Positions 1 through 64,000 of a DNA stretch of 64,000 nt are shown here, one piece after another. A program made the translations under genes and the position numbers. The notes beneath the pieces are model-generated. The model did not search any database. It had not been told where the DNA came from and was given only the letters and a program-made list of their open reading frames with translations. Every line of letters begins with the position of its first letter. Position 1 is the stretch's first letter. Source of the DNA: Pseudosulfitobacter pseudonitzschiae (lineage in GTDB: Bacteria > Pseudomonadota > Alphaproteobacteria > Rhodobacterales > Rhodobacteraceae); NCBI RefSeq assembly GCF_900129395.1, contig NZ_FQVP01000001.1, positions 248,001 to 312,000 on the forward strand. Reading direction: 5' to 3'.

Positions 1-53
1 TCTGGTCACATACGGCATGACGCCGATGACTGAATTGAACCTGGGAGATCACT

Positions 54-617
54 ATGTTTTCGACAAAGAAACTTGCCACAACCGCTCTGGTCCTGAGCCT
101 GTCGGGCTTTGGCTTCGCCGCTTCGGCGATGGACAACCCGATGGTTGGCGGCGCCGCCATGTACGCAGACAAGAACATCGTGGAAAACGCTGTGAACTCG
201 GCAGACCACACAACGCTGGTGGCTGCTGTCCAAGCGGCCGGTCTGGTTGAAACACTGTCGGGCGAAGGTCCCTTTACCGTGTTCGCCCCCACCAACGAAG
301 CGTTTGATGCGCTGCCCGAGGGCACTGTCGAAACTCTGCTGAAGCCTGAAAACAAGGACATGCTGACCAAGATCCTGACGTGCCACGTGGTTGCCGCCGA
401 CGCGATGTCGGATGCGATTGCCGGTATGATCGCGGATGATGGCGGCGAACATGACGTGCCGACCGTTGGCGGTTGCACACTCAAAGCCAAGATGGCCGGT
501 GACAACATCACCCTGACAGACGAGCGCGGCCAGGTTGCAACCGTGACCATCGCCGACGTGAAACAGTCGAACGGCGTGATCCACGTGATCGACACCGTTC
601 TGCTGCCTGCGGAATAA
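54..617 (+). CDS. Fasciclin (FAS1) domain secreted protein
   Basis: A 187-residue protein with an N-terminal signal peptide (basic start, hydrophobic stretch to about residue 22, cleavage site near FAASA at 22-26) followed by a single FAS1 domain. The FAS1 H1 box is visible at about residues 74-88 (FTVFAPTNEAFDALP), the conserved His follows in LTCHVV (H111), and the domain closes with the H2-like VIHVIDTVLLP at the C terminus. FAS1 proteins are extracytoplasmic adhesion or matrix proteins; the specific role here is not known. A good Shine-Dalgarno (GGGAG at about 42-46) supports this ATG. It stands alone and is followed by a strong hairpin terminator. Confidence 0.9.
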   Translation: MFSTKKLATTALVLSLSGFGFAASAMDNPMVGGAAMYADKNIVENAVNSADHTTLVAAVQAAGLVETLSGEGPFTVFAPTNEAFDALPEGTVETLLKPENKDMLTKILTCHVVAADAMSDAIAGMIADDGGEHDVPTVGGCTLKAKMAGDNITLTDERGQVATVTIADVKQSNGVIHVIDTVLLPAE

Positions 618-663
618 GCACAGCGCGCGGACGCTGGCCTTTTCCGCCAGCCCAAAACGACAA

Positions 664-690
664 ACGCCCCGCTTTTGCGGGGCGTTTTGC
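664..690. terminator. Bidirectional intrinsic terminator
   Basis: A 9-bp perfect stem (ACGCCCCGC at 664-672 with GCGGGGCGT at 677-685) around a TTTT loop, followed by TTTT on the plus strand and preceded by AAA on the left. It lies between the convergent fasciclin gene and J-domain gene and can end transcription from both. Confidence 0.85.
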
Positions 691-709
691 GTTTCGGGGC
701 TGGTGGCCT

Positions 710-1336
710 TCAGTCCTTGAAGTTCTTGCTGGCCTTGATCTGGTCCCAGGCCCACATGACCTCTTGAAGCTGCTCTTCCTGCGAGCGGTCGCCGCCGTTC
801 ATGTCCGGGTGCAACACCTTGATCAGCGCCTTGTATGCCTTGCGCACCTCGGCCTTGGTCCAGCTGTCCTTGGCTTCCAGGATCTCCACGGCACGGCGTT
901 CGGTGGGGGGCAGTTTCTTGCCCGCGCCGCCGGCCTTGCCGGGGTTCTGCGTGGCGTTGGCGCCCAGCACCTGATGCGGGTCCTCGATACCCAGCCGCGC
1001 CCAGGCCCGCGCCTCGGGGTCGCCCATTGGCTTGGTCGCGCGTTCCCAGACCTTGTCCTTGGACATCTGCGCGTTCAACTCGGCCTCGGTCGTGCCGTCG
1101 AAGAAGTTCCATTTCAGGTTATATTCGCGCACGTGCTGCTGGCAGAACCAGAAATAATCGTCCAGCACATCCGGCGCCTTGGGCGCGCGGTACTTGCCGG
1201 GTTCGTCACAGCCGTCATGGTCGCAAATGCGGGTTGAGGTTTCGGATGCCCCCGACATCCCGCGGCGTCCGCGCGGGTTCTTTTTCTTGGCGGAGGAGAC
1301 GGACATATCGAAACCGAAGGGATCAGACTTGGACAT
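710..1336 (-). CDS. J-domain (DnaJ-class) protein
   Basis: A 208-residue protein with a C-terminal J domain at about residues 150-206, containing the HPD triad (176-178) that stimulates Hsp70 ATPase. Upstream of it, residues 38-68 hold a Cys/His cluster (C38, C43, C65, H68) that could bind a metal; this is my reading. There is no G/F-rich region, so it is not DnaJ itself but a type III J protein of the sort conserved in Rhodobacterales. It is divergent from the bolA-like gene and convergent with the fasciclin gene. The client is unknown. Confidence 0.88.
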   Translation of the reverse strand: MSKSDPFGFDMSVSSAKKKNPRGRRGMSGASETSTRICDHDGCDEPGKYRAPKAPDVLDDYFWFCQQHVREYNLKWNFFDGTTEAELNAQMSKDKVWERATKPMGDPEARAWARLGIEDPHQVLGANATQNPGKAGGAGKKLPPTERRAVEILEAKDSWTKAEVRKAYKALIKVLHPDMNGGDRSQEEQLQEVMWAWDQIKASKNFKD

Positions 1337-1411
1337 TTGGACAACCTTATCGACTCTGGGCGGTTACTTTAGGATATTGGGGCGGAGATAGAAGGGGGCG
1401 CAGTTAAAAAA

Positions 1412-1681
1412 GTGAGCAAATTAATGCGAGTGGCAGACGAGATTGCGGAAAAGTTGAACGATGCCTTTTCTCCGCGCGAGTTGGACGTTGTGGACGACAG
1501 TGCGTCCCATGCAGGTCATGCAAATGCCCCCGAGGCGGGGCAAAGCCATTTCAATGTGCGCATCCGGGCGGATGCCTTTGCGGGTCAAAGCCGGATTGCC
1601 CGTCACCGTGCGGTGCATTCGGCCATCGGGGCCGAACTGATCGGTCGTATTCACGCGTTGGCAATCGACGCCGACGCGTGA
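1412..1681 (+). CDS. BolA family protein
   Basis: An 89-residue BolA-fold protein. The family signature is visible: the variable loop DDSASHAGHA (about 28-37) carries the conserved His, SHFNVRI follows at about 45-51, and RHRAVHSAIGAEL at 64-76 matches the conserved helix. BolA proteins partner with monothiol glutaredoxins in iron-sulfur cluster trafficking or regulation. The GTG at 1412 has a purine-rich GAAGGGGG stretch upstream; an ATG at 1424 (four residues later) is an alternative. Its stop abuts the stop of the convergent DUF4177 gene with no spacing. Confidence 0.88.
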   Translation: MSKLMRVADEIAEKLNDAFSPRELDVVDDSASHAGHANAPEAGQSHFNVRIRADAFAGQSRIARHRAVHSAIGAELIGRIHALAIDADA

Positions 1682-2266
1682 TCACTTGTCGTTCCGCGTC
1701 ACACCCTTGAGGCGGCTGCGGTTGCTGGCAAGGTTTTGCAGCGAATTGGTCATGCCCGAAACTTCGGACGTGTCCTCGACCCCGTTGTCGGACAGCATAT
1801 GCGTCGCCCCGGCGCGCGGTGTCTTCTGTTCGTCCGGGTCGACGTCGGCATCGGTGTCCAGATGCGGCGCATCTGCTGTCGTCGTGGTGTCTTCGGGCTG
1901 CGCCTGAGGTTTCGGTTCTGCTTCGACCTTTGGTGCTGTCGCAACAAGGGGGGCCGCCTTTACCGGCGGCGTCGTGGCTGCGGGTGAGTCGGACACCGGT
2001 GCGACGGTGGTGTGTTTGTGCGCGACGGCCCGGCGAAAGATCAGCATGTTGCGCCATTCGGTTGTCGATCCGGTCAGACCCGACCGTTCCGTCGAAGGCA
2101 GCGTATCGGCGCGCAGATATTCCCAGCCATCAGCGGCCAGCTGGTTCATCAACCCCTCAAGCGCATAGGCAAAGCGGGCCTCCGGGCCTTTGACGCCTTC
2201 GCCTTTCAGGCCTTTGGCGGGTGCCGGAACAACCTTGTATTCGTACTGTGTCATGACCTGTGCCAC
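1682..2266 (-). CDS. DUF4177 domain protein
   Basis: A 194-residue protein whose N-terminal ~75 residues match the DUF4177 pattern: YEYKVVPAP at about 8-16, then LMNQLAADGWEYLRADTLP, then WRNMLIFRR. The remaining ~115 residues are low-complexity, rich in Ala, Pro, Thr and Glu, and look disordered. The function of DUF4177 is not known. It is convergent and abutting with the BolA gene. An internal ATG five codons in (MTQYEY) is a possible alternative start. Confidence 0.78.
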   Translation of the reverse strand: MAQVMTQYEYKVVPAPAKGLKGEGVKGPEARFAYALEGLMNQLAADGWEYLRADTLPSTERSGLTGSTTEWRNMLIFRRAVAHKHTTVAPVSDSPAATTPPVKAAPLVATAPKVEAEPKPQAQPEDTTTTADAPHLDTDADVDPDEQKTPRAGATHMLSDNGVEDTSEVSGMTNSLQNLASNRSRLKGVTRNDK

Positions 2267-2329
2267 CGCCCTCGTAATGTCATTGCGGAGGGGGATATAC
2301 CAACTGCCCGACAGATGTGAAAGAGCGCA

Positions 2330-2827
2330 TCAGCCTTTGCGGCGGATCCCGATCTTGCGACCGGCACGATCCGGCCAAGGCAACGCGCTTTGGGCGGTGT
2401 GAAACTTGCGCAGGTTCGCGATGATGTGATCGGGCATGGGGGCCACGCGCGGCCCCGCCTGGTCCACATGCAGCGTCAGCCCCTCGCCAGTGGCGGCCAG
2501 CCAGCCGTCCGCGTGCCACAGCTCTTGGTAGAGGTGAAAGCGTTTCTCATCGAAATCAAGTAGTTGGACAGTGGAATAGACCTGATCCCCCTCGTGCAAC
2601 TCGCGCACATAGCAGATGTGAAACTCCGCGACATAGGTCGTGCAACCGGTGGATTTCAGATAATCCAGACCGAACCCGAATTGCGGGTACAGATCATCGA
2701 CCGAGGTGTCCATCAGCACCGAATAATAGGCCATGTTCAAATGCCCGTTATAGTCGATCCATTCGGGGCGCACGGTCATCGGCTTGCTGCGGAACAACAG
2801 GTCGGAGTGGGGGGTGGAATTGGTCAT
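2330..2827 (-). CDS. Hot-dog fold acyl-CoA thioesterase
   Basis: A 165-residue protein of the 4-hydroxybenzoyl-CoA thioesterase-like hot-dog group. The signature is WIDYNGHLNMAYY near residues 20-32, with Asp and Asn-Gly-His in the active-site loop, and FHICYVRELHEGDQV for the central helix-strand. The best resemblance I recall is to thioesterases linked to carnitine or betaine metabolism, but no such genes are nearby, so the substrate is open. The ATG at 2827 is preceded by AAGG at proper spacing; an in-frame ATG six codons upstream is less well placed. Confidence 0.82.
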   Translation of the reverse strand: MTNSTPHSDLLFRSKPMTVRPEWIDYNGHLNMAYYSVLMDTSVDDLYPQFGFGLDYLKSTGCTTYVAEFHICYVRELHEGDQVYSTVQLLDFDEKRFHLYQELWHADGWLAATGEGLTLHVDQAGPRVAPMPDHIIANLRKFHTAQSALPWPDRAGRKIGIRRKG

Positions 2828-2955
2828 GGTTTGCCTTCGTGTCACTTGCGTTGACCCAAGGTGCGGGGCGCGGGTGCCAAGGTAAAGCGCGACGTGGCGG
2901 CGCGCCCGTTCAGGGGCGCGCCGGAATTGGATTTTCAGGTCACAGGAAGGGGGAA

Positions 2956-4467
2956 TTACCCTTTGAGCTTTTGCGCGACCAGTTCGTTGACCGCCTTGGG
3001 ATTCGCCTTGCCACCGGTGGCTTTCATCACCTGGCCGACGAACCAGCCCGCCAGCTTGGGGTTTTCCTGCGCCTTGGCGACCTGGTCGGGGTTGGCAGCG
3101 ATGATTTCGTCCACGGCGGCCTCGATTGCGCCGGTGTCGGTGACCTGTTTCAGGCCCTCGGTCTCGACGATCTCGGCAGGGTCGCGGCCCGTGGTATAGG
3201 TGATTTCAAAGACATCCTTGGCAATCTTGCCGCTGATCGCGTCCGAGGCAATCAGGTCGATGATGCCGCCCAATTGCGCGGGCGTCACCGGGCTTGCGTC
3301 GATGTCCTTGTCGTCCTTTTTCAGGCGGCCGAACAGTTCGTTGATGACCCAGTTGGCGGCCGTCTTGCCGTCGCGGCCTGCGGCCACGGACTCGAAATAG
3401 GCGGCGCTGTCCAGATCGGCGGTCAGCACGCTGGCGTCATAGTCGGTCAGGCCGAAGTCATTGATAAACCGCGCCTTCTTGGCGTCGGGCAGTTCAGGCA
3501 GCGAGGACTTGATCTGGTCAACCCAGTCTTGTTCAATCTCCAGCGGCAGCAGGTCGGGATCGGGGAAATAGCGATAATCATGCGCTTCTTCCTTGGACCT
3601 CTGTGTGCGGGTCTCGCCCTTGACGGGATCAAAGCCGCGCGTTTCCTGATCGACTTCGCCGCCGGCCTCAAGGATGGCAATCTGGCGCCGCGCCTCGACC
3701 TCGATGGCCTGCTGGATAAAGCGGGTGGAGTTCATGTTCTTGATCTCGCAGCGCGTGCCCAGATGGCCGAAATCGCCGGTCTCGCGGTAGCGTTCATAGT
3801 CACCGGGGCGGCAGACCGACACGTTCACATCGGCGCGCAGGTTGCCGTTCTGCATGTCGCCGTCGCAGGTGCCAAGGTACCGCATGATCTGGCGCAGCTT
3901 CAGGATATAGGCGGCGGCCTCTTCGGCGCTGCGGATGTCGGGGCGGCTGACGATTTCCATCAGGCAGACACCGGCGCGGTTCAGGTCGACAAAGGACATA
4001 TCGGGGTCCATGTCGTGAATCGACTTGCCCGCGTCCTGTTCCATGTGGATGCGTTCCACGCGCACAGGCCGCGCCGTGCCGTCGCCCAGCTCCACCAGCA
4101 CTTCACCCTCGCCCACGATGGGGTGGTAAAGCTGGCTGATCTGATAGCCTGCGGGCTGGTCGGGGTAGAAATAGTTCTTGCGGTCAAAGGCCGATTTCAG
4201 GTGAATCTGCGCGTTCAGTCCCAGCCCCGTGCGCACGGCCTGTTCGATGCAATATTCGTTGATGACGGGCAACATGCCGGGCATGGCCGCATCGATAAAG
4301 GCCACGTTCGAGTTTGGCTCGGCCCCGAATTGGGTCGAGGCCCCCGAGAACAGTTTGGCGTTTGACGCCACCTGCGCGTGGACTTCCATCCCGATCACCA
4401 GTTCCCAGTCGTGTTTGGCCCCGGCAATCACGCGGGGTTTCGGCAGGTCGTAGGACAGGTCAAGCAT
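2956..4467 (-). CDS. gatB: Asp/Glu-tRNA(Asn/Gln) amidotransferase subunit B
   Basis: A 503-residue GatB, the subunit that phosphorylates mischarged Glu-tRNA(Gln) or Asp-tRNA(Asn) and recognises the tRNA. Visible markers are the N-terminal [12 protein letters not shown], the conserved [19 protein letters not shown], the [11 protein letters not shown] strand, the EIKNMNS motif, and the helical C-terminal tail ending [11 protein letters not shown] typical of the YqeY-like domain. Length fits the family. The start at 4467 (MLDLSYD) has GGTGAG upstream; an open frame continues 28 codons further but lacks family resemblance. gatA and gatC are not in the window. Confidence 0.96.
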
Positions 4468-4597
4468 GGTCTCACCAAAGGCTGTGGGGCATTGCCGGAC
4501 GGTGTAGTCCAGCACCCGCTGTGCTGCAAGAGGGCGCGACAATGCGGACACGCTGCGGGGCTATGCAGGGACCGTCGACTGGGATAGTACATGCCTC

Positions 4598-5098
4598 ATG
4601 GTTGTTGTTGTTAATCAGGGCATTCCACCGGGTCGCTTGATTGCGGACTATGCCGAACGCGAGGGGCATTTCACCGACTGTTTCAGTTGCGTGGTGCCGG
4701 GAAAAGTCGCACTGGCCGATTATGTCACCGCCTTTTACACCACGCCCTTGTTTCGTGCCGAACGGCTGGTCCTGCGTCTGGCGGCACGCGCGCCTTCGAC
4801 AGATGCACAGGCGCGGGCGCTGGCAGAAGGCGCATCTGACCAGTTTGCCATCTGGCAGGTCGAGGCGCGGCGCGGGAACGAATTGATGATGGCCGAACGG
4901 TCGGGCCGCACCAAATCCTGGTTCAAGGTTCTGGCGCAAGGCTCCAGCACACAGCTTCTTTTTGGCACGGTGGTGGTGCCGGTCCGGTCGAAATCCGGTG
5001 ATCTGGTGTTGGGCCCTGTCTTTGACAGCCTCAAGGGCGCACATACGTTTTATGCGCGCGCGCTGCTGGCCGCGGCTGCGCGTAAACTCAGGGCCTAG
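4598..5098 (+). CDS. Conserved uncharacterised protein, 166 aa
   Basis: A 166-residue soluble protein with no signal peptide or membrane segment. I do not recognise a named family with confidence. The central part reads as an alpha/beta domain (AFYTTPLFRAERLVLRLA, then SDQFAIWQVEARRGNELM, then GRTKSWFKV) and ends in an amphipathic helix with FYARALLAAAARKLRA. It is divergent from gatB, and its TAG stop overlaps the stop of the convergent gene by 3 bases. GC content and codon use match the neighbours, so a native gene is likely. Confidence 0.6.
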   Translation: MVVVVNQGIPPGRLIADYAEREGHFTDCFSCVVPGKVALADYVTAFYTTPLFRAERLVLRLAARAPSTDAQARALAEGASDQFAIWQVEARRGNELMMAERSGRTKSWFKVLAQGSSTQLLFGTVVVPVRSKSGDLVLGPVFDSLKGAHTFYARALLAAAARKLRA

Positions 5099-6390
5099 AC
5101 CGGCTCCAGCTGCGCACCACGGTCCGTGAACACCACGCGCTTGCCCTGTGACAGCTCGCGGCGGAACATGTCGCACAGGATGCGGTGCGCATCGGCAGCC
5201 CCAGCGGCGGCAAAGCGGTCGGGACAGCGCACCCGCAGGTTGTTGTCGAAACCCCGCGCCGCATGGGCCCAGATCATCGGGTGCAATTCGGTCAGGTGCT
5301 GGCGGATGATCCATTTGGCACAATCGGCGATCTGCCCGCGTACAAAGGCGACTTCGTCCGAAGCATCCAGCGTCATGCCCATGGTGTTGGCGCAATAGGC
5401 GGCCAGCAGGTTGACCGTGTGCTGGTCGCTGCGGCGTGTCAGGATGTCGTGCAGCCCTTCGATAAAAAACGCAATGTCCAGCTGGCTGCACGCCGCATCA
5501 TCCAGCGCGATGGCGTCCAGCATGACCCAGGTATAACCGCCCGCGCCCCAGATGGCCTGACTGCGGCTGGCCATGCGGCGGGCCTGAACTTCCAGGTCCT
5601 GCACCGACCCGTGCCAGCGCGGCAACAGGTGGGTGCCCATGTTGCGATAGGTGCGCGCATTCAGCGGGTCCATGTCGATCAGCGCCTCGTAGGCGGCAAT
5701 CAGGCGGTTCGTGTCCGTCGGCAGACCGCTGAGCACGGCACAGTGCGCCGATGCCAGCAAGGGGGAGGGAATATCCTTGCTCGGGAAGTTCTCAAGTATA
5801 TCGCGGGCGCGGTCAAAATGGGCGTCAAAGGCTTCGCGGTTGCGCAGCGGGACTTCGACGGCCCAACCGGTGCCACGCCAGGCCCAGCCGATGTCGATAT
5901 GCGCCAGCGCAACCACGGTTGCGATGACAAAATCGTCAGGGAATTCCGCCAGCACCTCTTCCAGCGCGATGATGCCATCCAGCAACGGCGCATCCTTGGC
6001 GGGCCGGCCTGACAGCAATGCGTGTTCGGCGGCATGGACCACATCGGCGCGCGCGCCAAAGGCCATCAGGTCTGCAACCGGCATACCGCCGGGCGTGCGG
6101 GTGGCGGCCGCTTCGGCGTCACGGATTGCCCTAGACACGCCGGGCCAGTCTTCCTGACGGGCCAGCCGCTGGCCTGCAGTCTGGTACATGTCACAGGCAC
6201 GCTCTTCGCCGGTGGGATCGGGGCTGGGAATGCTCAGGGCGGGGGAAACAGGCGGTTCTTCCGCAGGATGGGGTCGTGCGGAAGAACCCTTGGTGTCGAC
6301 AACACCGTCAAAGGCCAGATGCGAAGAAGACCGGTACCTGATGCTGCGGAACAGCGTGAACAGTGTGGCAGTCGTGAACTTCGATTGCAT
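5095..6390 (-). CDS. Uncharacterised helical-repeat-like protein, 431 aa
   Basis: A 431-residue cytosolic-looking protein. Residues 1-66 are Ser/Pro-rich and probably disordered; the rest is alpha-helical with TPR-like rhythm (helices such as AYEALIDMDPLNARTYRNMG around residues 235-255 resemble a TPR loop with the DP turn). I do not recognise a family with a known role. The first ATG is at 6390; a later Met at residue 67 could be the true start if the poorly ordered N terminus is not translated. It is convergent with the 4598 gene. Confidence 0.62.
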   Translation of the reverse strand: MQSKFTTATLFTLFRSIRYRSSSHLAFDGVVDTKGSSARPHPAEEPPVSPALSIPSPDPTGEERACDMYQTAGQRLARQEDWPGVSRAIRDAEAAATRTPGGMPVADLMAFGARADVVHAAEHALLSGRPAKDAPLLDGIIALEEVLAEFPDDFVIATVVALAHIDIGWAWRGTGWAVEVPLRNREAFDAHFDRARDILENFPSKDIPSPLLASAHCAVLSGLPTDTNRLIAAYEALIDMDPLNARTYRNMGTHLLPRWHGSVQDLEVQARRMASRSQAIWGAGGYTWVMLDAIALDDAACSQLDIAFFIEGLHDILTRRSDQHTVNLLAAYCANTMGMTLDASDEVAFVRGQIADCAKWIIRQHLTELHPMIWAHAARGFDNNLRVRCPDRFAAAGAADAHRILCDMFRRELSQGKRVVFTDRGAQLEPV

Positions 6391-6755
6391 CTGATGTACT
6401 CGTTATTTCGATTGTCTGCGCTTAATCTGAGCTTGGTTTGAGGCGTATTCGTGGCATCGGTGGGGAGCTTTGACGCTGATTAGGCGACGGCGGGTACAGG
6501 CTGCGCCATATTTCCCGTTTAAGGTGATTATTCTTGAGGGTCTGCAGGGATTTTTTAACAACGTATCAGTGTTTTACGAGTTTTGGCCGACACGCATCCG
6601 TCTGGCTGCGCAGGCTGCGAATCGTGGCATGCGTGTACATTCCGGCACCAATATGGGCCCTGTCTTCGGCGCTGTTGCGCCGTTGGGAACAGTAAGCGGC
6701 CCGGACGGTCTGTGGTCGCTTGATTTGGCTCAAATCTGTTGCGCATAATGTTGCG
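6391..6755. other. Intergenic region of 365 bases between divergent genes
   Basis: This stretch is visibly richer in A/T than its surroundings. It must hold the promoters of both divergent genes. A candidate sigma-70 promoter for the right-hand gene is listed separately. One plus-strand open frame of 92 codons (6470-6748) has no ribosome binding site and no family resemblance, so I do not call it. Confidence 0.5.
6720..6749 (+). promoter_or_regulatory. Candidate sigma-70 promoter giving a leaderless mRNA
   Basis: TTGATT (6720-6725) and CATAAT (6744-6749) are spaced by 18 bases. The start codon of the downstream transglycosylase-like gene is at 6756, seven bases after the -10 hexamer, and no Shine-Dalgarno is visible before it. 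If this promoter is used the transcript would begin at or next to the ATG. Confidence 0.45.
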
Positions 6756-7415
6756 ATGAAACGGGTGCTGATCACGATAACTGTGGCGTTATGGGCGCTG
6801 ACGGTGGGGGCCGCTGCCTTTGCCGAACTGTCGCAACTGCCGCGCCCCCCTGCGCGTGACGGCGATGTGCCGCGCACCCGCTGGACGCATCAGCCGAACC
6901 ATATGCTGTGGAACCGGGTCGCGCTGTCCGCGCTGAAAACCCACGGCGCACCGCTGGTGCAGACCGTGCCGCGCGACATCACAGACTGGTGCCCCAATTA
7001 CCCCCAAGCCAGCACCCGGCAACGGCGGGCCTTTTGGCTGGGCTTCCTGTCGGCGCTGGCAAAACATGAGAGCACCTACAAGCCAAAGGCCGTGGGCGGG
7101 GGCGGGCGCTGGTACGGGCTGCTGCAGATCCTGCCCTCGACCGCACGGGGCTATAAATGCAATGCGGGCACGGGGCCGGACCTGATGAAGGGGGGCGCCA
7201 ACCTGTCCTGCGCGGTGCGTATCCTTGCCGTGACGGTGCCACGCGATGGCGTTATATACGGGCGCGACAGCAAATGGCGCGGGGTGGCCGCCGACTGGGG
7301 GCCGATGCGCAGCGCGGCCAAACGGCGCGACATCGCGGGCTGGACCCGCAAACAGCCCTATTGCGCGCTGCCCAATGCGATCCGGCCCAAGCTGCGTCCC
7401 GACCGCAAAAGCTAA
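6756..7415 (+). CDS. Lytic-transglycosylase (SLT) domain exported protein
   Basis: A 219-residue protein with a signal peptide (MKRVLITITVALWALTVGAAAFAE, shortened: hydrophobic to about residue 23, cleavage after AFA). The mature part carries an SLT/lysozyme-like core: catalytic Glu in AKHESTYKP and the GLLQILPSTA motif a little further on, as in Slt family muramidases that cleave peptidoglycan glycan strands. A Cys-rich C-terminal part suggests disulfides in the periplasm. The ATG at 6756 lacks a Shine-Dalgarno. Its stop overlaps the stop of the convergent gene at 7412. Confidence 0.8.
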   Translation: MKRVLITITVALWALTVGAAAFAELSQLPRPPARDGDVPRTRWTHQPNHMLWNRVALSALKTHGAPLVQTVPRDITDWCPNYPQASTRQRRAFWLGFLSALAKHESTYKPKAVGGGGRWYGLLQILPSTARGYKCNAGTGPDLMKGGANLSCAVRILAVTVPRDGVIYGRDSKWRGVAADWGPMRSAAKRRDIAGWTRKQPYCALPNAIRPKLRPDRKS

Positions 7416-7843
7416 CCAACCAGGCGGAAGTGATGCCGCTCGACGAGGATGCCGCGTTGTTTCAACGCCTCCTCGAAGGCAGCAGAGGGCGGGACCGCAT
7501 CCAGCGGCAGGCGCATCTTTGCCCCTGTGTGCAGGATCAACGTGGCCTTGATCGACAGGTCCAGCCGCGTGTCCAGCCGCACGGTCTTGATGGCGCTGAG
7601 GGGCAGGCTGCCGGTGCGTTTGCCGGATTGCCATGTCATCATGGTATCGCTCAGGACCAGTGACGACACCCGTCCCGTGACAATATCATACAGCGCGGGC
7701 AGGGTGGCCAACGCCCCCAGCCAGATGACCCAGACCGAGGCGTCCAGCAGCACCATAGCCAGCGCCAGCAAAAGCCAGATCACCGCCACCGTCACCACGA
7801 CAGAAAGGCGGCGACCGCTGCGTTTCAGGACAAAGTCGCTCAC
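7412..7843 (-). CDS. Small membrane protein with cytosolic C-terminal domain
   Basis: A 143-residue protein starting at GTG 7843, which overlaps the TGA of the upstream gene (GTGA). Residues about 12-55 form two closely spaced transmembrane helices (VVVTVAVIWLLLALAMVLL, then VWVIWLGALATLPALYDIV), followed by a beta-rich domain of about 85 residues with alternating hydrophobics (SSLVLSDTMMTWQSGKRTG) that resembles PH-like membrane-associated domains. No named family is recognised. The overlap makes it the last gene of the pepN operon. Confidence 0.65.
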   Translation of the reverse strand: MSDFVLKRSGRRLSVVVTVAVIWLLLALAMVLLDASVWVIWLGALATLPALYDIVTGRVSSLVLSDTMMTWQSGKRTGSLPLSAIKTVRLDTRLDLSIKATLILHTGAKMRLPLDAVPPSAAFEEALKQRGILVERHHFRLVG

Positions 7844-8373
7844 GTCAGGCGAAAGGCGCGCTTGATCTCCTCCAGCGCCTCGATCTGGCGTTTGCTCAGC
7901 CCGCTGTCCGAGGCCTGCGCCGTGGCTTGCAGCACGGTCATCAGGGTCGGGAAGGACGCGCCGCCATCCAGTTTGTACAGACGCCGTGCCAGCCGCGTGA
8001 CCGCCGCCTGCGCGCTGCCGCAGGTCTGGACGAACCAATGGCCCAGCACCGCGATTTCCTGTGCGGCGTCGGCATCCTGCGCGACCCCCTGTGTGCGCAG
8101 TTGCAGGTTCAGCGCGGCACGCGTGTCGCGGGTGGGCAGGTCGTCCAGCTCCAGAAAGGCCGTGGCCAGTGCCCCCAGCGCCAGATTGGGGTCGTCAATG
8201 CTGTCGACGGGGTGGACGTTGGTGCGCCGCTTGAACCCGAACCGGCGTGCGGCGGCGCGGGCGTCGCTGGCCATGTCGATGACCTCGGCCACCATGTCCG
8301 ACCCGCGTCGCACCCGCAGCAGGAAAAAGTACACCGCCATGCCCACGGCGATCAGGCCCAACAGTATCGGCAT
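7840..8373 (-). CDS. Membrane-anchored helical protein, uncharacterised
   Basis: A 177-residue protein with one N-terminal transmembrane helix (PILLGLIAVGMAVYFFLL, residues 2-19) and an all-helical cytosolic region. The pattern of short acidic helices (FLELDDLPTRDTRAALNLQL, then LSKRQIEALEEIKRAFRL) loosely recalls TerB-like helical bundles, but this is only a guess. It lies two bases after the SDR gene and overlaps the following gene, so the three are co-transcribed behind pepN. Confidence 0.65.
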   Translation of the reverse strand: MPILLGLIAVGMAVYFFLLRVRRGSDMVAEVIDMASDARAAARRFGFKRRTNVHPVDSIDDPNLALGALATAFLELDDLPTRDTRAALNLQLRTQGVAQDADAAQEIAVLGHWFVQTCGSAQAAVTRLARRLYKLDGGASFPTLMTVLQATAQASDSGLSKRQIEALEEIKRAFRLT

Positions 8374-8375
8374 CT

Positions 8376-9125
8376 TCAGCGTCCTCCGCTTACATCCAGA
8401 AACGCCCCGGTGATATAGCTGGCGTCGTCCGACATTAAATACAGCACCGAGGTTGCCACCTCTTGCGCACTGCCCGACCGGCGCATCGGTGTCATCGGCC
8501 CAAGCGTGTCGACACGCTCTGCCGCACCGGCCTTGCCGTGAATGTCGGTTTCGATAATGCCGGGGCGCACCGCGTTGACGCGGATGCCGTTGGGGGCGAC
8601 CTCGTCCGACAGCCCCTTGGTAAAGGTGTCGATGGCCCCCTTGGTGGCGGCATAGTCCACGAACTGCCCGCCCGACCCCAGCCGCGCGGCGGCAGAGGAG
8701 ATGTTGACGATGTTGCCGCCGTCGCCCTGCGCCTCCATCCTTTGCACGGCCCCCTTGGCCACCAGCATCGCGCCGATCACGTTGACCGCAAAGATGCGCG
8801 TCAGGCGGGCGTGGTCCATGTCGGTCAGCCGCGCGATTGTGTCGATGGCACCGGCATTGTTGATCAGCGCGTCGATGCAGCCGAACTCGGCGTCCAGCGT
8901 GGCATAGATGCGGTCGATGGCGTCGGGTTCGGCCACGTCGGCCTGCACCAGCACAACGCGGGCGCCGACCGCCTCGGCGCGGGCTTTTACAGCTTCGGCA
9001 CCGGCCATATCGCTGCGATAGGTCAGCAGCAGGTCATAGCCGCGTTCGGCGGCCAGCGCGGCACAGGCGGCCCCGATGCCCGCCGAGGCACCGGTGATCA
9101 GACAGACGGGGCGGGGAGTGGTCAT
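8376..9125 (-). CDS. Short-chain dehydrogenase/reductase, classical SDR
   Basis: A 249-residue classical SDR. The nucleotide-binding TGASAGIG is at about 11-18, NNAG at about 89-92, catalytic Ser in NISSAAARLG near 145, and the YxxxK motif in YAATKGA near 158-164. The sequence NAVRPGIIETDIHG gives the substrate loop. The residue after the second strand is Arg (TYRSD), which favours NADP(H). It probably reduces a carbonyl or oxidises an alcohol; the substrate cannot be read from context. It starts eight bases after pepN. Confidence 0.92.
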   Translation of the reverse strand: MTTPRPVCLITGASAGIGAACAALAAERGYDLLLTYRSDMAGAEAVKARAEAVGARVVLVQADVAEPDAIDRIYATLDAEFGCIDALINNAGAIDTIARLTDMDHARLTRIFAVNVIGAMLVAKGAVQRMEAQGDGGNIVNISSAAARLGSGGQFVDYAATKGAIDTFTKGLSDEVAPNGIRVNAVRPGIIETDIHGKAGAAERVDTLGPMTPMRRSGSAQEVATSVLYLMSDDASYITGAFLDVSGGR

Positions 9126-9133
9126 GACAGGCC

Positions 9134-11677
9134 TCAGGCGTTGCGGATGCGGGTGATCATCTCGGTGGTGTCACGGCTGAGGTTCGGGGTGGAGGCGATG
9201 CGGTCCAACTCCTTGGCCATCAGCGACTGGCGGATCTGGTCATAGCGCCGCCAGGTCTGGAAGGCCGAACACATCCGCGCGGTGGTCTGCGGGTTGACCG
9301 GATCAAGCTTGATCAACCAGTCCGCCAGCAGCGCATAGCCCGACCCGTCAGCGGCATGAAAGCCCGCGTGATGCTGCGCCAAAGCGCCCAGCGTGGCGCG
9401 AAAGCGGTTGGGGTTCTTCCAGTTGAAATCGCGGTGACGGGTCAGCGCCTTGGCGGTGTCGGCGGCATCATCCGGTTTGGCTTCGCCCACTTGCAGGGCA
9501 AACCATTTGTCCATGACCAGCCGGTCATCTTTCCACTGTGCCTCGAAATCGGCCAGTGCGGCATCGCCACGGCCCGCGCGGATCAGGTTGGCCAATGCGG
9601 CCAGTTGCTGCGTCATGTTGGTGGCGGTATCATACTGTGCCTGCGCGGTGTCACCGCCGTCCAGACGGGTCAGCAGCGACAGGGCGGCATTGCCAAGCGC
9701 ACGCATCCCGGACTGCGCGGCATCGGGCGCATAGGGCGCGGTCACCTGATGGGCGGCATAAAGCCCCGGCAGATCTTCCTTCAGCGTTTGCGCCAAGGCT
9801 TCTTTCATCGCCTCGACGGCCTCATAGATCGCCTGCGGATCGGGCGTGTCGCCCTGGCGGTGCAGCGCGGCGGCCAGTTCCGATTGCCCCGGCAGGCCCA
9901 GCATCAACGCGCGGTATGCCGGATCAAGCTGGTCGTCGCGCAGCACGGTGGCAATGCCGTTCAGGTAATCCGCATCGGGTGCGGTTCCCTTGGTGATGGA
10001 GGCCAGCAAGGACGCCAGCGCCAGCGCGCGCCCCGATTCCCAGCGGTTGAACGGGTCGGTATCGTGGGCCAGCAGGGCGGCGTGATCGGCGGCAAATTCC
10101 AGCACCACGGGCGCGGAAAAGTTGCGCAGGATGGACGCGGTAGGCTTGGCGCTGTGCCCCGCAAAGGCAAAGCTTTGCTTGGCTTCCGTCAGCTCCAGAA
10201 CCTGCGTCTCCATCACCTCGTTGCCGCTCGCGTCCAGCAGGCCAACTGCCACCGGTATCACCAGCGGTTGCGGATCGGGCGTGGCCGCGCTGGGCGGGGT
10301 ATCTTGGGCAAAGGTCAGCGTGTAGGTCGCGTTCTCGTAGGTTTCGGTAACCGTCAGGTGCGGCGTGCCCGCCTGGGAGTACCAACGTTTGAACTGGGTC
10401 AGATCGCGCCCTGTGGCATCCTCGAACACCTGCAACCAGTCCTCGATGGTGCAGGCCTGTCCGTCGTGGCGGTCAAAGTACATATTCAGCGCGTTCTTGT
10501 ACGAATCCGGCCCCGCCAGCGTGCGCAGCATGCCGATCACCTCGGCACCTTTTTCGTAAACGGTGGCGGTGTAAAAGTTGTTGATCTCCTGAAAGCTCTC
10601 GGGCCGCACCGGATGGGCCAGCGGCCCCTGATCCTCGGGGAATTGCCGTGCGCGCAGGTCGATCACGTCGTTGATGCGTTTGACCGGCGCGCTGCGCATG
10701 TCGGATGTGAACTGGCTGTCGCGATAAACGGTCAGCCCTTCTTTCAGGCACAGCTGGAACCAGTCGCGGCAGGTGATCCGGTTGCCGGTCCAGTTGTGGA
10801 AATACTCATGCGCGATGATCGCCTCGATGCGCTCGAAGTTCATGTCGGTCGAGGTTTCGGGCGAGGCCAGAACCGCCGAGGCGTTGAAGATGTTCAGCCC
10901 TTTGTTCTCCATCGCGCCCATGTTGAAATCATCCACCGCAACGATGTTGAACACATCAAGGTCATAGGCGCGCCCGTAAACCTCTTCGTCCCACTTCATG
11001 CTGTCTTTCAGCGCCTGCATCCCAAAGGCGCATTTGCCCTCGTCGCCGGGGCGCACGTACAGCGCCAGATCGACCTTGCGGCCTTCCATGGTGGTGAACG
11101 TATCACGATGCGCCACCAGATCGCCCGCGACCAGCGCGAACAGATAGGCAGGCTTGCGCCATGGGTCGTGCCATTCAGCCCAGCCGTCGCCCGCAGACAC
11201 AAGGTTGCCGTTCGACAGCAGCACCGGGTGCGGCCCGTTGATCCGCACGGTAAAAGTGCTCATGACATCGGGGCGGTCGGGGTAATAGGTGATCTTGCGA
11301 AAGCCCTGCGCCTCGCATTGGGTGCAGAACATGCCGCCCGACTGGTACAGACCTTCCAGCGCGGTGTTGGCGGCGGGATCGATCTGAACGTGGCTTTCCC
11401 ATGTGAACGGGATTGACGGGACCTCGCAGGTCAGACCCTCGGCGGTGACTTTGGGGGTCACCGTCTCGCCGTCGATCTTGGCGCTCAGCAGGGTCAGATC
11501 CTCGCCATGCAGGAAAAACGTGCGGTCGGTGGCGTCCGGTTTCGGGCTGAACCGGATGCGCGCGCGCACATGGGTGGCCGAAGGGGCCAGATCGAACGTC
11601 AGGTGCACCTCATCCACGTCAAAACCAAAGGGCGTGTAGTCGGCAAGGTATATGGTCTGGGGAGCGGCATCGCGCAT
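9134..11677 (-). CDS. pepN: Aminopeptidase N, M1 family
   Basis: An 847-residue zinc aminopeptidase of the Gram-negative PepN type (usual length about 850-870). The exopeptidase motif GAMEN is at 254-258, the zinc site HEYFH at 290-294 with the third ligand E313 in KEGLT, and the C-terminal half is the helical DUF3458 region. It removes N-terminal residues from peptides in the cytosol. The ATG at 11677 (MRDAAPQ) begins the family homology; the frame is open 42 codons further upstream but without resemblance. It heads a minus-strand operon with the SDR and two membrane proteins. Confidence 0.96.
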   Translation of the reverse strand: MRDAAPQTIYLADYTPFGFDVDEVHLTFDLAPSATHVRARIRFSPKPDATDRTFFLHGEDLTLLSAKIDGETVTPKVTAEGLTCEVPSIPFTWESHVQIDPAANTALEGLYQSGGMFCTQCEAQGFRKITYYPDRPDVMSTFTVRINGPHPVLLSNGNLVSAGDGWAEWHDPWRKPAYLFALVAGDLVAHRDTFTTMEGRKVDLALYVRPGDEGKCAFGMQALKDSMKWDEEVYGRAYDLDVFNIVAVDDFNMGAMENKGLNIFNASAVLASPETSTDMNFERIEAIIAHEYFHNWTGNRITCRDWFQLCLKEGLTVYRDSQFTSDMRSAPVKRINDVIDLRARQFPEDQGPLAHPVRPESFQEINNFYTATVYEKGAEVIGMLRTLAGPDSYKNALNMYFDRHDGQACTIEDWLQVFEDATGRDLTQFKRWYSQAGTPHLTVTETYENATYTLTFAQDTPPSAATPDPQPLVIPVAVGLLDASGNEVMETQVLELTEAKQSFAFAGHSAKPTASILRNFSAPVVLEFAADHAALLAHDTDPFNRWESGRALALASLLASITKGTAPDADYLNGIATVLRDDQLDPAYRALMLGLPGQSELAAALHRQGDTPDPQAIYEAVEAMKEALAQTLKEDLPGLYAAHQVTAPYAPDAAQSGMRALGNAALSLLTRLDGGDTAQAQYDTATNMTQQLAALANLIRAGRGDAALADFEAQWKDDRLVMDKWFALQVGEAKPDDAADTAKALTRHRDFNWKNPNRFRATLGALAQHHAGFHAADGSGYALLADWLIKLDPVNPQTTARMCSAFQTWRRYDQIRQSLMAKELDRIASTPNLSRDTTEMITRIRNA

Positions 11678-11784
11678 GGGGCTGTCCTGTCGTCGGTCGG
11701 ATGTGGAACAAAGCGTAGGTGCGGACGTTAGTTCTATGACGCTGGAGCGGCAACCCGCCGCGTAACAAAGCGAAAGGAATTGAT

Positions 11785-11970
11785 ATGTCTGCATCCGACA
11801 CACAGCTTGAAAAGCAAACGAAACGGCACAAGCCTTCCTTGTTGGGCATAGGTGCAGCCGTGGCCATCGCGGTGGTTGCGGGGGTGATCTATGTGTTTGG
11901 CGGCTTTAGCCCCGACACAGATGAAGCATCCGGCGCGCCGACGGTCACCGAGCAACAGCAAGGTAACTGA
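11785..11970 (+). CDS. Small single-pass membrane protein, 61 aa
   Basis: A 61-residue protein: a charged, basic N-terminal segment of about 18 residues, one transmembrane helix ([20 protein letters not shown], residues 18-37), and a short acidic, Thr/Gln-rich tail outside. A Shine-Dalgarno AAAGGA lies about 8 bases upstream of the ATG, and a strong terminator follows, so this looks like a real monocistronic small gene. It is divergent from pepN. Function not known. Confidence 0.72.
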
Positions 11971-12006
11971 TCCGCTTGGCGCCACGCGCCCCTGGACCCC
12001 GTCTGG

Positions 12007-12040
12007 AACCGGTCACAGCCTGTCGGCTGTGCCGGTTTTT
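12007..12040 (+). terminator. Intrinsic terminator after the small membrane protein
   Basis: AACCGG-T-CACAGCC (12007-12020) pairs with GGCTGTG-CCGGTT (12025-12037) around the loop TGTC, with one bulged base, and is followed by a T run to 12040. It closes the 11785 gene. Confidence 0.82.
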
Positions 12041-12087
12041 GCGTGTTTCCACAGTGATACTGCGCGACCTGCGGTCTTTGGCTCAAC

Positions 12088-12106
12088 TGGTAAACATATG
12101 TTACCA
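12088..12106. promoter_or_regulatory. Palindromic operator candidate upstream of glcB
   Basis: TGGTAA (12088-12093) and TTACCA (12101-12106) form a perfect 6-bp inverted repeat around ACATATG, which itself contains the palindrome CATATG. It sits 79 bases before the malate synthase ATG. The form fits GntR- or LacI-type operators; which regulator binds is not known. Confidence 0.5.
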
Positions 12107-12184
12107 ATCCGCCATTCGGGTGGTTTACCCTGTCGCGCTTTGGCTTTAGCTTTGGCGCCAACACGGCACAATACGGAGTTTGTC

Positions 12185-14344
12185 ATGACCAATCACGTGG
12201 ATCGCAGCGGCCTGAGCGTTGCCCCCGAGCTGGCCGCCTTTATCGAGGATCGCGCCCTGCCTGGCACCGGCGTGGACGCCAGCACGTTCTGGGCAGGTTT
12301 TGCCAGCATCGTGGCAGACCTCGGCCCCAAGACCCGGAAGATGCTGGCCAGGCGCGAGGACATTCAGGAGCAGATTGACGCCTGGCACGTCGAACGCCGT
12401 GGCCAGCCGCATGACGCCGAAAGCTACACCGCCTTCCTGCGCGAGATCGGCTATCTGGTGCCCGAGGGCGCGCCGTTCGAGATCGACACCGCAAACGTGG
12501 ACCCCGAGATTGCCAATATCCCCGGTCCGCAGCTGGTGGTGCCGATCACCAATGCCCGCTTTGCGCTGAACGCGGCCAATGCGCGCTGGGGCAGCCTGTA
12601 TGACGCGCTCTATGGCACCGATGCGCTGGGCGATTTGCCTGCGGGCAAAGGGTATGACCCCAAGCGCGGCGCGCGTGTGATCGAATGGGCCAAGGGGTTT
12701 TTGGACAAGGCCGCGCCGCTTTCGCGCGGTGCATGGGCGTCGGTGGACGGTGTTTCGGTGTCGGATGGTTCCCTGACGCTGACCGCAGGCGGCAACAGTG
12801 CCGCGCTGGCCACGCCTGACGCTTTCGTGGGCTACGGCGGCGATGCAAGCGCACCTGACTTCGTGTTGCTGCGCAACAACGGGCTGCACATCCAGATCAT
12901 GCTGGACCGCGGCACCGACATCGGCGGCAGCGACCCGGCGGGCATCTCGGACGTGCGGCTGGAATCGGCCATGTCCACCATCATGGACTGCGAAGACAGC
13001 GTCGCAGCGGTGGACGCCGAGGACAAGGTGGTGGCCTATGGCAACTGGCTGGGCCTGATGAAGGGTGACCTGCAAGAGACCTTTGAAAAGGGCGGCCAGC
13101 AGATGACCCGCAAGATGGCGGATGACATCGCCTATACCGCCGCCGACGGCAGCGCCGCCCGCCTGAAAGGCCGGTCGCTGATGCTGGTGCGCAACGTCGG
13201 CCACCTGATGACCAACCCCGCGATTCTGGACGCCGAAGGCCGCGAAATCAGCGAAGGGTTGATGGACGCGATGATCACGACACTGATCGCCATGCACGAT
13301 CTGAAAAAATCGGACGGCCTGCGCAATTCGGTGGCCGGATCGGTCTATGTGGTCAAACCCAAGATGCACGGGCCGGAAGAGGTCGCACTGGCCGACGAGA
13401 TTTTCACGCGGGTGGAAAAGGTGCTGGGCCTGCCTGCCAACACGGTCAAGCTGGGCATCATGGACGAGGAACGCCGCACGTCGGTGAACCTGGCCGAATG
13501 CATCCGCGCCGCGAAATCGCGGGTGGCGTTTATCAACACCGGTTTCCTGGACCGGACCGGCGATGAAATCCACACCTCGATGGAAGCGGGGCCGATGGTG
13601 CCCAAGGGCGAGATGAAGTCTGCGGCCTGGATTGCCTCCTACGAGGATCGCAACGTCGACATCGGGTTGGCCTGCGGCCTGCAAGGCAAGGCGCAGATCG
13701 GCAAGGGGATGTGGGCCATGCCCGACCTGATGGCCGATATGCTGAAGGCCAAGATCGGTCATCCGAAATCCGGTGCCAACTGCGCATGGGTGCCGTCGCC
13801 CACCGCCGCCACGCTGCACGCGACGCATTACCACGAGGTGGACGTGCTGGCCCGTCAGGACGAGATCAAGGCGGGCGGGCCGCGCGGCACGCTGGAGGAT
13901 CTGCTGACCATTCCGGTGATGGACGGCCGCAACCTGAGCGACGCGGAAATCGCACAAGAGATCGAGAACAACGCCCAAGGCATCCTGGGCTACGTTGTGC
14001 GCTGGGTCGATCAGGGCGTGGGCTGTTCCAAGGTGCCGGACATTCACGACGTGGGCCTGATGGAAGACCGCGCAACCTGTCGGATCTCGGCGCAGGCGCT
14101 GGCCAACTGGCTGCATCATGGGGTGATCTCTGAGGATCAGGTGATGGCGGGCCTGCGCAAGATGGCCGCTGTCGTGGACAAGCAGAACGCACATGATGCG
14201 TCCTATACGCCGATGGCCCCGGGGTTTGACGGCGTGGCCTTTGCCGCCGCCTGTGATCTGGTGCTGAAAGGGCGGGTGCAGCCGTCGGGCTATACCGAAC
14301 CGGTGTTGCACGCGCGTCGGCTTGAGCTGAAGGCCAAAGCCTGA
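12185..14344 (+). CDS. glcB: Malate synthase G
   Basis: A 719-residue malate synthase G (family about 720-730), the monomeric enzyme that condenses glyoxylate with acetyl-CoA to malate. Recognisable blocks are [16 protein letters not shown] near 266-281 (acidic metal-binding region), [13 protein letters not shown], the [20 protein letters not shown] stretch around 450-470, and [18 protein letters not shown]. The start at 12185 (MTNHVDRS) matches the family; the open frame extends upstream without resemblance. A palindrome upstream is a possible operator, and a hairpin terminator follows. isocitrate lyase is not in the window, so glyoxylate may come from glycolate or purines as well. Confidence 0.96.
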
Positions 14345-14350
14345 AGCGGA

Positions 14351-14380
14351 CCGGGCAGGCGTCTGTCTGCCCGGTGTCTT
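14351..14380 (+). terminator. Hairpin terminator after glcB
   Basis: CCGGGCAG (14351-14358) pairs perfectly with CTGCCCGG (14367-14374) around an 8-base loop, seven bases after the glcB stop. The following TGTCTT is only moderately T-rich. Confidence 0.65.
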
Positions 14381-14546
14381 GCGACGCTCCCCCGAGGGTT
14401 TCCTGAACCTGCAAAGGGGGCGCGCTGACGCTGCTGCATTGCTGGGCAAAATTCGTGCATTCTGTGCGGAACGGTGCGTCAGGCTGGGCAAGCGCTTTGC
14501 CCTGCGATATAAAACCGTTACACAAGGCGAGAGCGAAGGGACCCCA

Positions 14547-15323
14547 ATGGCACGTCCGGTTGTCGGAATTATCAGCAACGCACATGTGATCGGTGACGAT
14601 TACAAGGTGCATGCCGGTGGCATGATGAACACCTCGGCCATTGCCGAGGTTTCGGGCGCGATCCCGCTTCTGGTGGCGGCGGACCCTGCGCTGAACACCG
14701 CGCAAGAGCTGTTGGAAGTGTGCGACGGCTTCCTGTTCACGGGCGGGCGCCCCAACGTGCACCCCGAGGAATACGGAGAGCAGGCCACCGCGGCGCATGG
14801 TGATTTCGACCGCGCGCGCGATGCGGTGACGCTGCCGTTGATTCGCGCCTGTGTCGAACGAGGACAGCCGTTTTTCGGCGTCTGTCGCGGCTTTCAGGAG
14901 GTCAACGTGGCGATGGGCGGAAGCCTTTATCCCGAGATCCGCGACCTGCCGGGGCGCACCAACCACCGGATGCCGCCCGACGGGACGCTGGAAGAGAAAT
15001 TCGCCCTGCGCCACGAGGTCACCTTTACCGAAGGCGGGCCGTTCCACCGGTTGCTGGGCAAACAGGCGGTGATGACCAACACGCTGCACGGGCAGGGGAT
15101 CAAGGCGGCAGGCAACCGCGTGGTGATTGACGGCTATGCCCCCGATGGCACGCCCGAGGCGATCTATATCGACGGCGCGCCGGGCTTTACCATGTCCGTA
15201 CAGTGGCACCCGGAATACAATGCAAGCATGGACCCCGTGTCCAAGGTGTTGTTCGGTGCCTTTGGCGAGGCCCTGCGCGATTGGGTCGCGGGCAAGGCAC
15301 GCCCGGCGTTGAAAACCGCCTGA
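14547..15323 (+). CDS. Class I glutamine amidotransferase-like hydrolase, PuuD type
   Basis: A 258-residue gamma-glutamyl-gamma-aminobutyrate hydrolase-like protein. The nucleophile elbow FFGVCRGFQE places Cys at 113, and the His-Glu pair is in QWHPEYN (H221, E223), completing the class I GATase triad. PuuD cleaves gamma-Glu-GABA in putrescine breakdown; relatives act on other gamma-glutamyl amides. No other puu genes are beside it, though an Orn/Lys/Arg decarboxylase lies further along. The ATG at 14547 has GAAGGG upstream. Confidence 0.88.
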   Translation: MARPVVGIISNAHVIGDDYKVHAGGMMNTSAIAEVSGAIPLLVAADPALNTAQELLEVCDGFLFTGGRPNVHPEEYGEQATAAHGDFDRARDAVTLPLIRACVERGQPFFGVCRGFQEVNVAMGGSLYPEIRDLPGRTNHRMPPDGTLEEKFALRHEVTFTEGGPFHRLLGKQAVMTNTLHGQGIKAAGNRVVIDGYAPDGTPEAIYIDGAPGFTMSVQWHPEYNASMDPVSKVLFGAFGEALRDWVAGKARPALKTA

Positions 15324-15335
15324 GCCATTGAAACA

Positions 15336-15842
15336 TCAGGCCGCGGCGTTGTCCCGTGGCATCGTCCATGTCCCCGCGCGCAAGGCGCGGTGCAGGGACG
15401 TGTGCGGCCATTGGCGTGGATCGGTGACCAGGCCCGCTTGCACAGGGGCGGAATAGATCATGTGGCGGTGCGCTGCGATGTCGTCCGGGTCCGACAGCCG
15501 GTGCGCCCAGACCCCGCGCTGCCATATCCCCTTGTCCCCGTTCCGCACCGATGCCGGATGGCGGTGGACGGGTGCGGGCAAGCCGCGCGAAAACTGTGCC
15601 TTCAACAGGCCCCAGCGGCGGGACACCTCTGCATCGCCTTCGGGCAGGGTCCAGATGGTGTGAATCGTGTTGGGCAGCACCACGATATCGTCAATCTGAA
15701 AGGGATACGCAGAAAGCGCCGTGCGCGTCGCATTGCGCAGGCGGTTCATTTCCCGCAGCAACAGGTCCGACCGCCTGTCCTGCAGGCGGACGGTGAAGAA
15801 AAAAATGCACGCGGGCGGCGTTTGTTGTGAAGCGTGTCGCAT
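15336..15842 (-). CDS. REP-associated tyrosine transposase (RAYT)-like protein, active site altered
   Basis: A 168-residue Y1-type transposase of the IS200-related RAYT group. Family blocks are clear: VVLPNTIHTIWTLPEGDAEV (about residues 54-73), then SRRWGLLKAQFSRGL, then GIWQRGVWAHRLSDPDDI and AHRHMIYSAPVQAGLV. Compared with the usual PDHLH and YIHYNPVKHG as I remember them, the first His of the HUH pair is Thr here and the position of the catalytic Tyr is Met, with a Tyr two residues later. It may therefore be catalytically impaired. No terminal repeats were found around it; one hairpin lies 100 bases upstream. It is convergent with the PuuD-like gene. Start without a clear Shine-Dalgarno. 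Confidence 0.78.
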   Translation of the reverse strand: MRHASQQTPPACIFFFTVRLQDRRSDLLLREMNRLRNATRTALSAYPFQIDDIVVLPNTIHTIWTLPEGDAEVSRRWGLLKAQFSRGLPAPVHRHPASVRNGDKGIWQRGVWAHRLSDPDDIAAHRHMIYSAPVQAGLVTDPRQWPHTSLHRALRAGTWTMPRDNAAA

Positions 15843-15954
15843 CCTGCCAGCCTGACCCAAACCGGGTTAACGATGCGTGAATCCCATATATGTTTGCCTT
15901 TGACGCGCCTCGCGCACAGTGCCGCGACCATGTGACTGGATGACCCAAGGTCAC

Positions 15955-15973
15955 CGCGCATGAAAAATGCGCG
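15955..15973. repeat. Perfect hairpin between RAYT gene and pntA
   Basis: CGCGCAT (15955-15961) and ATGCGCG (15967-15973) form a 7-bp perfect inverted repeat with a GAAAA loop. It lies between the divergent RAYT and pntA genes and could be a REP-like palindrome or a leader hairpin of pntA. Confidence 0.45.
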
Positions 15974-16107
15974 TGGCCTGTGTTTTCTTTGCACTTATTG
16001 CTCTGCATCGCAGCGTCGCTGCTTGTATCTGGGGCCGGTGCAGGCTAGTCACGATGTCGTTAACCGCCGTCAAGGCGGCGGATATGGAATCAAACGGGGG
16101 GTGCGCG

Positions 16108-17682
16108 GTGAAAATCGGAACACCAAAGGAAATACTGAGCGGCGAACGCCGCGTGGCAATGACGCCTGACAGCGCGTTGATGCTGCAAAAGCTCGGGCAT
16201 GAGTGCATTATTGAAACAGGCGCAGGCGCCGAGGCCGGCTTTGCCGATGCCGACTATAAAGCCGCAGGCGTAGAGATTGCCAAAACCGCAGCGGCCCTGT
16301 GGAAAGCGGCGGATGTCGTGGCCAAGGTGCGCGCGCCCGAAGAAGTCGAGGTGAAACGTCTGCGCGATGGCCAGACGCTGATTTCGCTGATCAACCCAAG
16401 CGCCAACGCAGACCTGCTTGAAACCGCAGCCAAAAAAGGCAGCACGGTTATCGCCATGGACATGGTGCCCCGCATCAGCCGTGCGCAGAAAATGGACGTG
16501 TTGTCGTCGATGGCCAACATCGCGGGCTACCGCGCGGTGATCGAGGCGGGCAACAACTTTGGCCGCTTTTTCACCGGCCAGATCACGGCGGCGGGCAAGG
16601 TGCCCCCGGCCAAGGTTCTGGTGGTTGGTGCGGGTGTCGCCGGTCTGGCGGCCGTGGGCACATCCACATCGCTGGGCGCGATCACATACGCTTTTGACGT
16701 GCGCCCCGAAGTGGCCGAACAGATCGAATCCATGGGCGCCGAATTCGTCTATCTGGATTTTGAAGAGGAACAACAGGACGGTTCCGCCTCGGGCGGCTAT
16801 GCATCGGTTTCCAGCCCCGAGTTCCGCGAGGCGCAGCTGGCCAAGTTCCGCGAGCTGGCCCCTGAAATGGACATCGTCATCACCACGGCGCTGATCCCCA
16901 ACCGCGAGGCCCCCGAGCTGTGGACCGAAGACATGGTTGCGGCCATGAAATCCGGTTCGGTCATCGTGGACCTGGCCGCCGAGCGTGGCGGCAACTGCAA
17001 GCTGACCGTCAAGGACGAGAAAATCGTCACGGAAAACGGCGTAACCATCATCGGCTACACCGATTTCCCCAGCCGGATGGCCACACAGGCGTCGACCCTG
17101 TTTGCGACCAACATCCGCCACATGATGACGGATCTGACGCCGGACAAAGACGGCGTGATCAACCACAACATGGAAGACGACGTGATCCGCGGCGCGACCG
17201 TGACACACGCCAACGAAATCACCTTCCCACCACCGCCGCCCAAAGTGGCCGCCATCGCGGCAGCCCCGAAAAAGGAAGCGGTCAAGGAACTGACGCCGGA
17301 AGAAAAACGCGCCGCCGAAGTGGCCGCGTTCAAGGCGCAGACCAAGAACCAGGTGACCTTGCTGGTCGTTGGTGCGGTGTTGTTGCTGGCCGTGGGCCTT
17401 GTGGCACCTGCCAGCTTCATGCAGCACTTTATCGTGTTTGTCCTGTCGGTCTTTGTCGGGTTCCAGGTGATCTGGGGCGTGGCGCACAGCCTGCACACAC
17501 CGCTGATGGCGGTGACCAACGCGATCTCTTCGATCATCATTCTGGGTGCCTTGGTGCAGATCGGGTCGGGGTCGTTCCTCGTGGTCGTTCTGGCGGCGAT
17601 TTCGGTCTTTATGACCGGGATCAACATCTTTGGCGGCTTCCTTGTGACACGGCGTATGCTCGCCATGTTCCAGAAATCTTAA
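16108..17682 (+). CDS. pntA: NAD(P) transhydrogenase subunit alpha
   Basis: A 524-residue PntA. Domain I (NAD-binding, extracytoplasmic membrane face on the cytosolic side) occupies about residues 1-380 with VKIGTPKEILSGERRVAMTP at the start and the Rossmann motif VVGAGVAGLAAVGT near 172-185; a Pro/Ala-rich linker follows, then three to four membrane helices to the C terminus. With PntB it couples proton entry to NADPH formation. The single-chain layout is that of E. coli PntA (510 aa). The GTG at 16108 is preceded by a G-rich run; an ATG at 16084 is an alternative. pntB follows 13 bases later. Confidence 0.94.
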   Translation: MKIGTPKEILSGERRVAMTPDSALMLQKLGHECIIETGAGAEAGFADADYKAAGVEIAKTAAALWKAADVVAKVRAPEEVEVKRLRDGQTLISLINPSANADLLETAAKKGSTVIAMDMVPRISRAQKMDVLSSMANIAGYRAVIEAGNNFGRFFTGQITAAGKVPPAKVLVVGAGVAGLAAVGTSTSLGAITYAFDVRPEVAEQIESMGAEFVYLDFEEEQQDGSASGGYASVSSPEFREAQLAKFRELAPEMDIVITTALIPNREAPELWTEDMVAAMKSGSVIVDLAAERGGNCKLTVKDEKIVTENGVTIIGYTDFPSRMATQASTLFATNIRHMMTDLTPDKDGVINHNMEDDVIRGATVTHANEITFPPPPPKVAAIAAAPKKEAVKELTPEEKRAAEVAAFKAQTKNQVTLLVVGAVLLLAVGLVAPASFMQHFIVFVLSVFVGFQVIWGVAHSLHTPLMAVTNAISSIIILGALVQIGSGSFLVVVLAAISVFMTGINIFGGFLVTRRMLAMFQKS

Positions 17683-17695
17683 AGGGGCTTAGACA

Positions 17696-19132
17696 ATGGA
17701 TTTTGGATTTACGACAGCGGCCTATGTGGTCGCGGCCATCCTCTTCATCCTCAGCCTTGGCGGTTTGTCGGGACAGGAAAGCGCCAAGCGCGCGGTGTGG
17801 TACGGCATTGCCGGCATGGCGCTGGCGGTCTTTGCCACGCTGATCGGACCGGGGGCGGGCTATTGGCTGTTGTCCCTCGTGCTGATCGCGGCAGGCGGGG
17901 CCATCGGGTACCAACTGGCGACCAAGGTGCAGATGACACAAATGCCCGAGCTTGTGGCGGCGATGCACTCGCTGGTCGGTCTGGCGGCGGTGTTCGTGGG
18001 TTTTGTCGCACATTTCGAGATTGGCAATGTGGCGGCCGCGATGGCGGACGGCACGGTCAAGGAACTGGGCAATTTCGGCCAGTTGATTGCCAAGAAAGAA
18101 GCGGTCGAGATCAACATTCTGCAGGTTGAGCTGTTCCTGGGCATTTTCATCGGTGCGGTGACCTTCACCGGCTCGGTGATTGCCTATGGCAAGCTGGCAG
18201 GCCGTGTGAATTCGGCGGCGACCAAGCTGCCGGGCGGTCACGTTCTGAACGCAGCGGCGGCGGGCCTCTCGCTGATCTGCCTGATCTGGTACGTCAACAC
18301 GGGCGGCTTCCTGCCCCTGATCCTGATGACGCTGGCGGCGCTGTTCATCGGCTATCACCTGATCATGGGCATCGGCGGCGCCGATATGCCGGTGGTTGTG
18401 TCGATGCTGAACAGCTATTCCGGTTGGGCGGCGGCGGCCATCGGCTTCAGCCTGGGCAACGACCTGCTGATCGTGGTCGGCGCGCTGGTGGGCTCGTCCG
18501 GTGCGATCCTGTCCTACATCATGTGCAAGGCGATGAACCGCAGCTTTGTCAGTGTGATCCTGGGCGGCTTTGGCGGCACCAAGGGCCCGCAGATGGAAGT
18601 CGAGGGCGAACAGGTTGCGATCGAGGCGGACGGCGTGGCCGCGGCCCTGAACGAGGCGGACAGCATCGTGATCATCCCCGGTTACGGCATGGCCGTGGCG
18701 CAGGCGCAGCAGGGCGTGGCCGAGCTGACGCGCAAGCTGCGCGCGGCGGGCAAGACCGTGCGTTTCGCCATTCACCCCGTTGCGGGGCGTCTGCCGGGTC
18801 ACATGAACGTGCTGCTGGCCGAGGCCAAGGTGCCCTATGACATCGTGCTGGAGATGGACGAGATCAACGAGGACTTCCCCGATACGGACGTCGCCATCGT
18901 GATCGGCTCGAACGACATCGTGAACCCTGCCGCACAGGACGATCCCAACAGCCCCATCGCCGGCATGCCGGTTCTGGAATGCTGGAAGGCCAAGCAGGTG
19001 TTCGTCAGCAAACGCGGTCAGGGCACCGGTTATTCGGGCATCGAGAACCCGCTGTTTTTCAAGGAAAACACGCGCATGTTCTATGGCGATGCCAAGGCGT
19101 CCATCGACAAACTGCTGCCGATGATCGACTGA
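17696..19132 (+). CDS. pntB: NAD(P) transhydrogenase subunit beta
   Basis: A 478-residue PntB (E. coli 462). About eight to nine membrane helices cover residues 1-265, followed by the NADP(H)-binding domain III with [13 protein letters not shown] near 326-338, the [18 protein letters not shown] stretch near 360-377, and the [12 protein letters not shown] and [10 protein letters not shown] loops that close over NADP(H). It forms the proton channel and NADP site with PntA. It is the last gene of the pntAB operon and is followed by a strong terminator. Confidence 0.95.
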
Positions 19133-19152
19133 ACCGGTTCAATACCAAGGTG

Positions 19153-19183
19153 AAAAGGCAGGCCCCCAGTGGCCTGCCTTTTT
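19153..19183 (+). terminator. Intrinsic terminator of pntAB
   Basis: A 12-bp perfect stem (AAAAGGCAGGCC at 19153-19164 with GGCCTGCCTTTT at 19171-19182) and a six-base loop, running into T residues. It lies 20 bases after the pntB stop. Confidence 0.9.
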
Positions 19184-19319
19184 GTTTTGGCGGTGCCGGC
19201 TTTGGGCCGGTATACTGTCGTATTCTGTATGACATTGATATTGCTGCATTTTTTTGTTTCTTTTTTGTGACTGCTTCGCTATGTCTCTCGGTCAGCAGAT
19301 ACCAACAGGGCCGCCCCTC

Positions 19320-20597
19320 ATGCCACCAGTGAACGATCACCCCTTGCGTCATCGCCTGACCGCGGAATTGCACGCGCGTCCCTTTCCGGTGCTGAAAGCA
19401 CCTGCGATGGCGGCCTATCTGGCGATCAAGCACAGCCCTGACGACGTCGCACGTGCACGTGCCCATGACCAGTTGACCGCGCTGCTGGACCACTATGGCG
19501 CGCCGCGTCCCGACGTGGGGGCGACGCATTATTTTGGGGCCTTGGGCAACTATACGGTCAAATGGGAGCAGCACACTGAATTTGTCACCTATACCTTGTT
19601 CCAGTCGGGTCTGAGCGAGCGCGCCTTTGATCCGGCAGAGTTCGAAGTGTTTCCGCGTCACTGGCTGGAGGACATGGCGGGGGTCTGCATGACCTCGGCC
19701 TTGATCCGCATCATGCCACGTCCCGTGGACGGTGCGCAGATCATACCGGAACTGGACACCTGGCTGGTGGCCGAAAGCATCGCGGTGGCCGATGTGCTGG
19801 ACGGGTCCGCCGTGGTCGCGTCGGATTTCCGCATTGATCCGGCGGGCCATCTGCGGTTCGCGGTCTATGTCAGCGACACCACGGGTCCGGGGCGCGTGGG
19901 GCGGATCGTGCAGCGTCTGTGCGAGATCGAGACCTATAAATCCATGTCGCTGCTGGGCTTTGCCAAGACCCGCGAACTGGCGGGGCCATTGAACACGCTG
20001 GACACCCAGCTGAACGACCTGACCGACGCCATGCGCAGCCCCGACGCCCGCACCGAAGAAACCCTGCACGCGCTGCTGGATGTCTCGGTCGCACTCGAGC
20101 AGCAGGGCGCGCGCTCGGCCTATCGTTTTGCGGCCACCGGGGCCTATGCGGCGCTGGTGGCGGAACGCATCGCGGTGCTGCGCGAGGCGCGGTTCATGGG
20201 CCGTCAAAGCTTTGCCGAATTCATGATGCGCCGCTACGAACCTGCGATGCGCACCGTCAAGGCGACCGAGGCACGGCTGCACGCCATGTCGGCCCGTGCG
20301 ATCCGCGCGTCAGAGCTGTTGCGCACACAGGTCGACGTGGAACGCTCGGCCCAGAACCAGGCGATACTGGCCAGCATGGACCGCCGGTCAGACCTGCAAT
20401 TGCGCCTGCAGCGCACGGTCGAGGGGCTGTCCGTGGTGGCGATCAGCTACTACGCGGTCTCGCTGGTGGGTTATCTTCTGTATCCGTTGGCCGCCCATTT
20501 CGAAATCAGCAAGGGCATACTGACAGCCGCCGCCACCCTGCCGGTGATCGGGGCCGTGTGGCTGATGCTGCGCCGGATCAAGCGGCACGTGGAATAG
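19320..20597 (+). CDS. DUF3422 family membrane-anchored protein
   Basis: A 425-residue protein of the DUF3422 family, common in Alpha- and Betaproteobacteria and of unknown function. The start PPVNDHPLRHRLTAELHARP (residues 2-21) is typical. The middle is soluble with a long helical, probably coiled-coil part around residues 230-370, and the C terminus carries two membrane helices (VVAISYYAVSLVGYLLYPLA, then the ILTAAATLPVIGAVWLML segment) before a basic tail. The ATG at 19320 begins family homology; an in-frame ATG at 19281 is possible. It follows the pntB terminator, so it has its own promoter. Confidence 0.85.
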   Translation: MPPVNDHPLRHRLTAELHARPFPVLKAPAMAAYLAIKHSPDDVARARAHDQLTALLDHYGAPRPDVGATHYFGALGNYTVKWEQHTEFVTYTLFQSGLSERAFDPAEFEVFPRHWLEDMAGVCMTSALIRIMPRPVDGAQIIPELDTWLVAESIAVADVLDGSAVVASDFRIDPAGHLRFAVYVSDTTGPGRVGRIVQRLCEIETYKSMSLLGFAKTRELAGPLNTLDTQLNDLTDAMRSPDARTEETLHALLDVSVALEQQGARSAYRFAATGAYAALVAERIAVLREARFMGRQSFAEFMMRRYEPAMRTVKATEARLHAMSARAIRASELLRTQVDVERSAQNQAILASMDRRSDLQLRLQRTVEGLSVVAISYYAVSLVGYLLYPLAAHFEISKGILTAAATLPVIGAVWLMLRRIKRHVE

Positions 20598-20724
20598 GGG
20601 TCATTGGACCAAGCGCCATTGCCGAAAATGATCGACAACTGCGTCTAAAATCCCCTGCGGAAAGCCGCTGTTGACGGGGCATCGCTTAAACGGATGGCAA
20701 AGCCGATGGGTTATCCCCGTCGGC

Positions 20725-21684
20725 ATGAGCAAGCATTGGTATTACCGCGCAACGAAAAAGGCGGCACAGGCAGCAGGCGGCTGGATGCGGTCGCTGCACC
20801 GTCACCGCGCCGTCTTTGTGCCGCGCGGGCCGCGGTTGCTGGTCAGTTTCGACACTATGGGCGCGCATCTGGCACCGCCGCCGCGCAGGCCCTGGGCGTG
20901 GGATCTGGCGCAGGCGGCGGGCTGGTCGCATCTGGGGCTGATGACGGGGCCGTGCAACGACTGGTATCGTCGGCGTGCCGTGTTCGATTTCTTTGACGGG
21001 CTGCGCGACAGCGGGTTTTACCGGCGCTTTGACGATGTGGTGTTCTATGGCAGCTCGATGGGGGGCTTTGCGGCCTGCACCTTTGTCGCCAGTGCGCCGG
21101 GGGCGCGGGTGGTGGCGATCAGCCCGCAGTCGACCCTGATCGGCGCACGTGTCCCGTTCGAGCGGCGCTATCCCCAAGGGCAGCATCGCGGCGACTGGGA
21201 GGACCCGCGCTATCTGGATGCGCAAAGCTGCCTGCGGCTTGCAGGCCGCGCCGTGGTGCTGGTTGACCCCTATCACGCCGCTGACATGGCCCATGTGGCG
21301 CGTCTGCCCGACACACGGCTGACGGTGCTGCGCTGTCCGTTCATGGGCCACCGCATTCCGCATCATCTGGCGGCGCTGGGGGGCTTTGGCGACCTGATGC
21401 GGGGTCTGTTAGAGGGGCAGGGGCATGACGGCTTTGCCGTGCACCTGCGGCAGCGCAAGGGGTCGGTCAGCTATCACAAGGGGCTGGTCAAGGCGGCGCT
21501 GGCACGGGGGCATCCGGTGCTGGCGGGGCAGGTGCTGAACCACTACGGCAGGCTGGCTGATGCGCCGCCAGTGCCGCAACTGGCGGCCCGTGTGGCCCGC
21601 CAGTTGCGCGTGACAGAAGATGCGCCGCCTCAGCGCCCGCGAATGCGCGGGTCCAGCGCGTCGCGCAGACCGTCGCCCAGGTAG
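20725..21684 (+). CDS. Alpha/beta-hydrolase-like protein
   Basis: A 319-residue protein with a nucleophile elbow FYGSSMGGFAA (Ser111 in GSSMGG) after a beta strand, followed by VVAISPQSTL, and a later DPYHAADM and MGHRIPHHL that could supply the Asp and His. Proteins of this family in Roseobacters carry inconsistent names in databases, from memory; the substrate is unknown. The last 55 bases overlap the 3' end of the convergent permease gene, so the C-terminal ~18 basic residues are encoded antisense to it. The ATG at 20725 is preferred over upstream TTG. Confidence 0.65.
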   Translation: MSKHWYYRATKKAAQAAGGWMRSLHRHRAVFVPRGPRLLVSFDTMGAHLAPPPRRPWAWDLAQAAGWSHLGLMTGPCNDWYRRRAVFDFFDGLRDSGFYRRFDDVVFYGSSMGGFAACTFVASAPGARVVAISPQSTLIGARVPFERRYPQGQHRGDWEDPRYLDAQSCLRLAGRAVVLVDPYHAADMAHVARLPDTRLTVLRCPFMGHRIPHHLAALGGFGDLMRGLLEGQGHDGFAVHLRQRKGSVSYHKGLVKAALARGHPVLAGQVLNHYGRLADAPPVPQLAARVARQLRVTEDAPPQRPRMRGSSASRRPSPR

Positions 21685-22631
21685 TTCACCGACAACACCG
21701 TCAGCGAAATCGCGATGCCCGGCAGCAGCACACGCTCGGGGAACTGCTCCATCCGTTGCACCGCATCCGCCAGCAGCTTGCCCCAGGTGGGGAAGTCCGA
21801 CGGAAAGCCGACGCCCAGGAATGACAGCGCGCTTTCGGTGATGATCGCGGTGGCCAGACCCAGCGTCGCCGACACGGTGATCGGCGAGATCACGTTGGGC
21901 AGCAGGTGGCGGCGGATGATCTTGGAATTCTTGGTGCCGATGGACCGCGCCGCCAGGATGAACTCGCGTTCCTTCAGCGCCAGAATATCGCCGCGCACGA
22001 TCCGCGCCGTCTGCATCCACGAGGTGATGCCGACCACGCCCACGATCAGGATGAACATGCCTGTCTCGGGGCCAAAGTTGGCACGCAGGGGCTGGCGGAA
22101 CAGGGTCACGGCCACCAGCAGCAGCGGCAGGATCGGCAGGCTCAGCACCAGATCGGTAAAGCGCATCAGCCAGAAATCGGCGCGGCGGAAGTAACCCGCG
22201 ACCACACCGACAAAGGTGCCGATCAGCAACGCCAGGATCATTGCGGCCCAGCCGACGGCCATCGACGCGCGACCGCCCTTGATCAGGTTGGCCAGCAGGT
22301 CGCGACCCAGCTGGTCGGTGCCAAAGGGATGCGCCCAGGCGGCCTTGGCCTCGCTGTCCCAGATCAGGGTCCAGATCGGGCGCATGTCCTTGGCGCGGAT
22401 GTCCAGCTTTTGTGCGTCCAGCGTCCAGATATAGGGGCCGATCAGCACGAACAGGGTGATGAAGATCAGGAAAAAGCCACCGAACATCGCACCCTTGTGG
22501 TGCTTGAACTGGTTCCAGACGTCATACCACTGGCTGCGGGGCGGGGCGATGGGCCCCTTGTCCTGCAATGCGCCATAGGCCTGTTCGTCAATTTCGGGGT
22601 CGGGACCGGACACGAGGGGTTGGTCAGTCAT
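21630..22631 (-). CDS. Oligopeptide/dipeptide-type ABC transporter permease (second)
   Basis: A 333-residue DppC/OppC-type permease. It has a long N-terminal cytosolic segment, one membrane helix (GGFFLIFITLFVLIGPYIW, about 50-68), a periplasmic loop with HPFGTDQLGRDLL, and then the BPD_transp_1 core with the EAA loop EREFILAARSIGTKNSKIIRRH, shortened here to its core AARSIGTKNSKIIRRHLLPN near 225-244. It ends in DALDPRIRGR. It forms the channel with the first permease, whose stop it overlaps by 8 bases. Confidence 0.93.
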   Translation of the reverse strand: MTDQPLVSGPDPEIDEQAYGALQDKGPIAPPRSQWYDVWNQFKHHKGAMFGGFFLIFITLFVLIGPYIWTLDAQKLDIRAKDMRPIWTLIWDSEAKAAWAHPFGTDQLGRDLLANLIKGGRASMAVGWAAMILALLIGTFVGVVAGYFRRADFWLMRFTDLVLSLPILPLLLVAVTLFRQPLRANFGPETGMFILIVGVVGITSWMQTARIVRGDILALKEREFILAARSIGTKNSKIIRRHLLPNVISPITVSATLGLATAIITESALSFLGVGFPSDFPTWGKLLADAVQRMEQFPERVLLPGIAISLTVLSVNYLGDGLRDALDPRIRGR

Positions 22632-23661
22632 AGCGGATCCTCGGGTCGAGCACGCCGTAGAGCACGTCGGCGATCAGGTTGAACAGGACGATCAGGATGG
22701 CAAAGATAAAGGTCAGCGTCATCACCGTCGGGATGTCATTGGCAAACAGCGCAATCAGCAACTGGTAGCCAATGCCGTTCACGCCAAAGACGTTCTCGGT
22801 GATGATGGCCCCGCCAAAGATCGCGGGAATGCCCAATGCGATCACGGTGACCACCGGGATCATCGAGTTGCGCAGCACGTGCACCATGACCACAACGCCT
22901 TCGCGCAGGCCCTTGGCGCGGGCGGTGCGCACATAGTCCTGGCCCAGGTTGTCCAGCATCGCCGACCGCATATAGCGGCTGATCTGCGCCGTGGTTTGCA
23001 GCGCCAGAACCATCACCGGCAGCACCATCTGCTTGAGCTGGTAGACGAATGTGTCCCAGTTGGTGACCTCGTGCACCGTGTTATAGTTCGATGGCAACCA
23101 GCCCAGCTGCACCGCAAAGATCACGATCAGCAGGGGACCGGTGAAAAAAGGCGGGATCGAAAAGCCGATCATGGTGATGAATGTGCCGGTCTGGTCAAAG
23201 ACCGAATAATGGCGATAGGCCGAATAGATGCCGATGGGCAGCGCGATCAGCACCCCCACGACATAGGCCATGCCAACAACCCAGATCGTCTGGGGCATGG
23301 ATTGCACCACCAGGTCCATCACCGGACCGCGTGTCTGCCAGGACAACATGCGCAGGCGTCCGTCATACAGCGATGTATCGGGCAGCCAGCCCAGCAGGGT
23401 GCTGTCACGGGTCAGCCAGTCGATAAACACCATCGGCTCGACCCAGAAGAACTGAACCATCCATTTCCAGTATTGAACGTAAAGCGGTTCACCCAGTCCA
23501 AGCGCGATGCGCATCTTTTCTTTGACTTCCGGCGGCACCGTCAGGGGCACCTGCGCCATGGGGTCACCGGGCGCGAGTTGCAGCAGAAGAAAGATCACGA
23601 GGCTGATGAACAAAAGCGTCGGGATCGACAGGATCAACCGGCGGATTGCGAAGGTAATCAT
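22624..23661 (-). CDS. Oligopeptide/dipeptide-type ABC transporter permease (first)
   Basis: A 345-residue DppB/OppB-type permease with an N-terminal membrane helix (LILSIPTLLFISLVIFLLLQ, about 9-28) followed by LAPGDPM, the conserved post-helix motif, and five further helices. The EAA loop reads DYVRTARAKGLREGVVVMVH near 245-264, and the chain ends with DVLYGVLDPRIRYD. It is about 30 residues longer than typical DppB because of an enlarged periplasmic loop near 85-130. Downstream gene overlap shows co-translation. Confidence 0.93.
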   Translation of the reverse strand: MITFAIRRLILSIPTLLFISLVIFLLLQLAPGDPMAQVPLTVPPEVKEKMRIALGLGEPLYVQYWKWMVQFFWVEPMVFIDWLTRDSTLLGWLPDTSLYDGRLRMLSWQTRGPVMDLVVQSMPQTIWVVGMAYVVGVLIALPIGIYSAYRHYSVFDQTGTFITMIGFSIPPFFTGPLLIVIFAVQLGWLPSNYNTVHEVTNWDTFVYQLKQMVLPVMVLALQTTAQISRYMRSAMLDNLGQDYVRTARAKGLREGVVVMVHVLRNSMIPVVTVIALGIPAIFGGAIITENVFGVNGIGYQLLIALFANDIPTVMTLTFIFAILIVLFNLIADVLYGVLDPRIRYD

Positions 23662-23724
23662 GTGTGTGGCGCCTTTATGCGTCAGTCTTGATTATTGCGA
23701 CCCTGTCCCGAGGGTCGGAAGGCC

Positions 23725-23750
23725 GTGCCCCCTTCCAAAGAAGGGGACAC
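23725..23750 (-). terminator. Hairpin between binding-protein gene and permease genes
   Basis: An 11-bp stem with one mismatch (GTG.CCCCTTC at 23725-23735 with GAAGGGG.CAC at 23740-23750) lies between the binding-protein stop and the first permease start, with no T run. Such hairpins usually protect the upstream mRNA and lower permease expression relative to the binding protein; this is inference. Confidence 0.6.
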
Positions 23751-23764
23751 AACAACTTTATGCA

Positions 23765-25486
23765 TTATTCCTTGATGCGATACCAGTCGCCGACGTTCCA
23801 CAGCTCGGAATCCCAGACGTTCAGCACGACACCGCCCAAGGAATTGGCATGTGCCGAGACGCGCGCACGGTTGACCAGCGGCACGATGGTGTACGTGTCC
23901 TTGGTCAGCATGTCGTTCATCTTCTTGGCCAGCGCGCTGCGCGCGTCCAGATCACCGGTGCGGGCCAGTTCGTCGATCATGGCGTCATAGGCCGGATCGC
24001 AGAAGCGGTTGATGTTCTCACCCTGCCACTGGCTGGACGGCTTCGGTTCGCCACCGCAACGGTAGGCCGCCAGATACTGCTGGGGGTCTGTGCCGTTGAA
24101 GGTGTTGGCGTACATTTCGACGTCCGCATAGAACTTCTGGAAGGTGTCGGGCGAACCGGGGTCACCACCAAAGAACACCGAACCGTCCAGGTTGCGCAGT
24201 TCGGTTTCAACACCGATCTGTTCCCACCAATCCTTGATCAGCGCCTGAAAGTCCTGACGGACGGCGTTGGTCGATGTCTGGTACAGCAGCGACAGCTTCA
24301 TGCCATCCTTTTCGCGCACGCCGTCACCATTGGTGTCGGTCCAGCCGGCTTCTTCCAGCAGCGCCTTGGCGCCTTCGATGTCCTGCACCAGGCAGTCGGT
24401 GTTGTCCGAGGCGTAGATCGCAGGGGCAGGCACCAGGTTACAGGTCGGCGCACCGGCCTTGCCATAGCCCACTTCGGTCAGCAGTTCACGGTCGATGGCC
24501 ATCGACAGCGCCTTGCGCACTTTCACGTCGCTCAGGATCGGGTGGGGTTCCGCCACGGTCGACCGCGTTTCCGGCGGCAGATCGGGCGAGGGGTTGGTCA
24601 GGTTCATCTCGATCCGCTCAAGCAGCGGACCAAAGCCGTTGATGGCCTTGCCGTAACCGGCGGCTTCCATCTTGGCGATGACGTCGGGTGCCAGCTGCAG
24701 GTTCCAGGCATAGTCGAATTCGCCTGTTTCCAGAACCGCACGACCGGCCGAGTTCGCATCGCCGCCACCCTTGAGGGTGATCTTGGCAAAGGCGGGCTTG
24801 CCTTCTTCGCGGTAGTTTTCGTTGGCTTCGTACTGGATCACGTCGTTGGGCTTGAAGCTTGCAACCTTGAACGGACCGGTCCCGATCGGGTTATAGTTGG
24901 CCTCGGTGCACTCGGGGGCCTTGGCGCCCAGGCAGTCGGCGAACTGTGCGGCCTGAATGATCGGGGACTGACCGCCGACAAAGGGGCCATAGGGGTTCGG
25001 CTTGGGCTGGTTGAACGTGACCTTGACGGTCAGGTCGTCCACGGCCTCGACGGTTTCGACACCATCAAAGAACGCTCCCTGCGCGCAGCCGCCTTCGGGG
25101 TGCATACAGTATTCGGCAGTGAATTTCACGTCGGCCGAGGTGACGGGCGTGCCGTCAGACCACATCAGGCCGTCCTTGATTTTCCAGGTGATCGTGGTCA
25201 GGTCCTCGGACACGCCGCCGTTGGCAACCGTGGGGACTTCGACCGCGAGGAAGGGCACCATTTCACCGGTTTCATTGTAACGGGCCAGCGGCTCCAGCAC
25301 CAGCGACGACGCTTCGATGTCCTTGGTGCCGCCCGACAGGAACGGGTTCAGGATCGACGGCGCTTGCCAATAGAGGATTTTCACCTCGCCATCGCGGCCG
25401 CGTTCGCCTTCGTGGCCCGCAGCCATTGCCATCGGAGCGAGGGCAACGCTGGCAGCCGCGCCAAGCAATAGGGTCTTGAGTTTCAT
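23765..25486 (-). CDS. ABC transporter peptide-binding protein (family 5)
   Basis: A 573-residue periplasmic solute-binding protein of family 5 (DppA/OppA-like). Signal peptide: MKLKTLLLGAAASVALAPMA, cleavage near MAMA-AG at about 23. The family signature ITWKIKDGLMWSDGTPVTS is seen near 111-129. An odd N terminus after cleavage (GHEGERGRDGEV) is highly charged. The ATG at 25486 has AGGAG seven bases upstream. It heads the transporter operon and faces the divergent ATPase gene. Ligand cannot be deduced; peptides or acylated amino acids are suggested by the downstream deacetylase. Confidence 0.93.
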   Translation of the reverse strand: MKLKTLLLGAAASVALAPMAMAAGHEGERGRDGEVKILYWQAPSILNPFLSGGTKDIEASSLVLEPLARYNETGEMVPFLAVEVPTVANGGVSEDLTTITWKIKDGLMWSDGTPVTSADVKFTAEYCMHPEGGCAQGAFFDGVETVEAVDDLTVKVTFNQPKPNPYGPFVGGQSPIIQAAQFADCLGAKAPECTEANYNPIGTGPFKVASFKPNDVIQYEANENYREEGKPAFAKITLKGGGDANSAGRAVLETGEFDYAWNLQLAPDVIAKMEAAGYGKAINGFGPLLERIEMNLTNPSPDLPPETRSTVAEPHPILSDVKVRKALSMAIDRELLTEVGYGKAGAPTCNLVPAPAIYASDNTDCLVQDIEGAKALLEEAGWTDTNGDGVREKDGMKLSLLYQTSTNAVRQDFQALIKDWWEQIGVETELRNLDGSVFFGGDPGSPDTFQKFYADVEMYANTFNGTDPQQYLAAYRCGGEPKPSSQWQGENINRFCDPAYDAMIDELARTGDLDARSALAKKMNDMLTKDTYTIVPLVNRARVSAHANSLGGVVLNVWDSELWNVGDWYRIKE

Positions 25487-25583
25487 AATATACTCCTTGT
25501 TGGACACATGTTTTGTGCCTTTGGCGTGCCCCGTTTTGGGGGTTCACGCAGTGTCGCGTCGGTGGGAGCTTTTGATTTCCCCA

Positions 25584-25603
25584 ACGTAACCAAACGATTA
25601 CGT
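25584..25603. promoter_or_regulatory. Inverted repeat in the divergent transporter promoter region
   Basis: ACGTAA (25584-25589) and TTACGT (25598-25603) form a perfect 6-bp inverted repeat with an 8-base spacer, midway in the 279-base region between the divergent binding-protein and ATPase genes. It could be a shared operator that ties the two transcripts together. Confidence 0.35.
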
Positions 25604-25765
25604 CAGATTTTTCTACCGCGTCCCCCAGACGAATGACCACATCGAAACAGACTTGGCGGAAAAAGCAACCCTCGTCCTGCTCGATAATTGGGCATTCGTC
25701 GGGATAGGTTTGACAGTGCCCGAACAATGGCCGTAGCGTTCCTGTCAAAACAGCCGGGGAAACAT

Positions 25766-27601
25766 ATGCTGGACCATGGGGCCGAAGGGCCGATTGCCGA
25801 TATCCGCGAACTGCGCGTCGAATTCCAGACCAAGGACGGTCCGGTTCTGGGCGTCGAGGATGTCTCGTTTTCGATCAACGCGGGCGAAACGGTCTGTGTG
25901 GTGGGCGAATCGGGATCGGGCAAATCGGTGTCATCGCTGTCCCTGATGCGTCTTGTGGAATTCGGCGGCGGCAAGATCGCGGGCGGGCAGTTGATGTTCG
26001 ATCGCAAGGATCACGCCCATGTCGACCTGGCGCAGGCGGACCAAAGCCTGATGCGCACGATTCGCGGCAACGAGATCGGAATGATCTTTCAGGAACCGAT
26101 GACGGCGCTGAACCCGGTGTTCACCGTGGGCCGCCAGCTGACCGAAGGGCTGCGCCTGCACAAGGGAATGACCAAAAAAGAGGCATCCGCCCGCGCGCTG
26201 GAACTTTTGCGCCAGGTCCGCATCCCCGAACCTGAACGTCGCCTGCAGCAATACCCGCACGAACTGTCGGGCGGGATGCGGCAGCGGGTGGTGATCGCCA
26301 TGGCGCTGGCCTGCGAGCCGCGCCTGCTGATCGCGGATGAACCGACGACGGCGCTGGACGTGACCATTCAGGCCGAGATCCTGGCGCTGATGGACCGGCT
26401 GAAACGCGAAACCGGCACTGCCGTGATGTTCATTACGCATGATATGGCGGTGGTCGCGCAAATGGCCGACCGCGTGGTCGTCATGTTCCGCGGCAAGAAG
26501 GTCGAGGAGGGCCCGGTCGCCGACATCTTCGAGGCCCCGCAACACCCCTACACCAAGGCGCTGCTGGCCGCCGTGCCCAAGCTGGGCGAAATGACCGGCA
26601 AACAATACCCCGAACCGATGAAACTGCTGGGCCGCAGCCAGGGCGAGATCAAACCGATTGTCGGCGAAGAGAACGAAGTGCTGCTTGAGGTGCGCAACCT
26701 GACCACGCGCTTTGCAGTCAAGGGCGGGTTGCTGCGGCGCACAGTGGCCAATGTCCACGCCGTCGAGGACCTGTCGTTCACCATCAACAAGGGTCAGACG
26801 CTCAGCCTTGTGGGCGAATCCGGTTGTGGCAAATCCACCGCTGGCCGGTCGATCCTGCGTCTGGTCGAACCGCTCTCGGGTGAAGTCAGGCTGGCGGGCA
26901 AGGACATCATCGCCCTGAACCAGCGTGACCTGCGCACCGCGCGGCTGGACATGCAGATGATCTTTCAGGACCCGTTCGCGTCGCTGAACCCGCAGATGCA
27001 GCTTTCGGACCAGGTGGCCGAGCCGATGCAGAACTATGGCATGTTCAAGGGCGACGAGGGCCGCAAGCGCATCGAAATGCTGTTCGACCGCGTCGAGCTG
27101 CCACGCAGTTTCATGCGCCGCTATCCGCACGAACTGTCCGGCGGGCAACGCCAGCGGGTCGCCATCGCGCGCGCCCTTGCGCTGAACCCCAAGCTGATCA
27201 TCGCGGACGAGGCGGTCAGCGCGCTGGACGTGTCGGTGCAGGCACAGGTGCTGAACCTGATGATGGAACTGCAAGAAGAGATGGACCTGTCGTTCCTGTT
27301 CATCAGCCATGACATGGCGGTCGTCGAACGCGTCAGCCACCACGTCGGCGTGATGTACCTGGGCCGCATCGTGGAAATGGGGCCGCGCAGCGCGGTGTTC
27401 GAGAACCCGCAGCACCCCTATACCCAAGCGTTGATGAAGGCCGTGCCCATCGCTGACCCGCGCCAGCGCAAGGACGAGAAAGACCTGAACTTCAAGCCGA
27501 TCCCGTCCCCCATTCACCCTGTTGATTATGTTGCCGCACCATCGGAATACCGCGAGATTTCGCCCGGGCACAAAATCCTGATCACCGACAGCGGATACTG
27601 A
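25766..27601 (+). CDS. Double ATPase subunit of peptide ABC transporter (DppD-DppF fusion)
   Basis: A 611-residue protein with two complete ABC ATPase domains. The first has Walker A GESGSGKS near 52-59, signature LSGGMRQRV near 168, and Walker B LLIADEPT; the second has GESGCGKS near 353, LSGGQRQRV near 458, and LIIADEAVSALD, where the usual DEPTSALD reads DEAVSALD. Both end with oligopeptide transporter C-terminal stretches (HPYTKALLAAVP and HPYTQALMKAVP). It energises uptake with the divergent binding protein and permeases. ATG at 25766 has GGGGA upstream. argE follows one base after the stop. Confidence 0.94.
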   Translation: MLDHGAEGPIADIRELRVEFQTKDGPVLGVEDVSFSINAGETVCVVGESGSGKSVSSLSLMRLVEFGGGKIAGGQLMFDRKDHAHVDLAQADQSLMRTIRGNEIGMIFQEPMTALNPVFTVGRQLTEGLRLHKGMTKKEASARALELLRQVRIPEPERRLQQYPHELSGGMRQRVVIAMALACEPRLLIADEPTTALDVTIQAEILALMDRLKRETGTAVMFITHDMAVVAQMADRVVVMFRGKKVEEGPVADIFEAPQHPYTKALLAAVPKLGEMTGKQYPEPMKLLGRSQGEIKPIVGEENEVLLEVRNLTTRFAVKGGLLRRTVANVHAVEDLSFTINKGQTLSLVGESGCGKSTAGRSILRLVEPLSGEVRLAGKDIIALNQRDLRTARLDMQMIFQDPFASLNPQMQLSDQVAEPMQNYGMFKGDEGRKRIEMLFDRVELPRSFMRRYPHELSGGQRQRVAIARALALNPKLIIADEAVSALDVSVQAQVLNLMMELQEEMDLSFLFISHDMAVVERVSHHVGVMYLGRIVEMGPRSAVFENPQHPYTQALMKAVPIADPRQRKDEKDLNFKPIPSPIHPVDYVAAPSEYREISPGHKILITDSGY

Positions 27602-27602
27602 T

Positions 27603-28766
27603 ATGCCCGAACGCCTTACGCCTTTGCAGCTGATGACAAAGCTCATCAGCTTCCCCACCGTGTCGCGTGACACCAACCTGCCGCTGATCGACTGGGTCGA
27701 GGACTATCTGGGGTCTCATGGCATCACCGCCCACCGCTGGCCCGATCCCGACCAGCCGCACAAGGCGGCGCTGTTCGCCCATGTAGGACCATGGGAGGAA
27801 GGCGCCGTCGTGCTGTCAGGGCACACCGACGTGGTGCCGGTCGATGGTCAGCCGTGGGACAGCGATCCGTGGACGGTGACCGAACGGGACGGCAAATATT
27901 ACGGGCGCGGCACCTGTGACATGAAAGGCTTTGACGCGCTGGCGATCTGGGCGCTGGTCGAAGCAAAATACGCCGATGTGAAACGCCCCCTGCAACTGGC
28001 GCTCAGCTTTGACGAAGAGGTCGGCTGTACCGGCGCGCCACCGATGATCGAGGCGATGCAGCCGGTCCTGCCAAAGGGAGAGCTGGTGATCGTCGGCGAG
28101 CCGTCGATGCTGCAAGCGGTGACCGGCCACAAGGGCGGGCAGGGGTTCGACACCCATGTGATCGGCTTCGAGGTGCATTCGTCGCTGCTGCACACCGGCG
28201 TCTCCGCCATCCTTGAGGGTGCAAAAATCATCGACTTCGCCAACCAGCGCAACGCCGAGAACTTTGCCAATCCGCCGACCGCCCTGGGCGCGATGTTCGA
28301 GCCGCCCGTGACCACTTGGCACGTGGGTCAGATCAGCGGCGGCACGGCGCACAATATCACTGCCAAGGATTGCTGGTTCTCAATGGATTTCCGCGCGGTG
28401 CCGGGGGATGACCCCGTGGCGCTGAAAGAAAGCTATCTTGAGCATGTACGCAACATCGAGGCACGGATGCAGACCGTTCACCCCGACGCGCGGGTCGACG
28501 TCAAGGAACGCTTTGCCGTGCCACCTCTGAAACCCGAAGAGAATGGCGCCGCCGAAATGATGGTGCGCCAGATCACCGGTGACAACGGCGGGCATGTGGT
28601 CAGCTATGGCACCGAGGCGGGCCAGTTTCAGGCGGCGGGCTATTCGGCGGTGGTCTGCGGCCCCGGCGACATCGCACAGGCGCACCAGCCGAACGAGTTC
28701 ATCACAGTGGCGCAGTTCGATCTGGGCCACCAGTTCATGCGCAATCTGGTGGCGCGGCTGGGCTAG
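27603..28766 (+). CDS. argE: Acetylornithine deacetylase-like M20 peptidase
   Basis: A 387-residue M20A metallohydrolase of the ArgE group. Metal ligands can be read as H74 in LSGHTDVVPV, D106 in GRGTCDMKG, E138/E139 in FDEEVGCTG, E166 in VGEPS, and H361 in AHQPNEF. ArgE removes the acetyl group from N2-acetylornithine. Here the gene follows the transporter ATPase with one base between, so it probably shares its transcript; a role in processing an imported N-acyl amino acid is as likely as arginine synthesis (inference). Confidence 0.88.
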   Translation: MPERLTPLQLMTKLISFPTVSRDTNLPLIDWVEDYLGSHGITAHRWPDPDQPHKAALFAHVGPWEEGAVVLSGHTDVVPVDGQPWDSDPWTVTERDGKYYGRGTCDMKGFDALAIWALVEAKYADVKRPLQLALSFDEEVGCTGAPPMIEAMQPVLPKGELVIVGEPSMLQAVTGHKGGQGFDTHVIGFEVHSSLLHTGVSAILEGAKIIDFANQRNAENFANPPTALGAMFEPPVTTWHVGQISGGTAHNITAKDCWFSMDFRAVPGDDPVALKESYLEHVRNIEARMQTVHPDARVDVKERFAVPPLKPEENGAAEMMVRQITGDNGGHVVSYGTEAGQFQAAGYSAVVCGPGDIAQAHQPNEFITVAQFDLGHQFMRNLVARLG

Positions 28767-28850
28767 GGGGCGGTTGCCAATCAAAACCGACTTTTGTGAC
28801 AGGTTGCTGATCCAAAGCGCGGCGCTGCATCCGCAGGGCGAGAGCCGAGC

Positions 28851-28921
28851 GGCCCTTCGTAAAATTGCGGCGAACGGCGGGTTTGAGCCCTTATTGTCTT
28901 ATGCTGCGCGGTGCATGAATG
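28851..28921. repeat. Dispersed intergenic repeat, copy A
   Basis: This stretch and 48158-48229 share GGCCnTTCGT, then GCGGCGAACGGCGGG, TGAGCC and ATGCTGCGCG-n-TGCATGAA in the same order. Over the gap-free 55-base part (28867-28921) 43 positions match. Neither copy is coding. This copy lies between argE and an AT-richer islet. Confidence 0.7.
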
Positions 28922-29029
28922 CCAGCTTTTGCAAGACAACCAAATACGTTCAATAACTCCGTTGGTTTTGAACGGGGTTTGTGGCAGCAACAACCGAAGT
29001 CTTCTACGGGCTCGCCAAAAGCGAGGGTT

Positions 29030-29389
29030 TTAGGAAAATCGTCCTTGTTCATCTGGCCATGTCCACAGGTCTTCTTCAGAACGTATTGCTTTGACAACTG
29101 CAACGGCGCGCTTCCATGTATCTCGCCCTCTACCCAAACCCATATGGTTCATTTCTACATCTTGAAGGTATGCCGCGACTATCTCGTCGGCTTCCCCTCT
29201 CCGAATTTGCGATGCAGCTGAAACTAAATAGCGATCGTACTCATCGGCAAAACTAAGGTGGTCCTCTTCAGACCATACTCCGAATGGGGAGCCTGGAGGG
29301 CCAAGCAGGCCAATGGGATCCCACAAGGCCCAACCAATGTCCCGTAACTTCGAGAGTTTAACACGTGGCTGAGGTTCGATTGGTGCCAT
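29030..29389 (-). CDS. Orphan small protein in AT-richer islet
   Basis: A 119-residue soluble protein with the pattern WDPIGL near 20-25, then DEYDRYL near 45-51, then IVAAYLQDVEMNHMGLG near 66-82. Small proteins with a WDP...DEYD...MGL pattern occur scattered in many bacteria; I do not know their function. Codon use is less GC-biased than the neighbours, and it sits alone between the repeat and the decarboxylase, which points to horizontal gain. The open frame continues to 29464; I prefer the ATG at 29389 because homology-like sequence begins there. Confidence 0.6.
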   Translation of the reverse strand: MAPIEPQPRVKLSKLRDIGWALWDPIGLLGPPGSPFGVWSEEDHLSFADEYDRYLVSAASQIRRGEADEIVAAYLQDVEMNHMGLGRGRDTWKRAVAVVKAIRSEEDLWTWPDEQGRFS

Positions 29390-29777
29390 TTTGGACTTTC
29401 GCGGTAGCTTCTGTAGGCTAGGCCGATTATTAGCTGGTTCATCTGCAGAGACAAGCAAGCCCAATCACTGCGTTCCAAAAACGACCGTTTTTGGAAGGGG
29501 CACCAAACCGGACATTGACGCGCCTGCGGCGGAGGTCGGGTTTGTCCACTCACCAGACATTGACGCAGACTGGGCCGAAGGTCCGGTTTGGGCCAGACAT
29601 GCTTGGCAACTGGGTCAGCTTTGCTTGGCACAGATCACCGACACGACCCGGAAAGCCTGTCGCGCGGAGCAGGATTTGCATAACATTCGATAATAGGGTC
29701 GGCCCCGCTGTGGCCAAGCGTGTCAAAGACCAACTTGTAACAGTGCGCAAAGGCGCTGGGGGCAGGGCCCCCAGCAA
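29390..29777. other. Intergenic stretch of 388 bases
   Basis: No convincing gene. It holds two copies of GACATTGACGC (29510-29520 and 29553-29563), which may be remnants of a decayed repeat, and the terminator hairpin of the decarboxylase at its right end. Short open frames on both strands lack ribosome binding sites and family resemblance. Confidence 0.5.
29755..29775 (-). terminator. Hairpin after the decarboxylase gene
   Basis: GCTGGGGGC (29755-29763) pairs perfectly with GCCCCCAGC (29767-29775) around a three-base loop, directly after the stop of the minus-strand decarboxylase. It lacks a long T run, but very stable GC hairpins of this form often end Rhodobacterales genes. Confidence 0.6.
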
Positions 29778-32069
29778 TCAATCGACTGCCACACAGTCCG
29801 CAAAATACTGGATCTGGTTGTTCTCATCCAGTTCCTGAACCAGCCCGTGAATATCTGTCTCGAACCCCGGGCATTCGCGCGCGAAGGTTCTGTTAAACTT
29901 CAGATATTCGACGATATTCTTGTTAAACACCTCTCCGGGGATCAACAGCGGGATGCCCGGCGGATAAGGCGTGACCAATCCGGTGGTGATACGTCCCTCA
30001 AGATCATCAATCGGCACGCGCTCGGTTGTGCGCGCAGCGATATGCGAAAACGCATCGGTCGGCTTCATCGCGGGTACCAGATCGCTCAGGTACATCTCGG
30101 TCGACAGAACGGCGACATCAAATTTGGCGTAGAGCGAATGCACGTGCTGGCACATATCGCCCAGCCCCATCTTTTCGTAACGCGGCTGTTTTGCGCAGAA
30201 CTTGGGCATACACCGCCACATGGGCACGTTCTTGTCGTAGTCATCCTTGAACTGCTGCAATTCGGTCAAAAGCGAATTCCAGCGCCCTTTGGTGATGCCA
30301 ATCGTGAACATGATGAAAAAGCTGTAAAGGCCGGTTTTCTCGACGACCACGCCATGTTCCGCCAGATATTTAGTCACGATAGAGGCAGGGATGCCGGACA
30401 TGTCGAATTTGCCGTCCAGGTTCAGGCCCGGCGTGATGATCGTCGCCTTGATCGGGTCCAGCATGTTGAAACCGGGGGCCATATCGCCAAAGGCGTGCCA
30501 GGAGTCCTCGCCATCGGATGGTTGCACACCTTCGGCGTCGGTCTTTTTCAGTACCCAGTTGTCGGCACTGTCGATGCCTTCTTCGTCCAGTTCTTCGGGG
30601 CCCCACACCTGGAACCACCAGTCGTTGCCATATTCTTCGTCGACCTTGCGCATCGCGCGGCGGAAATTCAGCGATTCAAGCAGGCTTTCCTCGACCAGCG
30701 CCCGCCCGCCGGGCGGTTCCATCATCGCGGCGGCCACGTCGCAACTGGCGATGATGCTGTATTGCGGGCTGGTCGAGCTGTGCATCAGGTACGCTTCGTT
30801 GAACAGATGGCGGTCCAGCTTGGTGTTCTTGCTGTCCTGCACAAGGACCTGGCTGGCCTGCGAAATGCCCGCCAGAAGTTTGTGGATCGACTGGGTGGAA
30901 TAGGTCACCGACTGGCTTGGCCGCTCGCGTTTGCGGCCCATCGCGTGAAAGGTGCGGTAGAACGGGTGGAACGCCGCGTGCGGCAACCATGCCTCGTCAA
31001 AGTGCAGGTTTTCGACATAACCGTCCAACATGTCCTTGATCGTCTCGGTGTTGTACAAAACCCCGTCATAGGTCGATTGCGTCAGCGTGATGATGCGCGG
31101 CTTGACCGTGTCCGCATCCAGATGCGCCAACAGCGGGTTGGCACGGATTTTCTCCTTGATCGCCTCGATCTGGAACTCGGACTTCTGGATCGGCCCGATG
31201 ATGCCGTAATGGTTGCGTGTCGGTTTCATAAAGACGGGAATGGCGCCCGTCATGATGATGCTGTGCAGAATGGATTTGTGACAGTTGCGGTCCACCACGA
31301 CCACGTCACCGGGGGCAACCGTGTGGTGCCAGACCATCTTGTTCGATGTGCTGGTGCCGTTGGTGACGAAAAAGCAGTGATCGGCGTTAAAGATGCGTGC
31401 GGCATTGCGCTCGGACGCGCCGATGGCGCCGTTGTGGTCCAGCAATTGGCCAAGCTCTTCGACCGAATTGCACACATCCGCCCGCAGCATGTTTTCGCCG
31501 TAGAACTGGTGGTACATCTGCCCGATGGGACTTTTCAAAAAGGCGACCCCGCCCGAGTGCCCGGGGCAGTGCCACGAGTATGATCCATCTTCGGCGTAAT
31601 CCAGCAGCGCCTTGAAAAACGGCGGCTGGATGCCTTCGAGATAGGTCTTGGCGTCACGGACGATATGGCGCGCGACAAATTCCGGCGTGTCTTCGAAGGT
31701 GTGAATGAACCCGTGCAGTTCGCGCAGGATGTCATTGGGCAAATGGCGGCTGGTCTTGGTTTCGCCATAGACATAGATCGGCACGTCGTTGTTCTTCCAG
31801 CGCACTTCTTCGATGAAGGACCGCAGGTTCAGAACGGCCGGATCAAGATCGGGGCCGGGCGTGAATTCCTCGTCGTCAATCGACAACACAAAGGCACTTG
31901 CGCGCGATTGCTGCTGGGCAAATTTCGACAGATCGCCATAGCTGGTCGTGCCCAGCACCTCGAACCCTTCGTTCTCGATCGCCTCGGCGATTGCACGGAT
32001 GCCCAGACCGGACGAATTGTCCGAACGAAAGTCCTCGTCAATGATGACGATGGGAAAGCGAAATTTCAT
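29778..32069 (-). CDS. Orn/Lys/Arg decarboxylase, AdiA-like
   Basis: A 763-residue fold-type I PLP decarboxylase with the N-terminal response-regulator-like wing (residues 1-125), the core, and the C-terminal domain. Family blocks: YSWHCPGHSGGVAFLKSP, DVVVVDRNCHKS, HFDEAWLPHAAF, and the PLP lysine K397 in SIHKLLAG. The order and the YPPGIPLLIPGE block match biodegradative arginine decarboxylase AdiA (755 aa) better than the lysine or ornithine enzymes as I recall them; the substrate is not proven. It yields agmatine or a diamine and CO2. The ATG at 32069 has GGAGC upstream. No antiporter gene is adjacent. Confidence 0.88.
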   Translation of the reverse strand: MKFRFPIVIIDEDFRSDNSSGLGIRAIAEAIENEGFEVLGTTSYGDLSKFAQQQSRASAFVLSIDDEEFTPGPDLDPAVLNLRSFIEEVRWKNNDVPIYVYGETKTSRHLPNDILRELHGFIHTFEDTPEFVARHIVRDAKTYLEGIQPPFFKALLDYAEDGSYSWHCPGHSGGVAFLKSPIGQMYHQFYGENMLRADVCNSVEELGQLLDHNGAIGASERNAARIFNADHCFFVTNGTSTSNKMVWHHTVAPGDVVVVDRNCHKSILHSIIMTGAIPVFMKPTRNHYGIIGPIQKSEFQIEAIKEKIRANPLLAHLDADTVKPRIITLTQSTYDGVLYNTETIKDMLDGYVENLHFDEAWLPHAAFHPFYRTFHAMGRKRERPSQSVTYSTQSIHKLLAGISQASQVLVQDSKNTKLDRHLFNEAYLMHSSTSPQYSIIASCDVAAAMMEPPGGRALVEESLLESLNFRRAMRKVDEEYGNDWWFQVWGPEELDEEGIDSADNWVLKKTDAEGVQPSDGEDSWHAFGDMAPGFNMLDPIKATIITPGLNLDGKFDMSGIPASIVTKYLAEHGVVVEKTGLYSFFIMFTIGITKGRWNSLLTELQQFKDDYDKNVPMWRCMPKFCAKQPRYEKMGLGDMCQHVHSLYAKFDVAVLSTEMYLSDLVPAMKPTDAFSHIAARTTERVPIDDLEGRITTGLVTPYPPGIPLLIPGEVFNKNIVEYLKFNRTFARECPGFETDIHGLVQELDENNQIQYFADCVAVD

Positions 32070-32423
32070 GAGAAAGCTCCAATAGGGCAACTTGAGGCGA
32101 TGTTTTCAGTCCGGCGATGGGCGTTTCTTGTGCCCATTCCAAGCGAAAACTTTGGAGCAATGTTTCGTTTGATAGGTTTGGCGTCAAGACCAAAGCGGGT
32201 GTTGATTTCCGCATGTCTTCGGAAAGGGCGCGGGCCTGCCCCCCGTGGGACCTGCAATCGGCGGATTTCTTCCGCAGCGTGGATCAGCGCCCGGCGGGGT
32301 GCGTTAGGTTTGCGCATCTGTCGCCGCGTCATTTGCTGAAAAACACGCCATTTTTCAACACGAGTTCCCTTTGGGATTTCGCCGCACCTTGCACCTGCCA
32401 ATCCAAGGCGTAGGGTGCGGCGC
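32070..32423. other. Divergent intergenic region of 354 bases
   Basis: It separates the decarboxylase (minus) from the FAD oxidoreductase (plus) and must hold both promoters. I see no clear -35/-10 pair. The right end carries a stable inverted repeat that overlaps the ribosome binding site of the oxidoreductase (listed separately). No coding region is supported. Confidence 0.5.
32380..32422 (+). promoter_or_regulatory. Leader hairpin covering the ribosome binding site
   Basis: CGCCGCACC (32380-32388) pairs perfectly with GGTGCGGCG (32414-32422), the second arm ending two bases before the ATG at 32424 and including the only Shine-Dalgarno-like GGGTG. Folding would hide the start region. Confidence 0.45.
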
Positions 32424-33767
32424 ATGAGCTTTCCCACTTTTATGGACACACCCGCACAATGGCCCGGTCCCGCCCCGCAAGAGGCGGATGTCGTGGTGAT
32501 TGGCGGCGGTGTGATCGGCGTCTGCACGGCCCTGTTTCTGGCCCGCGCGGGCCAACGCGTCGTCTTGCTGGAAAAGGGGCGCATCGCCGCCGAACAGTCC
32601 AGCCGCAACTGGGGCTGGATCAGGGTGCAGGGGCGCGACCCCGACGAGATCCCCATCGTGCTTGAGGCTGCGGACCACTGGCGGGCGCTGGCCCAACAGA
32701 CCAACGTGGACATCGGTCTGCGGCAAGAGGGCGTGACCTATCTGGCTGAATCCGAAAAGGATTATGCCAAGTACGAGGCATGGCTGGAGCATGCGCGCGC
32801 CCATGGACTGGACAGCAAGATGCTCAGCAGCGCCGAGACGGCCAAGCTGATCCCGAACCTGTCGCGCCGTTACGCCGGTGCCATCTACACCGCACAGGAC
32901 ATGCGCGCCGAACCCTGGGTCGCCGTGCCGGCACTGGCCGGTATTGCCGTGCGCGAAGGGGCCACTTTGGTCGAAAACTGCGCCGTGCGCGGGCTGGACA
33001 TCGAAGGCGGCGCGGTGGCCGGTGTCATCACCGAAACGGGCCGCATCAAGGCACCGCAAGTGGTTTTGGCCGGTGGTGCGTGGTCCTCGCTGTTCCTGCA
33101 ACGGCACGGCGTCTTTGTCCCGCAACTCAGCGTGCGGGCGACCGTGGTGGCGACACAGCCGATGGACGCGGTCTATGAGGGCGGCGCGACGGACAGCAAG
33201 GTCGCCTTCCGGCACCGCGCCGATGGGGGCTATTCGCTGGCGCAGGGCGGATTTTCCGAGCTTTTCGTCGGCCCGCAAGCCTTTCGCAGCCTGCGCCACT
33301 ATGCAACGCAATTGCGCGCGGATCCGTTCGGTGTGCGGCTGCTGCCGCGTGCGCCCGCGGGCTATCCCGACGCATGGGGCACGCCGCGCCGCTGGGCGGA
33401 TGACGATGTCAGCCCGTTCGAGAAGATGCGCGTGCTGAACCCCACGCCGAACCGCCGCAAGGCCGCCAAGCTGCTGCGCCAGTTCGCCGCCATGATGCCC
33501 GGACTGGGCGAGGTGCGCCACGCGAGGACCTGGGCCGGCATGATCGACACCATGCCCGACATCGTGCCCGTGGTGGACCGCGTGGCCAGCATCCCCGGCC
33601 TGACCGTGGGCACCGGCATGAGCGGCCACGGCTTTGGCATCGGACCCGGCATGGGGCGGGTGCTGGCGGCGCTGGTCACGGGCGACAAGGTGGGGCATGA
33701 TCTGCATCGTTTCCGCCTGTCCCGCTTCAGCGACGGCTCGGCCATGACCCTTGGCCCCGGAATTTAG
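32424..33767 (+). CDS. FAD-dependent amino-acid/amine oxidoreductase (DAO family)
   Basis: A 447-residue flavoprotein with an N-terminal dinucleotide motif VVVIGGGVIGVCTALFLARA (GGGVIG at 27-32), an ELEKG-type end of strand 2 (VVLLEKG), the SSRNWGWIR segment typical of DadA-like oxidases in this group, and a C-terminal GTGMSGHGFGIGPGMGR that closes the FAD site. It probably oxidatively deaminates a D-amino acid, N-methyl amino acid or amine. It lies between the decarboxylase and two M20 amidohydrolases, suggesting amino-acid catabolism. Translation may be limited by the leader hairpin. Confidence 0.86.
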   Translation: MSFPTFMDTPAQWPGPAPQEADVVVIGGGVIGVCTALFLARAGQRVVLLEKGRIAAEQSSRNWGWIRVQGRDPDEIPIVLEAADHWRALAQQTNVDIGLRQEGVTYLAESEKDYAKYEAWLEHARAHGLDSKMLSSAETAKLIPNLSRRYAGAIYTAQDMRAEPWVAVPALAGIAVREGATLVENCAVRGLDIEGGAVAGVITETGRIKAPQVVLAGGAWSSLFLQRHGVFVPQLSVRATVVATQPMDAVYEGGATDSKVAFRHRADGGYSLAQGGFSELFVGPQAFRSLRHYATQLRADPFGVRLLPRAPAGYPDAWGTPRRWADDDVSPFEKMRVLNPTPNRRKAAKLLRQFAAMMPGLGEVRHARTWAGMIDTMPDIVPVVDRVASIPGLTVGTGMSGHGFGIGPGMGRVLAALVTGDKVGHDLHRFRLSRFSDGSAMTLGPGI

Positions 33768-33797
33768 ACCCAAAACAGCCCCGAAGGAGACCGTCCC

Positions 33798-34958
33798 ATG
33801 CCGATCAAGAACCGATTTGCCGAGATGCACAGCGACATCACCGCGTGGCGACGTCACCTGCACGCACACCCCGAACTGATGTTCGATGTGCACGAGACGG
33901 CCAAGTTCGTCGAAGACAAGCTGCGGTCGTTCGGCGTTGACGAGATCACCACCGGCATCGGCAAGACCGGCGTGGTTGGCGTGATCAAGGGACGCGGCAC
34001 CAGCGACCGCGTGATCGGCCTGCGCGCCGACATGGACGCGCTGCCGATCATCGAGGCGACCGGGCTGGATTATGCGTCGACTGTGCCGGGCAAGATGCAC
34101 GCCTGCGGCCACGACGGCCACACCGCGATGCTGCTGGGGGCAGCGCAATACCTGGCCGAGACGCGGAATTTCGACGGCACCGTGGTGCTGATATTCCAAC
34201 CCGCCGAAGAGGGCGGCGGCGGCGGGCGCGAGATGGTCAAGGACGGGCTGATGGACCGCTGGAATATCCAGGAGGTTTACGGCATGCACAACATGCCCGG
34301 CTTTCCCACCGGCACCTTCGCCATCCGCCCCGGCCCGCTGCTGGCCAGCGCCGATGAATTCACCATTCGCGTGGTGGGCAAGGGCGGCCATGCCGCCAAC
34401 CCGCACGAGGCGATCGACCCCAACCTGGCCGCCGCCCACGTGATTGTCGCGTTGCAAAGCATCGCCAGCCGCAACGCCAACCCGCTGTCGTCCGTGGTGG
34501 TGACCGTGGGCGCGCTGCATTCCGACAGCCACGTCAGCAACGTGATCCCGCAGGCGACCACGATGAAGGGCACCGTGCGCGCGCTGGACGAAGACGTGCG
34601 CGCGATGGCGCAAAAACGTGTGCAAGACATCGCAACCGCCACGGCACAGGCCTACGGCTGCGTGGCCGAGGTTGACTATGTCGTGGGCTATCCGGTTACC
34701 GTGAATGCCGCAGAAAACACCGAATACGCCATCGCCGCTGCCCGCGCCGTGGCGGGGGACGTGGCCGAAAACATCCCGCCGGTCATGGCCGCCGAGGATT
34801 TTGCCTTCATGCTCAACGCGCGGCCCGGTGCCTATATCCTTGTGGGCAACGGCGACGGCGCGATGGTGCACCACCCCGAATACAACTTCGACGACGAGGC
34901 GATCCCGGCCGGATGCAGCTGGTTCGCCGAGATCGTTGAACAACGCCTGCGCGCCTGA
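33798..34958 (+). CDS. M20D amidohydrolase (hippurate hydrolase-like), copy 1
   Basis: A 386-residue M20D aminoacylase/hippurate hydrolase-like enzyme. Metal ligands are C103 and H105 in HACGHDGHTAM, E137/E138 in QPAEEGG, the mid-protein H in VYGMHNMPG, and the C-terminal H in AEDFAFML...VHHPEYNFDD. It hydrolyses N-acyl amino acids or amides. The Shine-Dalgarno GAAGGAG is excellent. It is followed 42 bases later by a paralogue of nearly equal length, and together with the oxidoreductase upstream forms one operon. Confidence 0.92.
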   Translation: MPIKNRFAEMHSDITAWRRHLHAHPELMFDVHETAKFVEDKLRSFGVDEITTGIGKTGVVGVIKGRGTSDRVIGLRADMDALPIIEATGLDYASTVPGKMHACGHDGHTAMLLGAAQYLAETRNFDGTVVLIFQPAEEGGGGGREMVKDGLMDRWNIQEVYGMHNMPGFPTGTFAIRPGPLLASADEFTIRVVGKGGHAANPHEAIDPNLAAAHVIVALQSIASRNANPLSSVVVTVGALHSDSHVSNVIPQATTMKGTVRALDEDVRAMAQKRVQDIATATAQAYGCVAEVDYVVGYPVTVNAAENTEYAIAAARAVAGDVAENIPPVMAAEDFAFMLNARPGAYILVGNGDGAMVHHPEYNFDDEAIPAGCSWFAEIVEQRLRA

Positions 34959-35000
34959 TCACCCGGCGCGCCACATTCATACCAAGAAGGAAGACAGACC

Positions 35001-36164
35001 ATGCCCGTCAAGAACCGCTTTGCAGAACTGCACGCCGACATCACCGCCTGGCGCCGCGACCTGCACGAAAACCCCGAGATCCTGTTCGACACCCACCGCA
35101 CCAGCGCGCTGGTGGCTGACAAGCTGAAAGCCTTTGGCTGCGACGAGATCGTCACCGGCATCGGCCGCACCGGCGTCGTCGGCATCATCAAGGGCAAGAC
35201 GGATACATCGGGCAAGGTCATCGGCCTGCGCGCCGACATGGATGCGCTGCCGATCCACGAGCAGACGGGCCTTGAATACGCTTCGAAAACCGATGGCGCC
35301 ATGCACGCCTGTGGCCACGACGGCCACACCGCGATGCTGCTGGGTGCGGCGCAATACCTGGCCGAAACCCGGAACTTTGACGGCACTGTCGTGCTGATCT
35401 TTCAACCCGCCGAAGAAGGCGGCGGCGGCGGGCGCGAGATGTGCGAAGACGGCCTGATGGAACGCTGGGGCGTGCAGGAAGTGTACGGGATGCACAACTG
35501 GCCCGGCCTGCCCACAGGGCAGTTCGCGATCCGCACGGGTCCGTTCTTTGCGGCCACGGACCAGTTCGACATCTATGTCGAGGGCAAGGGGGGCCACGCG
35601 GCGAAACCGCATGAAACCGTCGACACCACCGTGATGTCCGCGCAACTGGTGCTGGCGCTGCAAACCATCGCCAGCCGCAACGCCGATCCGGTGGATCAGG
35701 TTGTTGTGTCGGTCACCTCGTTCGAAACCTCGTCCAAGGCATTCAACGTGATCCCGCAAAAGGTCCACCTGAAAGGCACCGTGCGCACCATGAGCGCCGA
35801 GATGCGCGATCTGGCCGAAACGCGGATCAACGCCATTGCGTCCGGTATCGCGGCCACCTTTGGCGGTGTGGCAGATGTGGATTATCACCGTGGCTATCCG
35901 GTCATGGCCAACCACAACGCCCAGACCGAATTTGCCGCCGACGTGGCGCGCTCGGTCTCTGGCAACTGCGATGACGCGCCGCTGGTCATGGGCGGCGAGG
36001 ACTTTGCCTTTATGCTCGAAGAGCGCCCCGGCGCCTATATCCTGGTCGGCAACGGCGAAGGCGCGTCGGTGCACCACCCCGAGTACAACTTTAACGACGA
36101 GGCGATTCCGGCCGGCTGTTCCTGGTGGGCGGGCATCGTCGAACAGCGGATGCCTGCGGCGTGA
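35001..36164 (+). CDS. M20D amidohydrolase (hippurate hydrolase-like), copy 2
   Basis: A 387-residue tandem paralogue of the preceding gene: both begin MP.KNRFAE, share HACGHDGHTAMLLGAAQYLA and the GGGGGRE loop, and end with a VHHPEYNF.DEAIPAGCSW block. Ligands: C104, H106, E138/E139. The two differ mostly in the lid/dimerisation domain (about residues 185-300), for example AANPHEAIDPN against AAKPHETVDTT, so substrate ranges may have split. GAAGGAA precedes the ATG. A palindromic repeat/terminator follows. Confidence 0.92.
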   Translation: MPVKNRFAELHADITAWRRDLHENPEILFDTHRTSALVADKLKAFGCDEIVTGIGRTGVVGIIKGKTDTSGKVIGLRADMDALPIHEQTGLEYASKTDGAMHACGHDGHTAMLLGAAQYLAETRNFDGTVVLIFQPAEEGGGGGREMCEDGLMERWGVQEVYGMHNWPGLPTGQFAIRTGPFFAATDQFDIYVEGKGGHAAKPHETVDTTVMSAQLVLALQTIASRNADPVDQVVVSVTSFETSSKAFNVIPQKVHLKGTVRTMSAEMRDLAETRINAIASGIAATFGGVADVDYHRGYPVMANHNAQTEFAADVARSVSGNCDDAPLVMGGEDFAFMLEERPGAYILVGNGEGASVHHPEYNFNDEAIPAGCSWWAGIVEQRMPAA

Positions 36165-36175
36165 TATAGGCGTCG

Positions 36176-36235
36176 GGTCGGGGGCGCTGCCCCCGGCCTG
36201 CGGCCTCCCCCCGGGATATTTCTGGCCAAAAGAAA
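36176..36235. repeat. REP-like palindromic element acting as terminator
   Basis: Two adjacent hairpins, GGGGGC-GCT-GCCCCC (36180-36194) and GGCC-TGC-GGCC (36195-36205), then a C/G run and GATATTTCTGGCCAAAAGAAAG. I recognise this as an abundant intergenic element in Rhodobacterales genomes, from memory. It separates the convergent M20 and glycosyltransferase genes. Confidence 0.65.
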
Positions 36236-36237
36236 GG

Positions 36238-37239
36238 TCAGAGGGCCGCGTAGACCCGCGCGATACCGTCAGCTTCGGCTTGGGCCGAGAATTGGGTGCA
36301 GGCGGTGTCGCGGGCGGCTTGGGCCATTTTGTCGAAACCGGTGGTCAGAATGGAGCGGGCTGCCGCTGCGGCGGCGTCCGGCGTGGCGATCAGACCGGCG
36401 GTTCCAGCGTTGGTGAACGCTTTGTAATAGCCCGCGTCGGTGCCCACAAAAGGCACGCCGCTGGCCATCCCTTCCAGCGGGACCATGCCATACCCCTCGT
36501 AGCGGGGCAGTTGCACCACCAGGCTGAGCGCGCGCATCAGGGCGGGCAGTTCGGCGGCAGGCACCTCGCCGGGGAACAGGATGCGGTCGCCAAGGCCTGC
36601 GGCAGCGATCCGGGATTTCAGGTCATTCAGAAAGCTTTGATGCGACTTTGCGGCGCGCCCGATGACCAGCGCCGTGGTGTCGGGCAGGGTTGGCAGCAGC
36701 TCGATCATCGCGGCGACGAAATGGTCTGTGCCTTTTTCAGGACGGATGCGGCCCACCGTGGCAATGCCGCGCGCGCCGCCATACCCCAGCGCCGCCCACG
36801 CGGCCACGCGGTCGGGGGCAGGGGTGAACAGGTCGGTATCCACGCCGTGCGGCACGGTCGCGCGCACATGGGGCACAAAGGTCGCGGCCTTGTCCGTGGT
36901 GGCAATCACCGCGTCCATGCGGCTGATCAGCCAGCGCGGAAAGGCCGAATGGCGGCGCTGTGCGGCAGAGGTGAACACGATCTTCACCGGCAGCCGCAGC
37001 ACATCACGCGCCCAGAGTGCGGCGCGCATTTCGGTGTTGCGGCGCACGTGCCAGATGCACGGTTCCCGTGACAGCGCGCGTGCCTGTTTCAGCGTGATCG
37101 GCGCGGGACAGCCGGGCAGGGGCTGGCCCACCAGATACAGATCATAACGATCAACCTGCTGGCGTACCACATTGGCGGCGGTGGCCGAAACGCCGGTAAA
37201 GTTCCGGTTGAAGTTGGTGACAAAAACCCGCCGGGTCAT
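36238..37239 (-). CDS. Glycosyltransferase family 4
   Basis: A 333-residue GT-B glycosyltransferase. The GT4 C-terminal domain is clear: VGRIRPEKGTDHFVAAM near 156-172 and the EX7E motif in YEGYGMVPLEGMASGVPFVG near 247-266. The N-terminal domain is shorter than usual. It overlaps the end of waaA by four bases, so a role in adding a lipopolysaccharide core sugar after Kdo is likely (inference from context); sugar donor unknown. Confidence 0.88.
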   Translation of the reverse strand: MTRRVFVTNFNRNFTGVSATAANVVRQQVDRYDLYLVGQPLPGCPAPITLKQARALSREPCIWHVRRNTEMRAALWARDVLRLPVKIVFTSAAQRRHSAFPRWLISRMDAVIATTDKAATFVPHVRATVPHGVDTDLFTPAPDRVAAWAALGYGGARGIATVGRIRPEKGTDHFVAAMIELLPTLPDTTALVIGRAAKSHQSFLNDLKSRIAAAGLGDRILFPGEVPAAELPALMRALSLVVQLPRYEGYGMVPLEGMASGVPFVGTDAGYYKAFTNAGTAGLIATPDAAAAAARSILTTGFDKMAQAARDTACTQFSAQAEADGIARVYAAL

Positions 37240-38516
37240 GGGCCAAGGTCCAGCACAGCGATCAGCCGGTCGGCGATATGCGCCGCATCGGTGTCACCCT
37301 TGGCGACAAAGTCGGCGGCGGCCTGTTGCGCCTTGCGCAGGGCCTGTGGCGTGTCGAACCAGTGCAGCGCGCGTTCGCCCATGTCTTGCCCGTCGGCCAC
37401 GATGCGCACAGCGCCACAGGCTTCGAGCGGGGCAAAGGTTTCGGCAAAGTTCGACAGATGCGGCCCGGTCAGGATCGCGGCACCGGCCTGCGCCACCTCA
37501 TAGGGGTTGTGCCCGCCATGCGGTTGCAGCGACCCGCCCAGAAACACGAAAGGCGCCAGCGCATACCACAACCCCATCTCGCCCAGCGTATCGGCCAGGT
37601 AAACCTGTGCGTCCGGCGCGTGACCGTCGGTGCGGCGGGTGTGGCTCAGCCCCATGTTCTCGATCAGCGCGGCCACCTCGTCGCCCCGGTCCGGGTGGCG
37701 CGGGGCCAGGATCAGCAGCGCATCGGGATGGGTTTTCAGCACATGGGCATGGGCCAGCAGCGCGTCGGCCTCTTCGCCCGGATGGGTCGAGGCGGCAACC
37801 CATGTGGGGCGCTCTGCGATGGTATCGGCCAACTCGGCATGGGCCGCTCCGTGGACCGGCAGGGCGGGCGACAGGCTCTTGAGGTTAAAGCCGGTTTCGA
37901 CGGTCGTGTGCGGCGGAGCCAGATCACCAAGCGCTTTGGCCATTTCGGCATTCTGGGTCAGGATCAGGCGAAACTGCCCCAGGATGAACGCGGCGGTGCG
38001 CGGAAACCTCGCCCAGCGGCTGAGCGACCGCAGCGACATGCGCGCGCCCACCAGCGCCAGTGGGACATTGCGACGGCGCGCCCGCACCAGAATCTGCGGC
38101 CACAGCTCGGATTCGACAAAGACCGCCGCGTCGGGCCGCCAGCGTTTCAGAAACCGATTGACCGGGCCTGCGGTATCGAGCGGGGCGAACTGATGCACGC
38201 AGCGCGGCGGCATCCGTGCGGCAATCATCGCCGCAGACGTGGGCGTGGCCGAGGTGATCAGGAACCGCGCCTCGGGCAATTGCCGCCCGATCGCGGTGAT
38301 CAGCGGCAGCACCGACAGGCTTTCGCCGACAGAGGCCGCGTGAAACCACACCAGCAGCCCGCCGGGGCGCTGTTCGGTGGTGTTGCCCAGGATTTCATGG
38401 GCGCGGTACGCCGCAACCCCGTCACGCCGCAAACGCCGGATACGGGCGTGGGCGGCAAAGGGCACCACCAGCGCGGCGGCGGCCACATAGGCGCGGTAAA
38501 GAGCTGTCGGGCGCAT
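37236..38516 (-). CDS. waaA: 3-deoxy-D-manno-octulosonic acid (Kdo) transferase
   Basis: A 426-residue WaaA/KdtA. It has an N-terminal membrane anchor (about residues 6-24), the conserved FHAASVGES with catalytic-base Glu near 65, the VESELWPQIL segment of the N-terminal GT-B domain, and a C-terminal domain with FVFLGGSLQPHGGHNPYEVA. It transfers Kdo from CMP-Kdo to the lipid A precursor at the inner membrane. Its ATG follows the moaA stop with no spacer, and its end overlaps the glycosyltransferase by four bases. Confidence 0.94.
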   Translation of the reverse strand: MRPTALYRAYVAAAALVVPFAAHARIRRLRRDGVAAYRAHEILGNTTEQRPGGLLVWFHAASVGESLSVLPLITAIGRQLPEARFLITSATPTSAAMIAARMPPRCVHQFAPLDTAGPVNRFLKRWRPDAAVFVESELWPQILVRARRRNVPLALVGARMSLRSLSRWARFPRTAAFILGQFRLILTQNAEMAKALGDLAPPHTTVETGFNLKSLSPALPVHGAAHAELADTIAERPTWVAASTHPGEEADALLAHAHVLKTHPDALLILAPRHPDRGDEVAALIENMGLSHTRRTDGHAPDAQVYLADTLGEMGLWYALAPFVFLGGSLQPHGGHNPYEVAQAGAAILTGPHLSNFAETFAPLEACGAVRIVADGQDMGERALHWFDTPQALRKAQQAAADFVAKGDTDAAHIADRLIAVLDLGP

Positions 38517-39524
38517 TCAGCCGCCGGTATGGCTCATGTGGCGGGGCATCTGCCCGTCGGCCCTTTGGCGGGAATAGTCGAAATCGTGGCCCTTGGGCTT
38601 GATCCCGATGGCGGCGCGGATGGCGTCGTGCAGGGGGGCATCGTCGTCGGGATGCGCCCGCAGCGGCGCGCGCAGGTCCATCATGTCCTCTTGGCCCAGA
38701 CACAGGTAAATCTCGCCGGTGCAGGTCAGGCGCACGCGGTTGCAGCTTTCGCAGAAGTTATGGCTCAGCGGGGTGATGAAACCGATCTTTTGCCCGGTCT
38801 CTTCCAGCCGCACATAGCGGGCAGGGCCGCCGGTGCGTTCGGCCAGATCGGTGACGGTGTAGTGCTCTGCATAGCAGGCGCGCACATCCTTCAGCGACCA
38901 GTATTGGCCCAGCCGGTCCTCGTTGCCCAGATCGCCCATCGGCATGACCTCGATCCACGTCAGGTCCATGCCACGCTCGGCGCACCATTGGGTGATCGTG
39001 GGCAATTCGTCCTCGTTAAAGCCTTTCAGCGCCACGGCGTTGATCTTGACGTGCAACCCCGCAGCCAGCGCCGCGTCGATACCGCGCAGCACCTGGGGCA
39101 GGCGGCCCCAGCGGGTGATGTCGGCAAACTTCTGTTCGTCCAGCGTGTCCAGCGAGATGTTCACGCGACGCACACCGGCGGCATAGAGATCCTTGGCAAA
39201 GCGTTCCAGCTGGCTGCCATTGGTGGTCAGCGTCAGTTCCTTCAGCGTGCCCGCGTCCAGATGGCGGGACATACTGTTGAAAAACGTCATGATGTCCCGG
39301 CGCACCAGCGGCTCGCCCCCGGTGATCCGCAGCTTTTCCACGCCCAGATCGACAAAGGCCGAACACATGCGGTCCAGCTCTTCCAGCGTCAGCAATTCTT
39401 TCTTGGGCAGAAAGGTCATGTTCTCGGACATGCAATAGACACAACGAAAGTCGCATCTGTCGGTGACAGAGACGCGCAGGTAGGTGATCGCGCGGGCGAA
39501 GGGATCAATCAACGGTGCATTCAT
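38517..39524 (-). CDS. moaA: GTP 3',8-cyclase, molybdenum cofactor synthesis
   Basis: A 335-residue radical SAM enzyme. The N-terminal cluster motif is C24-x3-C28-x2-C31 ([10 protein letters not shown]), the GGEPL SAM motif follows near 76, the second cluster is in [12 protein letters not shown] near 262-276, and the chain ends in Gly-Gly, as required for activity in MoaA. With MoaC it converts GTP to cyclic pyranopterin. The start MNAPLIDPF at 39524 fits the family; 16 extra codons upstream do not. Its TGA abuts the waaA start, an unusual pairing of Moco and LPS genes. Confidence 0.96.
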
Positions 39525-39609
39525 GACACCATAGGTAAGGGTGGCGGGAAAGCGCAGCAAGGGGGAATGCACGTTGATGCGGTTTGCGGCCTGTGCTTAT
39601 CTGGCGCTT

Positions 39610-40107
39610 ATGAAAACGATATCCCTGATCCTGATTTGCGCCTGCACCCTCACCGGGTGTTCGCGTTTGCCCGCATTTCTGCAACCGCGCCCCGATGCAG
39701 CCGAGGCCAGCACCGACAGCGACAGCGCCGGGGTGCGCCCCAAGGAGCGGCCCGCTGCGGCCGTGCCTGCGACGGGCGCGCGCACGGTTGCGGACTTTGA
39801 CACCGTCAGCGCCGAGGAAAAGGCGGCCGCCACCGCCGCTCCGGCCAAGGCTGGCGCGCGTCTGGGCGTGACCGTGGCATCACTGGGCAGCCCGTCCGAG
39901 CCGGGGCTGTGGTTGAAAACACCGCTGGTCACAAGCGAGCAACCCGGGCGCGTGACCTTTGCCGGATCGGGCAAGTCCGTGGCCGTGACGCTGATTCCGA
40001 TCGACGGTCCTGCTACAGGGGGCAGCCGCATGTCGCTGTCTGCGTTCCAGACGCTGGAGGCACCGCTGACCGGTTTGCCCCAGATCGAGGTGTTCACCGC
40101 CTCGTAA
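39610..40107 (+). CDS. Probable lipoprotein, uncharacterised
   Basis: A 165-residue protein with a lipoprotein signal: MKTISLILICACTLTGC, lipobox LTGC with Cys17. The mature part starts with a disordered Pro/Ala/Asp-rich region to about residue 75 and then a small beta-rich domain (RLGVTVASLGSPSEPGLWLK, and GSGKSVAVTLIPIDGPATGG). The latter resembles the septal/cell-wall-associated D-galactarate-dehydratase-like fragments seen in Rhodobacterales lipoproteins, but I am not certain. It is divergent from moaA. Confidence 0.7.
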   Translation: MKTISLILICACTLTGCSRLPAFLQPRPDAAEASTDSDSAGVRPKERPAAAVPATGARTVADFDTVSAEEKAAATAAPAKAGARLGVTVASLGSPSEPGLWLKTPLVTSEQPGRVTFAGSGKSVAVTLIPIDGPATGGSRMSLSAFQTLEAPLTGLPQIEVFTAS

Positions 40108-40271
40108 GCCAGCGGCGCGCGTTTCTGTTGCAAGACGAAGGTGAGGGGGCCGTTATTGCGGCCACGCCCCGGGGCCGGGTGTCGTGACGGCGCCAAAGAG
40201 ATCGATCATCGGCACGGTCGCCCGAACTGTCAGAGATCCGGGGCGGACCGCGCCAACGTACCGGAACCGGC

Positions 40272-41168
40272 CTATTCGGTCGCCGCGGCTGTCCGGGCTG
40301 CCCGCAATGCCCGCCCCCACCACAGCAGTTGGCCCAGCATCTTGTCCGCCGCCTTTTCAACGTGGGTGAATTCGTCCAGGCGTTTTTCACCGTTTGCGAC
40401 AGCAAGGTAGTTCCCGAAATTTATGTGAACGGCGGCCTGCATCGTCACCATTTCCAATTCGGCGGCGATGCCACGCACATGTTCAACGGCGCGTGCCCCG
40501 CCGACACCGCCATAACCGACCAACCCCGCAGGTTTGCGCGCCCAGTCACCGTGGTCCAGCGCATTTTTCAAGACCGCCGTCGGGCCATGATTGTATTCTG
40601 CCACCGTGAACAGATAGGCATCGAACTCAGCCATGCGGGCACCAAAGGTTTCGGCGGCCTGTTTTTGCGCCTTGCTCGCGTTCGGGTCGCCCAGAAACGG
40701 CAGGTTCACATCCCGCAGATCTATCTCGGTCACATCGAAACCGCCATGCGCCGCCGCCTTTTCCGCGATCCAGGCCGCAGGTTTCTCGGAAAACCGTCCC
40801 TCTCGGGTGCTGCCGGTGATGACGGCCAGCCGAAGCGGCGCATCCTCAGCCAATCCACGAAACGCTCCGGCCAATTCTACAGGGGTCGATGCGACATGCT
40901 CCAGAAACGGTCTGATCCGCTCAAGATGTGCCGCGAATTCGGGCGATGCCGCCCATTGCTCTTTTGCCTCATGTGACCGGAAGCGGGTGACAATCACCAG
41001 TTTGCTGCCATCGCTGGCCCGGTAAACTTCATTGCCAAGCCATCCCGTCGCGGCCGCTGTTGCGCGCAGCGCAGCGATCTCGTCGAGCTGAACGTCCAAC
41101 AGCTTATCGGCTTTCCCTTCTTTCGGCGTGAACGTGTTGATCAGCGTGCAAATGGTTTCGTTTGCCAT
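40272..41168 (-). CDS. Fusion of ABM monooxygenase-like domain and NAD(P)H-dependent FMN reductase
   Basis: A 298-residue two-domain protein. Residues 1-95 match the antibiotic-biosynthesis-monooxygenase (ABM, dimeric alpha+beta barrel) pattern: TLINTFTPKEGKADKLLDV, then KLVIVTRFRSHEAKEQW. Residues 110-275 are a flavodoxin-like NADPH-dependent FMN reductase with the phosphate loop ITGSTREGRFSE and the AEYNHGPTAVLKNALDH motif. Such a pair suggests quinone or electrophile reduction with on-board quinol handling. It is divergent from an HxlR regulator with a clear operator between them. Confidence 0.88.
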   Translation of the reverse strand: MANETICTLINTFTPKEGKADKLLDVQLDEIAALRATAAATGWLGNEVYRASDGSKLVIVTRFRSHEAKEQWAASPEFAAHLERIRPFLEHVASTPVELAGAFRGLAEDAPLRLAVITGSTREGRFSEKPAAWIAEKAAAHGGFDVTEIDLRDVNLPFLGDPNASKAQKQAAETFGARMAEFDAYLFTVAEYNHGPTAVLKNALDHGDWARKPAGLVGYGGVGGARAVEHVRGIAAELEMVTMQAAVHINFGNYLAVANGEKRLDEFTHVEKAADKMLGQLLWWGRALRAARTAAATE

Positions 41169-41183
41169 TGGATGTTCGTCCTT

Positions 41184-41208
41184 GCTTAGAATCAGGTTTC
41201 AACTAAGC
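41184..41208. promoter_or_regulatory. Secondary inverted repeat near the HxlR operator
   Basis: GCTTAG (41184-41189) and CTAAGC (41203-41208) form a 6-bp inverted repeat with a 13-base spacer, just upstream of the FMN reductase gene. Its core TTAG...CTAA resembles half sites of the stronger operator next to it. Confidence 0.35.
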
Positions 41209-41212
41209 TAAC

Positions 41213-41235
41213 AATAAGTAAGTCGCTTACTTATT
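41213..41235. promoter_or_regulatory. HxlR-type operator
   Basis: AATAAGTAAG (41213-41222) and CTTACTTATT (41226-41235) form a perfect 10-bp inverted repeat with a 3-base centre, placed between the divergent HxlR regulator and the FMN-reductase fusion gene. The AGTAAG/CTTACT core is of the kind bound by HxlR proteins. Confidence 0.75.
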
Positions 41236-41265
41236 AAAGAACCGGCTTTCAGATAAGGACCTGAC

Positions 41266-41643
41266 ATGGAAGTAAGCCCGGCACTCACCGACCCAACGAA
41301 CCCGATGCACGCGGACTGTCCGGGGCGGGATGTTTTCAAACTCATAACCGGCCGCTGGACCCTTCTGATCCTGTGGTCGTTGAAATCCGGCACATTGCGC
41401 TTTTTCCAGATCAGGGACCAGGTCGAAGGCGTCAGCGAACGTGTGCTGTCCAGCGCGTTGAAAGATCTTTGCCGCCACGGCCTGATCTCCCGGCATGTCG
41501 AGCCGAGCGTCCCGCCAAAGGTCAGCTACAGCCTTACGCCCTGCGGCGCGGGGCTTCTTGATGTGATGGGGCAAATCACGGGATGGATTGCAAGCGAGCT
41601 GGACACGATCGAAGCCGCCAAGCGCCGGTACGACGAAAGTTGA
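41266..41643 (+). CDS. HxlR-family transcriptional regulator
   Basis: A 125-residue winged-helix HxlR protein. The conserved DCPGRDVFKLITGRWTLLIL (residues 17-36) includes Cys18, the residue that senses thiol-reactive electrophiles or oxidants in relatives such as YodB and QorR. The recognition helix is SERVLSSALKDLCRHGLI near 58-75 and the wing SVPPKVSYSLTPCG near 81-94 carries a second Cys. It probably represses its own gene and the divergent reductase through the operator between them. AGGA precedes the ATG. Confidence 0.93.
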   Translation: MEVSPALTDPTNPMHADCPGRDVFKLITGRWTLLILWSLKSGTLRFFQIRDQVEGVSERVLSSALKDLCRHGLISRHVEPSVPPKVSYSLTPCGAGLLDVMGQITGWIASELDTIEAAKRRYDES

Positions 41644-41678
41644 CTGGCTGTCAGGCTGGATAGCCGCGCGCGAAGCCA

Positions 41679-41708
41679 GGGGGCGGCTTTAGCGGGCCGC
41701 CCCCTTTT
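41679..41708 (+). terminator. Intrinsic terminator of the HxlR gene
   Basis: GGGGGCGGC (41679-41687) pairs perfectly with GCCGCCCCC (41696-41704) around an 8-base loop and is followed by TTTT. It lies between the convergent HxlR and AlkD-like genes. Confidence 0.85.
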
Positions 41709-41714
41709 CCGTGG

Positions 41715-42389
41715 TCACAGGAACTTGGCCGCGTCCTTGCGGGCAAAGGCCTTCATCGTATCGCCATGCTCGGCCAGAAAGGCACGGGTGCGGTCGGCGT
41801 CGTGTTTGCTGAGATCGCGCAGCCACCAGGAAACGGCCTTCTGGATGAACCAGCGGCCATCGGGCGCATAGCTGGCGGCCCAGCCCAGGATGCGCTCGCG
41901 GGCTTCGGCCTCTTGCGGCTTGGGGTGGTTCTGCTTGGTCCAGGGCAGGGTGATGACCAGCGCGGCGCGCTTGGTCCACATGTGATCTGAGGTGGTCCAG
42001 GCCTCGATCTCGTCCAGCCGCGACGGATCGGCGATCAGACGTTTCTGGCCCGCCATGCAGGCGTGATCGGCAATGGCCCAACTGTCGAAATCGGGCGCCC
42101 AGGACTTGATCAGCGCCCAGACCTCGGCATCCGGGTCCATACGCGCCTGTGTCAGCAGCTTGGCAGCGGCGATGCGGGCCTCGAAAATATCCGTCTTCCA
42201 CAGCCCGTCGGCCAGTGCGACGCGGGTGCCTATGTCCAGCTCTTGCCGCCATGTCTTTGTCAGGTCGTTCAACACCGGATTGGGCACGCCCAGATAGGTG
42301 CGGTCGGCCTTGTGATAGGCTTGCGCGCCTGTCGCCCGCTCGGGATCGGCGTGTGCGTTGATTTCGGCCAGGGCCGCTTCGGGTGTCAT
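41715..42389 (-). CDS. DNA alkylation repair protein, AlkD-like HEAT-repeat
   Basis: A 224-residue helical-repeat protein of the DNA alkylation repair (AlkD) family. Features are the LGVPNPVLNDLTKTWRQ start region, DGLWKTDIFEARIAAAKLL, the SWAPDFDSWAIADHAC helix with conserved Trp/Asp, and WTKRAALVITLPW, which match the stacked HEAT-like repeats that cradle the lesion. Family enzymes excise 3-methyl- and 7-methylpurines. The ATG at 42389 overlaps the stop of the PPOX gene (ATGA), so it is the last gene of the glmU operon. Confidence 0.9.
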   Translation of the reverse strand: MTPEAALAEINAHADPERATGAQAYHKADRTYLGVPNPVLNDLTKTWRQELDIGTRVALADGLWKTDIFEARIAAAKLLTQARMDPDAEVWALIKSWAPDFDSWAIADHACMAGQKRLIADPSRLDEIEAWTTSDHMWTKRAALVITLPWTKQNHPKPQEAEARERILGWAASYAPDGRWFIQKAVSWWLRDLSKHDADRTRAFLAEHGDTMKAFARKDAAKFL

Positions 42390-42937
42390 GTGTTGGTGTC
42401 CAATATATGTGTGGGCAGACCGTCGATGCTGGTCTGGTTGCGGTCGGCCCAATAGGTCGCCACACCCTCGGGGCCTTTGGTGTCGGCCCATTTTTCCAAG
42501 GTGTCGCGGGGACCTGCGTGGTCAAAATAGGGCACCGCATAGCCGCAGGAGGTTTGCAGCATCTCCACCGTCACGTCATAGATCTGCCGCGCGCCGGGCG
42601 AGGGTTCGAACATGGCATCCAGTTCGGCAAACTCCGCATCACGCGGGTGCAGGGTGCGGGCGGTGCCATAGGCGCGCATGATCATCGGACGTTTTTCAAA
42701 GCCGCACCACATCAGCGTGATGCGATTGTGAAGCGCCAGATGGGCGGCGGTTTCATTGCCCGACCCGGTCAGGTTGCGCCACACGATCCGGTTCGGCCCC
42801 ATCACGCGCAAGCTGTCCATGCCCTTGGGGCTGATGTTCACGCGGCCCGTGTCCGCCGCAGTGCCTACGAAAAACATATGCTGTTGGGCGATGAAATTGA
42901 CGTGGTCGTCTTCGATGCTGTCGAATTGCTTGCCCAT
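42386..42937 (-). CDS. Pyridoxamine 5'-phosphate oxidase-family flavoprotein
   Basis: A 183-residue split-barrel protein of the PNPOx-like group. Family features: FIAQQHMFFVGTAADTGRVN for the first barrel strands, SPKGMDSLRVMGPNRIVWRN, and TGSGNETAAHL near 67-77, the nucleotide-binding turn. The family binds FMN, F420 or heme; the typical C-terminal substrate residues of true PdxH are absent, so it is not a vitamin B6 enzyme. Its stop overlaps the AlkD-like start and its ATG shares one base with the glmS stop. Confidence 0.85.
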   Translation of the reverse strand: MGKQFDSIEDDHVNFIAQQHMFFVGTAADTGRVNISPKGMDSLRVMGPNRIVWRNLTGSGNETAAHLALHNRITLMWCGFEKRPMIMRAYGTARTLHPRDAEFAELDAMFEPSPGARQIYDVTVEMLQTSCGYAVPYFDHAGPRDTLEKWADTKGPEGVATYWADRNQTSIDGLPTHILDTNT

Positions 42938-44757
42938 TATTCCACCGTTACCGATTTGGCCAGATTGCGCGGCTGGTCCACATCCGTGCCCTTGGCGACA
43001 GCGGTGTGATAGGCCAGCAGCTGCGCGGGCAGCGCATAGAGGATCGGGGCCACGGCATTGTGCACGGTCGGCATGCAGATCGACGCCCAGACCCCTTCAT
43101 TCGCCTCTTCCAGCCCGGCGGCATCCGAGATCAGCACGACCTTGCCCTTGCGCGCCATCACCTCTTGCATGTTGCTGACGGTCTTGTCGAACAGCGTATC
43201 GCGGGGGGCCATGACCACCACCGGCACATGTTTGTCGATCAATGCAATGGGGCCGTGTTTCAGTTCGCCCGACGCATAAGCTTCGGCGTGGATATAGCTG
43301 ATTTCCTTGAGTTTCAGCGCACCTTCAAGCGCCAGCGGATACATCAGCCCGCGCCCCAGGAACAGCACGTCGCGCGCCTCGGACAGGCGGCGGGCGGTGT
43401 TCTGCATCGCCTTGTTCTGTTCCAGCGCCGTGGTCATCAGCGCAGGCAGGCTGCGCAGGGCAGACACATGATCGGCCAGCGCCTCCTCCGACAACGTGCC
43501 CCGGTCCGACGCCGCCTTCAGCGCCAGCATCAGCAGCACGGTCAACTGGCAGGTGAACGCCTTGGTCGAGGCGACGCCCACTTCGATGCCTGCATGGATC
43601 GGCAGCGCCAGATCGCTTTCGCGCGCGATCGAGCTTTCGGGGACGTTGACCACCGACAGGATGCGCGCGGCCTTGCCCTCGCAATAGCGCAGGGCGGCCA
43701 GCGTGTCGGCGGTTTCGCCCGATTGCGAGACAAACAGCGCCAGCGTGCGGTCGGGGATCGGCGGCTCGCGATAGCGGAATTCGGACGCCACGTCGACCTC
43801 GACCGGGATGCGGGCAATCTGCTCGAACCAGTATTTCGCCGTCAGACAGGCGTAATAGGCGGTGCCGCAAGCCACCAGCGTCAGCCGGTCGATGGCGGTG
43901 AAATCCACGCCCGGATCGGGCAGGGCAATGTGCCCGTCGGCGGTCAGGTAGTTGGCCAGCGCATTGCCGATCACCGTCGGCTGTTCGGCGATTTCCTTGG
44001 CCATGAAATGCTTGTGCCCGGCCTTGTCCACACGTGCCGCGTCGATCTGGATGGTCTTGATCGCGCGGTTGGCCAAGGCGCCGTTGGCATCGTGGATTTC
44101 CAGCGAATTGCGCGTGACGACCGCGCGGTCGCCTTCTTCCAGATAGGTGATGCGGTCGGTCAGCGGCGCCAGCGCAATGGCGTCCGAGCCTACGAACATT
44201 TCACCATGCCCGTGGCCGATGGCCAGCGGAGAGCCCTTGCGCGCGGCGACGATCAGGTCGTTTTCACCCTGAAACAGGAACGCCAGCGCAAAGGCACCCT
44301 GCAGCCGGTCCAGCGTCTGGTATGCGGCCTCGACCGGACCTGCGCCCGCGTTCATGTACATCTGCGTCAGCAGGGCGACGGTTTCGGTGTCGGTCTCTGT
44401 GACGAACTGGAAACCGGCCTCGGCCAGTTCGGCGCGCAGCTCGCGAAAGTTCTCGATGATGCCGTTGTGCACCACGGCCACTGGGCCTGCCATATGCGGA
44501 TGCGCATTGGTGACCGAAGGCGCGCCATGGGTGGCCCAGCGGGTGTGCCCGATGCCGGATTTGCCGGCCAACGGCTCGTGCACCAGCAGGTCGCTGAGGT
44601 TCACCAGCTTGCCCACCGCGCGGCGGCGGTCCAGCGTGCCGTTGTTCACGGTGGCGATGCCCGCGCTGTCATAGCCGCGATATTCCAGACGCTTCAGCGC
44701 CTCGACCAGGATGGGGGCCACTTCGTGGTTGCCCAGAACGCCGACGATTCCGCACAT
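42937..44757 (-). CDS. glmS: Glutamine-fructose-6-phosphate aminotransferase
   Basis: A 606-residue GlmS. It begins MCGIVGVLG, so Cys2 becomes the N-terminal glutaminase nucleophile; the Ntn glutaminase domain covers about 1-235 with HTRWATHG at about 71-78, followed by two SIS sugar-isomerase domains (SQSGETADTLAALR near 345, and ASGELKHGPIALI near 480) and the C-terminal VDQPRNLAKSVTVE. It makes glucosamine-6-phosphate for cell wall and LPS. It follows glmU by one base. No ribozyme is expected or seen. Confidence 0.97.
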   Translation of the reverse strand: MCGIVGVLGNHEVAPILVEALKRLEYRGYDSAGIATVNNGTLDRRRAVGKLVNLSDLLVHEPLAGKSGIGHTRWATHGAPSVTNAHPHMAGPVAVVHNGIIENFRELRAELAEAGFQFVTETDTETVALLTQMYMNAGAGPVEAAYQTLDRLQGAFALAFLFQGENDLIVAARKGSPLAIGHGHGEMFVGSDAIALAPLTDRITYLEEGDRAVVTRNSLEIHDANGALANRAIKTIQIDAARVDKAGHKHFMAKEIAEQPTVIGNALANYLTADGHIALPDPGVDFTAIDRLTLVACGTAYYACLTAKYWFEQIARIPVEVDVASEFRYREPPIPDRTLALFVSQSGETADTLAALRYCEGKAARILSVVNVPESSIARESDLALPIHAGIEVGVASTKAFTCQLTVLLMLALKAASDRGTLSEEALADHVSALRSLPALMTTALEQNKAMQNTARRLSEARDVLFLGRGLMYPLALEGALKLKEISYIHAEAYASGELKHGPIALIDKHVPVVVMAPRDTLFDKTVSNMQEVMARKGKVVLISDAAGLEEANEGVWASICMPTVHNAVAPILYALPAQLLAYHTAVAKGTDVDQPRNLAKSVTVE

Positions 44758-44758
44758 A

Positions 44759-46111
44759 TCAGTTGCCCCTTGTTTGTCTGGCCTTTTTGGCCCGCAGCAT
44801 TTGCATCAGCTTTCGCGCCATGCCTGGCTTTTCGACCTGGTGGGCGCGGGCAATGGCCAGCGCGCCGTCCTCGACGTCCGATGTGATCACCGACCCCGAG
44901 GCTGTCATCGCCTCGTTGCCCACGGACACAGGCGCCACCAGCATGGTGTTCGACCCGATAAAGGCGCGCGCGCCGATATGGGTGTGGTGTTTCAACACGC
45001 CATCATAGTTGCAGGTGATGGTGCCGGCACCAATATTGGCCGCAGCGCCCACAAAGGCATCGCCGATATAGCTCAGGTGGTTGACCTTGGCGCCGGCGTC
45101 GATGGTAGCATTCTTGATCTCGACAAAGTTGCCGACCCGCACGTCTTCGGCCAGCTCGGCACCGGGGCGCAGGCGGGCATAGGGGCCAATGACCCCGCCG
45201 CGCGCCACATGGCACCCTTCCAGATGCGAAAACGCACGGATGCGGGCGCCGGACTCGACGGTCACTTCGGGGCCAAAAAACACATGCGGTTCGATCACCG
45301 TGTCGCGCCCGATGAAGGTGTCATAGGAAAAATAGATGCTGGACGGGTCCAGCAGGGTCACGCCGTCCTCCATCGCAGCCGCCCGCGCGGTCTGCTGGAA
45401 CAGCGCATCGGCAGCGGCCAGTTCGGCGCGCGAGTTGATGCCCAGCGTTTCCGCCTCCGGGCAGGTGACGACGCCGGCACTCAGACCACGCGCACGGGCC
45501 AGGCCGATGATGTCGGTCAGGTAAAACTCGCCCGCCGCATTGTCGTTGGTCACATCATCCAGCAGCGAAAACAGCGTCGCCGCGTCACAGGCCACCACGC
45601 CCGAGTTGCATAAGCTAATCGCACGCTCGGCCTCGGTGGCGTCCTTGAATTCCACAATCGCGTCAAGGGTTTCGCCGTTCATCTTCAACCGGCCATAGCG
45701 GCCCGGATCAGCCGCCTCGAAGCCCAGCACAACCACGTCCTGCGCCCCCCGCGCCGCGATCATCGCTTCCAGCGTCTCGGGGCGCACGAAAGGCGTGTCG
45801 CCATACAGCACGATCACCGTGCCCTCGAACCCGTCCAGCGCCGCGCGGGCCTGTTGCACCGCATGGCCGGTGCCCAGCTGTTCTTCTTGCACGACGACCT
45901 GCACGTCTTCGTCGTAGTCGCGCACCGCCTGGCTCACCGCTTCGGCACCGTGGCCTGCGACGACCACCATGCGCTCGGGTTCCTGCGACCGTGCCGCTTG
46001 CAGGGCATGCACCAGCATGGGCGCGCCTGCGATGGGATGAAGGACCTTGGGGATGTCCGAATTCATCCGTGTGCCTTTGCCTGCGGCAAGGATGACCGTC
46101 GCGATGCTCAT
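44759..46111 (-). CDS. glmU: Bifunctional N-acetylglucosamine-1-P uridyltransferase / glucosamine-1-P acetyltransferase
   Basis: A 450-residue GlmU. The N-terminal uridyltransferase has the pyrophosphorylase signature LAAGKGTRMNSDIPKVLHP (residues 8-26) and YGDTPFV; the C-terminal left-handed beta helix shows hexapeptide repeats from about residue 250 with NFVEIKNATIDAGAKVNHLS and the GAGTITCNYDG loop. It converts GlcN-1-P to UDP-GlcNAc using acetyl-CoA and UTP. It heads the operon glmU-glmS-PPOX-alkD. The mutase GlmM is not in the window. Confidence 0.97.
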   Translation of the reverse strand: MSIATVILAAGKGTRMNSDIPKVLHPIAGAPMLVHALQAARSQEPERMVVVAGHGAEAVSQAVRDYDEDVQVVVQEEQLGTGHAVQQARAALDGFEGTVIVLYGDTPFVRPETLEAMIAARGAQDVVVLGFEAADPGRYGRLKMNGETLDAIVEFKDATEAERAISLCNSGVVACDAATLFSLLDDVTNDNAAGEFYLTDIIGLARARGLSAGVVTCPEAETLGINSRAELAAADALFQQTARAAAMEDGVTLLDPSSIYFSYDTFIGRDTVIEPHVFFGPEVTVESGARIRAFSHLEGCHVARGGVIGPYARLRPGAELAEDVRVGNFVEIKNATIDAGAKVNHLSYIGDAFVGAAANIGAGTITCNYDGVLKHHTHIGARAFIGSNTMLVAPVSVGNEAMTASGSVITSDVEDGALAIARAHQVEKPGMARKLMQMLRAKKARQTRGN

Positions 46112-46251
46112 GCCAAATCTCTTTGTGTTCTTGGTGTGACCGTTTTATCCATCTTGCCAAGCGGCGCAACCGTCGGCCCCATCAAACAAGATTGCTGGCC
46201 GTAACACGAACAATGACAGGACGGCAATGATCCGCCCATCAGGAGACAGGC

Positions 46252-46923
46252 ATGACATCGGTAATCTTTGATCTAGACGGCACTTTGGCAGACACCAGCG
46301 GCGATCTGCTGGCCGCCGCGAACGTGTGTTTTCGCGACATGGGGGCGGGTGACGTGCTGACGGTGGCCGATGCGGGGGCGGCGCTGCGCGGCGGGCGGTC
46401 GATGCTGACGCTGGGCCTGCACCGCATCGGACGGTTCGACGAGGCGCTGGTCACCAAATACTACCCCGTGCTGCTCGAGGCCTATGACGGCGCGATTGAC
46501 CATCACACGGTGATCTACCCCGGCGCGATGGAGGCTGTGGCCGCGATCAAGGCCGATGGCATCGCTGTGGGCATCTGCACCAACAAACCCGCCGGGCTGG
46601 CCGAAAAGCTGCTGCAATCGCTGGGGGTGCGTGATGCTTTCGCCTCGATGATCGGGGCCGACACCTTGCCCGTGCGCAAACCCGATCCCGCGCCGCTGTT
46701 CGAGGCGGCGCGACAGGCGGGCGGGTCCGAACACTGCATCCTGATCGGCGACAGCGACACCGACCGCAACACGGCACGGGCGGCGGGCGTGCCGTCGGTT
46801 CTGGTCACCTTCGGCCCCTCGGGCGAGGATATGGCCGCATTGAACCCCGAAGCTTTGTTGAACGATTACGCCGACTTGCCCGCACTGGCGCGGCAGCTTC
46901 TGCGCGGCGAGGCTGCCGCATGA
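46252..46923 (+). CDS. HAD-superfamily phosphatase, Gph-like
   Basis: A 223-residue HAD hydrolase. Motif I is FDLDGTLADT (nucleophile D7 and D9), motif II is the Thr in ICTNKP near 108, motif III the Lys in VRKPDPAP near 143, and motif IV GDSDTDRNTA near 167. The inserted helical cap (about 15-80) is of the C1 type used by phosphoglycolate phosphatases. It could detoxify 2-phosphoglycolate, or given the coupling to a DegT-type enzyme act on a sugar phosphate. AGGAGA precedes the ATG; its stop overlaps the next gene's ATG. Confidence 0.88.
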   Translation: MTSVIFDLDGTLADTSGDLLAAANVCFRDMGAGDVLTVADAGAALRGGRSMLTLGLHRIGRFDEALVTKYYPVLLEAYDGAIDHHTVIYPGAMEAVAAIKADGIAVGICTNKPAGLAEKLLQSLGVRDAFASMIGADTLPVRKPDPAPLFEAARQAGGSEHCILIGDSDTDRNTARAAGVPSVLVTFGPSGEDMAALNPEALLNDYADLPALARQLLRGEAAA

Positions 46924-48113
46924 CCGAGGTGTTCAAGGGCAGTTTCACCCAGCAGGAACCGATCCCCGAGGCGGGCATCGAGGCCGCCGTGCGCGTGATG
47001 CGCCACGGGCGTCTGCACCGCTACAACACCGTGGGCGAGGAAGTGGCCGAGGCCGCGATGCTGGAACAGGAGTTCGCGGCTTTGGTCGGTGCGCAATACT
47101 GTCTGGCGGTGGCCTCGGGTGGCTATGCCATGGCCACGGCGCTGCGGGCGGTGGGGGTGAAACCGGGCGACCGTGTGCTGTCCAATGCCTTTACGCTGGC
47201 GCCGGTGCCGGGGGCGATTGCATCGCTGGGGGCTGTGCCGGTCTTTGTCGGTGTGACCGAGGATCTGACGATTGATCTGGACGATCTGGACGCCAAGGGC
47301 GACACCGCCGACGTCCTGCTGCTCAGCCACATGCGCGGGCATATCTGCGACATGGACCGGCTGATGCAGATCTGCGACCGCCACGGCATCCGGGTCGTCG
47401 AGGATTGCGCCCACACCATGGGGGCCGCGTGGAACGGCGTGCCCTCGGGACGGCACGGGGTGGTGGGCTGTTATTCCTGCCAGACCTACAAACATGTGAA
47501 CGCGGGCGAGGGCGGCCTGTTGGTGACCGACGACCCGGATATCGCGGCGCGCGCGGTGATGCTGTCGGGCAGCTACATGCTGTACGAACGGCATCTGGCC
47601 GCACCGGACGCCGAGGTTTTCGCCGAGCTGCGCTATACCACGCCCAATATCTCGGGCCGCATGGACAACCTGCGCGCCGCCATCCTGCGCCCGCAACTGG
47701 CCAATCTGGACACGCAATGCGCCCGTTGGAACGACCGCTACAAGGTGCTGGAAGACGGTGTGCGCGGCACGCCGGGGCTGAAGATTGTCGAACGGGCAGC
47801 GGTCGAGCGCATTGTCGGCTCGTCCTTTCAGTTCCTGCTGCTGGACTGGAAGGCAGACGACATTCTGGCAGTGCTGAAACGCTGTGCCGCGCGCGGGGTC
47901 GAGCTGAAATGGTTCGGCGCGCCCGAACCCACCGCGTTCACCTCGAAATACGACAGCTGGCGCTATGCTGCCGCCGAAGCCATGCCCGCCACGGATCGCG
48001 TGCTGGCAGGCATCGTGGACATGCGCGTGCCGCTGACGTTCACGCTGGACGACTGCGCGCTGATCGCGCGGATCATCCGAAGCGAAGTGTCGGCGGTGTT
48101 TCAGGCGGCTTGA
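46920..48113 (+). CDS. DegT/DnrJ/EryC1/StrS-family aminotransferase
   Basis: A 397-residue PLP enzyme of the sugar aminotransferase family. PLP lysine K191 is in QTYKHVNAGEGG, the Asp contacting the pyridine N is D162 in VEDCAHTMGA, and residues 62-72 (LAVASGGYAMA) form the phosphate-binding turn. The family makes amino sugars for LPS, antibiotics and capsules, usually from NDP-4-keto sugars; a few members are oxidoreductive rather than transaminating. It overlaps the HAD phosphatase by four bases, so the two likely share a pathway that I cannot name. Confidence 0.87.
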   Translation: MTEVFKGSFTQQEPIPEAGIEAAVRVMRHGRLHRYNTVGEEVAEAAMLEQEFAALVGAQYCLAVASGGYAMATALRAVGVKPGDRVLSNAFTLAPVPGAIASLGAVPVFVGVTEDLTIDLDDLDAKGDTADVLLLSHMRGHICDMDRLMQICDRHGIRVVEDCAHTMGAAWNGVPSGRHGVVGCYSCQTYKHVNAGEGGLLVTDDPDIAARAVMLSGSYMLYERHLAAPDAEVFAELRYTTPNISGRMDNLRAAILRPQLANLDTQCARWNDRYKVLEDGVRGTPGLKIVERAAVERIVGSSFQFLLLDWKADDILAVLKRCAARGVELKWFGAPEPTAFTSKYDSWRYAAAEAMPATDRVLAGIVDMRVPLTFTLDDCALIARIIRSEVSAVFQAA

Positions 48114-48157
48114 GCCTAGCCTCTGGCTGTCCCAAGTCGCATGCGGGAAAAGAACGG

Positions 48158-48229
48158 GGCCGTTCGTGTCTGGCGCGGCGAACGGCGGGAATGAGCCTAG
48201 AGTCACCGATGCTGCGCGCTGCATGAAGG
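48158..48229. repeat. Dispersed intergenic repeat, copy B
   Basis: Second copy of the element at 28851-28921, in the same orientation: GGCCGTTCGT, then GCGGCGAACGGCGGG at 48175-48189, TGAGCC, and ATGCTGCGCG at 48209-48218 followed by TGCATGAA. It lies between the DegT gene and the MerR cassette. Confidence 0.7.
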
Positions 48230-48250
48230 TCCGCCTCCACGACTTCTGTA

Positions 48251-48281
48251 TTGACTTAGAGTTACTCTAAGTCGTTATCGA
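48251..48281 (+). promoter_or_regulatory. MerR-type promoter and operator
   Basis: TTGACT (48251-48256) and TATCGA (48276-48281) are spaced by 19 bases, the stretched spacing typical of MerR-controlled promoters. Inside lies a perfect 10-bp inverted repeat, GACTTAGAGT (48253-48262) and ACTCTAAGTC (48264-48273), with a single central T. It drives the MerR gene and the gene after it. Confidence 0.8.
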
Positions 48282-48305
48282 CGGTTTAGAGGAGCAAACG
48301 CGACG

Positions 48306-48671
48306 ATGAGAATTGCAGAGGCTGCGGAGGCGTGTGGACTATCCGCACATACGATCAGGTTCTACGAGAAATCAGGAATGCTACCTGAGATAGTGCGCGG
48401 CGCAGATGGGCATCGTCACTTCACTCGGCGGGATGTTGAATGGCTAACCTTGCTTTATTGGCTTCGCGAAACGGGAATGCCGCTGAAGCAGATGCGCCGT
48501 TTCACAGAGCTTGCGAAGGCGGGCGATGCCGGAATCGCTGAAAGGCGGCAAATCCTTGCAAACCATTCCGATACGCTGAAGGCCAAGCGCGCCGTGATTG
48601 AAAAATGCGAAAGCGTTCTGGCAATCAAAGTCGCCAGTTATGGCCCTGTGGAAGACGAGGATACTTCATGA
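48306..48671 (+). CDS. MerR-family transcriptional regulator
   Basis: A 121-residue MerR protein. The helix-turn-helix is RIAEAAEACGLSAHTIRFYE (residues 2-21), followed by the wing GADGHRHFTRRDVEWL and a dimerisation helix from about 80 to 110. There is one Cys (C100) near the start of the tail and no metal-binding Cys cluster, so it belongs with the organic-ligand or stress-type MerR proteins (AdhR/YhdM-like). GAGGAG precedes the ATG. It controls its own promoter and the overlapping binding-protein-like gene. Confidence 0.9.
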   Translation: MRIAEAAEACGLSAHTIRFYEKSGMLPEIVRGADGHRHFTRRDVEWLTLLYWLRETGMPLKQMRRFTELAKAGDAGIAERRQILANHSDTLKAKRAVIEKCESVLAIKVASYGPVEDEDTS

Positions 48672-49378
48672 AATTCGCCTATTTGATCGAACCCCCTTTC
48701 AATTATATCGACACCAACGGCGACGTGACGGGCTGCGACGTTGAATTAGCGCGGCATGTATTCCAAGAACTGGGGATTTCCGATTTCGAGCCGGTCGAGA
48801 CTGAATTTGCTGAACTCTTGCCCGGTTTGGTCGATGGTCGCTGGCGGATGACCACCGGACTGTTCGGAACGGATGAACGACGACAGTCTGCGCAATTCAC
48901 CCGACCGATCTGGGCGCTACCGGACGGGCTGCTTGTGGGTGATGGCAATCCGATGGGTTTGACCGGCTACAGATCACTTGCGAGCAGCAGAGATGCTCGA
49001 CTGGCCGTGATCCGTGACCAGTTTCAGCACCGTTCTGCCGTGGAGTTCGGCGTGAGTGATCAGCAGATAGTAGTGTTCGAAACATACACAGAAGCTGCCA
49101 AGGCTGTGCGCGATGGCGCAGTAGACGCATATGCCAGTGTCGGCAGGGCGCACAGTGGATTCATTGAACAGCATGCGGATTGGCAATTGGATCTGGTTCT
49201 GGTGTCGGCAGACGAGAAACCGCCAGCATTCGGGTCATTTGCGGTCAGTTGGAACGACACCGGTTTGCTCAATGATGTCGATGCTGTCCTGTCAGAATTT
49301 CTAGGATCGGATGCCCACAGACAAATGGTTGCCGCATTTGGTTTCTCGAATGCCGAAGTGGATTTGGTGACCATCTGA
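48668..49378 (+). CDS. Family 3 solute-binding-protein fold without signal peptide
   Basis: A 236-residue protein that reads as a whole type II periplasmic-binding domain: FAYLIEPPFNYID.NGDVTG at the start, CDVELARHVFQELG, LLPGLVDGRWRMTTGLFGTDERR near 44-66, and a second lobe with YASVGRAHSGFI and a closing FGSFAVSW. It begins at the first residue of strand 1 with no leader, so it should stay in the cytosol. Its ATG overlaps the MerR stop (ATGA), meaning translational coupling. It may bind the MerR inducer or act as an enzyme-like domain, as cyclohexadienyl dehydratase does in this fold. Codon use is less GC-rich than the neighbours. Confidence 0.82.
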   Translation: MKFAYLIEPPFNYIDTNGDVTGCDVELARHVFQELGISDFEPVETEFAELLPGLVDGRWRMTTGLFGTDERRQSAQFTRPIWALPDGLLVGDGNPMGLTGYRSLASSRDARLAVIRDQFQHRSAVEFGVSDQQIVVFETYTEAAKAVRDGAVDAYASVGRAHSGFIEQHADWQLDLVLVSADEKPPAFGSFAVSWNDTGLLNDVDAVLSEFLGSDAHRQMVAAFGFSNAEVDLVTI

Positions 49379-49389
49379 TGTCTGTGAAG

Positions 49390-49466
49390 CGGACATTCTC
49401 TGCTCGCCTGTCAACGGCAGCTCCGTCCGCTCACCGGACCTTGGCGCATCCCGTTCCGAATGTCCG
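49390..49466. repeat. Repeat remnant with 9-bp inverted ends
   Basis: CGGACATTC (49390-49398) and GAATGTCCG (49458-49466) form a perfect 9-bp inverted repeat enclosing 59 bases with AACGGCAGCTCCG. This is like intergenic repeats I associate with Rhodobacterales genomes. It closes the right side of the MerR cassette. Confidence 0.5.
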
Positions 49467-49504
49467 GTGTTGGATCGGACATGCCTGGCATGCGACACCA
49501 GCCA

Positions 49505-49963
49505 TCACTCCGCCCCGTAGAGCGGCACCGTGGACATGCTGACCTTGGCACTGCCCTCGGTCAGTTCGCGGGCGTGGGCAACATAGATCAGCGTCTGGTT
49601 CGCCTCGTCAAAGATCCGCTTCACCCGCAGCGATTTGAACACGATGGACCGCGAGGTGCGGAACACATCCTCGCCCCCCTCGCTGCGGTCGATGTCACCG
49701 ATCTTGATCGGGCCGGTCTGGCGGCAGGAAATCGACGAATTCGACGGGTCCTCGAACCAGTTGCCATTGGCCAGCCGGTCGATCAGCCCACGGTCGAAAT
49801 AGGCGATGTGACAGGTCACGCCGCTGACCTCCGGGTCGGGGATCGCCTCGATCACGATGTCGTTGCCCGCCCAGTCGACGCCAATCTCGCCCACTTGTTC
49901 AGCCAGCGCCGCGCCGCTGATCCCCAGCGCCGCGACGGTGATCCATGTGCCCAGACGGTTCAA
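49505..49963 (-). CDS. creA: CreA-family exported protein
   Basis: A 152-residue CreA-like protein. After a signal peptide (about residues 1-21, ending GAALAEQ) the family core runs VGEIGVDWAGNDIVIEAIPD, then VTCHIAYFDRGLIDRLANGN, then SCRQTGPI and the C-terminal VYVAHAR-like VYVAHARELTEGSAKVSMST region (ILIYVAHAR in outline). CreA is of unknown function. No ATG or GTG fits: the best start is the TTG at 49963, which overlaps the stop of the upstream gene, giving coupled translation. Confidence 0.82.
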   Translation of the reverse strand: MNRLGTWITVAALGISGAALAEQVGEIGVDWAGNDIVIEAIPDPEVSGVTCHIAYFDRGLIDRLANGNWFEDPSNSSISCRQTGPIKIGDIDRSEGGEDVFRTSRSIVFKSLRVKRIFDEANQTLIYVAHARELTEGSAKVSMSTVPLYGAE

Positions 49964-50448
49964 AACGTCACAACCCCGTGGTCGCCCATATCGGGCTTGG
50001 CGTCGGTCAGGTTGGCCTTGGCGATCTCGAACAGGAACTTCGCGCCGCCGTCGGTGGCCCAGACTTCGGCCTTGGACAGTTTCATCCGCACCAGGCAGAC
50101 ATCGGGGTCTTTCTGACCGCCTTCGAACCAGGCATCCGCGACGGGCGACCACAGGTCATCCAGCGTCTTGGGGTCGGTCACGACGTCCAGCGCGCCCTCG
50201 ACCGTGGCATAAAGCTTGTTGTGCTGGCAGGCGACCAGATAGGTGGCCGCACTTCCCTTCTTGGCGGCATCGGCAATGTCGGTGCCGTGGGCCGTGATGA
50301 ACCACAGCGCGGTGCGGTCATCGTCATGCAGCGTGTGCGACATCGGGCGGGCGCGGTCGCTGGGCGTGGCCAGCATCCCGGCATTGATGTCGCCGATGCG
50401 GTCCCAGAATGTCTCTTTCAATTCGGATTGAGGGGTATGGTCTTTCAT
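49960..50448 (-). CDS. General-stress-26-type split-barrel flavoprotein
   Basis: A 162-residue pyridoxamine-phosphate-oxidase-like protein of the general stress protein 26 group. It shows ELKETFWDRIGDINAGMLAT at the start, RPMSHTLHDDDRTALWFITA for the first strands, and KLYATVEGALDVVTD and LWSPVADAWFEGGQKDPDV for the dimer interface. Relatives bind FMN or F420. The ATG at 50448 has AGGAGA at ideal spacing; the open frame extends 53 codons further upstream without resemblance. It is transcribed with creA. Confidence 0.86.
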   Translation of the reverse strand: MKDHTPQSELKETFWDRIGDINAGMLATPSDRARPMSHTLHDDDRTALWFITAHGTDIADAAKKGSAATYLVACQHNKLYATVEGALDVVTDPKTLDDLWSPVADAWFEGGQKDPDVCLVRMKLSKAEVWATDGGAKFLFEIAKANLTDAKPDMGDHGVVTF

Positions 50449-50530
50449 GGCGTGTCTCCTGTTTCCTGAAGTGTCGGCACACCAACGCCCGATGACAAAG
50501 CTTGTTCCATGGCGGCGATGGTGATCAGAC

Positions 50531-50578
50531 TTGACCAGACAGGCGGCAGGGATGTAAGTAATGAACAAGCGTTCAATA
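50531..50578 (+). promoter_or_regulatory. Promoter and TetR-type operator of the liu operon
   Basis: TTGACC (50531-50536) and TGTAAG (50553-50558) with a 16-base spacer form a plausible promoter. Just downstream TGAAC (50562-50566) and GTTCA (50571-50575) make an inverted repeat around AAGC, extended by TA...TA at 50559-50560 and 50577-50578 with one mismatch. This spacing and place fit a TetR-type repressor site. Confidence 0.5.
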
Positions 50579-50595
50579 ACGGGAGGGATGCGCCG

Positions 50596-51759
50596 ATGTT
50601 TACCCATTCAATGACCTTCGATCTGGGCGAGGATGCCAACAGCCTGCGCGAGATGGTGCACCGCTGGGCGCAGGAACGGGTCCGCCCGATGGCGCATCAG
50701 ATCGACCAGAGCAACACATTCCCCCCAGAGCTGTGGACCGAGATGGGCGAGCTGGGCCTGCTTGGCATCACCGTCGAGGAGGAATTTGGCGGATCGGGCA
50801 TGTCCTACCTTGCGCACACTGTCGCGGTCGAAGAGATCGCGCGCGCCTCGGCTTCGGTCTCGTTGTCCTACGGCGCGCATTCGAACCTGTGCGTCAACCA
50901 GATCAAGCTGAACGGCACGCCTGCGCAAAAGGCGAAATACCTGCCCGGTCTGGTCAGCGGCAAGCACGTGGGCGCCCTGGCGATGTCCGAACCCGGTGCG
51001 GGCAGCGACGTGGTCAGCATGAAGCTGCGCGCCGAAAAGCGGAACGATCACTTTCGCCTCAGCGGCAACAAATACTGGATCACCAACGGCCCCGACGCCG
51101 ACACGCTGGTGGTCTATGCCAAGACCGACCCCGATGCCGGCAGCCGGGGCATCACCGCCTTCCTGATCGAAAAGGATATGGTGGGCTTTTCCACCTCACC
51201 GCATTTCGACAAGCTGGGGATGCGCGGCAGCAACACCGCCGAGCTGATCTTTGATGGCGTCGAAGTGCCGTTTGAAAATGTCCTTGGCGAAGAGGGCAAG
51301 GGCGTTGCCGTGCTGATGTCGGGTCTGGATTACGAACGCGTCGTTTTGGCGGGCATTGGCCTTGGCATCATGGCCGCCTGCCTGGACGAGGTCATGCCCT
51401 ATGTGTCCGAACGCAAGCAATTCGGCCAGCCCATCGGGAACTTCCAGCTGATGCAGGGCAAGATCGCCGATATGTACACCGCGATGAACAGCGCGCGGGC
51501 CTATGTCTACGAGGTGGCGCGTGCCTGCGACCGTGGCACCGTGACACGGCAGGATGCGGCGGCCTGCTGTCTTTATGCCTCCGAACAGGCGATGGTGCAG
51601 GCGCATCAGGCGGTGCAGGCGCTGGGCGGGGCAGGGTTTTTGTCCGACAGCCCCGTCAGCCGTATCTTCCGCGACGCCAAGCTGATGGAAATCGGCGCGG
51701 GCACCTCGGAAATCCGCCGGATGCTGATCGGGCGCGAGTTGATGGGCGCGATGGCCTAA
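50596..51759 (+). CDS. Isovaleryl-CoA dehydrogenase-like acyl-CoA dehydrogenase
   Basis: A 387-residue acyl-CoA dehydrogenase. Signature 1, [18 protein letters not shown], is near 133-150; signature 2, [20 protein letters not shown], near 340-359. The early [14 protein letters not shown] segment and [19 protein letters not shown] resemble isovaleryl-CoA dehydrogenase, where the catalytic Glu is on helix G rather than near the C terminus ([10 protein letters not shown] follows the usual position without Glu-Tyr). It passes electrons to ETF, giving 3-methylcrotonyl-CoA. GGGAGGG precedes the ATG. First gene of the liu operon. Confidence 0.92.
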
Positions 51760-51784
51760 GGCGGCACGCGGGGAGGGGGCGCAA

Positions 51785-52192
51785 ATGGACCGGCTGTTGG
51801 ACCTTGGTACGAAAGAGACGGTGCTGCACGCCAGCCTGCCTTTGCTCGTCGAGGTGCTGGAATGGATCGCGGCGGGCATTGACCTGTTCGCCATCCTGCT
51901 GCTGGTCATCGGGGCGCTGCGGTTCATGGTGGGGTTCATCCGTGCCGAACTGCGCCGCGACAGCCGCCAGCGTCTGCGCACCTCGAACCGCGCACGGCTG
52001 GAACTGGGCAATTACATCCTTGCGGGGCTGGAGCTGTTCATCGTCTCGGACGTGATCCACACCGCGCTCAGCCTTGCCGCAACCGACCTGATTTTCCTGC
52101 TGCTTCTGGTGATCATCCGCTCGATCACCTCGTATTTTCTGGACCGCGAGCTGTCGGAGCTGCGGCAAGAGCTGGGCGATGATCCGCGCTAG
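51785..52192 (+). CDS. DUF1622 membrane protein
   Basis: A 135-residue protein with about three membrane helices (WIAAGIDLFAILLLVIGALRF, read as a helix near 27-47; FIVSDVIHTALSL near 84-96; LIFLLLLVIIRSITSY near 102-117). The LELGNYILAGLELFIVSDVI stretch is the DUF1622 signature. Function unknown; some relatives sit near transporters. It lies 25 bases after the dehydrogenase and overlaps the following gene by 14 bases, so it is inside the liu operon without an evident role in it. Confidence 0.8.
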   Translation: MDRLLDLGTKETVLHASLPLLVEVLEWIAAGIDLFAILLLVIGALRFMVGFIRAELRRDSRQRLRTSNRARLELGNYILAGLELFIVSDVIHTALSLAATDLIFLLLLVIIRSITSYFLDRELSELRQELGDDPR

Positions 52193-52520
52193 GCCCGCAT
52201 CCCTGCGGCCACGCTGGCTGTATTGGATGCCGCTGGCGGTGGTGACGGTCTGTGGGGCGCTGTGGCTGTTCCGGCTGGGCTGGATCGCGGCGCATGTTGA
52301 TGAAAGCGCGCTGCTGGACCACTACGCGCGGTTTTACGTGGCCGAAACCGGAGAGGGCGCGCGGCTGAGCGATTGCGTGGGGCGACCGGGACAGGGCGAC
52401 GGTGTGCGGCTGGTAATCAGCTGCACGGCACCGGACGGCGGCAAACGGGTCTACGCGATTGGCCGCTTTGGCGGGCTGTTGGAACAGATTCCCGCGTCAG
52501 GGGACGCGTCGAAAACATAA
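52179..52520 (+). CDS. Small single-pass membrane protein, uncharacterised
   Basis: A 113-residue protein with a basic N terminus, one membrane helix (WMPLAVVTVCGALWLFRLGW, about residues 16-35) and a small external domain containing two Cys (SDCVGRPGQG and VISCTAPDGG) that may form a disulfide. No family recognised. Its start overlaps the DUF1622 gene in another frame, as in a tight operon. Confidence 0.68.
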   Translation: MIRARPASLRPRWLYWMPLAVVTVCGALWLFRLGWIAAHVDESALLDHYARFYVAETGEGARLSDCVGRPGQGDGVRLVISCTAPDGGKRVYAIGRFGGLLEQIPASGDASKT

Positions 52521-52562
52521 GGGGCCGCGTTAGGCCGTTGGACGACAAACAAAGGATTGAAA

Positions 52563-53057
52563 ATGCTTTTGAAACGAACCCTGATCGCGGCCATTCTGGC
52601 CGGCCCCGCTGCCCCTCTGGCGGCGCAGGAGCTGACGTTCAACACGGAAATCACCGCATCCTGCGTGGCGCATGCCCCCGATCTGGCAGGGCAGATGGCC
52701 TGTGTCGGCGCATCTGCCAACGCCTGCATGGAGGACACGCCCGGTGGCTCGTCCACCGCAGCGATGTCGGGCTGTCTGGACCGCGAGTTGCAGTATTGGG
52801 ATGCCAAGCTGAACGAAAACTATAGCAAGGCCCTCAAGCGGGCACGCGAAGCGGATGAATATGTCGATGGCACGCCTTCTGCAACGGCGCTGCGCGAGAT
52901 GCAGCGGGCGTGGATACCCTTCCGCGACGCGACCTGCGATTACGAACGCTCGCATTGGGGCGGCGGCACCGGTGGTGGCCCTGCTACGTATGGGTGCCTG
53001 ATGCGGCTGACCGGGCAGCAGGCGCTGTATCTGGTCAACAGCGGGATTGGTGAGTGA
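52563..53057 (+). CDS. LprI-like (DUF1311) exported protein
   Basis: A 164-residue secreted protein: signal peptide to about residue 20 (LLKRTLIAAILAGPAAPLAA), then a Cys-rich helical DUF1311 domain with ANACMEDTPGGSSTAAMSGC near 58-77, the LDRELQYWDAKLNENY helix, and LREMQRAWIPFRDATCDYE. The domain is found in lysozyme-inhibitor LprI and related periplasmic proteins. It probably has two disulfides. AAGGAT precedes the ATG; TTG at 52557 is less likely. Its stop overlaps the next gene's GTG. Confidence 0.82.
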   Translation: MLLKRTLIAAILAGPAAPLAAQELTFNTEITASCVAHAPDLAGQMACVGASANACMEDTPGGSSTAAMSGCLDRELQYWDAKLNENYSKALKRAREADEYVDGTPSATALREMQRAWIPFRDATCDYERSHWGGGTGGGPATYGCLMRLTGQQALYLVNSGIGE

Positions 53058-54541
53058 CCACTCTGCCCAACATAGCGCGGACCTGTCTGGACCATGACCC
53101 GCAGGCGGTGGCGATCATCGACCTGTCGGACGGGCCGCGCCGTGATGTGCGCTATGGCGAGCTGGCCAACAGGGTCGACGGCATCGCGCGCTATCTGGCA
53201 CGGCACGTTCAGGCGGGCGACCGTGTGGGCGTGCTGCTCAGCCAAACGCCATGGTGCGCAGCGGCGCATCTGGCGATCTGGAAGGTCGGGGCCATCTCGG
53301 TGCCGCTGTTCAAGCTGTTCCAGCGCGATGCGCTGGCGTCCCGTATCAACGATGCCGGTGCTGCGCTGGTGCTGACCGATGCCGAAGGGGCGGCGTTGCT
53401 GAGCGATCTGGCAACCCCGGTGATCGCCGCGACCTGCGGTGTCGCGGGTGGACCGGTGGACTATGCGCCGGGCGGGACCGATGTGCCCTGCGTGCTGATC
53501 TATACCTCGGGCACCACCGGCACGCCCAAGGGCGCGCTGCACGGGCACGGCGTGCTTGAGGGACATCTGCCCGGTGTCAGCGCCAGCCACGACCATCTGG
53601 GCCAGCCGGACGATTGCCTGTGGACACCCGCCGACTGGGCGTGGATCGGCGGGCTTTTCGATGTGCTGATGCCGGGGCTGCGGCTGGGGGTGCCGGTGGT
53701 TGCCGCCCGTATGCCGAAATTCGACGTGGACCGCTGCGCGCAGATCGTGGCCGAGGGGCGCGTGCGCAATGTGTTCTTTCCGCCCACGGCCCTGCGGATG
53801 CTGAAAGCGGCAGGGGCAAAGCTGCCCGGCCTGCGCACCGTCGCCAGCGGCGGCGAGCCGCTGGGCGCGGAAATGCTGGCCTGGGGGCGGGATGCCTTTG
53901 GCGTGCAGATCAACGAATTTTACGGCCAGACCGAATGCAACATGGTCGCCAGCAGCTGCGCCGCCGATTTCCCGCCGCGCCCGGGATGCATCGGCAAACC
54001 GGTGCCCGGCTTTGACATCGCGGTGATCGACGACGCGGGCCAGCCCACCGACGCAGAGGGCGACATCGCCATCCGCCGCGGCGCGCCCAGCATGATGCTG
54101 CGCTATTGGCAGCGGCCCGAAGCGACGGCAGAAAAGTTTCGCGGCGACTGGATGCTGACCGGCGACCGTGGCCTGTGGGAAGGCGACTATCTGCGGTTCA
54201 TAGGCCGCGAGGATGACGTGATCACCTCGTCCGGCTACCGCATCGGCCCCGCCGAGATCGAGGATTGCCTCATGACCCATGGGGACGTGGCGACCGTCGG
54301 CGTGGTCGGCAAACCCGACGCGCTGCGCACCGAGATCGTCAAGGCCTATGTGGTGCTGAAAGACGGGGCCACGGCGACCGAACAAAGCTTGCAAGACTAT
54401 GTCAAGGCGCGTCTGGCGCAATATTCATACCCGCGCGAAATCGCATTCGTCGATGCGCTGCCGATGACGGTGACGGGCAAAGTGATCCGCAAGGCGCTGC
54501 GTGCGCAAGCGGTGGCAGAAACTGGGAAAGGGACGGCATGA
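53054..54541 (+). CDS. Acyl-CoA synthetase, AMP-binding family
   Basis: A 495-residue ANL-superfamily ligase. The AMP-binding P-loop is [17 protein letters not shown] (near 151-167), the adenine-binding block FYGQTECNM near 291-299, the hinge [22 protein letters not shown] core [13 protein letters not shown] near 381-393, and the catalytic C-terminal Lys in [14 protein letters not shown] near 472-485. It resembles acetate/medium-chain or benzoate-type ligases. In a liu operon it could activate isovalerate or acetoacetate (inference). It starts at GTG overlapping the LprI-like stop and overlaps mccB by four bases. Confidence 0.9.
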
Positions 54542-56145
54542 AACTGACGTCACAGATTTTGACTTCTTCGGCTGATTTCAAAGCCAACCAGCAGGCGCAC
54601 GAGGCGGCCTTGCAACAGATCCAGGAGGCGGCGCAGGCGGCCACGCTGGGCGGCGGCGCGCGGTCGCGTGAGCGGCATGTGAAACGCGGCAAGATGTTGC
54701 CGCGCGAGCGTGTGGCGAACCTGCTGGACCCCGGCAGCCCGTTTCTGGAGGTGGGTGCCACAGCCGCCCACGGCATGTACGGTGGCGATGCCCCCGGTGC
54801 GGGTGTCATCACCGGCATTGGCCGGGTGATGGGCCGCGACGTGATGGTCGTGTGCAACGACGCCACGGTGAAGGGCGGCACCTATTACCCGATGACGGTC
54901 AAGAAACACCTGCGCGCGCAGGAGATTGCCGAGGCGAACCATCTGCCCTGCATCTACCTGGTGGACAGCGGCGGCGCGAACCTGCCCAATCAGGACGAAG
55001 TGTTTCCCGACCGTGACCACTTTGGCCGCATCTTTTTCAATCAGGCGCAGATGAGCGCAAAAGGTATCCCGCAAATCGCTGTCGTGATGGGATCATGTAC
55101 TGCGGGCGGGGCTTACGTGCCTGCCATGTCCGACGTCACCATCATCGTGCGCGATCAGGGCACCATCTTTCTGGCCGGCCCCCCGCTGGTCAAGGCCGCA
55201 ACGGGCGAGGTCGTCACAGCCGAGGATCTGGGCGGCGGCGATGTGCACACGCGCCTGTCCGGCGTGGCGGACTATCTGGCCGAGGATGACACACATGCGC
55301 TGGCTCTGGCCCGCCGCGCGGTGGGGTCGCTGGAAGGTGCCGCGTCGCGTCTGACGACCGATCCCGTCAGCTACGCCGAACCGGCCTATGATCCGTCGGA
55401 ACTGCTGGGCGTGGTCCCTGCGGACGCGCGCACGCCCTATGACATCCGCGAGGTGATCATGCGGCTGGTCGATGGCAGCGTGTTCGACGAGTTCAAATCC
55501 CGTTTCGGCGAAACGCTAGTCTGCGGCTTTGCCCATGTCAAAGGCACGCCCGTGGGCATCATCGCCAACAACGGGGTGCTGTTCTCCGAAGCCGCGCAAA
55601 AGGGCGCGCATTTCGTCGAGCTGTGTTCGCAGCGGAAAATCCCGCTGGTGTTCCTGCAAAACATCACCGGCTTCATGGTGGGCCGCAAATACGAAAACGA
55701 AGGCATCGCGCGCCACGGGGCCAAGATGGTGACGGCCGTGGCGACAACCTCGGTGCCGAAAATCACCATGCTGGTCGGCGGATCGTTCGGGGCGGGCAAC
55801 TATGGCATGGCGGGGCGCGCCTATTCGCCGCGTTTCCTGTGGACATGGCCCAACAGCCGCATCAGCGTCATGGGCGGCGCACAGGCGGCGGGCGTGCTGG
55901 CCACGGTCAAACGCGACGGCATGGAAGCGCGCGGCGAGACATGGAGTGCCGAAGACGAGCAGGCGTTCAAGCAGCCCACGATTGATATGTTCGAGGAACA
56001 GTCGCACCCGCTTTATGCCAGCGCGCGGCTGTGGGACGACGGGGTGATCGACCCGCGCAAAAGCCGCGACGTGCTGGACCTGAGCCTGCGCGCCAGCCTG
56101 AATGCGCCGATTGCCGACACGCGCTTTGGCCTGTTCCGGATGTGA
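54538..56145 (+). CDS. mccB: 3-methylcrotonyl-CoA carboxylase, carboxyltransferase subunit
   Basis: A 535-residue carboxyltransferase of the MccB/LiuB type (usual 533-538). Blocks: [43 protein letters not shown] (shortened core [16 protein letters not shown]), and the C-terminal-lobe oxyanion region [20 protein letters not shown] and [16 protein letters not shown]. It moves the carboxyl from biotin to 3-methylcrotonyl-CoA giving 3-methylglutaconyl-CoA. The ATG overlaps the ligase stop. An ASCH gene separates it from mccA. Confidence 0.95.
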
Positions 56146-56170
56146 TCCGGCGCGAACAAGGAGACAGGAA

Positions 56171-56581
56171 ATGGCAGAACTGAAAGACGTCCAGGCCCGC
56201 TATCCCGGGGCGGAAACCTTTTCCTTCGGGGACACGCCCGCGTTGATCGCCGATCTGACGGCGCTGGTGCGCTCCGGGGCAAAGCGTGCAACCTGCACCG
56301 CGCGTGTCGAAGTCGAAGCCGGACAGGAACAGATGCCGGTGATCGGGCGGCGCGACATTGCGCTGGATGCCGATGGCCGTCCCGCACTGGTGATCGAGAC
56401 CAAGGAGCTGGTCGAAACCACCTGGGCCGACATGCCCGCGCATATGGCGCTGGCCGAGGGCGAAGACGACACGCTGGAAAGTTGGAAGGCCGGGCACCGG
56501 CGCTACTACGAGCGCAAGGGGATATTCTCGGAAGACATGGTGCTGATCTGGGAGCGCTTCGAGGTGGTCGAGGAATTCTGA
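56171..56581 (+). CDS. ASCH-domain protein
   Basis: A 136-residue ASCH (PUA-like) protein: GAETFSFGDTPALIADLTAL at the start, GAKRATCTARVEVEAG near 44-59, the PVIGRRDIALDADGRPALVI strand pair, and WADMPAHMALAEGEDDTLES near 86-105 with an ERF-like end. ASCH domains bind RNA or modified nucleosides; some are N4-acetylcytidine amidohydrolases. Here AAGGAGA precedes the ATG and it lies between mccB and mccA. Its presence in leucine operons is unexplained. Confidence 0.85.
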   Translation: MAELKDVQARYPGAETFSFGDTPALIADLTALVRSGAKRATCTARVEVEAGQEQMPVIGRRDIALDADGRPALVIETKELVETTWADMPAHMALAEGEDDTLESWKAGHRRYYERKGIFSEDMVLIWERFEVVEEF

Positions 56582-56638
56582 CCGGTCGGGGTGCAGCCCC
56601 GCCAGACCTGAGGCGAGAAATTATGAACAAGGACGGGA

Positions 56639-58576
56639 ATGATGTTTGACACGATCCTGATTGCGAACCGGGGCGAGATTGCCTGTCGGGTGATGGAAAC
56701 GGCGCAGGCCATGGGGGTTGCCTGTGTGGCGGTCTATTCGGATGCCGATGCGGGGGCCAAGCACGTGGCGATGGCCGACCGCGCCGTGCACATTGGCGGG
56801 TCGGCCCCGTCGGAAAGCTATTTGCGCGGCGATGCGATCATTCGCGCGGCTTTGGAGACGGGCGCGCAGGCGATCCATCCCGGCTATGGGTTCCTGTCCG
56901 AGAACCCCGATTTCGTCGAGGCGGTTGAGGCGGCGGGGCTGGTGTTTATCGGGCCATCCGCCAAAGCGATCCGCGCGATGGGGCTGAAAGACGCCGCCAA
57001 GGCGCTGATGGTCGAGGCAGGCGTGCCGGTCGTTCCCGGCTATCACGGGGCGGACCAATCGGACGATCTGCTGGCGGCAGAGGCTGACAAGATCGGCTAT
57101 CCGGTGCTGATCAAGGCCGTCGCGGGCGGCGGCGGCAAGGGGATGCGTCAGGTCGAGACGCCGGAGGGCTTTCAAGAGGCGCTGGCCTCGGCCCGGTCCG
57201 AAGCCAAGACCGCCTTTGGCAATGCCGATGTGCTGGTTGAAAAATTCGTCAGCAAACCGCGCCATATCGAGGTGCAGGTCTTTGGCGACGGCAGCCGTGC
57301 GGTGCATCTGTTCGAACGCGATTGCTCGTTGCAGCGTCGCCACCAGAAGGTGATCGAAGAGGCACCGGCCCCCGACATGACACCCGAGATACGCGCCGCC
57401 ATGGGCGCGGCGGCTGTGCGCGCCGCCGAGGCCATCGGCTATGCCGGTGCGGGCACGGTGGAATTCATCGTCGACGGGTCGGACGGGCTGAACGCCGACG
57501 GGTTTTTCTTTATGGAGATGAACACGCGGTTGCAGGTGGAGCATCCCGTAACCGAGGCGATCACCGGCGTCGATCTGGTGGAATGGCAGTTGCGCGTCGC
57601 GGCGGGCGAGACTTTGCCCGCCACACAGGAAGAACTGGGCATCAGCGGCCACGCCTTCGAGGCGCGGCTCTATGCCGAGGATGTGCCGAAGGGCTTCCTG
57701 CCCGCGACCGGCACGCTGACGCATTTGCAGTTCCCCGATGGGTGCCGCGCCGACAGCGGTGTGCGGGCGGGCGATGTGATCAGCCCGTTTTACGATCCGA
57801 TGATCGCCAAGGTGATCGTGCACGGCCCCACCCGCGACGTGGCACTGGCGCGGCTGCGCGCCGCACTTGCGGGCACGCAGGTGGGCGGCACGGTGACCAA
57901 CCTTGCCTTTCTGGGGGCGCTGGCGGGCCACAAGGGCTTTGGCCGGGGCGAGGTGGACACCGGCCTGATCGCACGTGATCTGGACGATCTGGTGGCGGCT
58001 CCGCAGGCCGCGCCGCGTCACGCGGTGGCGGCAGGGATGGTGACGCTGGGGCTGGACCGGCCCGCTGCCGACACGGGCTTTGCCCTGTGGGCACCGCTGC
58101 GGCGCAGCCTGACGCTGGTGCATGACGGCGCGGACGTTGCCCTGACGGTGGATGTCTTGGGGCCAACGGCGCAGGACTGGACCGTGGACGGCACGCCGGT
58201 CGCGGTACGCCGCGTTGGCGCATTCTGGCAGATCGACGGACAGGCGGCACCGGATGTGGCGCAGGCAGGGGCGCAGCTCACCGTCTTTGACGGCTATGGA
58301 CTTGCCTATACCGTGGTTGATCCGCTGGAACGCGCCAGTGCCGCAGGCGGCGATGGCAACCTGATCGAGGCACCGATGCCGGGGCTGGTGCGGGCGCTGT
58401 TCGCCAAGGCGGGGCAGGCGGTCAAGGCGGGCGAACGGCTGGCGGTTCTGGAGGCGATGAAGATGGAACACAGCCTGCTGGCCATCCGCGACGGCGTGGT
58501 GGCCGAGGTGCTGGTGGAAGAGGGCGCGCAGGTCGAGGCCGGCGCGGCACTGGTGCAATTGGAACCGGAGGCCTAG
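56639..58576 (+). CDS. mccA: 3-methylcrotonyl-CoA carboxylase, biotin-carboxylase/carrier subunit
   Basis: A 645-residue biotin-dependent subunit. The biotin carboxylase domain covers about 1-450 (ILIANRGEIACRVM at start, glycine-rich ATP loop AVAGGGGKGMR near 161-171, EMNTRLQVEHPVTE near 293-306), a linker beta-barrel follows, and the biotinyl domain ends the chain with the biotin site AMKME at 606-610 (Lys608). With MccB it forms the LiuBD-type carboxylase. The gene starts ATGATG, so 56642 is equally possible. HMG-CoA lyase follows. Confidence 0.95.
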   Translation: MMFDTILIANRGEIACRVMETAQAMGVACVAVYSDADAGAKHVAMADRAVHIGGSAPSESYLRGDAIIRAALETGAQAIHPGYGFLSENPDFVEAVEAAGLVFIGPSAKAIRAMGLKDAAKALMVEAGVPVVPGYHGADQSDDLLAAEADKIGYPVLIKAVAGGGGKGMRQVETPEGFQEALASARSEAKTAFGNADVLVEKFVSKPRHIEVQVFGDGSRAVHLFERDCSLQRRHQKVIEEAPAPDMTPEIRAAMGAAAVRAAEAIGYAGAGTVEFIVDGSDGLNADGFFFMEMNTRLQVEHPVTEAITGVDLVEWQLRVAAGETLPATQEELGISGHAFEARLYAEDVPKGFLPATGTLTHLQFPDGCRADSGVRAGDVISPFYDPMIAKVIVHGPTRDVALARLRAALAGTQVGGTVTNLAFLGALAGHKGFGRGEVDTGLIARDLDDLVAAPQAAPRHAVAAGMVTLGLDRPAADTGFALWAPLRRSLTLVHDGADVALTVDVLGPTAQDWTVDGTPVAVRRVGAFWQIDGQAAPDVAQAGAQLTVFDGYGLAYTVVDPLERASAAGGDGNLIEAPMPGLVRALFAKAGQAVKAGERLAVLEAMKMEHSLLAIRDGVVAEVLVEEGAQVEAGAALVQLEPEA

Positions 58577-58604
58577 GCTGGTTTCGAGCAAGGGAGGAAT
58601 TGCC

Positions 58605-59459
58605 ATGAGTCTGGGTGCCTGTGAGATTTTCGAAGTCGGTCCACGCGACGGATTGCAGAACGAATCCAAAGAGATATCGGTGGCCGACAAGGTCAAGCTG
58701 GTCGATATGCTCAGCCGCGCCGGTTTCAGCCGCATCGAATGCGCGTCCTTCGTCAGCCCCAAGTGGGTGCCGCAGATGGCAGGCAGCGCCGAGGTGCTGG
58801 CGGGAATCACCCGTGGCGACGGCATCCGCTATGCGGCGCTGACCCCCAACATGCGCGGGTTCGAGGATGCGCAGGCGGCGGGCGCGGACGAGATCGCGGT
58901 TTTTGCCTCGGCCTCGGAAGGGTTCTCCAAGGCCAACATCAACGCGACCATCGCGGAATCGCTGGAACGGTTCGCCCCGATGATCGAGGCGGCGCGCCAC
59001 ATTGACCTGCCGGTGCGGGGCTATGTGTCCTGCGTGGTGGAATGCCCCTATGACGGACCCGTCGCACCGCAGGCGGTGGCCGATGTGGCCGACAAGCTGT
59101 TCGGCATGGGCTGTTACGAGATCAGCCTGGGCGACACCGTTGGCAAGGGCACGCCCGACGCGGTGGCGCGGATGCTGCTGGCGGTGCGTGACGTGGTGCC
59201 TGCGGGGCGTCTGGCGGGACATTTTCACGACACGAACGGGCGCGCGATGGATAATATCGACGCGGCACTGGCGATGGGGTTGCGCGTGTTCGACGCGGCA
59301 GTGGGTGGCTTGGGAGGATGTCCCTATGCCCCCGGCGCGTCGGGCAACGTGGCGACCGAAGCGGTGGCGGCGCATCTGAAACGGCTGGGCTATCAGACCG
59401 GGCTGGACGCGGATGTCATTGCCGAGGCGGCGGCCTTTGCCCGCAGCCTGCGCAGCTGA
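58605..59459 (+). CDS. Hydroxymethylglutaryl-CoA lyase
   Basis: A 284-residue HMG-CoA lyase (TIM barrel, HMGL-like). Markers: FEVGPRDGLQNESKEI (about 8-23) with the metal and catalytic Arg-Asp, the SLGDTVGKGTPD strand, GHFHDTNGRA with the metal-binding His pair near 204-208, and the glycine-rich GGLGGCPYAPGASGN with active-site Cys near 238. It cleaves HMG-CoA to acetyl-CoA and acetoacetate, the last step of leucine breakdown. GGGAGGA precedes the ATG. Confidence 0.95.
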   Translation: MSLGACEIFEVGPRDGLQNESKEISVADKVKLVDMLSRAGFSRIECASFVSPKWVPQMAGSAEVLAGITRGDGIRYAALTPNMRGFEDAQAAGADEIAVFASASEGFSKANINATIAESLERFAPMIEAARHIDLPVRGYVSCVVECPYDGPVAPQAVADVADKLFGMGCYEISLGDTVGKGTPDAVARMLLAVRDVVPAGRLAGHFHDTNGRAMDNIDAALAMGLRVFDAAVGGLGGCPYAPGASGNVATEAVAAHLKRLGYQTGLDADVIAEAAAFARSLRS

Positions 59460-59482
59460 AGACGTACGAAAAGGACAGGAAT

Positions 59483-60265
59483 ATGTACAAGACGATTTCG
59501 ATCGACGTGGACGCACGCGGTGTGGCCACGCTGACGCTGGACCGCGCGGAAAAGCACAACGCGATGTCGGCGCAGATGCTGGCCGACCTGACAGACGCGG
59601 CGGCGGCGCTGGGCGCGGATGATGCGGTGCGGGTGGTGGTGCTGACCGGCGCGGGCAAATCGTTCTGTGCGGGCGGCGACCTGGACTGGATGCGCGAACA
59701 GATGGCCGCCGATCCCGAGACACGGGCGCGTGAGGCGGGGAAGCTCGCGCATATGTTGCAGGCGCTGAACACGATGCCCAAACCGCTGATCGGCAGGGTG
59801 CAGGGCAATGCATTCGGCGGTGGCGTCGGCATGGCGTCGGTCTGTGATGTGGCCATCGGTGCGGACCATCTGAAGATGGGCCTGACCGAAGTCCGCCTGG
59901 GGATCATCCCGGCCACCATCGGCCCCTATGTCATCGCCCGTATGGGCGAGGGGCGGGCGCGGCGGGTGTTCTTTTCCGGCCGCCTGTTCGATGCTGCCGA
60001 GGCGGTGGAACTGGGCCTGTTGGCGCGGGTGGTGCCGGCGGATGATCTGGCCGCCGCCGTTGAAGCAGAGGTGCTGCCCTATCTCAGCACGGCCCCCGGC
60101 GCCGTTGCCTCGGCCAAGGCGCTGGCGCGCAGTCTGGGGCCGCGCATTGATGCGGGGACCATCGACATGACCATTCAGGCTCTGAAAGACCGCTGGGAAA
60201 CAGAGGAAGCCGCCGAAGGCATCGGCGCGTTCTTTGACAAGCGCAAGGCGGCGTGGATGGGGTGA
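59483..60265 (+). CDS. Methylglutaconyl-CoA hydratase-like enoyl-CoA hydratase
   Basis: A 260-residue crotonase-fold protein. The oxyanion loop is GAGKSFCAGGDLDWMREQ (about 55-72) and the second loop VQGNAFGGGVGMASVCDVAI near 105-124, with catalytic Glu in TEVRLGIIPATIGPYV. The DLDWMR form is typical of AUH/LiuC methylglutaconyl-CoA hydratases, which act between the carboxylase and the lyase. AAGGACAGGA precedes the ATG. Last gene of the liu operon. Confidence 0.9.
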   Translation: MYKTISIDVDARGVATLTLDRAEKHNAMSAQMLADLTDAAAALGADDAVRVVVLTGAGKSFCAGGDLDWMREQMAADPETRAREAGKLAHMLQALNTMPKPLIGRVQGNAFGGGVGMASVCDVAIGADHLKMGLTEVRLGIIPATIGPYVIARMGEGRARRVFFSGRLFDAAEAVELGLLARVVPADDLAAAVEAEVLPYLSTAPGAVASAKALARSLGPRIDAGTIDMTIQALKDRWETEEAAEGIGAFFDKRKAAWMG

Positions 60266-60368
60266 GGGCCGACGGCCTTGGTCGCGGACGGGGACTTGCG
60301 GACAGGGTGCGCGTTGCCCGTCGTGGCTCGTGGCATCCCTATCCCTTGCTTGATCTCTGCGGCCTGGT

Positions 60369-60374
60369 TTGACA
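60369..60374 (+). promoter_or_regulatory. Candidate -35 element upstream of the nuo operon
   Basis: A perfect TTGACA occurs in the 226-base gap between the liu and nuo operons. The bases at the expected -10 position (CATCTG or ATCTGG) match poorly, so promoter activity is uncertain. Confidence 0.3.
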
Positions 60375-60491
60375 AACCTCCCGCATGCGCCATCTGGTTA
60401 AAGTAACCGGCACACATCCAAAGCGGACGCGTCCCACTGCCTGTCGGGCATTGGCCCCCGCTGACCCATCCACATAGCAAAGGAGCGCTTT

Positions 60492-60755
60492 ATGGCACTT
60501 CACTGGATCGCACTCCTGATCATCCTGCCCTTCGCGGTGGCGTTTATCTACGCGGGCATCCATGAATATCTGCGCTACAATTCCGAAGGCAAGGCAAGTT
60601 ACGGGCTGGTCTACAATGAAGAGACCGGAACCACCCACGTCACCGGCATTGCCGAGGACGAAGAGGCCTATGACCCCGAGGACTTTGATCCCAACGACTA
60701 TAACAATCCCGAGGCCAGGAGCGACCCCGAGGATGAGGACAGGGACAAATCCTGA
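60492..60755 (+). CDS. Small membrane-anchored acidic protein upstream of nuoA
   Basis: An 87-residue protein with one N-terminal membrane helix (IALLIILPFAVAFIYAGIHEY, read as about residues 6-24) and an extremely acidic tail rich in Asp, Glu, Asn and Pro (AEDEEAYDPEDFDPNDY). AAGGAGC precedes the ATG. It lies 137 bases before nuoA in the same direction. I do not know a family; a complex I assembly or regulatory role is conceivable only from position. Confidence 0.72.
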   Translation: MALHWIALLIILPFAVAFIYAGIHEYLRYNSEGKASYGLVYNEETGTTHVTGIAEDEEAYDPEDFDPNDYNNPEARSDPEDEDRDKS

Positions 60756-60892
60756 GCCGCACAGGGGACGGGGGGCAAAGGGCGCGCCAAACTGCCCGCC
60801 TCTCGGTTGACCCCGCCGCAAGTGCCGCGTAAACCTGCACCAATCTCCGGGGCCGCGCGATCTGGTGCGCCGGCAAAGCAAAGGAACCAAAC

Positions 60893-61258
60893 GTGGACGA
60901 GATGCTGCGCGAATACCTTCCGATTCTGGTGTTTCTGGCCGTTGCCATTGCACTGGGCCTGATTCTGATCCTCGCCGCGCTGGTCATTGCCGTGCGCCGT
61001 CCCGACCCCGAAAAGGTCAGCGCCTATGAATGCGGGTTCAACGCATTCGACGATGCGCGGATGAAATTCGATGTGCGGTTCTACCTGGTGTCGATCCTGT
61101 TCATCATCTTCGATCTGGAAATCGCATTCCTGTTTCCCTGGGCCGTCGCGTTCAAGGACATCAGCATGACAGGTTTCTGGTCGATGATGGTTTTCCTGGG
61201 CGTCCTGACCGCAGGATTTGCCTATGAGTGGAAAAAAGGCGCACTTGAGTGGCAGTGA
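60893..61258 (+). CDS. nuoA: NADH-quinone oxidoreductase subunit A
   Basis: A 121-residue NuoA with three membrane helices ([20 protein letters not shown] at about 9-28, then one near 62-80 and one near 88-105). The conserved loop ISAYECGF-type motif reads [20 protein letters not shown] near 41-60 with the invariant Cys, and [12 protein letters not shown] near 74-85. It sits at the hinge between the membrane and peripheral arms of complex I. GTG start at 60893. A terminator-like hairpin follows. Confidence 0.96.
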
Positions 61259-61269
61259 TCCACGGGTAA

Positions 61270-62034
<765 letters not shown>

Positions 62035-62042
62035 TCGGTGTC

Positions 62043-62456
62043 ATGGCCAATACAATGCGCGCCTTCGAAACGTGGCGTGGGCGGAGAAAGCTTTTGGCGA
62101 ACCCCAAGCCCGCCCGGGAGCGCAGGCGCGAGATCGAAGAACGGCTTGCTGTCATGGCCAGGCAGTCGGGCGGACTGGACGGGATATGCGAAGTGGCGTT
62201 CACGGCCCGGTTCAACGATGCAACCAGCGCGTTGTGCATTCAGGCCGAGGTCGAGCAGGGCATACCCGGTGCCGTTGCCGAAGTGACCAAAACCGACCCG
62301 ACCGTGATCAGGGTGCAGTTCGAAATGAAGCCCGATGCGCGCGCCATCGCCGGAATCGAGGCGCATCTGATCCACTTCACCACGTTGATGGGCGGGCCGG
62401 GCGCATATTGGAATGAGGGCGAAACGAGGCCCTTATCGGAAGGAACAACGAGATGA
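62043..62456 (+). CDS. Uncharacterised ORF between nuoB and nuoC
   Basis: A 137-residue soluble protein: basic, helical N terminus ([20 protein letters not shown], then [17 protein letters not shown]) and a small alpha/beta domain ([20 protein letters not shown], then [20 protein letters not shown]). No membrane segment or cofactor motif. It is 8 bases after nuoB and its stop overlaps the nuoC ATG, so it is translated as part of the operon. Unassigned reading frames are known in Rhodobacter nuo clusters; I do not know this one's function. A Met four codons in is an alternative start. Confidence 0.72.
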
Positions 62457-63082
62457 GCGAAGCCCTGAACGAACTTGGCGCCTACATCGAAGCCAAACGC
62501 CCCAACTGCGTTCTGTCCTGGGACGTCAGCCACGGCGAGCTGAACGTGGATGTCACGCCCAACAACATCGTGGGGCTGGTCGAATTCCTGAAGAACGACG
62601 CGACCTGCCGGTTCTCGTCGCTGGTCGACATCACGGCGGTGGACTACACGGGCCGCGCCAAGCGGTTCGATGTGGTTTACCATTTCCTCAGCATGTACCA
62701 GAACCAGCGCATCCGCCTGCGGGTGTCGGTGCGCGAGGATGCGATGGTGCCGTCGATCACATCCGTGCACCCGTCGGCCGACTGGTTCGAGCGCGAGGTT
62801 TTCGACATGTTCGGCATCCTGTTCTCGGGCCATCCCGACCTGCGCCGCATCCTGACCGACTATGGCTTTCGCGGCTATCCGCTGCGCAAGGATTTCCCGA
62901 CGACCGGCTACACCGAGGTCCGCTATGACGAGGCGCAAAAGCGCGTGGTCTACGAACCCGTCAGCCTGGTGCAGGAATACCGCCAGTTCGATTTCATGTC
63001 CCCCTGGGAGGGTGCCGAATACATCCTGCCGGGCGATGACAAGGTCGCGCCGGACGGACACGTGAGCAAGGATGCCAAGTGA
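62453..63082 (+). CDS. nuoC: NADH-quinone oxidoreductase subunit C
   Basis: A 209-residue NuoC, the 30-kDa subunit of the peripheral arm. The family signature ERE.FDMFGI is visible in [20 protein letters not shown] near 110-129, followed by [19 protein letters not shown] and the C-terminal [12 protein letters not shown]. It contacts NuoD near the quinone site and is separate from NuoD here, unlike E. coli where they are fused. The ATG overlaps the preceding ORF stop. Confidence 0.97.
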
Positions 63083-63255
63083 TGGGTGGCGTCTGGTGGC
63101 TGATACTGTCGGCGCTGACGATCATTCCGATGATCAAGCTGCTGCCGTTCTTTGGCATCAATAAATACTGGTCTGCGGTCTGTCTGATCCCGTTCGGCAC
63201 CATTGCGTTGCTGTGGTGGATCGGGATGCGCCTGCAAGAGCTGGAGAAACGCTGA
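63082..63255 (+). CDS. Very small membrane protein between nuoC and nuoD (first)
   Basis: A 57-residue protein whose ATG shares one base with the nuoC stop. It has two membrane helices (WWLILSALTIIPMIKLLPFF near 5-24 and AVCLIPFGTIALLWWIGM near 33-50) and ends LQELEKR. Hairpin-type small membrane proteins like this could be accessory complex I subunits or assembly factors; no family recognised. Its stop overlaps the next ATG. Confidence 0.68.
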   Translation: MGGVWWLILSALTIIPMIKLLPFFGINKYWSAVCLIPFGTIALLWWIGMRLQELEKR

Positions 63256-63482
63256 TGGGCGACCAGTATTTTCAGGCGGACTGGTACTATTCGACATCTG
63301 CTCTTTTTGCGATGTTGATCCTTTTGACTCTGTTTGCGCTTCCCGCCCGCGTCATTCAGAAACGACATGGCTATCCGGTGTGGACGTTGGTGTTTTGCCT
63401 CGTTCCATATATGGGCCCCTACATACTGCTCTGGGCGTTTGCCACTTCCGAGCCGCGTAAGATTGAAGAGGATTTATCATGA
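63255..63482 (+). CDS. Small membrane protein between nuoC and nuoD (second)
   Basis: A 75-residue protein with two membrane helices ([20 protein letters not shown] near 13-32 and [20 protein letters not shown] near 40-59) and an acidic tail ending PRKIEEDLS. Its ATG overlaps the stop of the 57-residue gene and its stop overlaps nuoD, so it is firmly inside the operon. Function not known. Confidence 0.7.
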
Positions 63483-64000
63483 TGGATGGCTCCAAAGGTT
63501 TCGAAGACGCCCTGACGGGCGAGCAGAAAATCCGCAACTTCAACATCAACTTCGGGCCTCAGCACCCGGCGGCACACGGCGTGTTGCGGCTGGTGCTGGA
63601 GCTGGACGGCGAGATTGTGGAACGCTGCGATCCGCACATCGGCCTGCTGCACCGTGGCACCGAAAAGCTGATGGAAAGCCGGACGTACCTGCAAAACCTG
63701 CCCTATTTCGACCGGCTGGATTATGTGGCCCCGATGAACCAGGAACACGCCTGGTGTCTGGCCATCGAAAAGCTGACCGGCGTCGAGGTGCCGCGCCGTG
63801 CCTCGCTGATCCGGGTGCTGTACTCGGAAATCGGGCGCGTGCTGAACCACCTGCTGAACGTGACCACGCAGGCGATGGACGTTGGCGCGCTGACCCCGCC
63901 GCTGTGGGGCTTTGAAGAGCGCGAAAAGCTGATGATCTTTTACGAGCGGGCTTGCGGTGCACGTCTGCACGCGGCCTATTTCCGCCCTGGCGGTGTGCAT
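63479..64000 (+). CDS. nuoD: NADH-quinone oxidoreductase subunit D (5' part)
   Basis: The first 174 codons of nuoD (full length about 400); the gene runs off the window. The 49-kDa-subunit signature is clear: [20 protein letters not shown] near 23-42, the [16 protein letters not shown] stretch near 51-66 with the quinone-site His, and [13 protein letters not shown] near 87-99. It forms the quinone pocket with NuoB. It starts ATGATG at 63479; 63482 is equally possible. It overlaps the preceding small gene. Confidence 0.96.

What the first reader, a model, noticed from the sequence alone, without database searches (positions are those of the whole stretch)
48251..49378. MerR regulator coupled to a cytosolic binding-protein-fold protein
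A MerR gene with a textbook 19-bp-spaced promoter and perfect 10-bp operator is translationally coupled (ATGA) to a full solute-binding-protein domain that lacks any signal peptide and has no transporter genes nearby. This could be a two-part ligand-sensing module in which the binding-protein fold captures or processes the inducer, or a small detoxification enzyme in that fold. Codon use and flanking repeats suggest gain by transfer.
Basis: partly seen in the sequence, partly recalled or inferred. Interest (0 to 1): 0.72.

Follow-up and report, generated by a model that had tools for sequence, protein, structure and literature searches.

The report
Cytosolic binding-protein gene in stress-regulator cassette
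A gene switch of the MerR type is locked to a small protein that looks like a nutrient-capturing transporter part but appears to stay inside the cell and stands where sister switches carry small enzymes, suggesting a new job for this protein fold.

Summary
The pair is real: MerR 48306-48671 and a full SBP_bac_3 protein 48668-49378 share ATGA, behind a 19-bp-spaced promoter with a perfect 10-bp-arm operator. It recurs: of 41 non-redundant family loci, 23 have the MerR directly upstream, 2 have MerR-SDR-SBP, 16 have the SBP without MerR. By sequence the SBP is cytosolic: 0 of 48 members pass a strict hydrophobic-start test (1 at a looser cut) against 31 and 41 of 41 distinct EhuB-like relatives. 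Its nearest solved structure is the ectoine binder EhuB, but it is not EhuB, and it lacks the general acid of cyclohexadienyl dehydratase. Related MerRs at 35 of 35 scanned places stand before SBP (6), SDR then SBP (2), SDR (7), aldo/keto reductase (8), CMD protein (11) or none of these (1). The SBP thus fills an enzyme slot, and nearness to MerR is not special to it. With solo copies, this favours a stress-induced effector (enzyme or ligand sink) over a two-part sensor. The pair is absent from 5 of 5 same-genus genomes and has foreign GC3. Ligand, inducer and activity are unknown.

The parts
48251..48256 (+). -35 element TTGACT
   Evidence: Sequence. TTGAC(C/T) followed, after one 19-nt spacer, by TA in 25 of 25 family MerR upstream regions.
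48253..48273 (.). MerR operator GACTTAGAGT-T-ACTCTAAGTC, perfect 10-bp arms, overlapping the -35 and the spacer
   Evidence: Only exact match of the core in the own genome.
48276..48281 (+). -10 element TATCGA (weak), 19 nt after the -35
   Evidence: TA at this place in 25 of 25.
48306..48671 (+). MerR-family regulator, 121 aa, no separate C-terminal ligand domain found, conserved Cys101
48668..49378 (+). SBP_bac_3-fold protein, 236 aa, cytosolic by sequence, overlapping the MerR stop by ATGA
   Evidence: model, mean pLDDT 95.1; EhuB best match.

Best explanation
A horizontally acquired, self-regulated stress cassette. The MerR dimer sits on the 19-bp-spaced promoter and holds it down; an inducer, probably a small reactive or toxic compound sensed by MerR itself, untwists the promoter and switches on both genes. 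The coupled product is a cytosolic effector built on the type-3 solute-binding fold. It closes its two lobes on a carboxylated, cationic or zwitterionic small molecule and disposes of it, most likely by converting it and otherwise by trapping it. It takes the place that SDR, AKR and CMD proteins take beside related MerRs. Shown: gene pair, conserved promoter, no signal peptide by sequence, conserved residues, partners of related MerRs, absence from the genus. Inferred: repression and activation, inducer, ligand class, disposal, catalysis.
For: Pair and promoter conserved. At 35 of 35 MerR places of the family scan (E 1e-22 or better) the next gene was checked: SBP 6, SDR then SBP 2, SDR 7, AKR 8, CMD 11, none of these 1. 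Partner labels cluster on the MerR tree: 6 changes against a shuffled mean of 27.3 (53 rows). Solo SBPs keep the same invariant residues. Strict hydrophobic start in 0 of 48 members. Invariant E8, F11, F47, F66, R71 fall on EhuB positions 21, 24, 60, 80, 85 by the alignment (that these hold ectoine, and the numbering offset of one, are recalled). N12, W59, W82, Q118, S157, H162 and E183 are fixed or nearly so in the family and not in EhuB-like relatives. Gain.
Against: No catalytic motif is recognised and no activity is known. The lobe-1 residues look like those of a plain binder. The inducer is unknown and Cys101 may be structural. SDR, AKR and CMD proteins were named by profile or BLAST only; their substrates are unknown, so 'stress' and 'detoxification' are by analogy to NmlR. 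Solo SBPs lack the operator (0 of 16), so the SBP is not always under this control. On the SBP tree the paired state changes 7 times, so the link is gained or lost repeatedly. Paraburkholderia relatives do not keep N12, H162 or E183, so these are not needed for whatever the wider group does.
Confidence: 0.6

Rival explanations
1. Two-part sensor: the SBP captures the inducer in the cytosol and hands it to, or acts on, the short MerR that lacks its own ligand domain.
For: 4-base overlap in 21 of 23 directly paired loci. The MerR is only 116-126 aa with no ligand domain found in the window's copy.
Against: Related MerRs stand in the same way before SDR, AKR and CMD genes. 16 of 41 SBPs are without an adjacent MerR, 10 of those genomes without one above 58 bits. 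No MerR-SBP fusion in the 25 loci that hold both.
Confidence: 0.12
2. Ligand sink (a sub-reading of the effector, overlapping the best explanation): a trap made to high level on induction that binds and hides a toxic small molecule, as antibiotic-binding short forms of MerR-type regulators do.
For: EhuB binding-site positions are kept and no catalytic motif is seen. TipA regulators are called minimal autoregulated multidrug-resistance systems and AlbAS is said to sequester albicidin (starts of abstracts, PMC7762955 and PMC12531866).
Against: Partners of related MerRs are of enzyme families. Family-specific fixed polar residues (N12, Q118, H162, E183) go beyond what EhuB-like relatives keep.
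Confidence: 0.3
3. Misassigned ordinary transport binding protein: a periplasmic EhuB-type protein with a missed signal peptide.
For: EhuB is the best match in the PDB and in NCBIfam.
Against: 26 of 48 members have an in-frame stop within 12 codons upstream; 0 of 48 pass the strict hydrophobic-start test, 1 of 48 the looser one. No widely shared transporter neighbour. Score below the EhuB cut-off.
Confidence: 0.03

Closest known systems
EhuB, ectoine/hydroxyectoine-binding protein (PDB 2q88/2q89)
   Same: Fold (Foldseek E 1.0e-20, TM 0.82); invariant residues at EhuB positions 21, 24, 60, 80, 85 (roles recalled).
   Different: No signal peptide, no ehuACD genes beside it, 25% identity in the structural alignment, below the TIGR02995 cut-off, other lobe-2 residues (Q118, H162, E183).
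Cyclohexadienyl dehydratase (enzyme in the same fold)
   Same: A type-3 binding-protein fold; precedent that the fold became an enzyme (PMC7683729, passages).
   Different: The general acid Glu173 falls on an invariant Ala161 here (alignment; register by chain offset and recall).
NmlR/AdhR MerR regulators with adhC/estD
   Same: Closest NCBIfam regulator model. A MerR that drives small formaldehyde-detoxifying enzymes (PMC9909328, passages).
   Different: Below the NmlR cut-off (78.4 of 175 bits). A binding-protein-fold partner instead of adhC. Conserved Cys at 101 in the dimer helix (helix placing is by eye).
TipA/TipAS and AlbA/AlbAS
   Same: Minimal self-regulated MerR-type system with a cytosolic small-molecule-binding protein (starts of abstracts).
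   Different: There the binding domain belongs to the regulator itself (recalled for TipA; AlbAS is called an isoform of AlbA); here it is a separate gene of another fold.

Membership tests
MerR family regulator | MerR HTH domain plus operator in a 19-20 bp spacer | tested here: met
   MerR_1 62.2 bits, cut-off 21.6; 19 nt. The 19-20 bp rule is from PMC9909328, passages.
NmlR equivalog (NF041849) | Score at or above the curated cut-off | tested here: not met
   78.4 of 175 bits.
TipA/BmrR type MerR | C-terminal ligand-binding domain in the same chain | tested here: not met
   121 aa; only MerR-type domains found.
SBP_bac_3 fold | Profile match and two-lobe structure | tested here: met
   68.8 bits, cut-off 26.4; predicted model and Foldseek.
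EhuB (TIGR02995) | Score at or above the cut-off | tested here: not met
   138.1 of 190.9 bits.
EhuB (TIGR02995) | Signal peptide and ABC transporter partner genes | tested here: not met
   (by eye). Contrast: an annotated EhuB with ehuC, ehuD, ehuA, doeA and doeB.
EhuB (TIGR02995) | Binds ectoine | not testable with these tools
   Needs a binding assay.
Cyclohexadienyl dehydratase | General acid Glu173 | tested here: not met
   Ala161 in 44 of 44 core rows; the register rests partly on recall.

The most novel reading that the evidence does not exclude
A new family of cytosolic enzymes built on the type-3 solute-binding fold (an origin separate from cyclohexadienyl dehydratase). It acts on an ectoine- or betaine-like zwitterion, or on a reactive adduct of one, is carried between alphaproteobacteria as a MerR-controlled cassette, and is interchangeable with SDR, AKR and CMD effectors of one regulator lineage.
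Probability: 0.35. Interest if true: 0.75.

Novelty: new variant of a known kind. Interest (0 to 1): 0.5.

Why it matters
Binding proteins that have left the transport system are unusual, and those turned into enzymes are used to study how catalysis begins. A conserved cytosolic family with a fixed set of residues and a built-in reporter (its own MerR promoter) can be assayed directly. The set of related cassettes, similar regulators with four interchangeable effectors, also gives a way to find the inducer.

Tried and rejected
Flanking repeats as traces of insertion: none found. Second operator sites in the own genome: only the pair's own site matches the core exactly; one other site has two mismatches, while the reversed control pattern gave nine. 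Operator in front of solo SBPs: 0 of 16 (for 15; L049 was sliced at the wrong place there and redone; its neighbours are misplaced for the same reason and not used). Viral carriers: 142 pattern matches, none a relative. Defence: PADLOC gives one match for MerR (mad1, residues 1-48, which I take as the shared HTH) and none for the SBP. Promoter scan with 16-18 nt spacing: none, as expected for a 19-nt spacer.

Limits. Family, class and phylum scans are samples. In the class and phylum scans, cut at E 1e-30, the family was found in 2 of 385 and 4 of 398 genomes, own included, at 309 bits or more, and the other hits scored 157 or less; Paraburkholderia relatives were not scored with that profile. 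Rows under 40% identity (L050-L066) were left out of the pair counts. Of 48 rows in the start test, L011 and L086 have no start codon in register and could not be scored; L086 is out of frame at its start. Two of 43 EhuB-like rows were duplicates and are dropped from the counts. The test is hydropathy at any start, not a trained predictor. The CMD label of L142, used in the tree, was first assumed and later confirmed; the AKR label of L076 rests on Pfam. First residues of MerR rows were set to M. The SBP tree has long branches and its deep order is not used.

Full report
Observation. The window holds a 121-aa MerR gene (48306-48671) and a 236-aa SBP_bac_3 gene (48668-49378) that share ATGA. 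Upstream lies TTGACT, 19 nt, TATCGA, with a perfect inverted repeat of 10-bp arms at 48253-48273. A repeat of that quality is not beyond chance in 64 kb (2 in the window; 0-2 in each of 20 random sequences). Position and conservation carry the weight: TTGA(C/G), 20 nt (last -35 base plus the 19-nt spacer) and TA lies within 110 bases upstream of 25 of 25 family MerRs and in 11 of 3968 control windows of the same loci; the stricter operator pattern, written after seeing the sites, in 24 of 25 and 0 of 3968. The exact operator core occurs nowhere else in the own genome, so the pair may be its only target.

Conservation of the pair. A genome-contig scan gave 35 loci. A scan of 394 genomes of the same family gave 13 genomes, own included, with a hit of 47% identity or more; the next hits are at 34% or less (a 102-residue fragment at 54% is noted below). 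After dropping eight exact duplicates and rows under 40% identity, 41 loci remain. MerR lies directly upstream in 23: 21 with the 4-base overlap, L011 with -19 and no start codon in register, L020 with a 67-base gap. In 2 an SDR lies between MerR and SBP. In 16 no MerR is beside the SBP. Clustering of ORFs in the fetched flanks (up to 5 kb, often less) found no other widely shared partner: other clusters were antisense ORFs over the two genes or occurred in at most 8 of 41 loci. Two further members (L089, L094) and five plasmid relatives (L082-L086) showed no MerR in the fetched stretch.

Location of the protein. In 26 of 48 members an in-frame stop lies within 12 codons upstream of the conserved start. 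An 11-residue stretch of mean hydropathy 2.0 or more near any start is found in 0 of 48, and of 1.6 or more in 1 of 48; two of the 48 have no start codon in register and could not be scored. In 41 distinct EhuB-like relatives the counts are 0, 31 and 41. The family is therefore cytosolic as far as this test can say. Of four Paraburkholderia plasmid relatives fetched (38-40% identity), three have no hydrophobic start and one is out of frame at its start; in the two with a gene table they stand beside a GNAT gene, or beside allantoinase and MFS genes.

What the protein is. The AlphaFold2 model has mean pLDDT 95.1 and best matches EhuB with ectoine. By the alignment the invariant E8, F11, F47, F66 and R71 fall on EhuB 21, 24, 60, 80 and 85. 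The offset of one between chain index and EhuB numbering, and that these residues hold ectoine, are recalled from the 2007 structure paper, which I did not read. The Asp that amino-acid binders use for the amino group (recalled) falls on invariant V158, and the general acid Glu173 of cyclohexadienyl dehydratase (PMC7683729, passages) on invariant A161; the register is by chain offset and recall. Fixed in 44 of 44 core rows are W59, W82, Q118, S157, H162 and E183 (N12 in 42). Among EhuB-like rows E183 is Glu in 6 of 43 and the others are not among the listed commonest residues. Three Paraburkholderia rows keep W59, W82, Q118 and S157 but not N12, H162 or E183. The ligand is therefore likely a carboxylate with cationic or ring character and not a plain amino acid; this is inference.

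The regulator lineage. A scan of 394 family genomes with the MerR alignment gave 35 places in 31 genomes at E 1e-22 or better. All 35 were read. The gene after MerR is SBP in 6, SDR then SBP in 2, SDR in 7, aldo/keto reductase in 8, CMD-family protein in 11 and none of these in 1. Names rest on Pfam or NCBIfam for the members scanned (SDR: PRK07578, two members; AKR, CMD and SDR, seven members) and on BLAST to these for the rest. In the SDR cassettes the junction is the same 4-base overlap in most; AKR and CMD junctions vary, and starts there were picked mechanically. Five of the 16 SBP-solo genomes have a close family MerR elsewhere, each next to the SDR. Two genomes with the MerR-SBP pair also carry MerR-SDR and two also carry MerR-AKR. 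On a tree of 53 MerRs the partner labels need 6 changes against a shuffled mean of 27.3; near-copies help such clustering. Cys101 is in 23 of 23 SBP, 2 of 2 SDR-SBP, 10 of 10 SDR, 5 of 7 AKR and 5 of 10 CMD regulators. Thus related regulators precede interchangeable small effectors, three of which are enzyme families, and the SBP stands in that slot.

Which mechanism. Closeness to MerR is shared with the enzyme partners, so it does not argue for a MerR-SBP complex. Solo SBPs with the same invariant residues, ten of them in genomes whose best MerR scores below 58 bits with the family profile (several are draft MAGs, two are 99% complete, three bear strain titles), suggest that the protein works without this regulator. 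Against a tight functional bond, the paired state changes 7 times on the SBP tree. I therefore prefer a stress-induced effector: enzyme first, ligand sink second, co-sensor third. No catalytic activity or ligand is shown. 'Stress' is by analogy to NmlR, whose targets detoxify formaldehyde (PMC9909328, passages).

Gain. None of five same-genus genomes has the SBP at E 1e-20 (one is 89% complete). Between the same flanking genes, G1136 has only a few bases, G1135 about 215 bases with no ORF of its own over 42 aa, G1137 and G1138 different low-GC inserts of 887 and 677 bases. In G1134 only the aminotransferase side was in the stretch; next to it is a 314-aa ORF that reads by eye like an IS110-type transposase. 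GC3 is 0.54 and 0.57 for the pair against 0.74-0.83 for seven neighbours.

Literature. Searches for MerR with solute-binding protein and signal peptide (2 papers), binding proteins lacking a signal peptide (54 papers, 15 listed), the SDR model (1 paper) and MerR with these enzyme partners (0 papers) showed no description of this pair in the listings seen. Only listings were seen for these, and the library holds open-licence papers only.

Noticed in passing
window 48114-49504 (between the aminotransferase and the CreA-like gene, both named by eye): A variable-content site in this genus: nearly empty in one genome, short and without a clear gene in another, two different low-GC inserts, and a transposase-like ORF beside the aminotransferase in a fifth.
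   Followed up: partly
L134-L149, L152-L154, L180: Related MerR genes directly before aldo/keto reductase or CMD-family genes in genomes of the same family (L154: an SBP-bearing genome).
   Followed up: partly
L083 5246-6720; L016 3667-5065: SBP relatives directly after a GNAT acetyltransferase gene, on a Paraburkholderia plasmid (annotated) and in a Hyphomicrobiales MAG (read by eye from ORFs).
   Followed up: no
L082 1-7705 (Aminobacter plasmid pAA04): A solo SBP copy (63% identity) on a plasmid typed as conjugative, near annotated Hachiman HamA, Fic and TIR-domain genes.
   Followed up: no
G302:C1:3851276-3851569: A second, partial SBP copy (54% identity, residues 134-235) with one in-frame stop in a genome that also has the pair.
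   Followed up: no
L011 1495: The SBP frame has AGG where other members have the start codon and the MerR frame runs on further; may be an assembly error.
   Followed up: no
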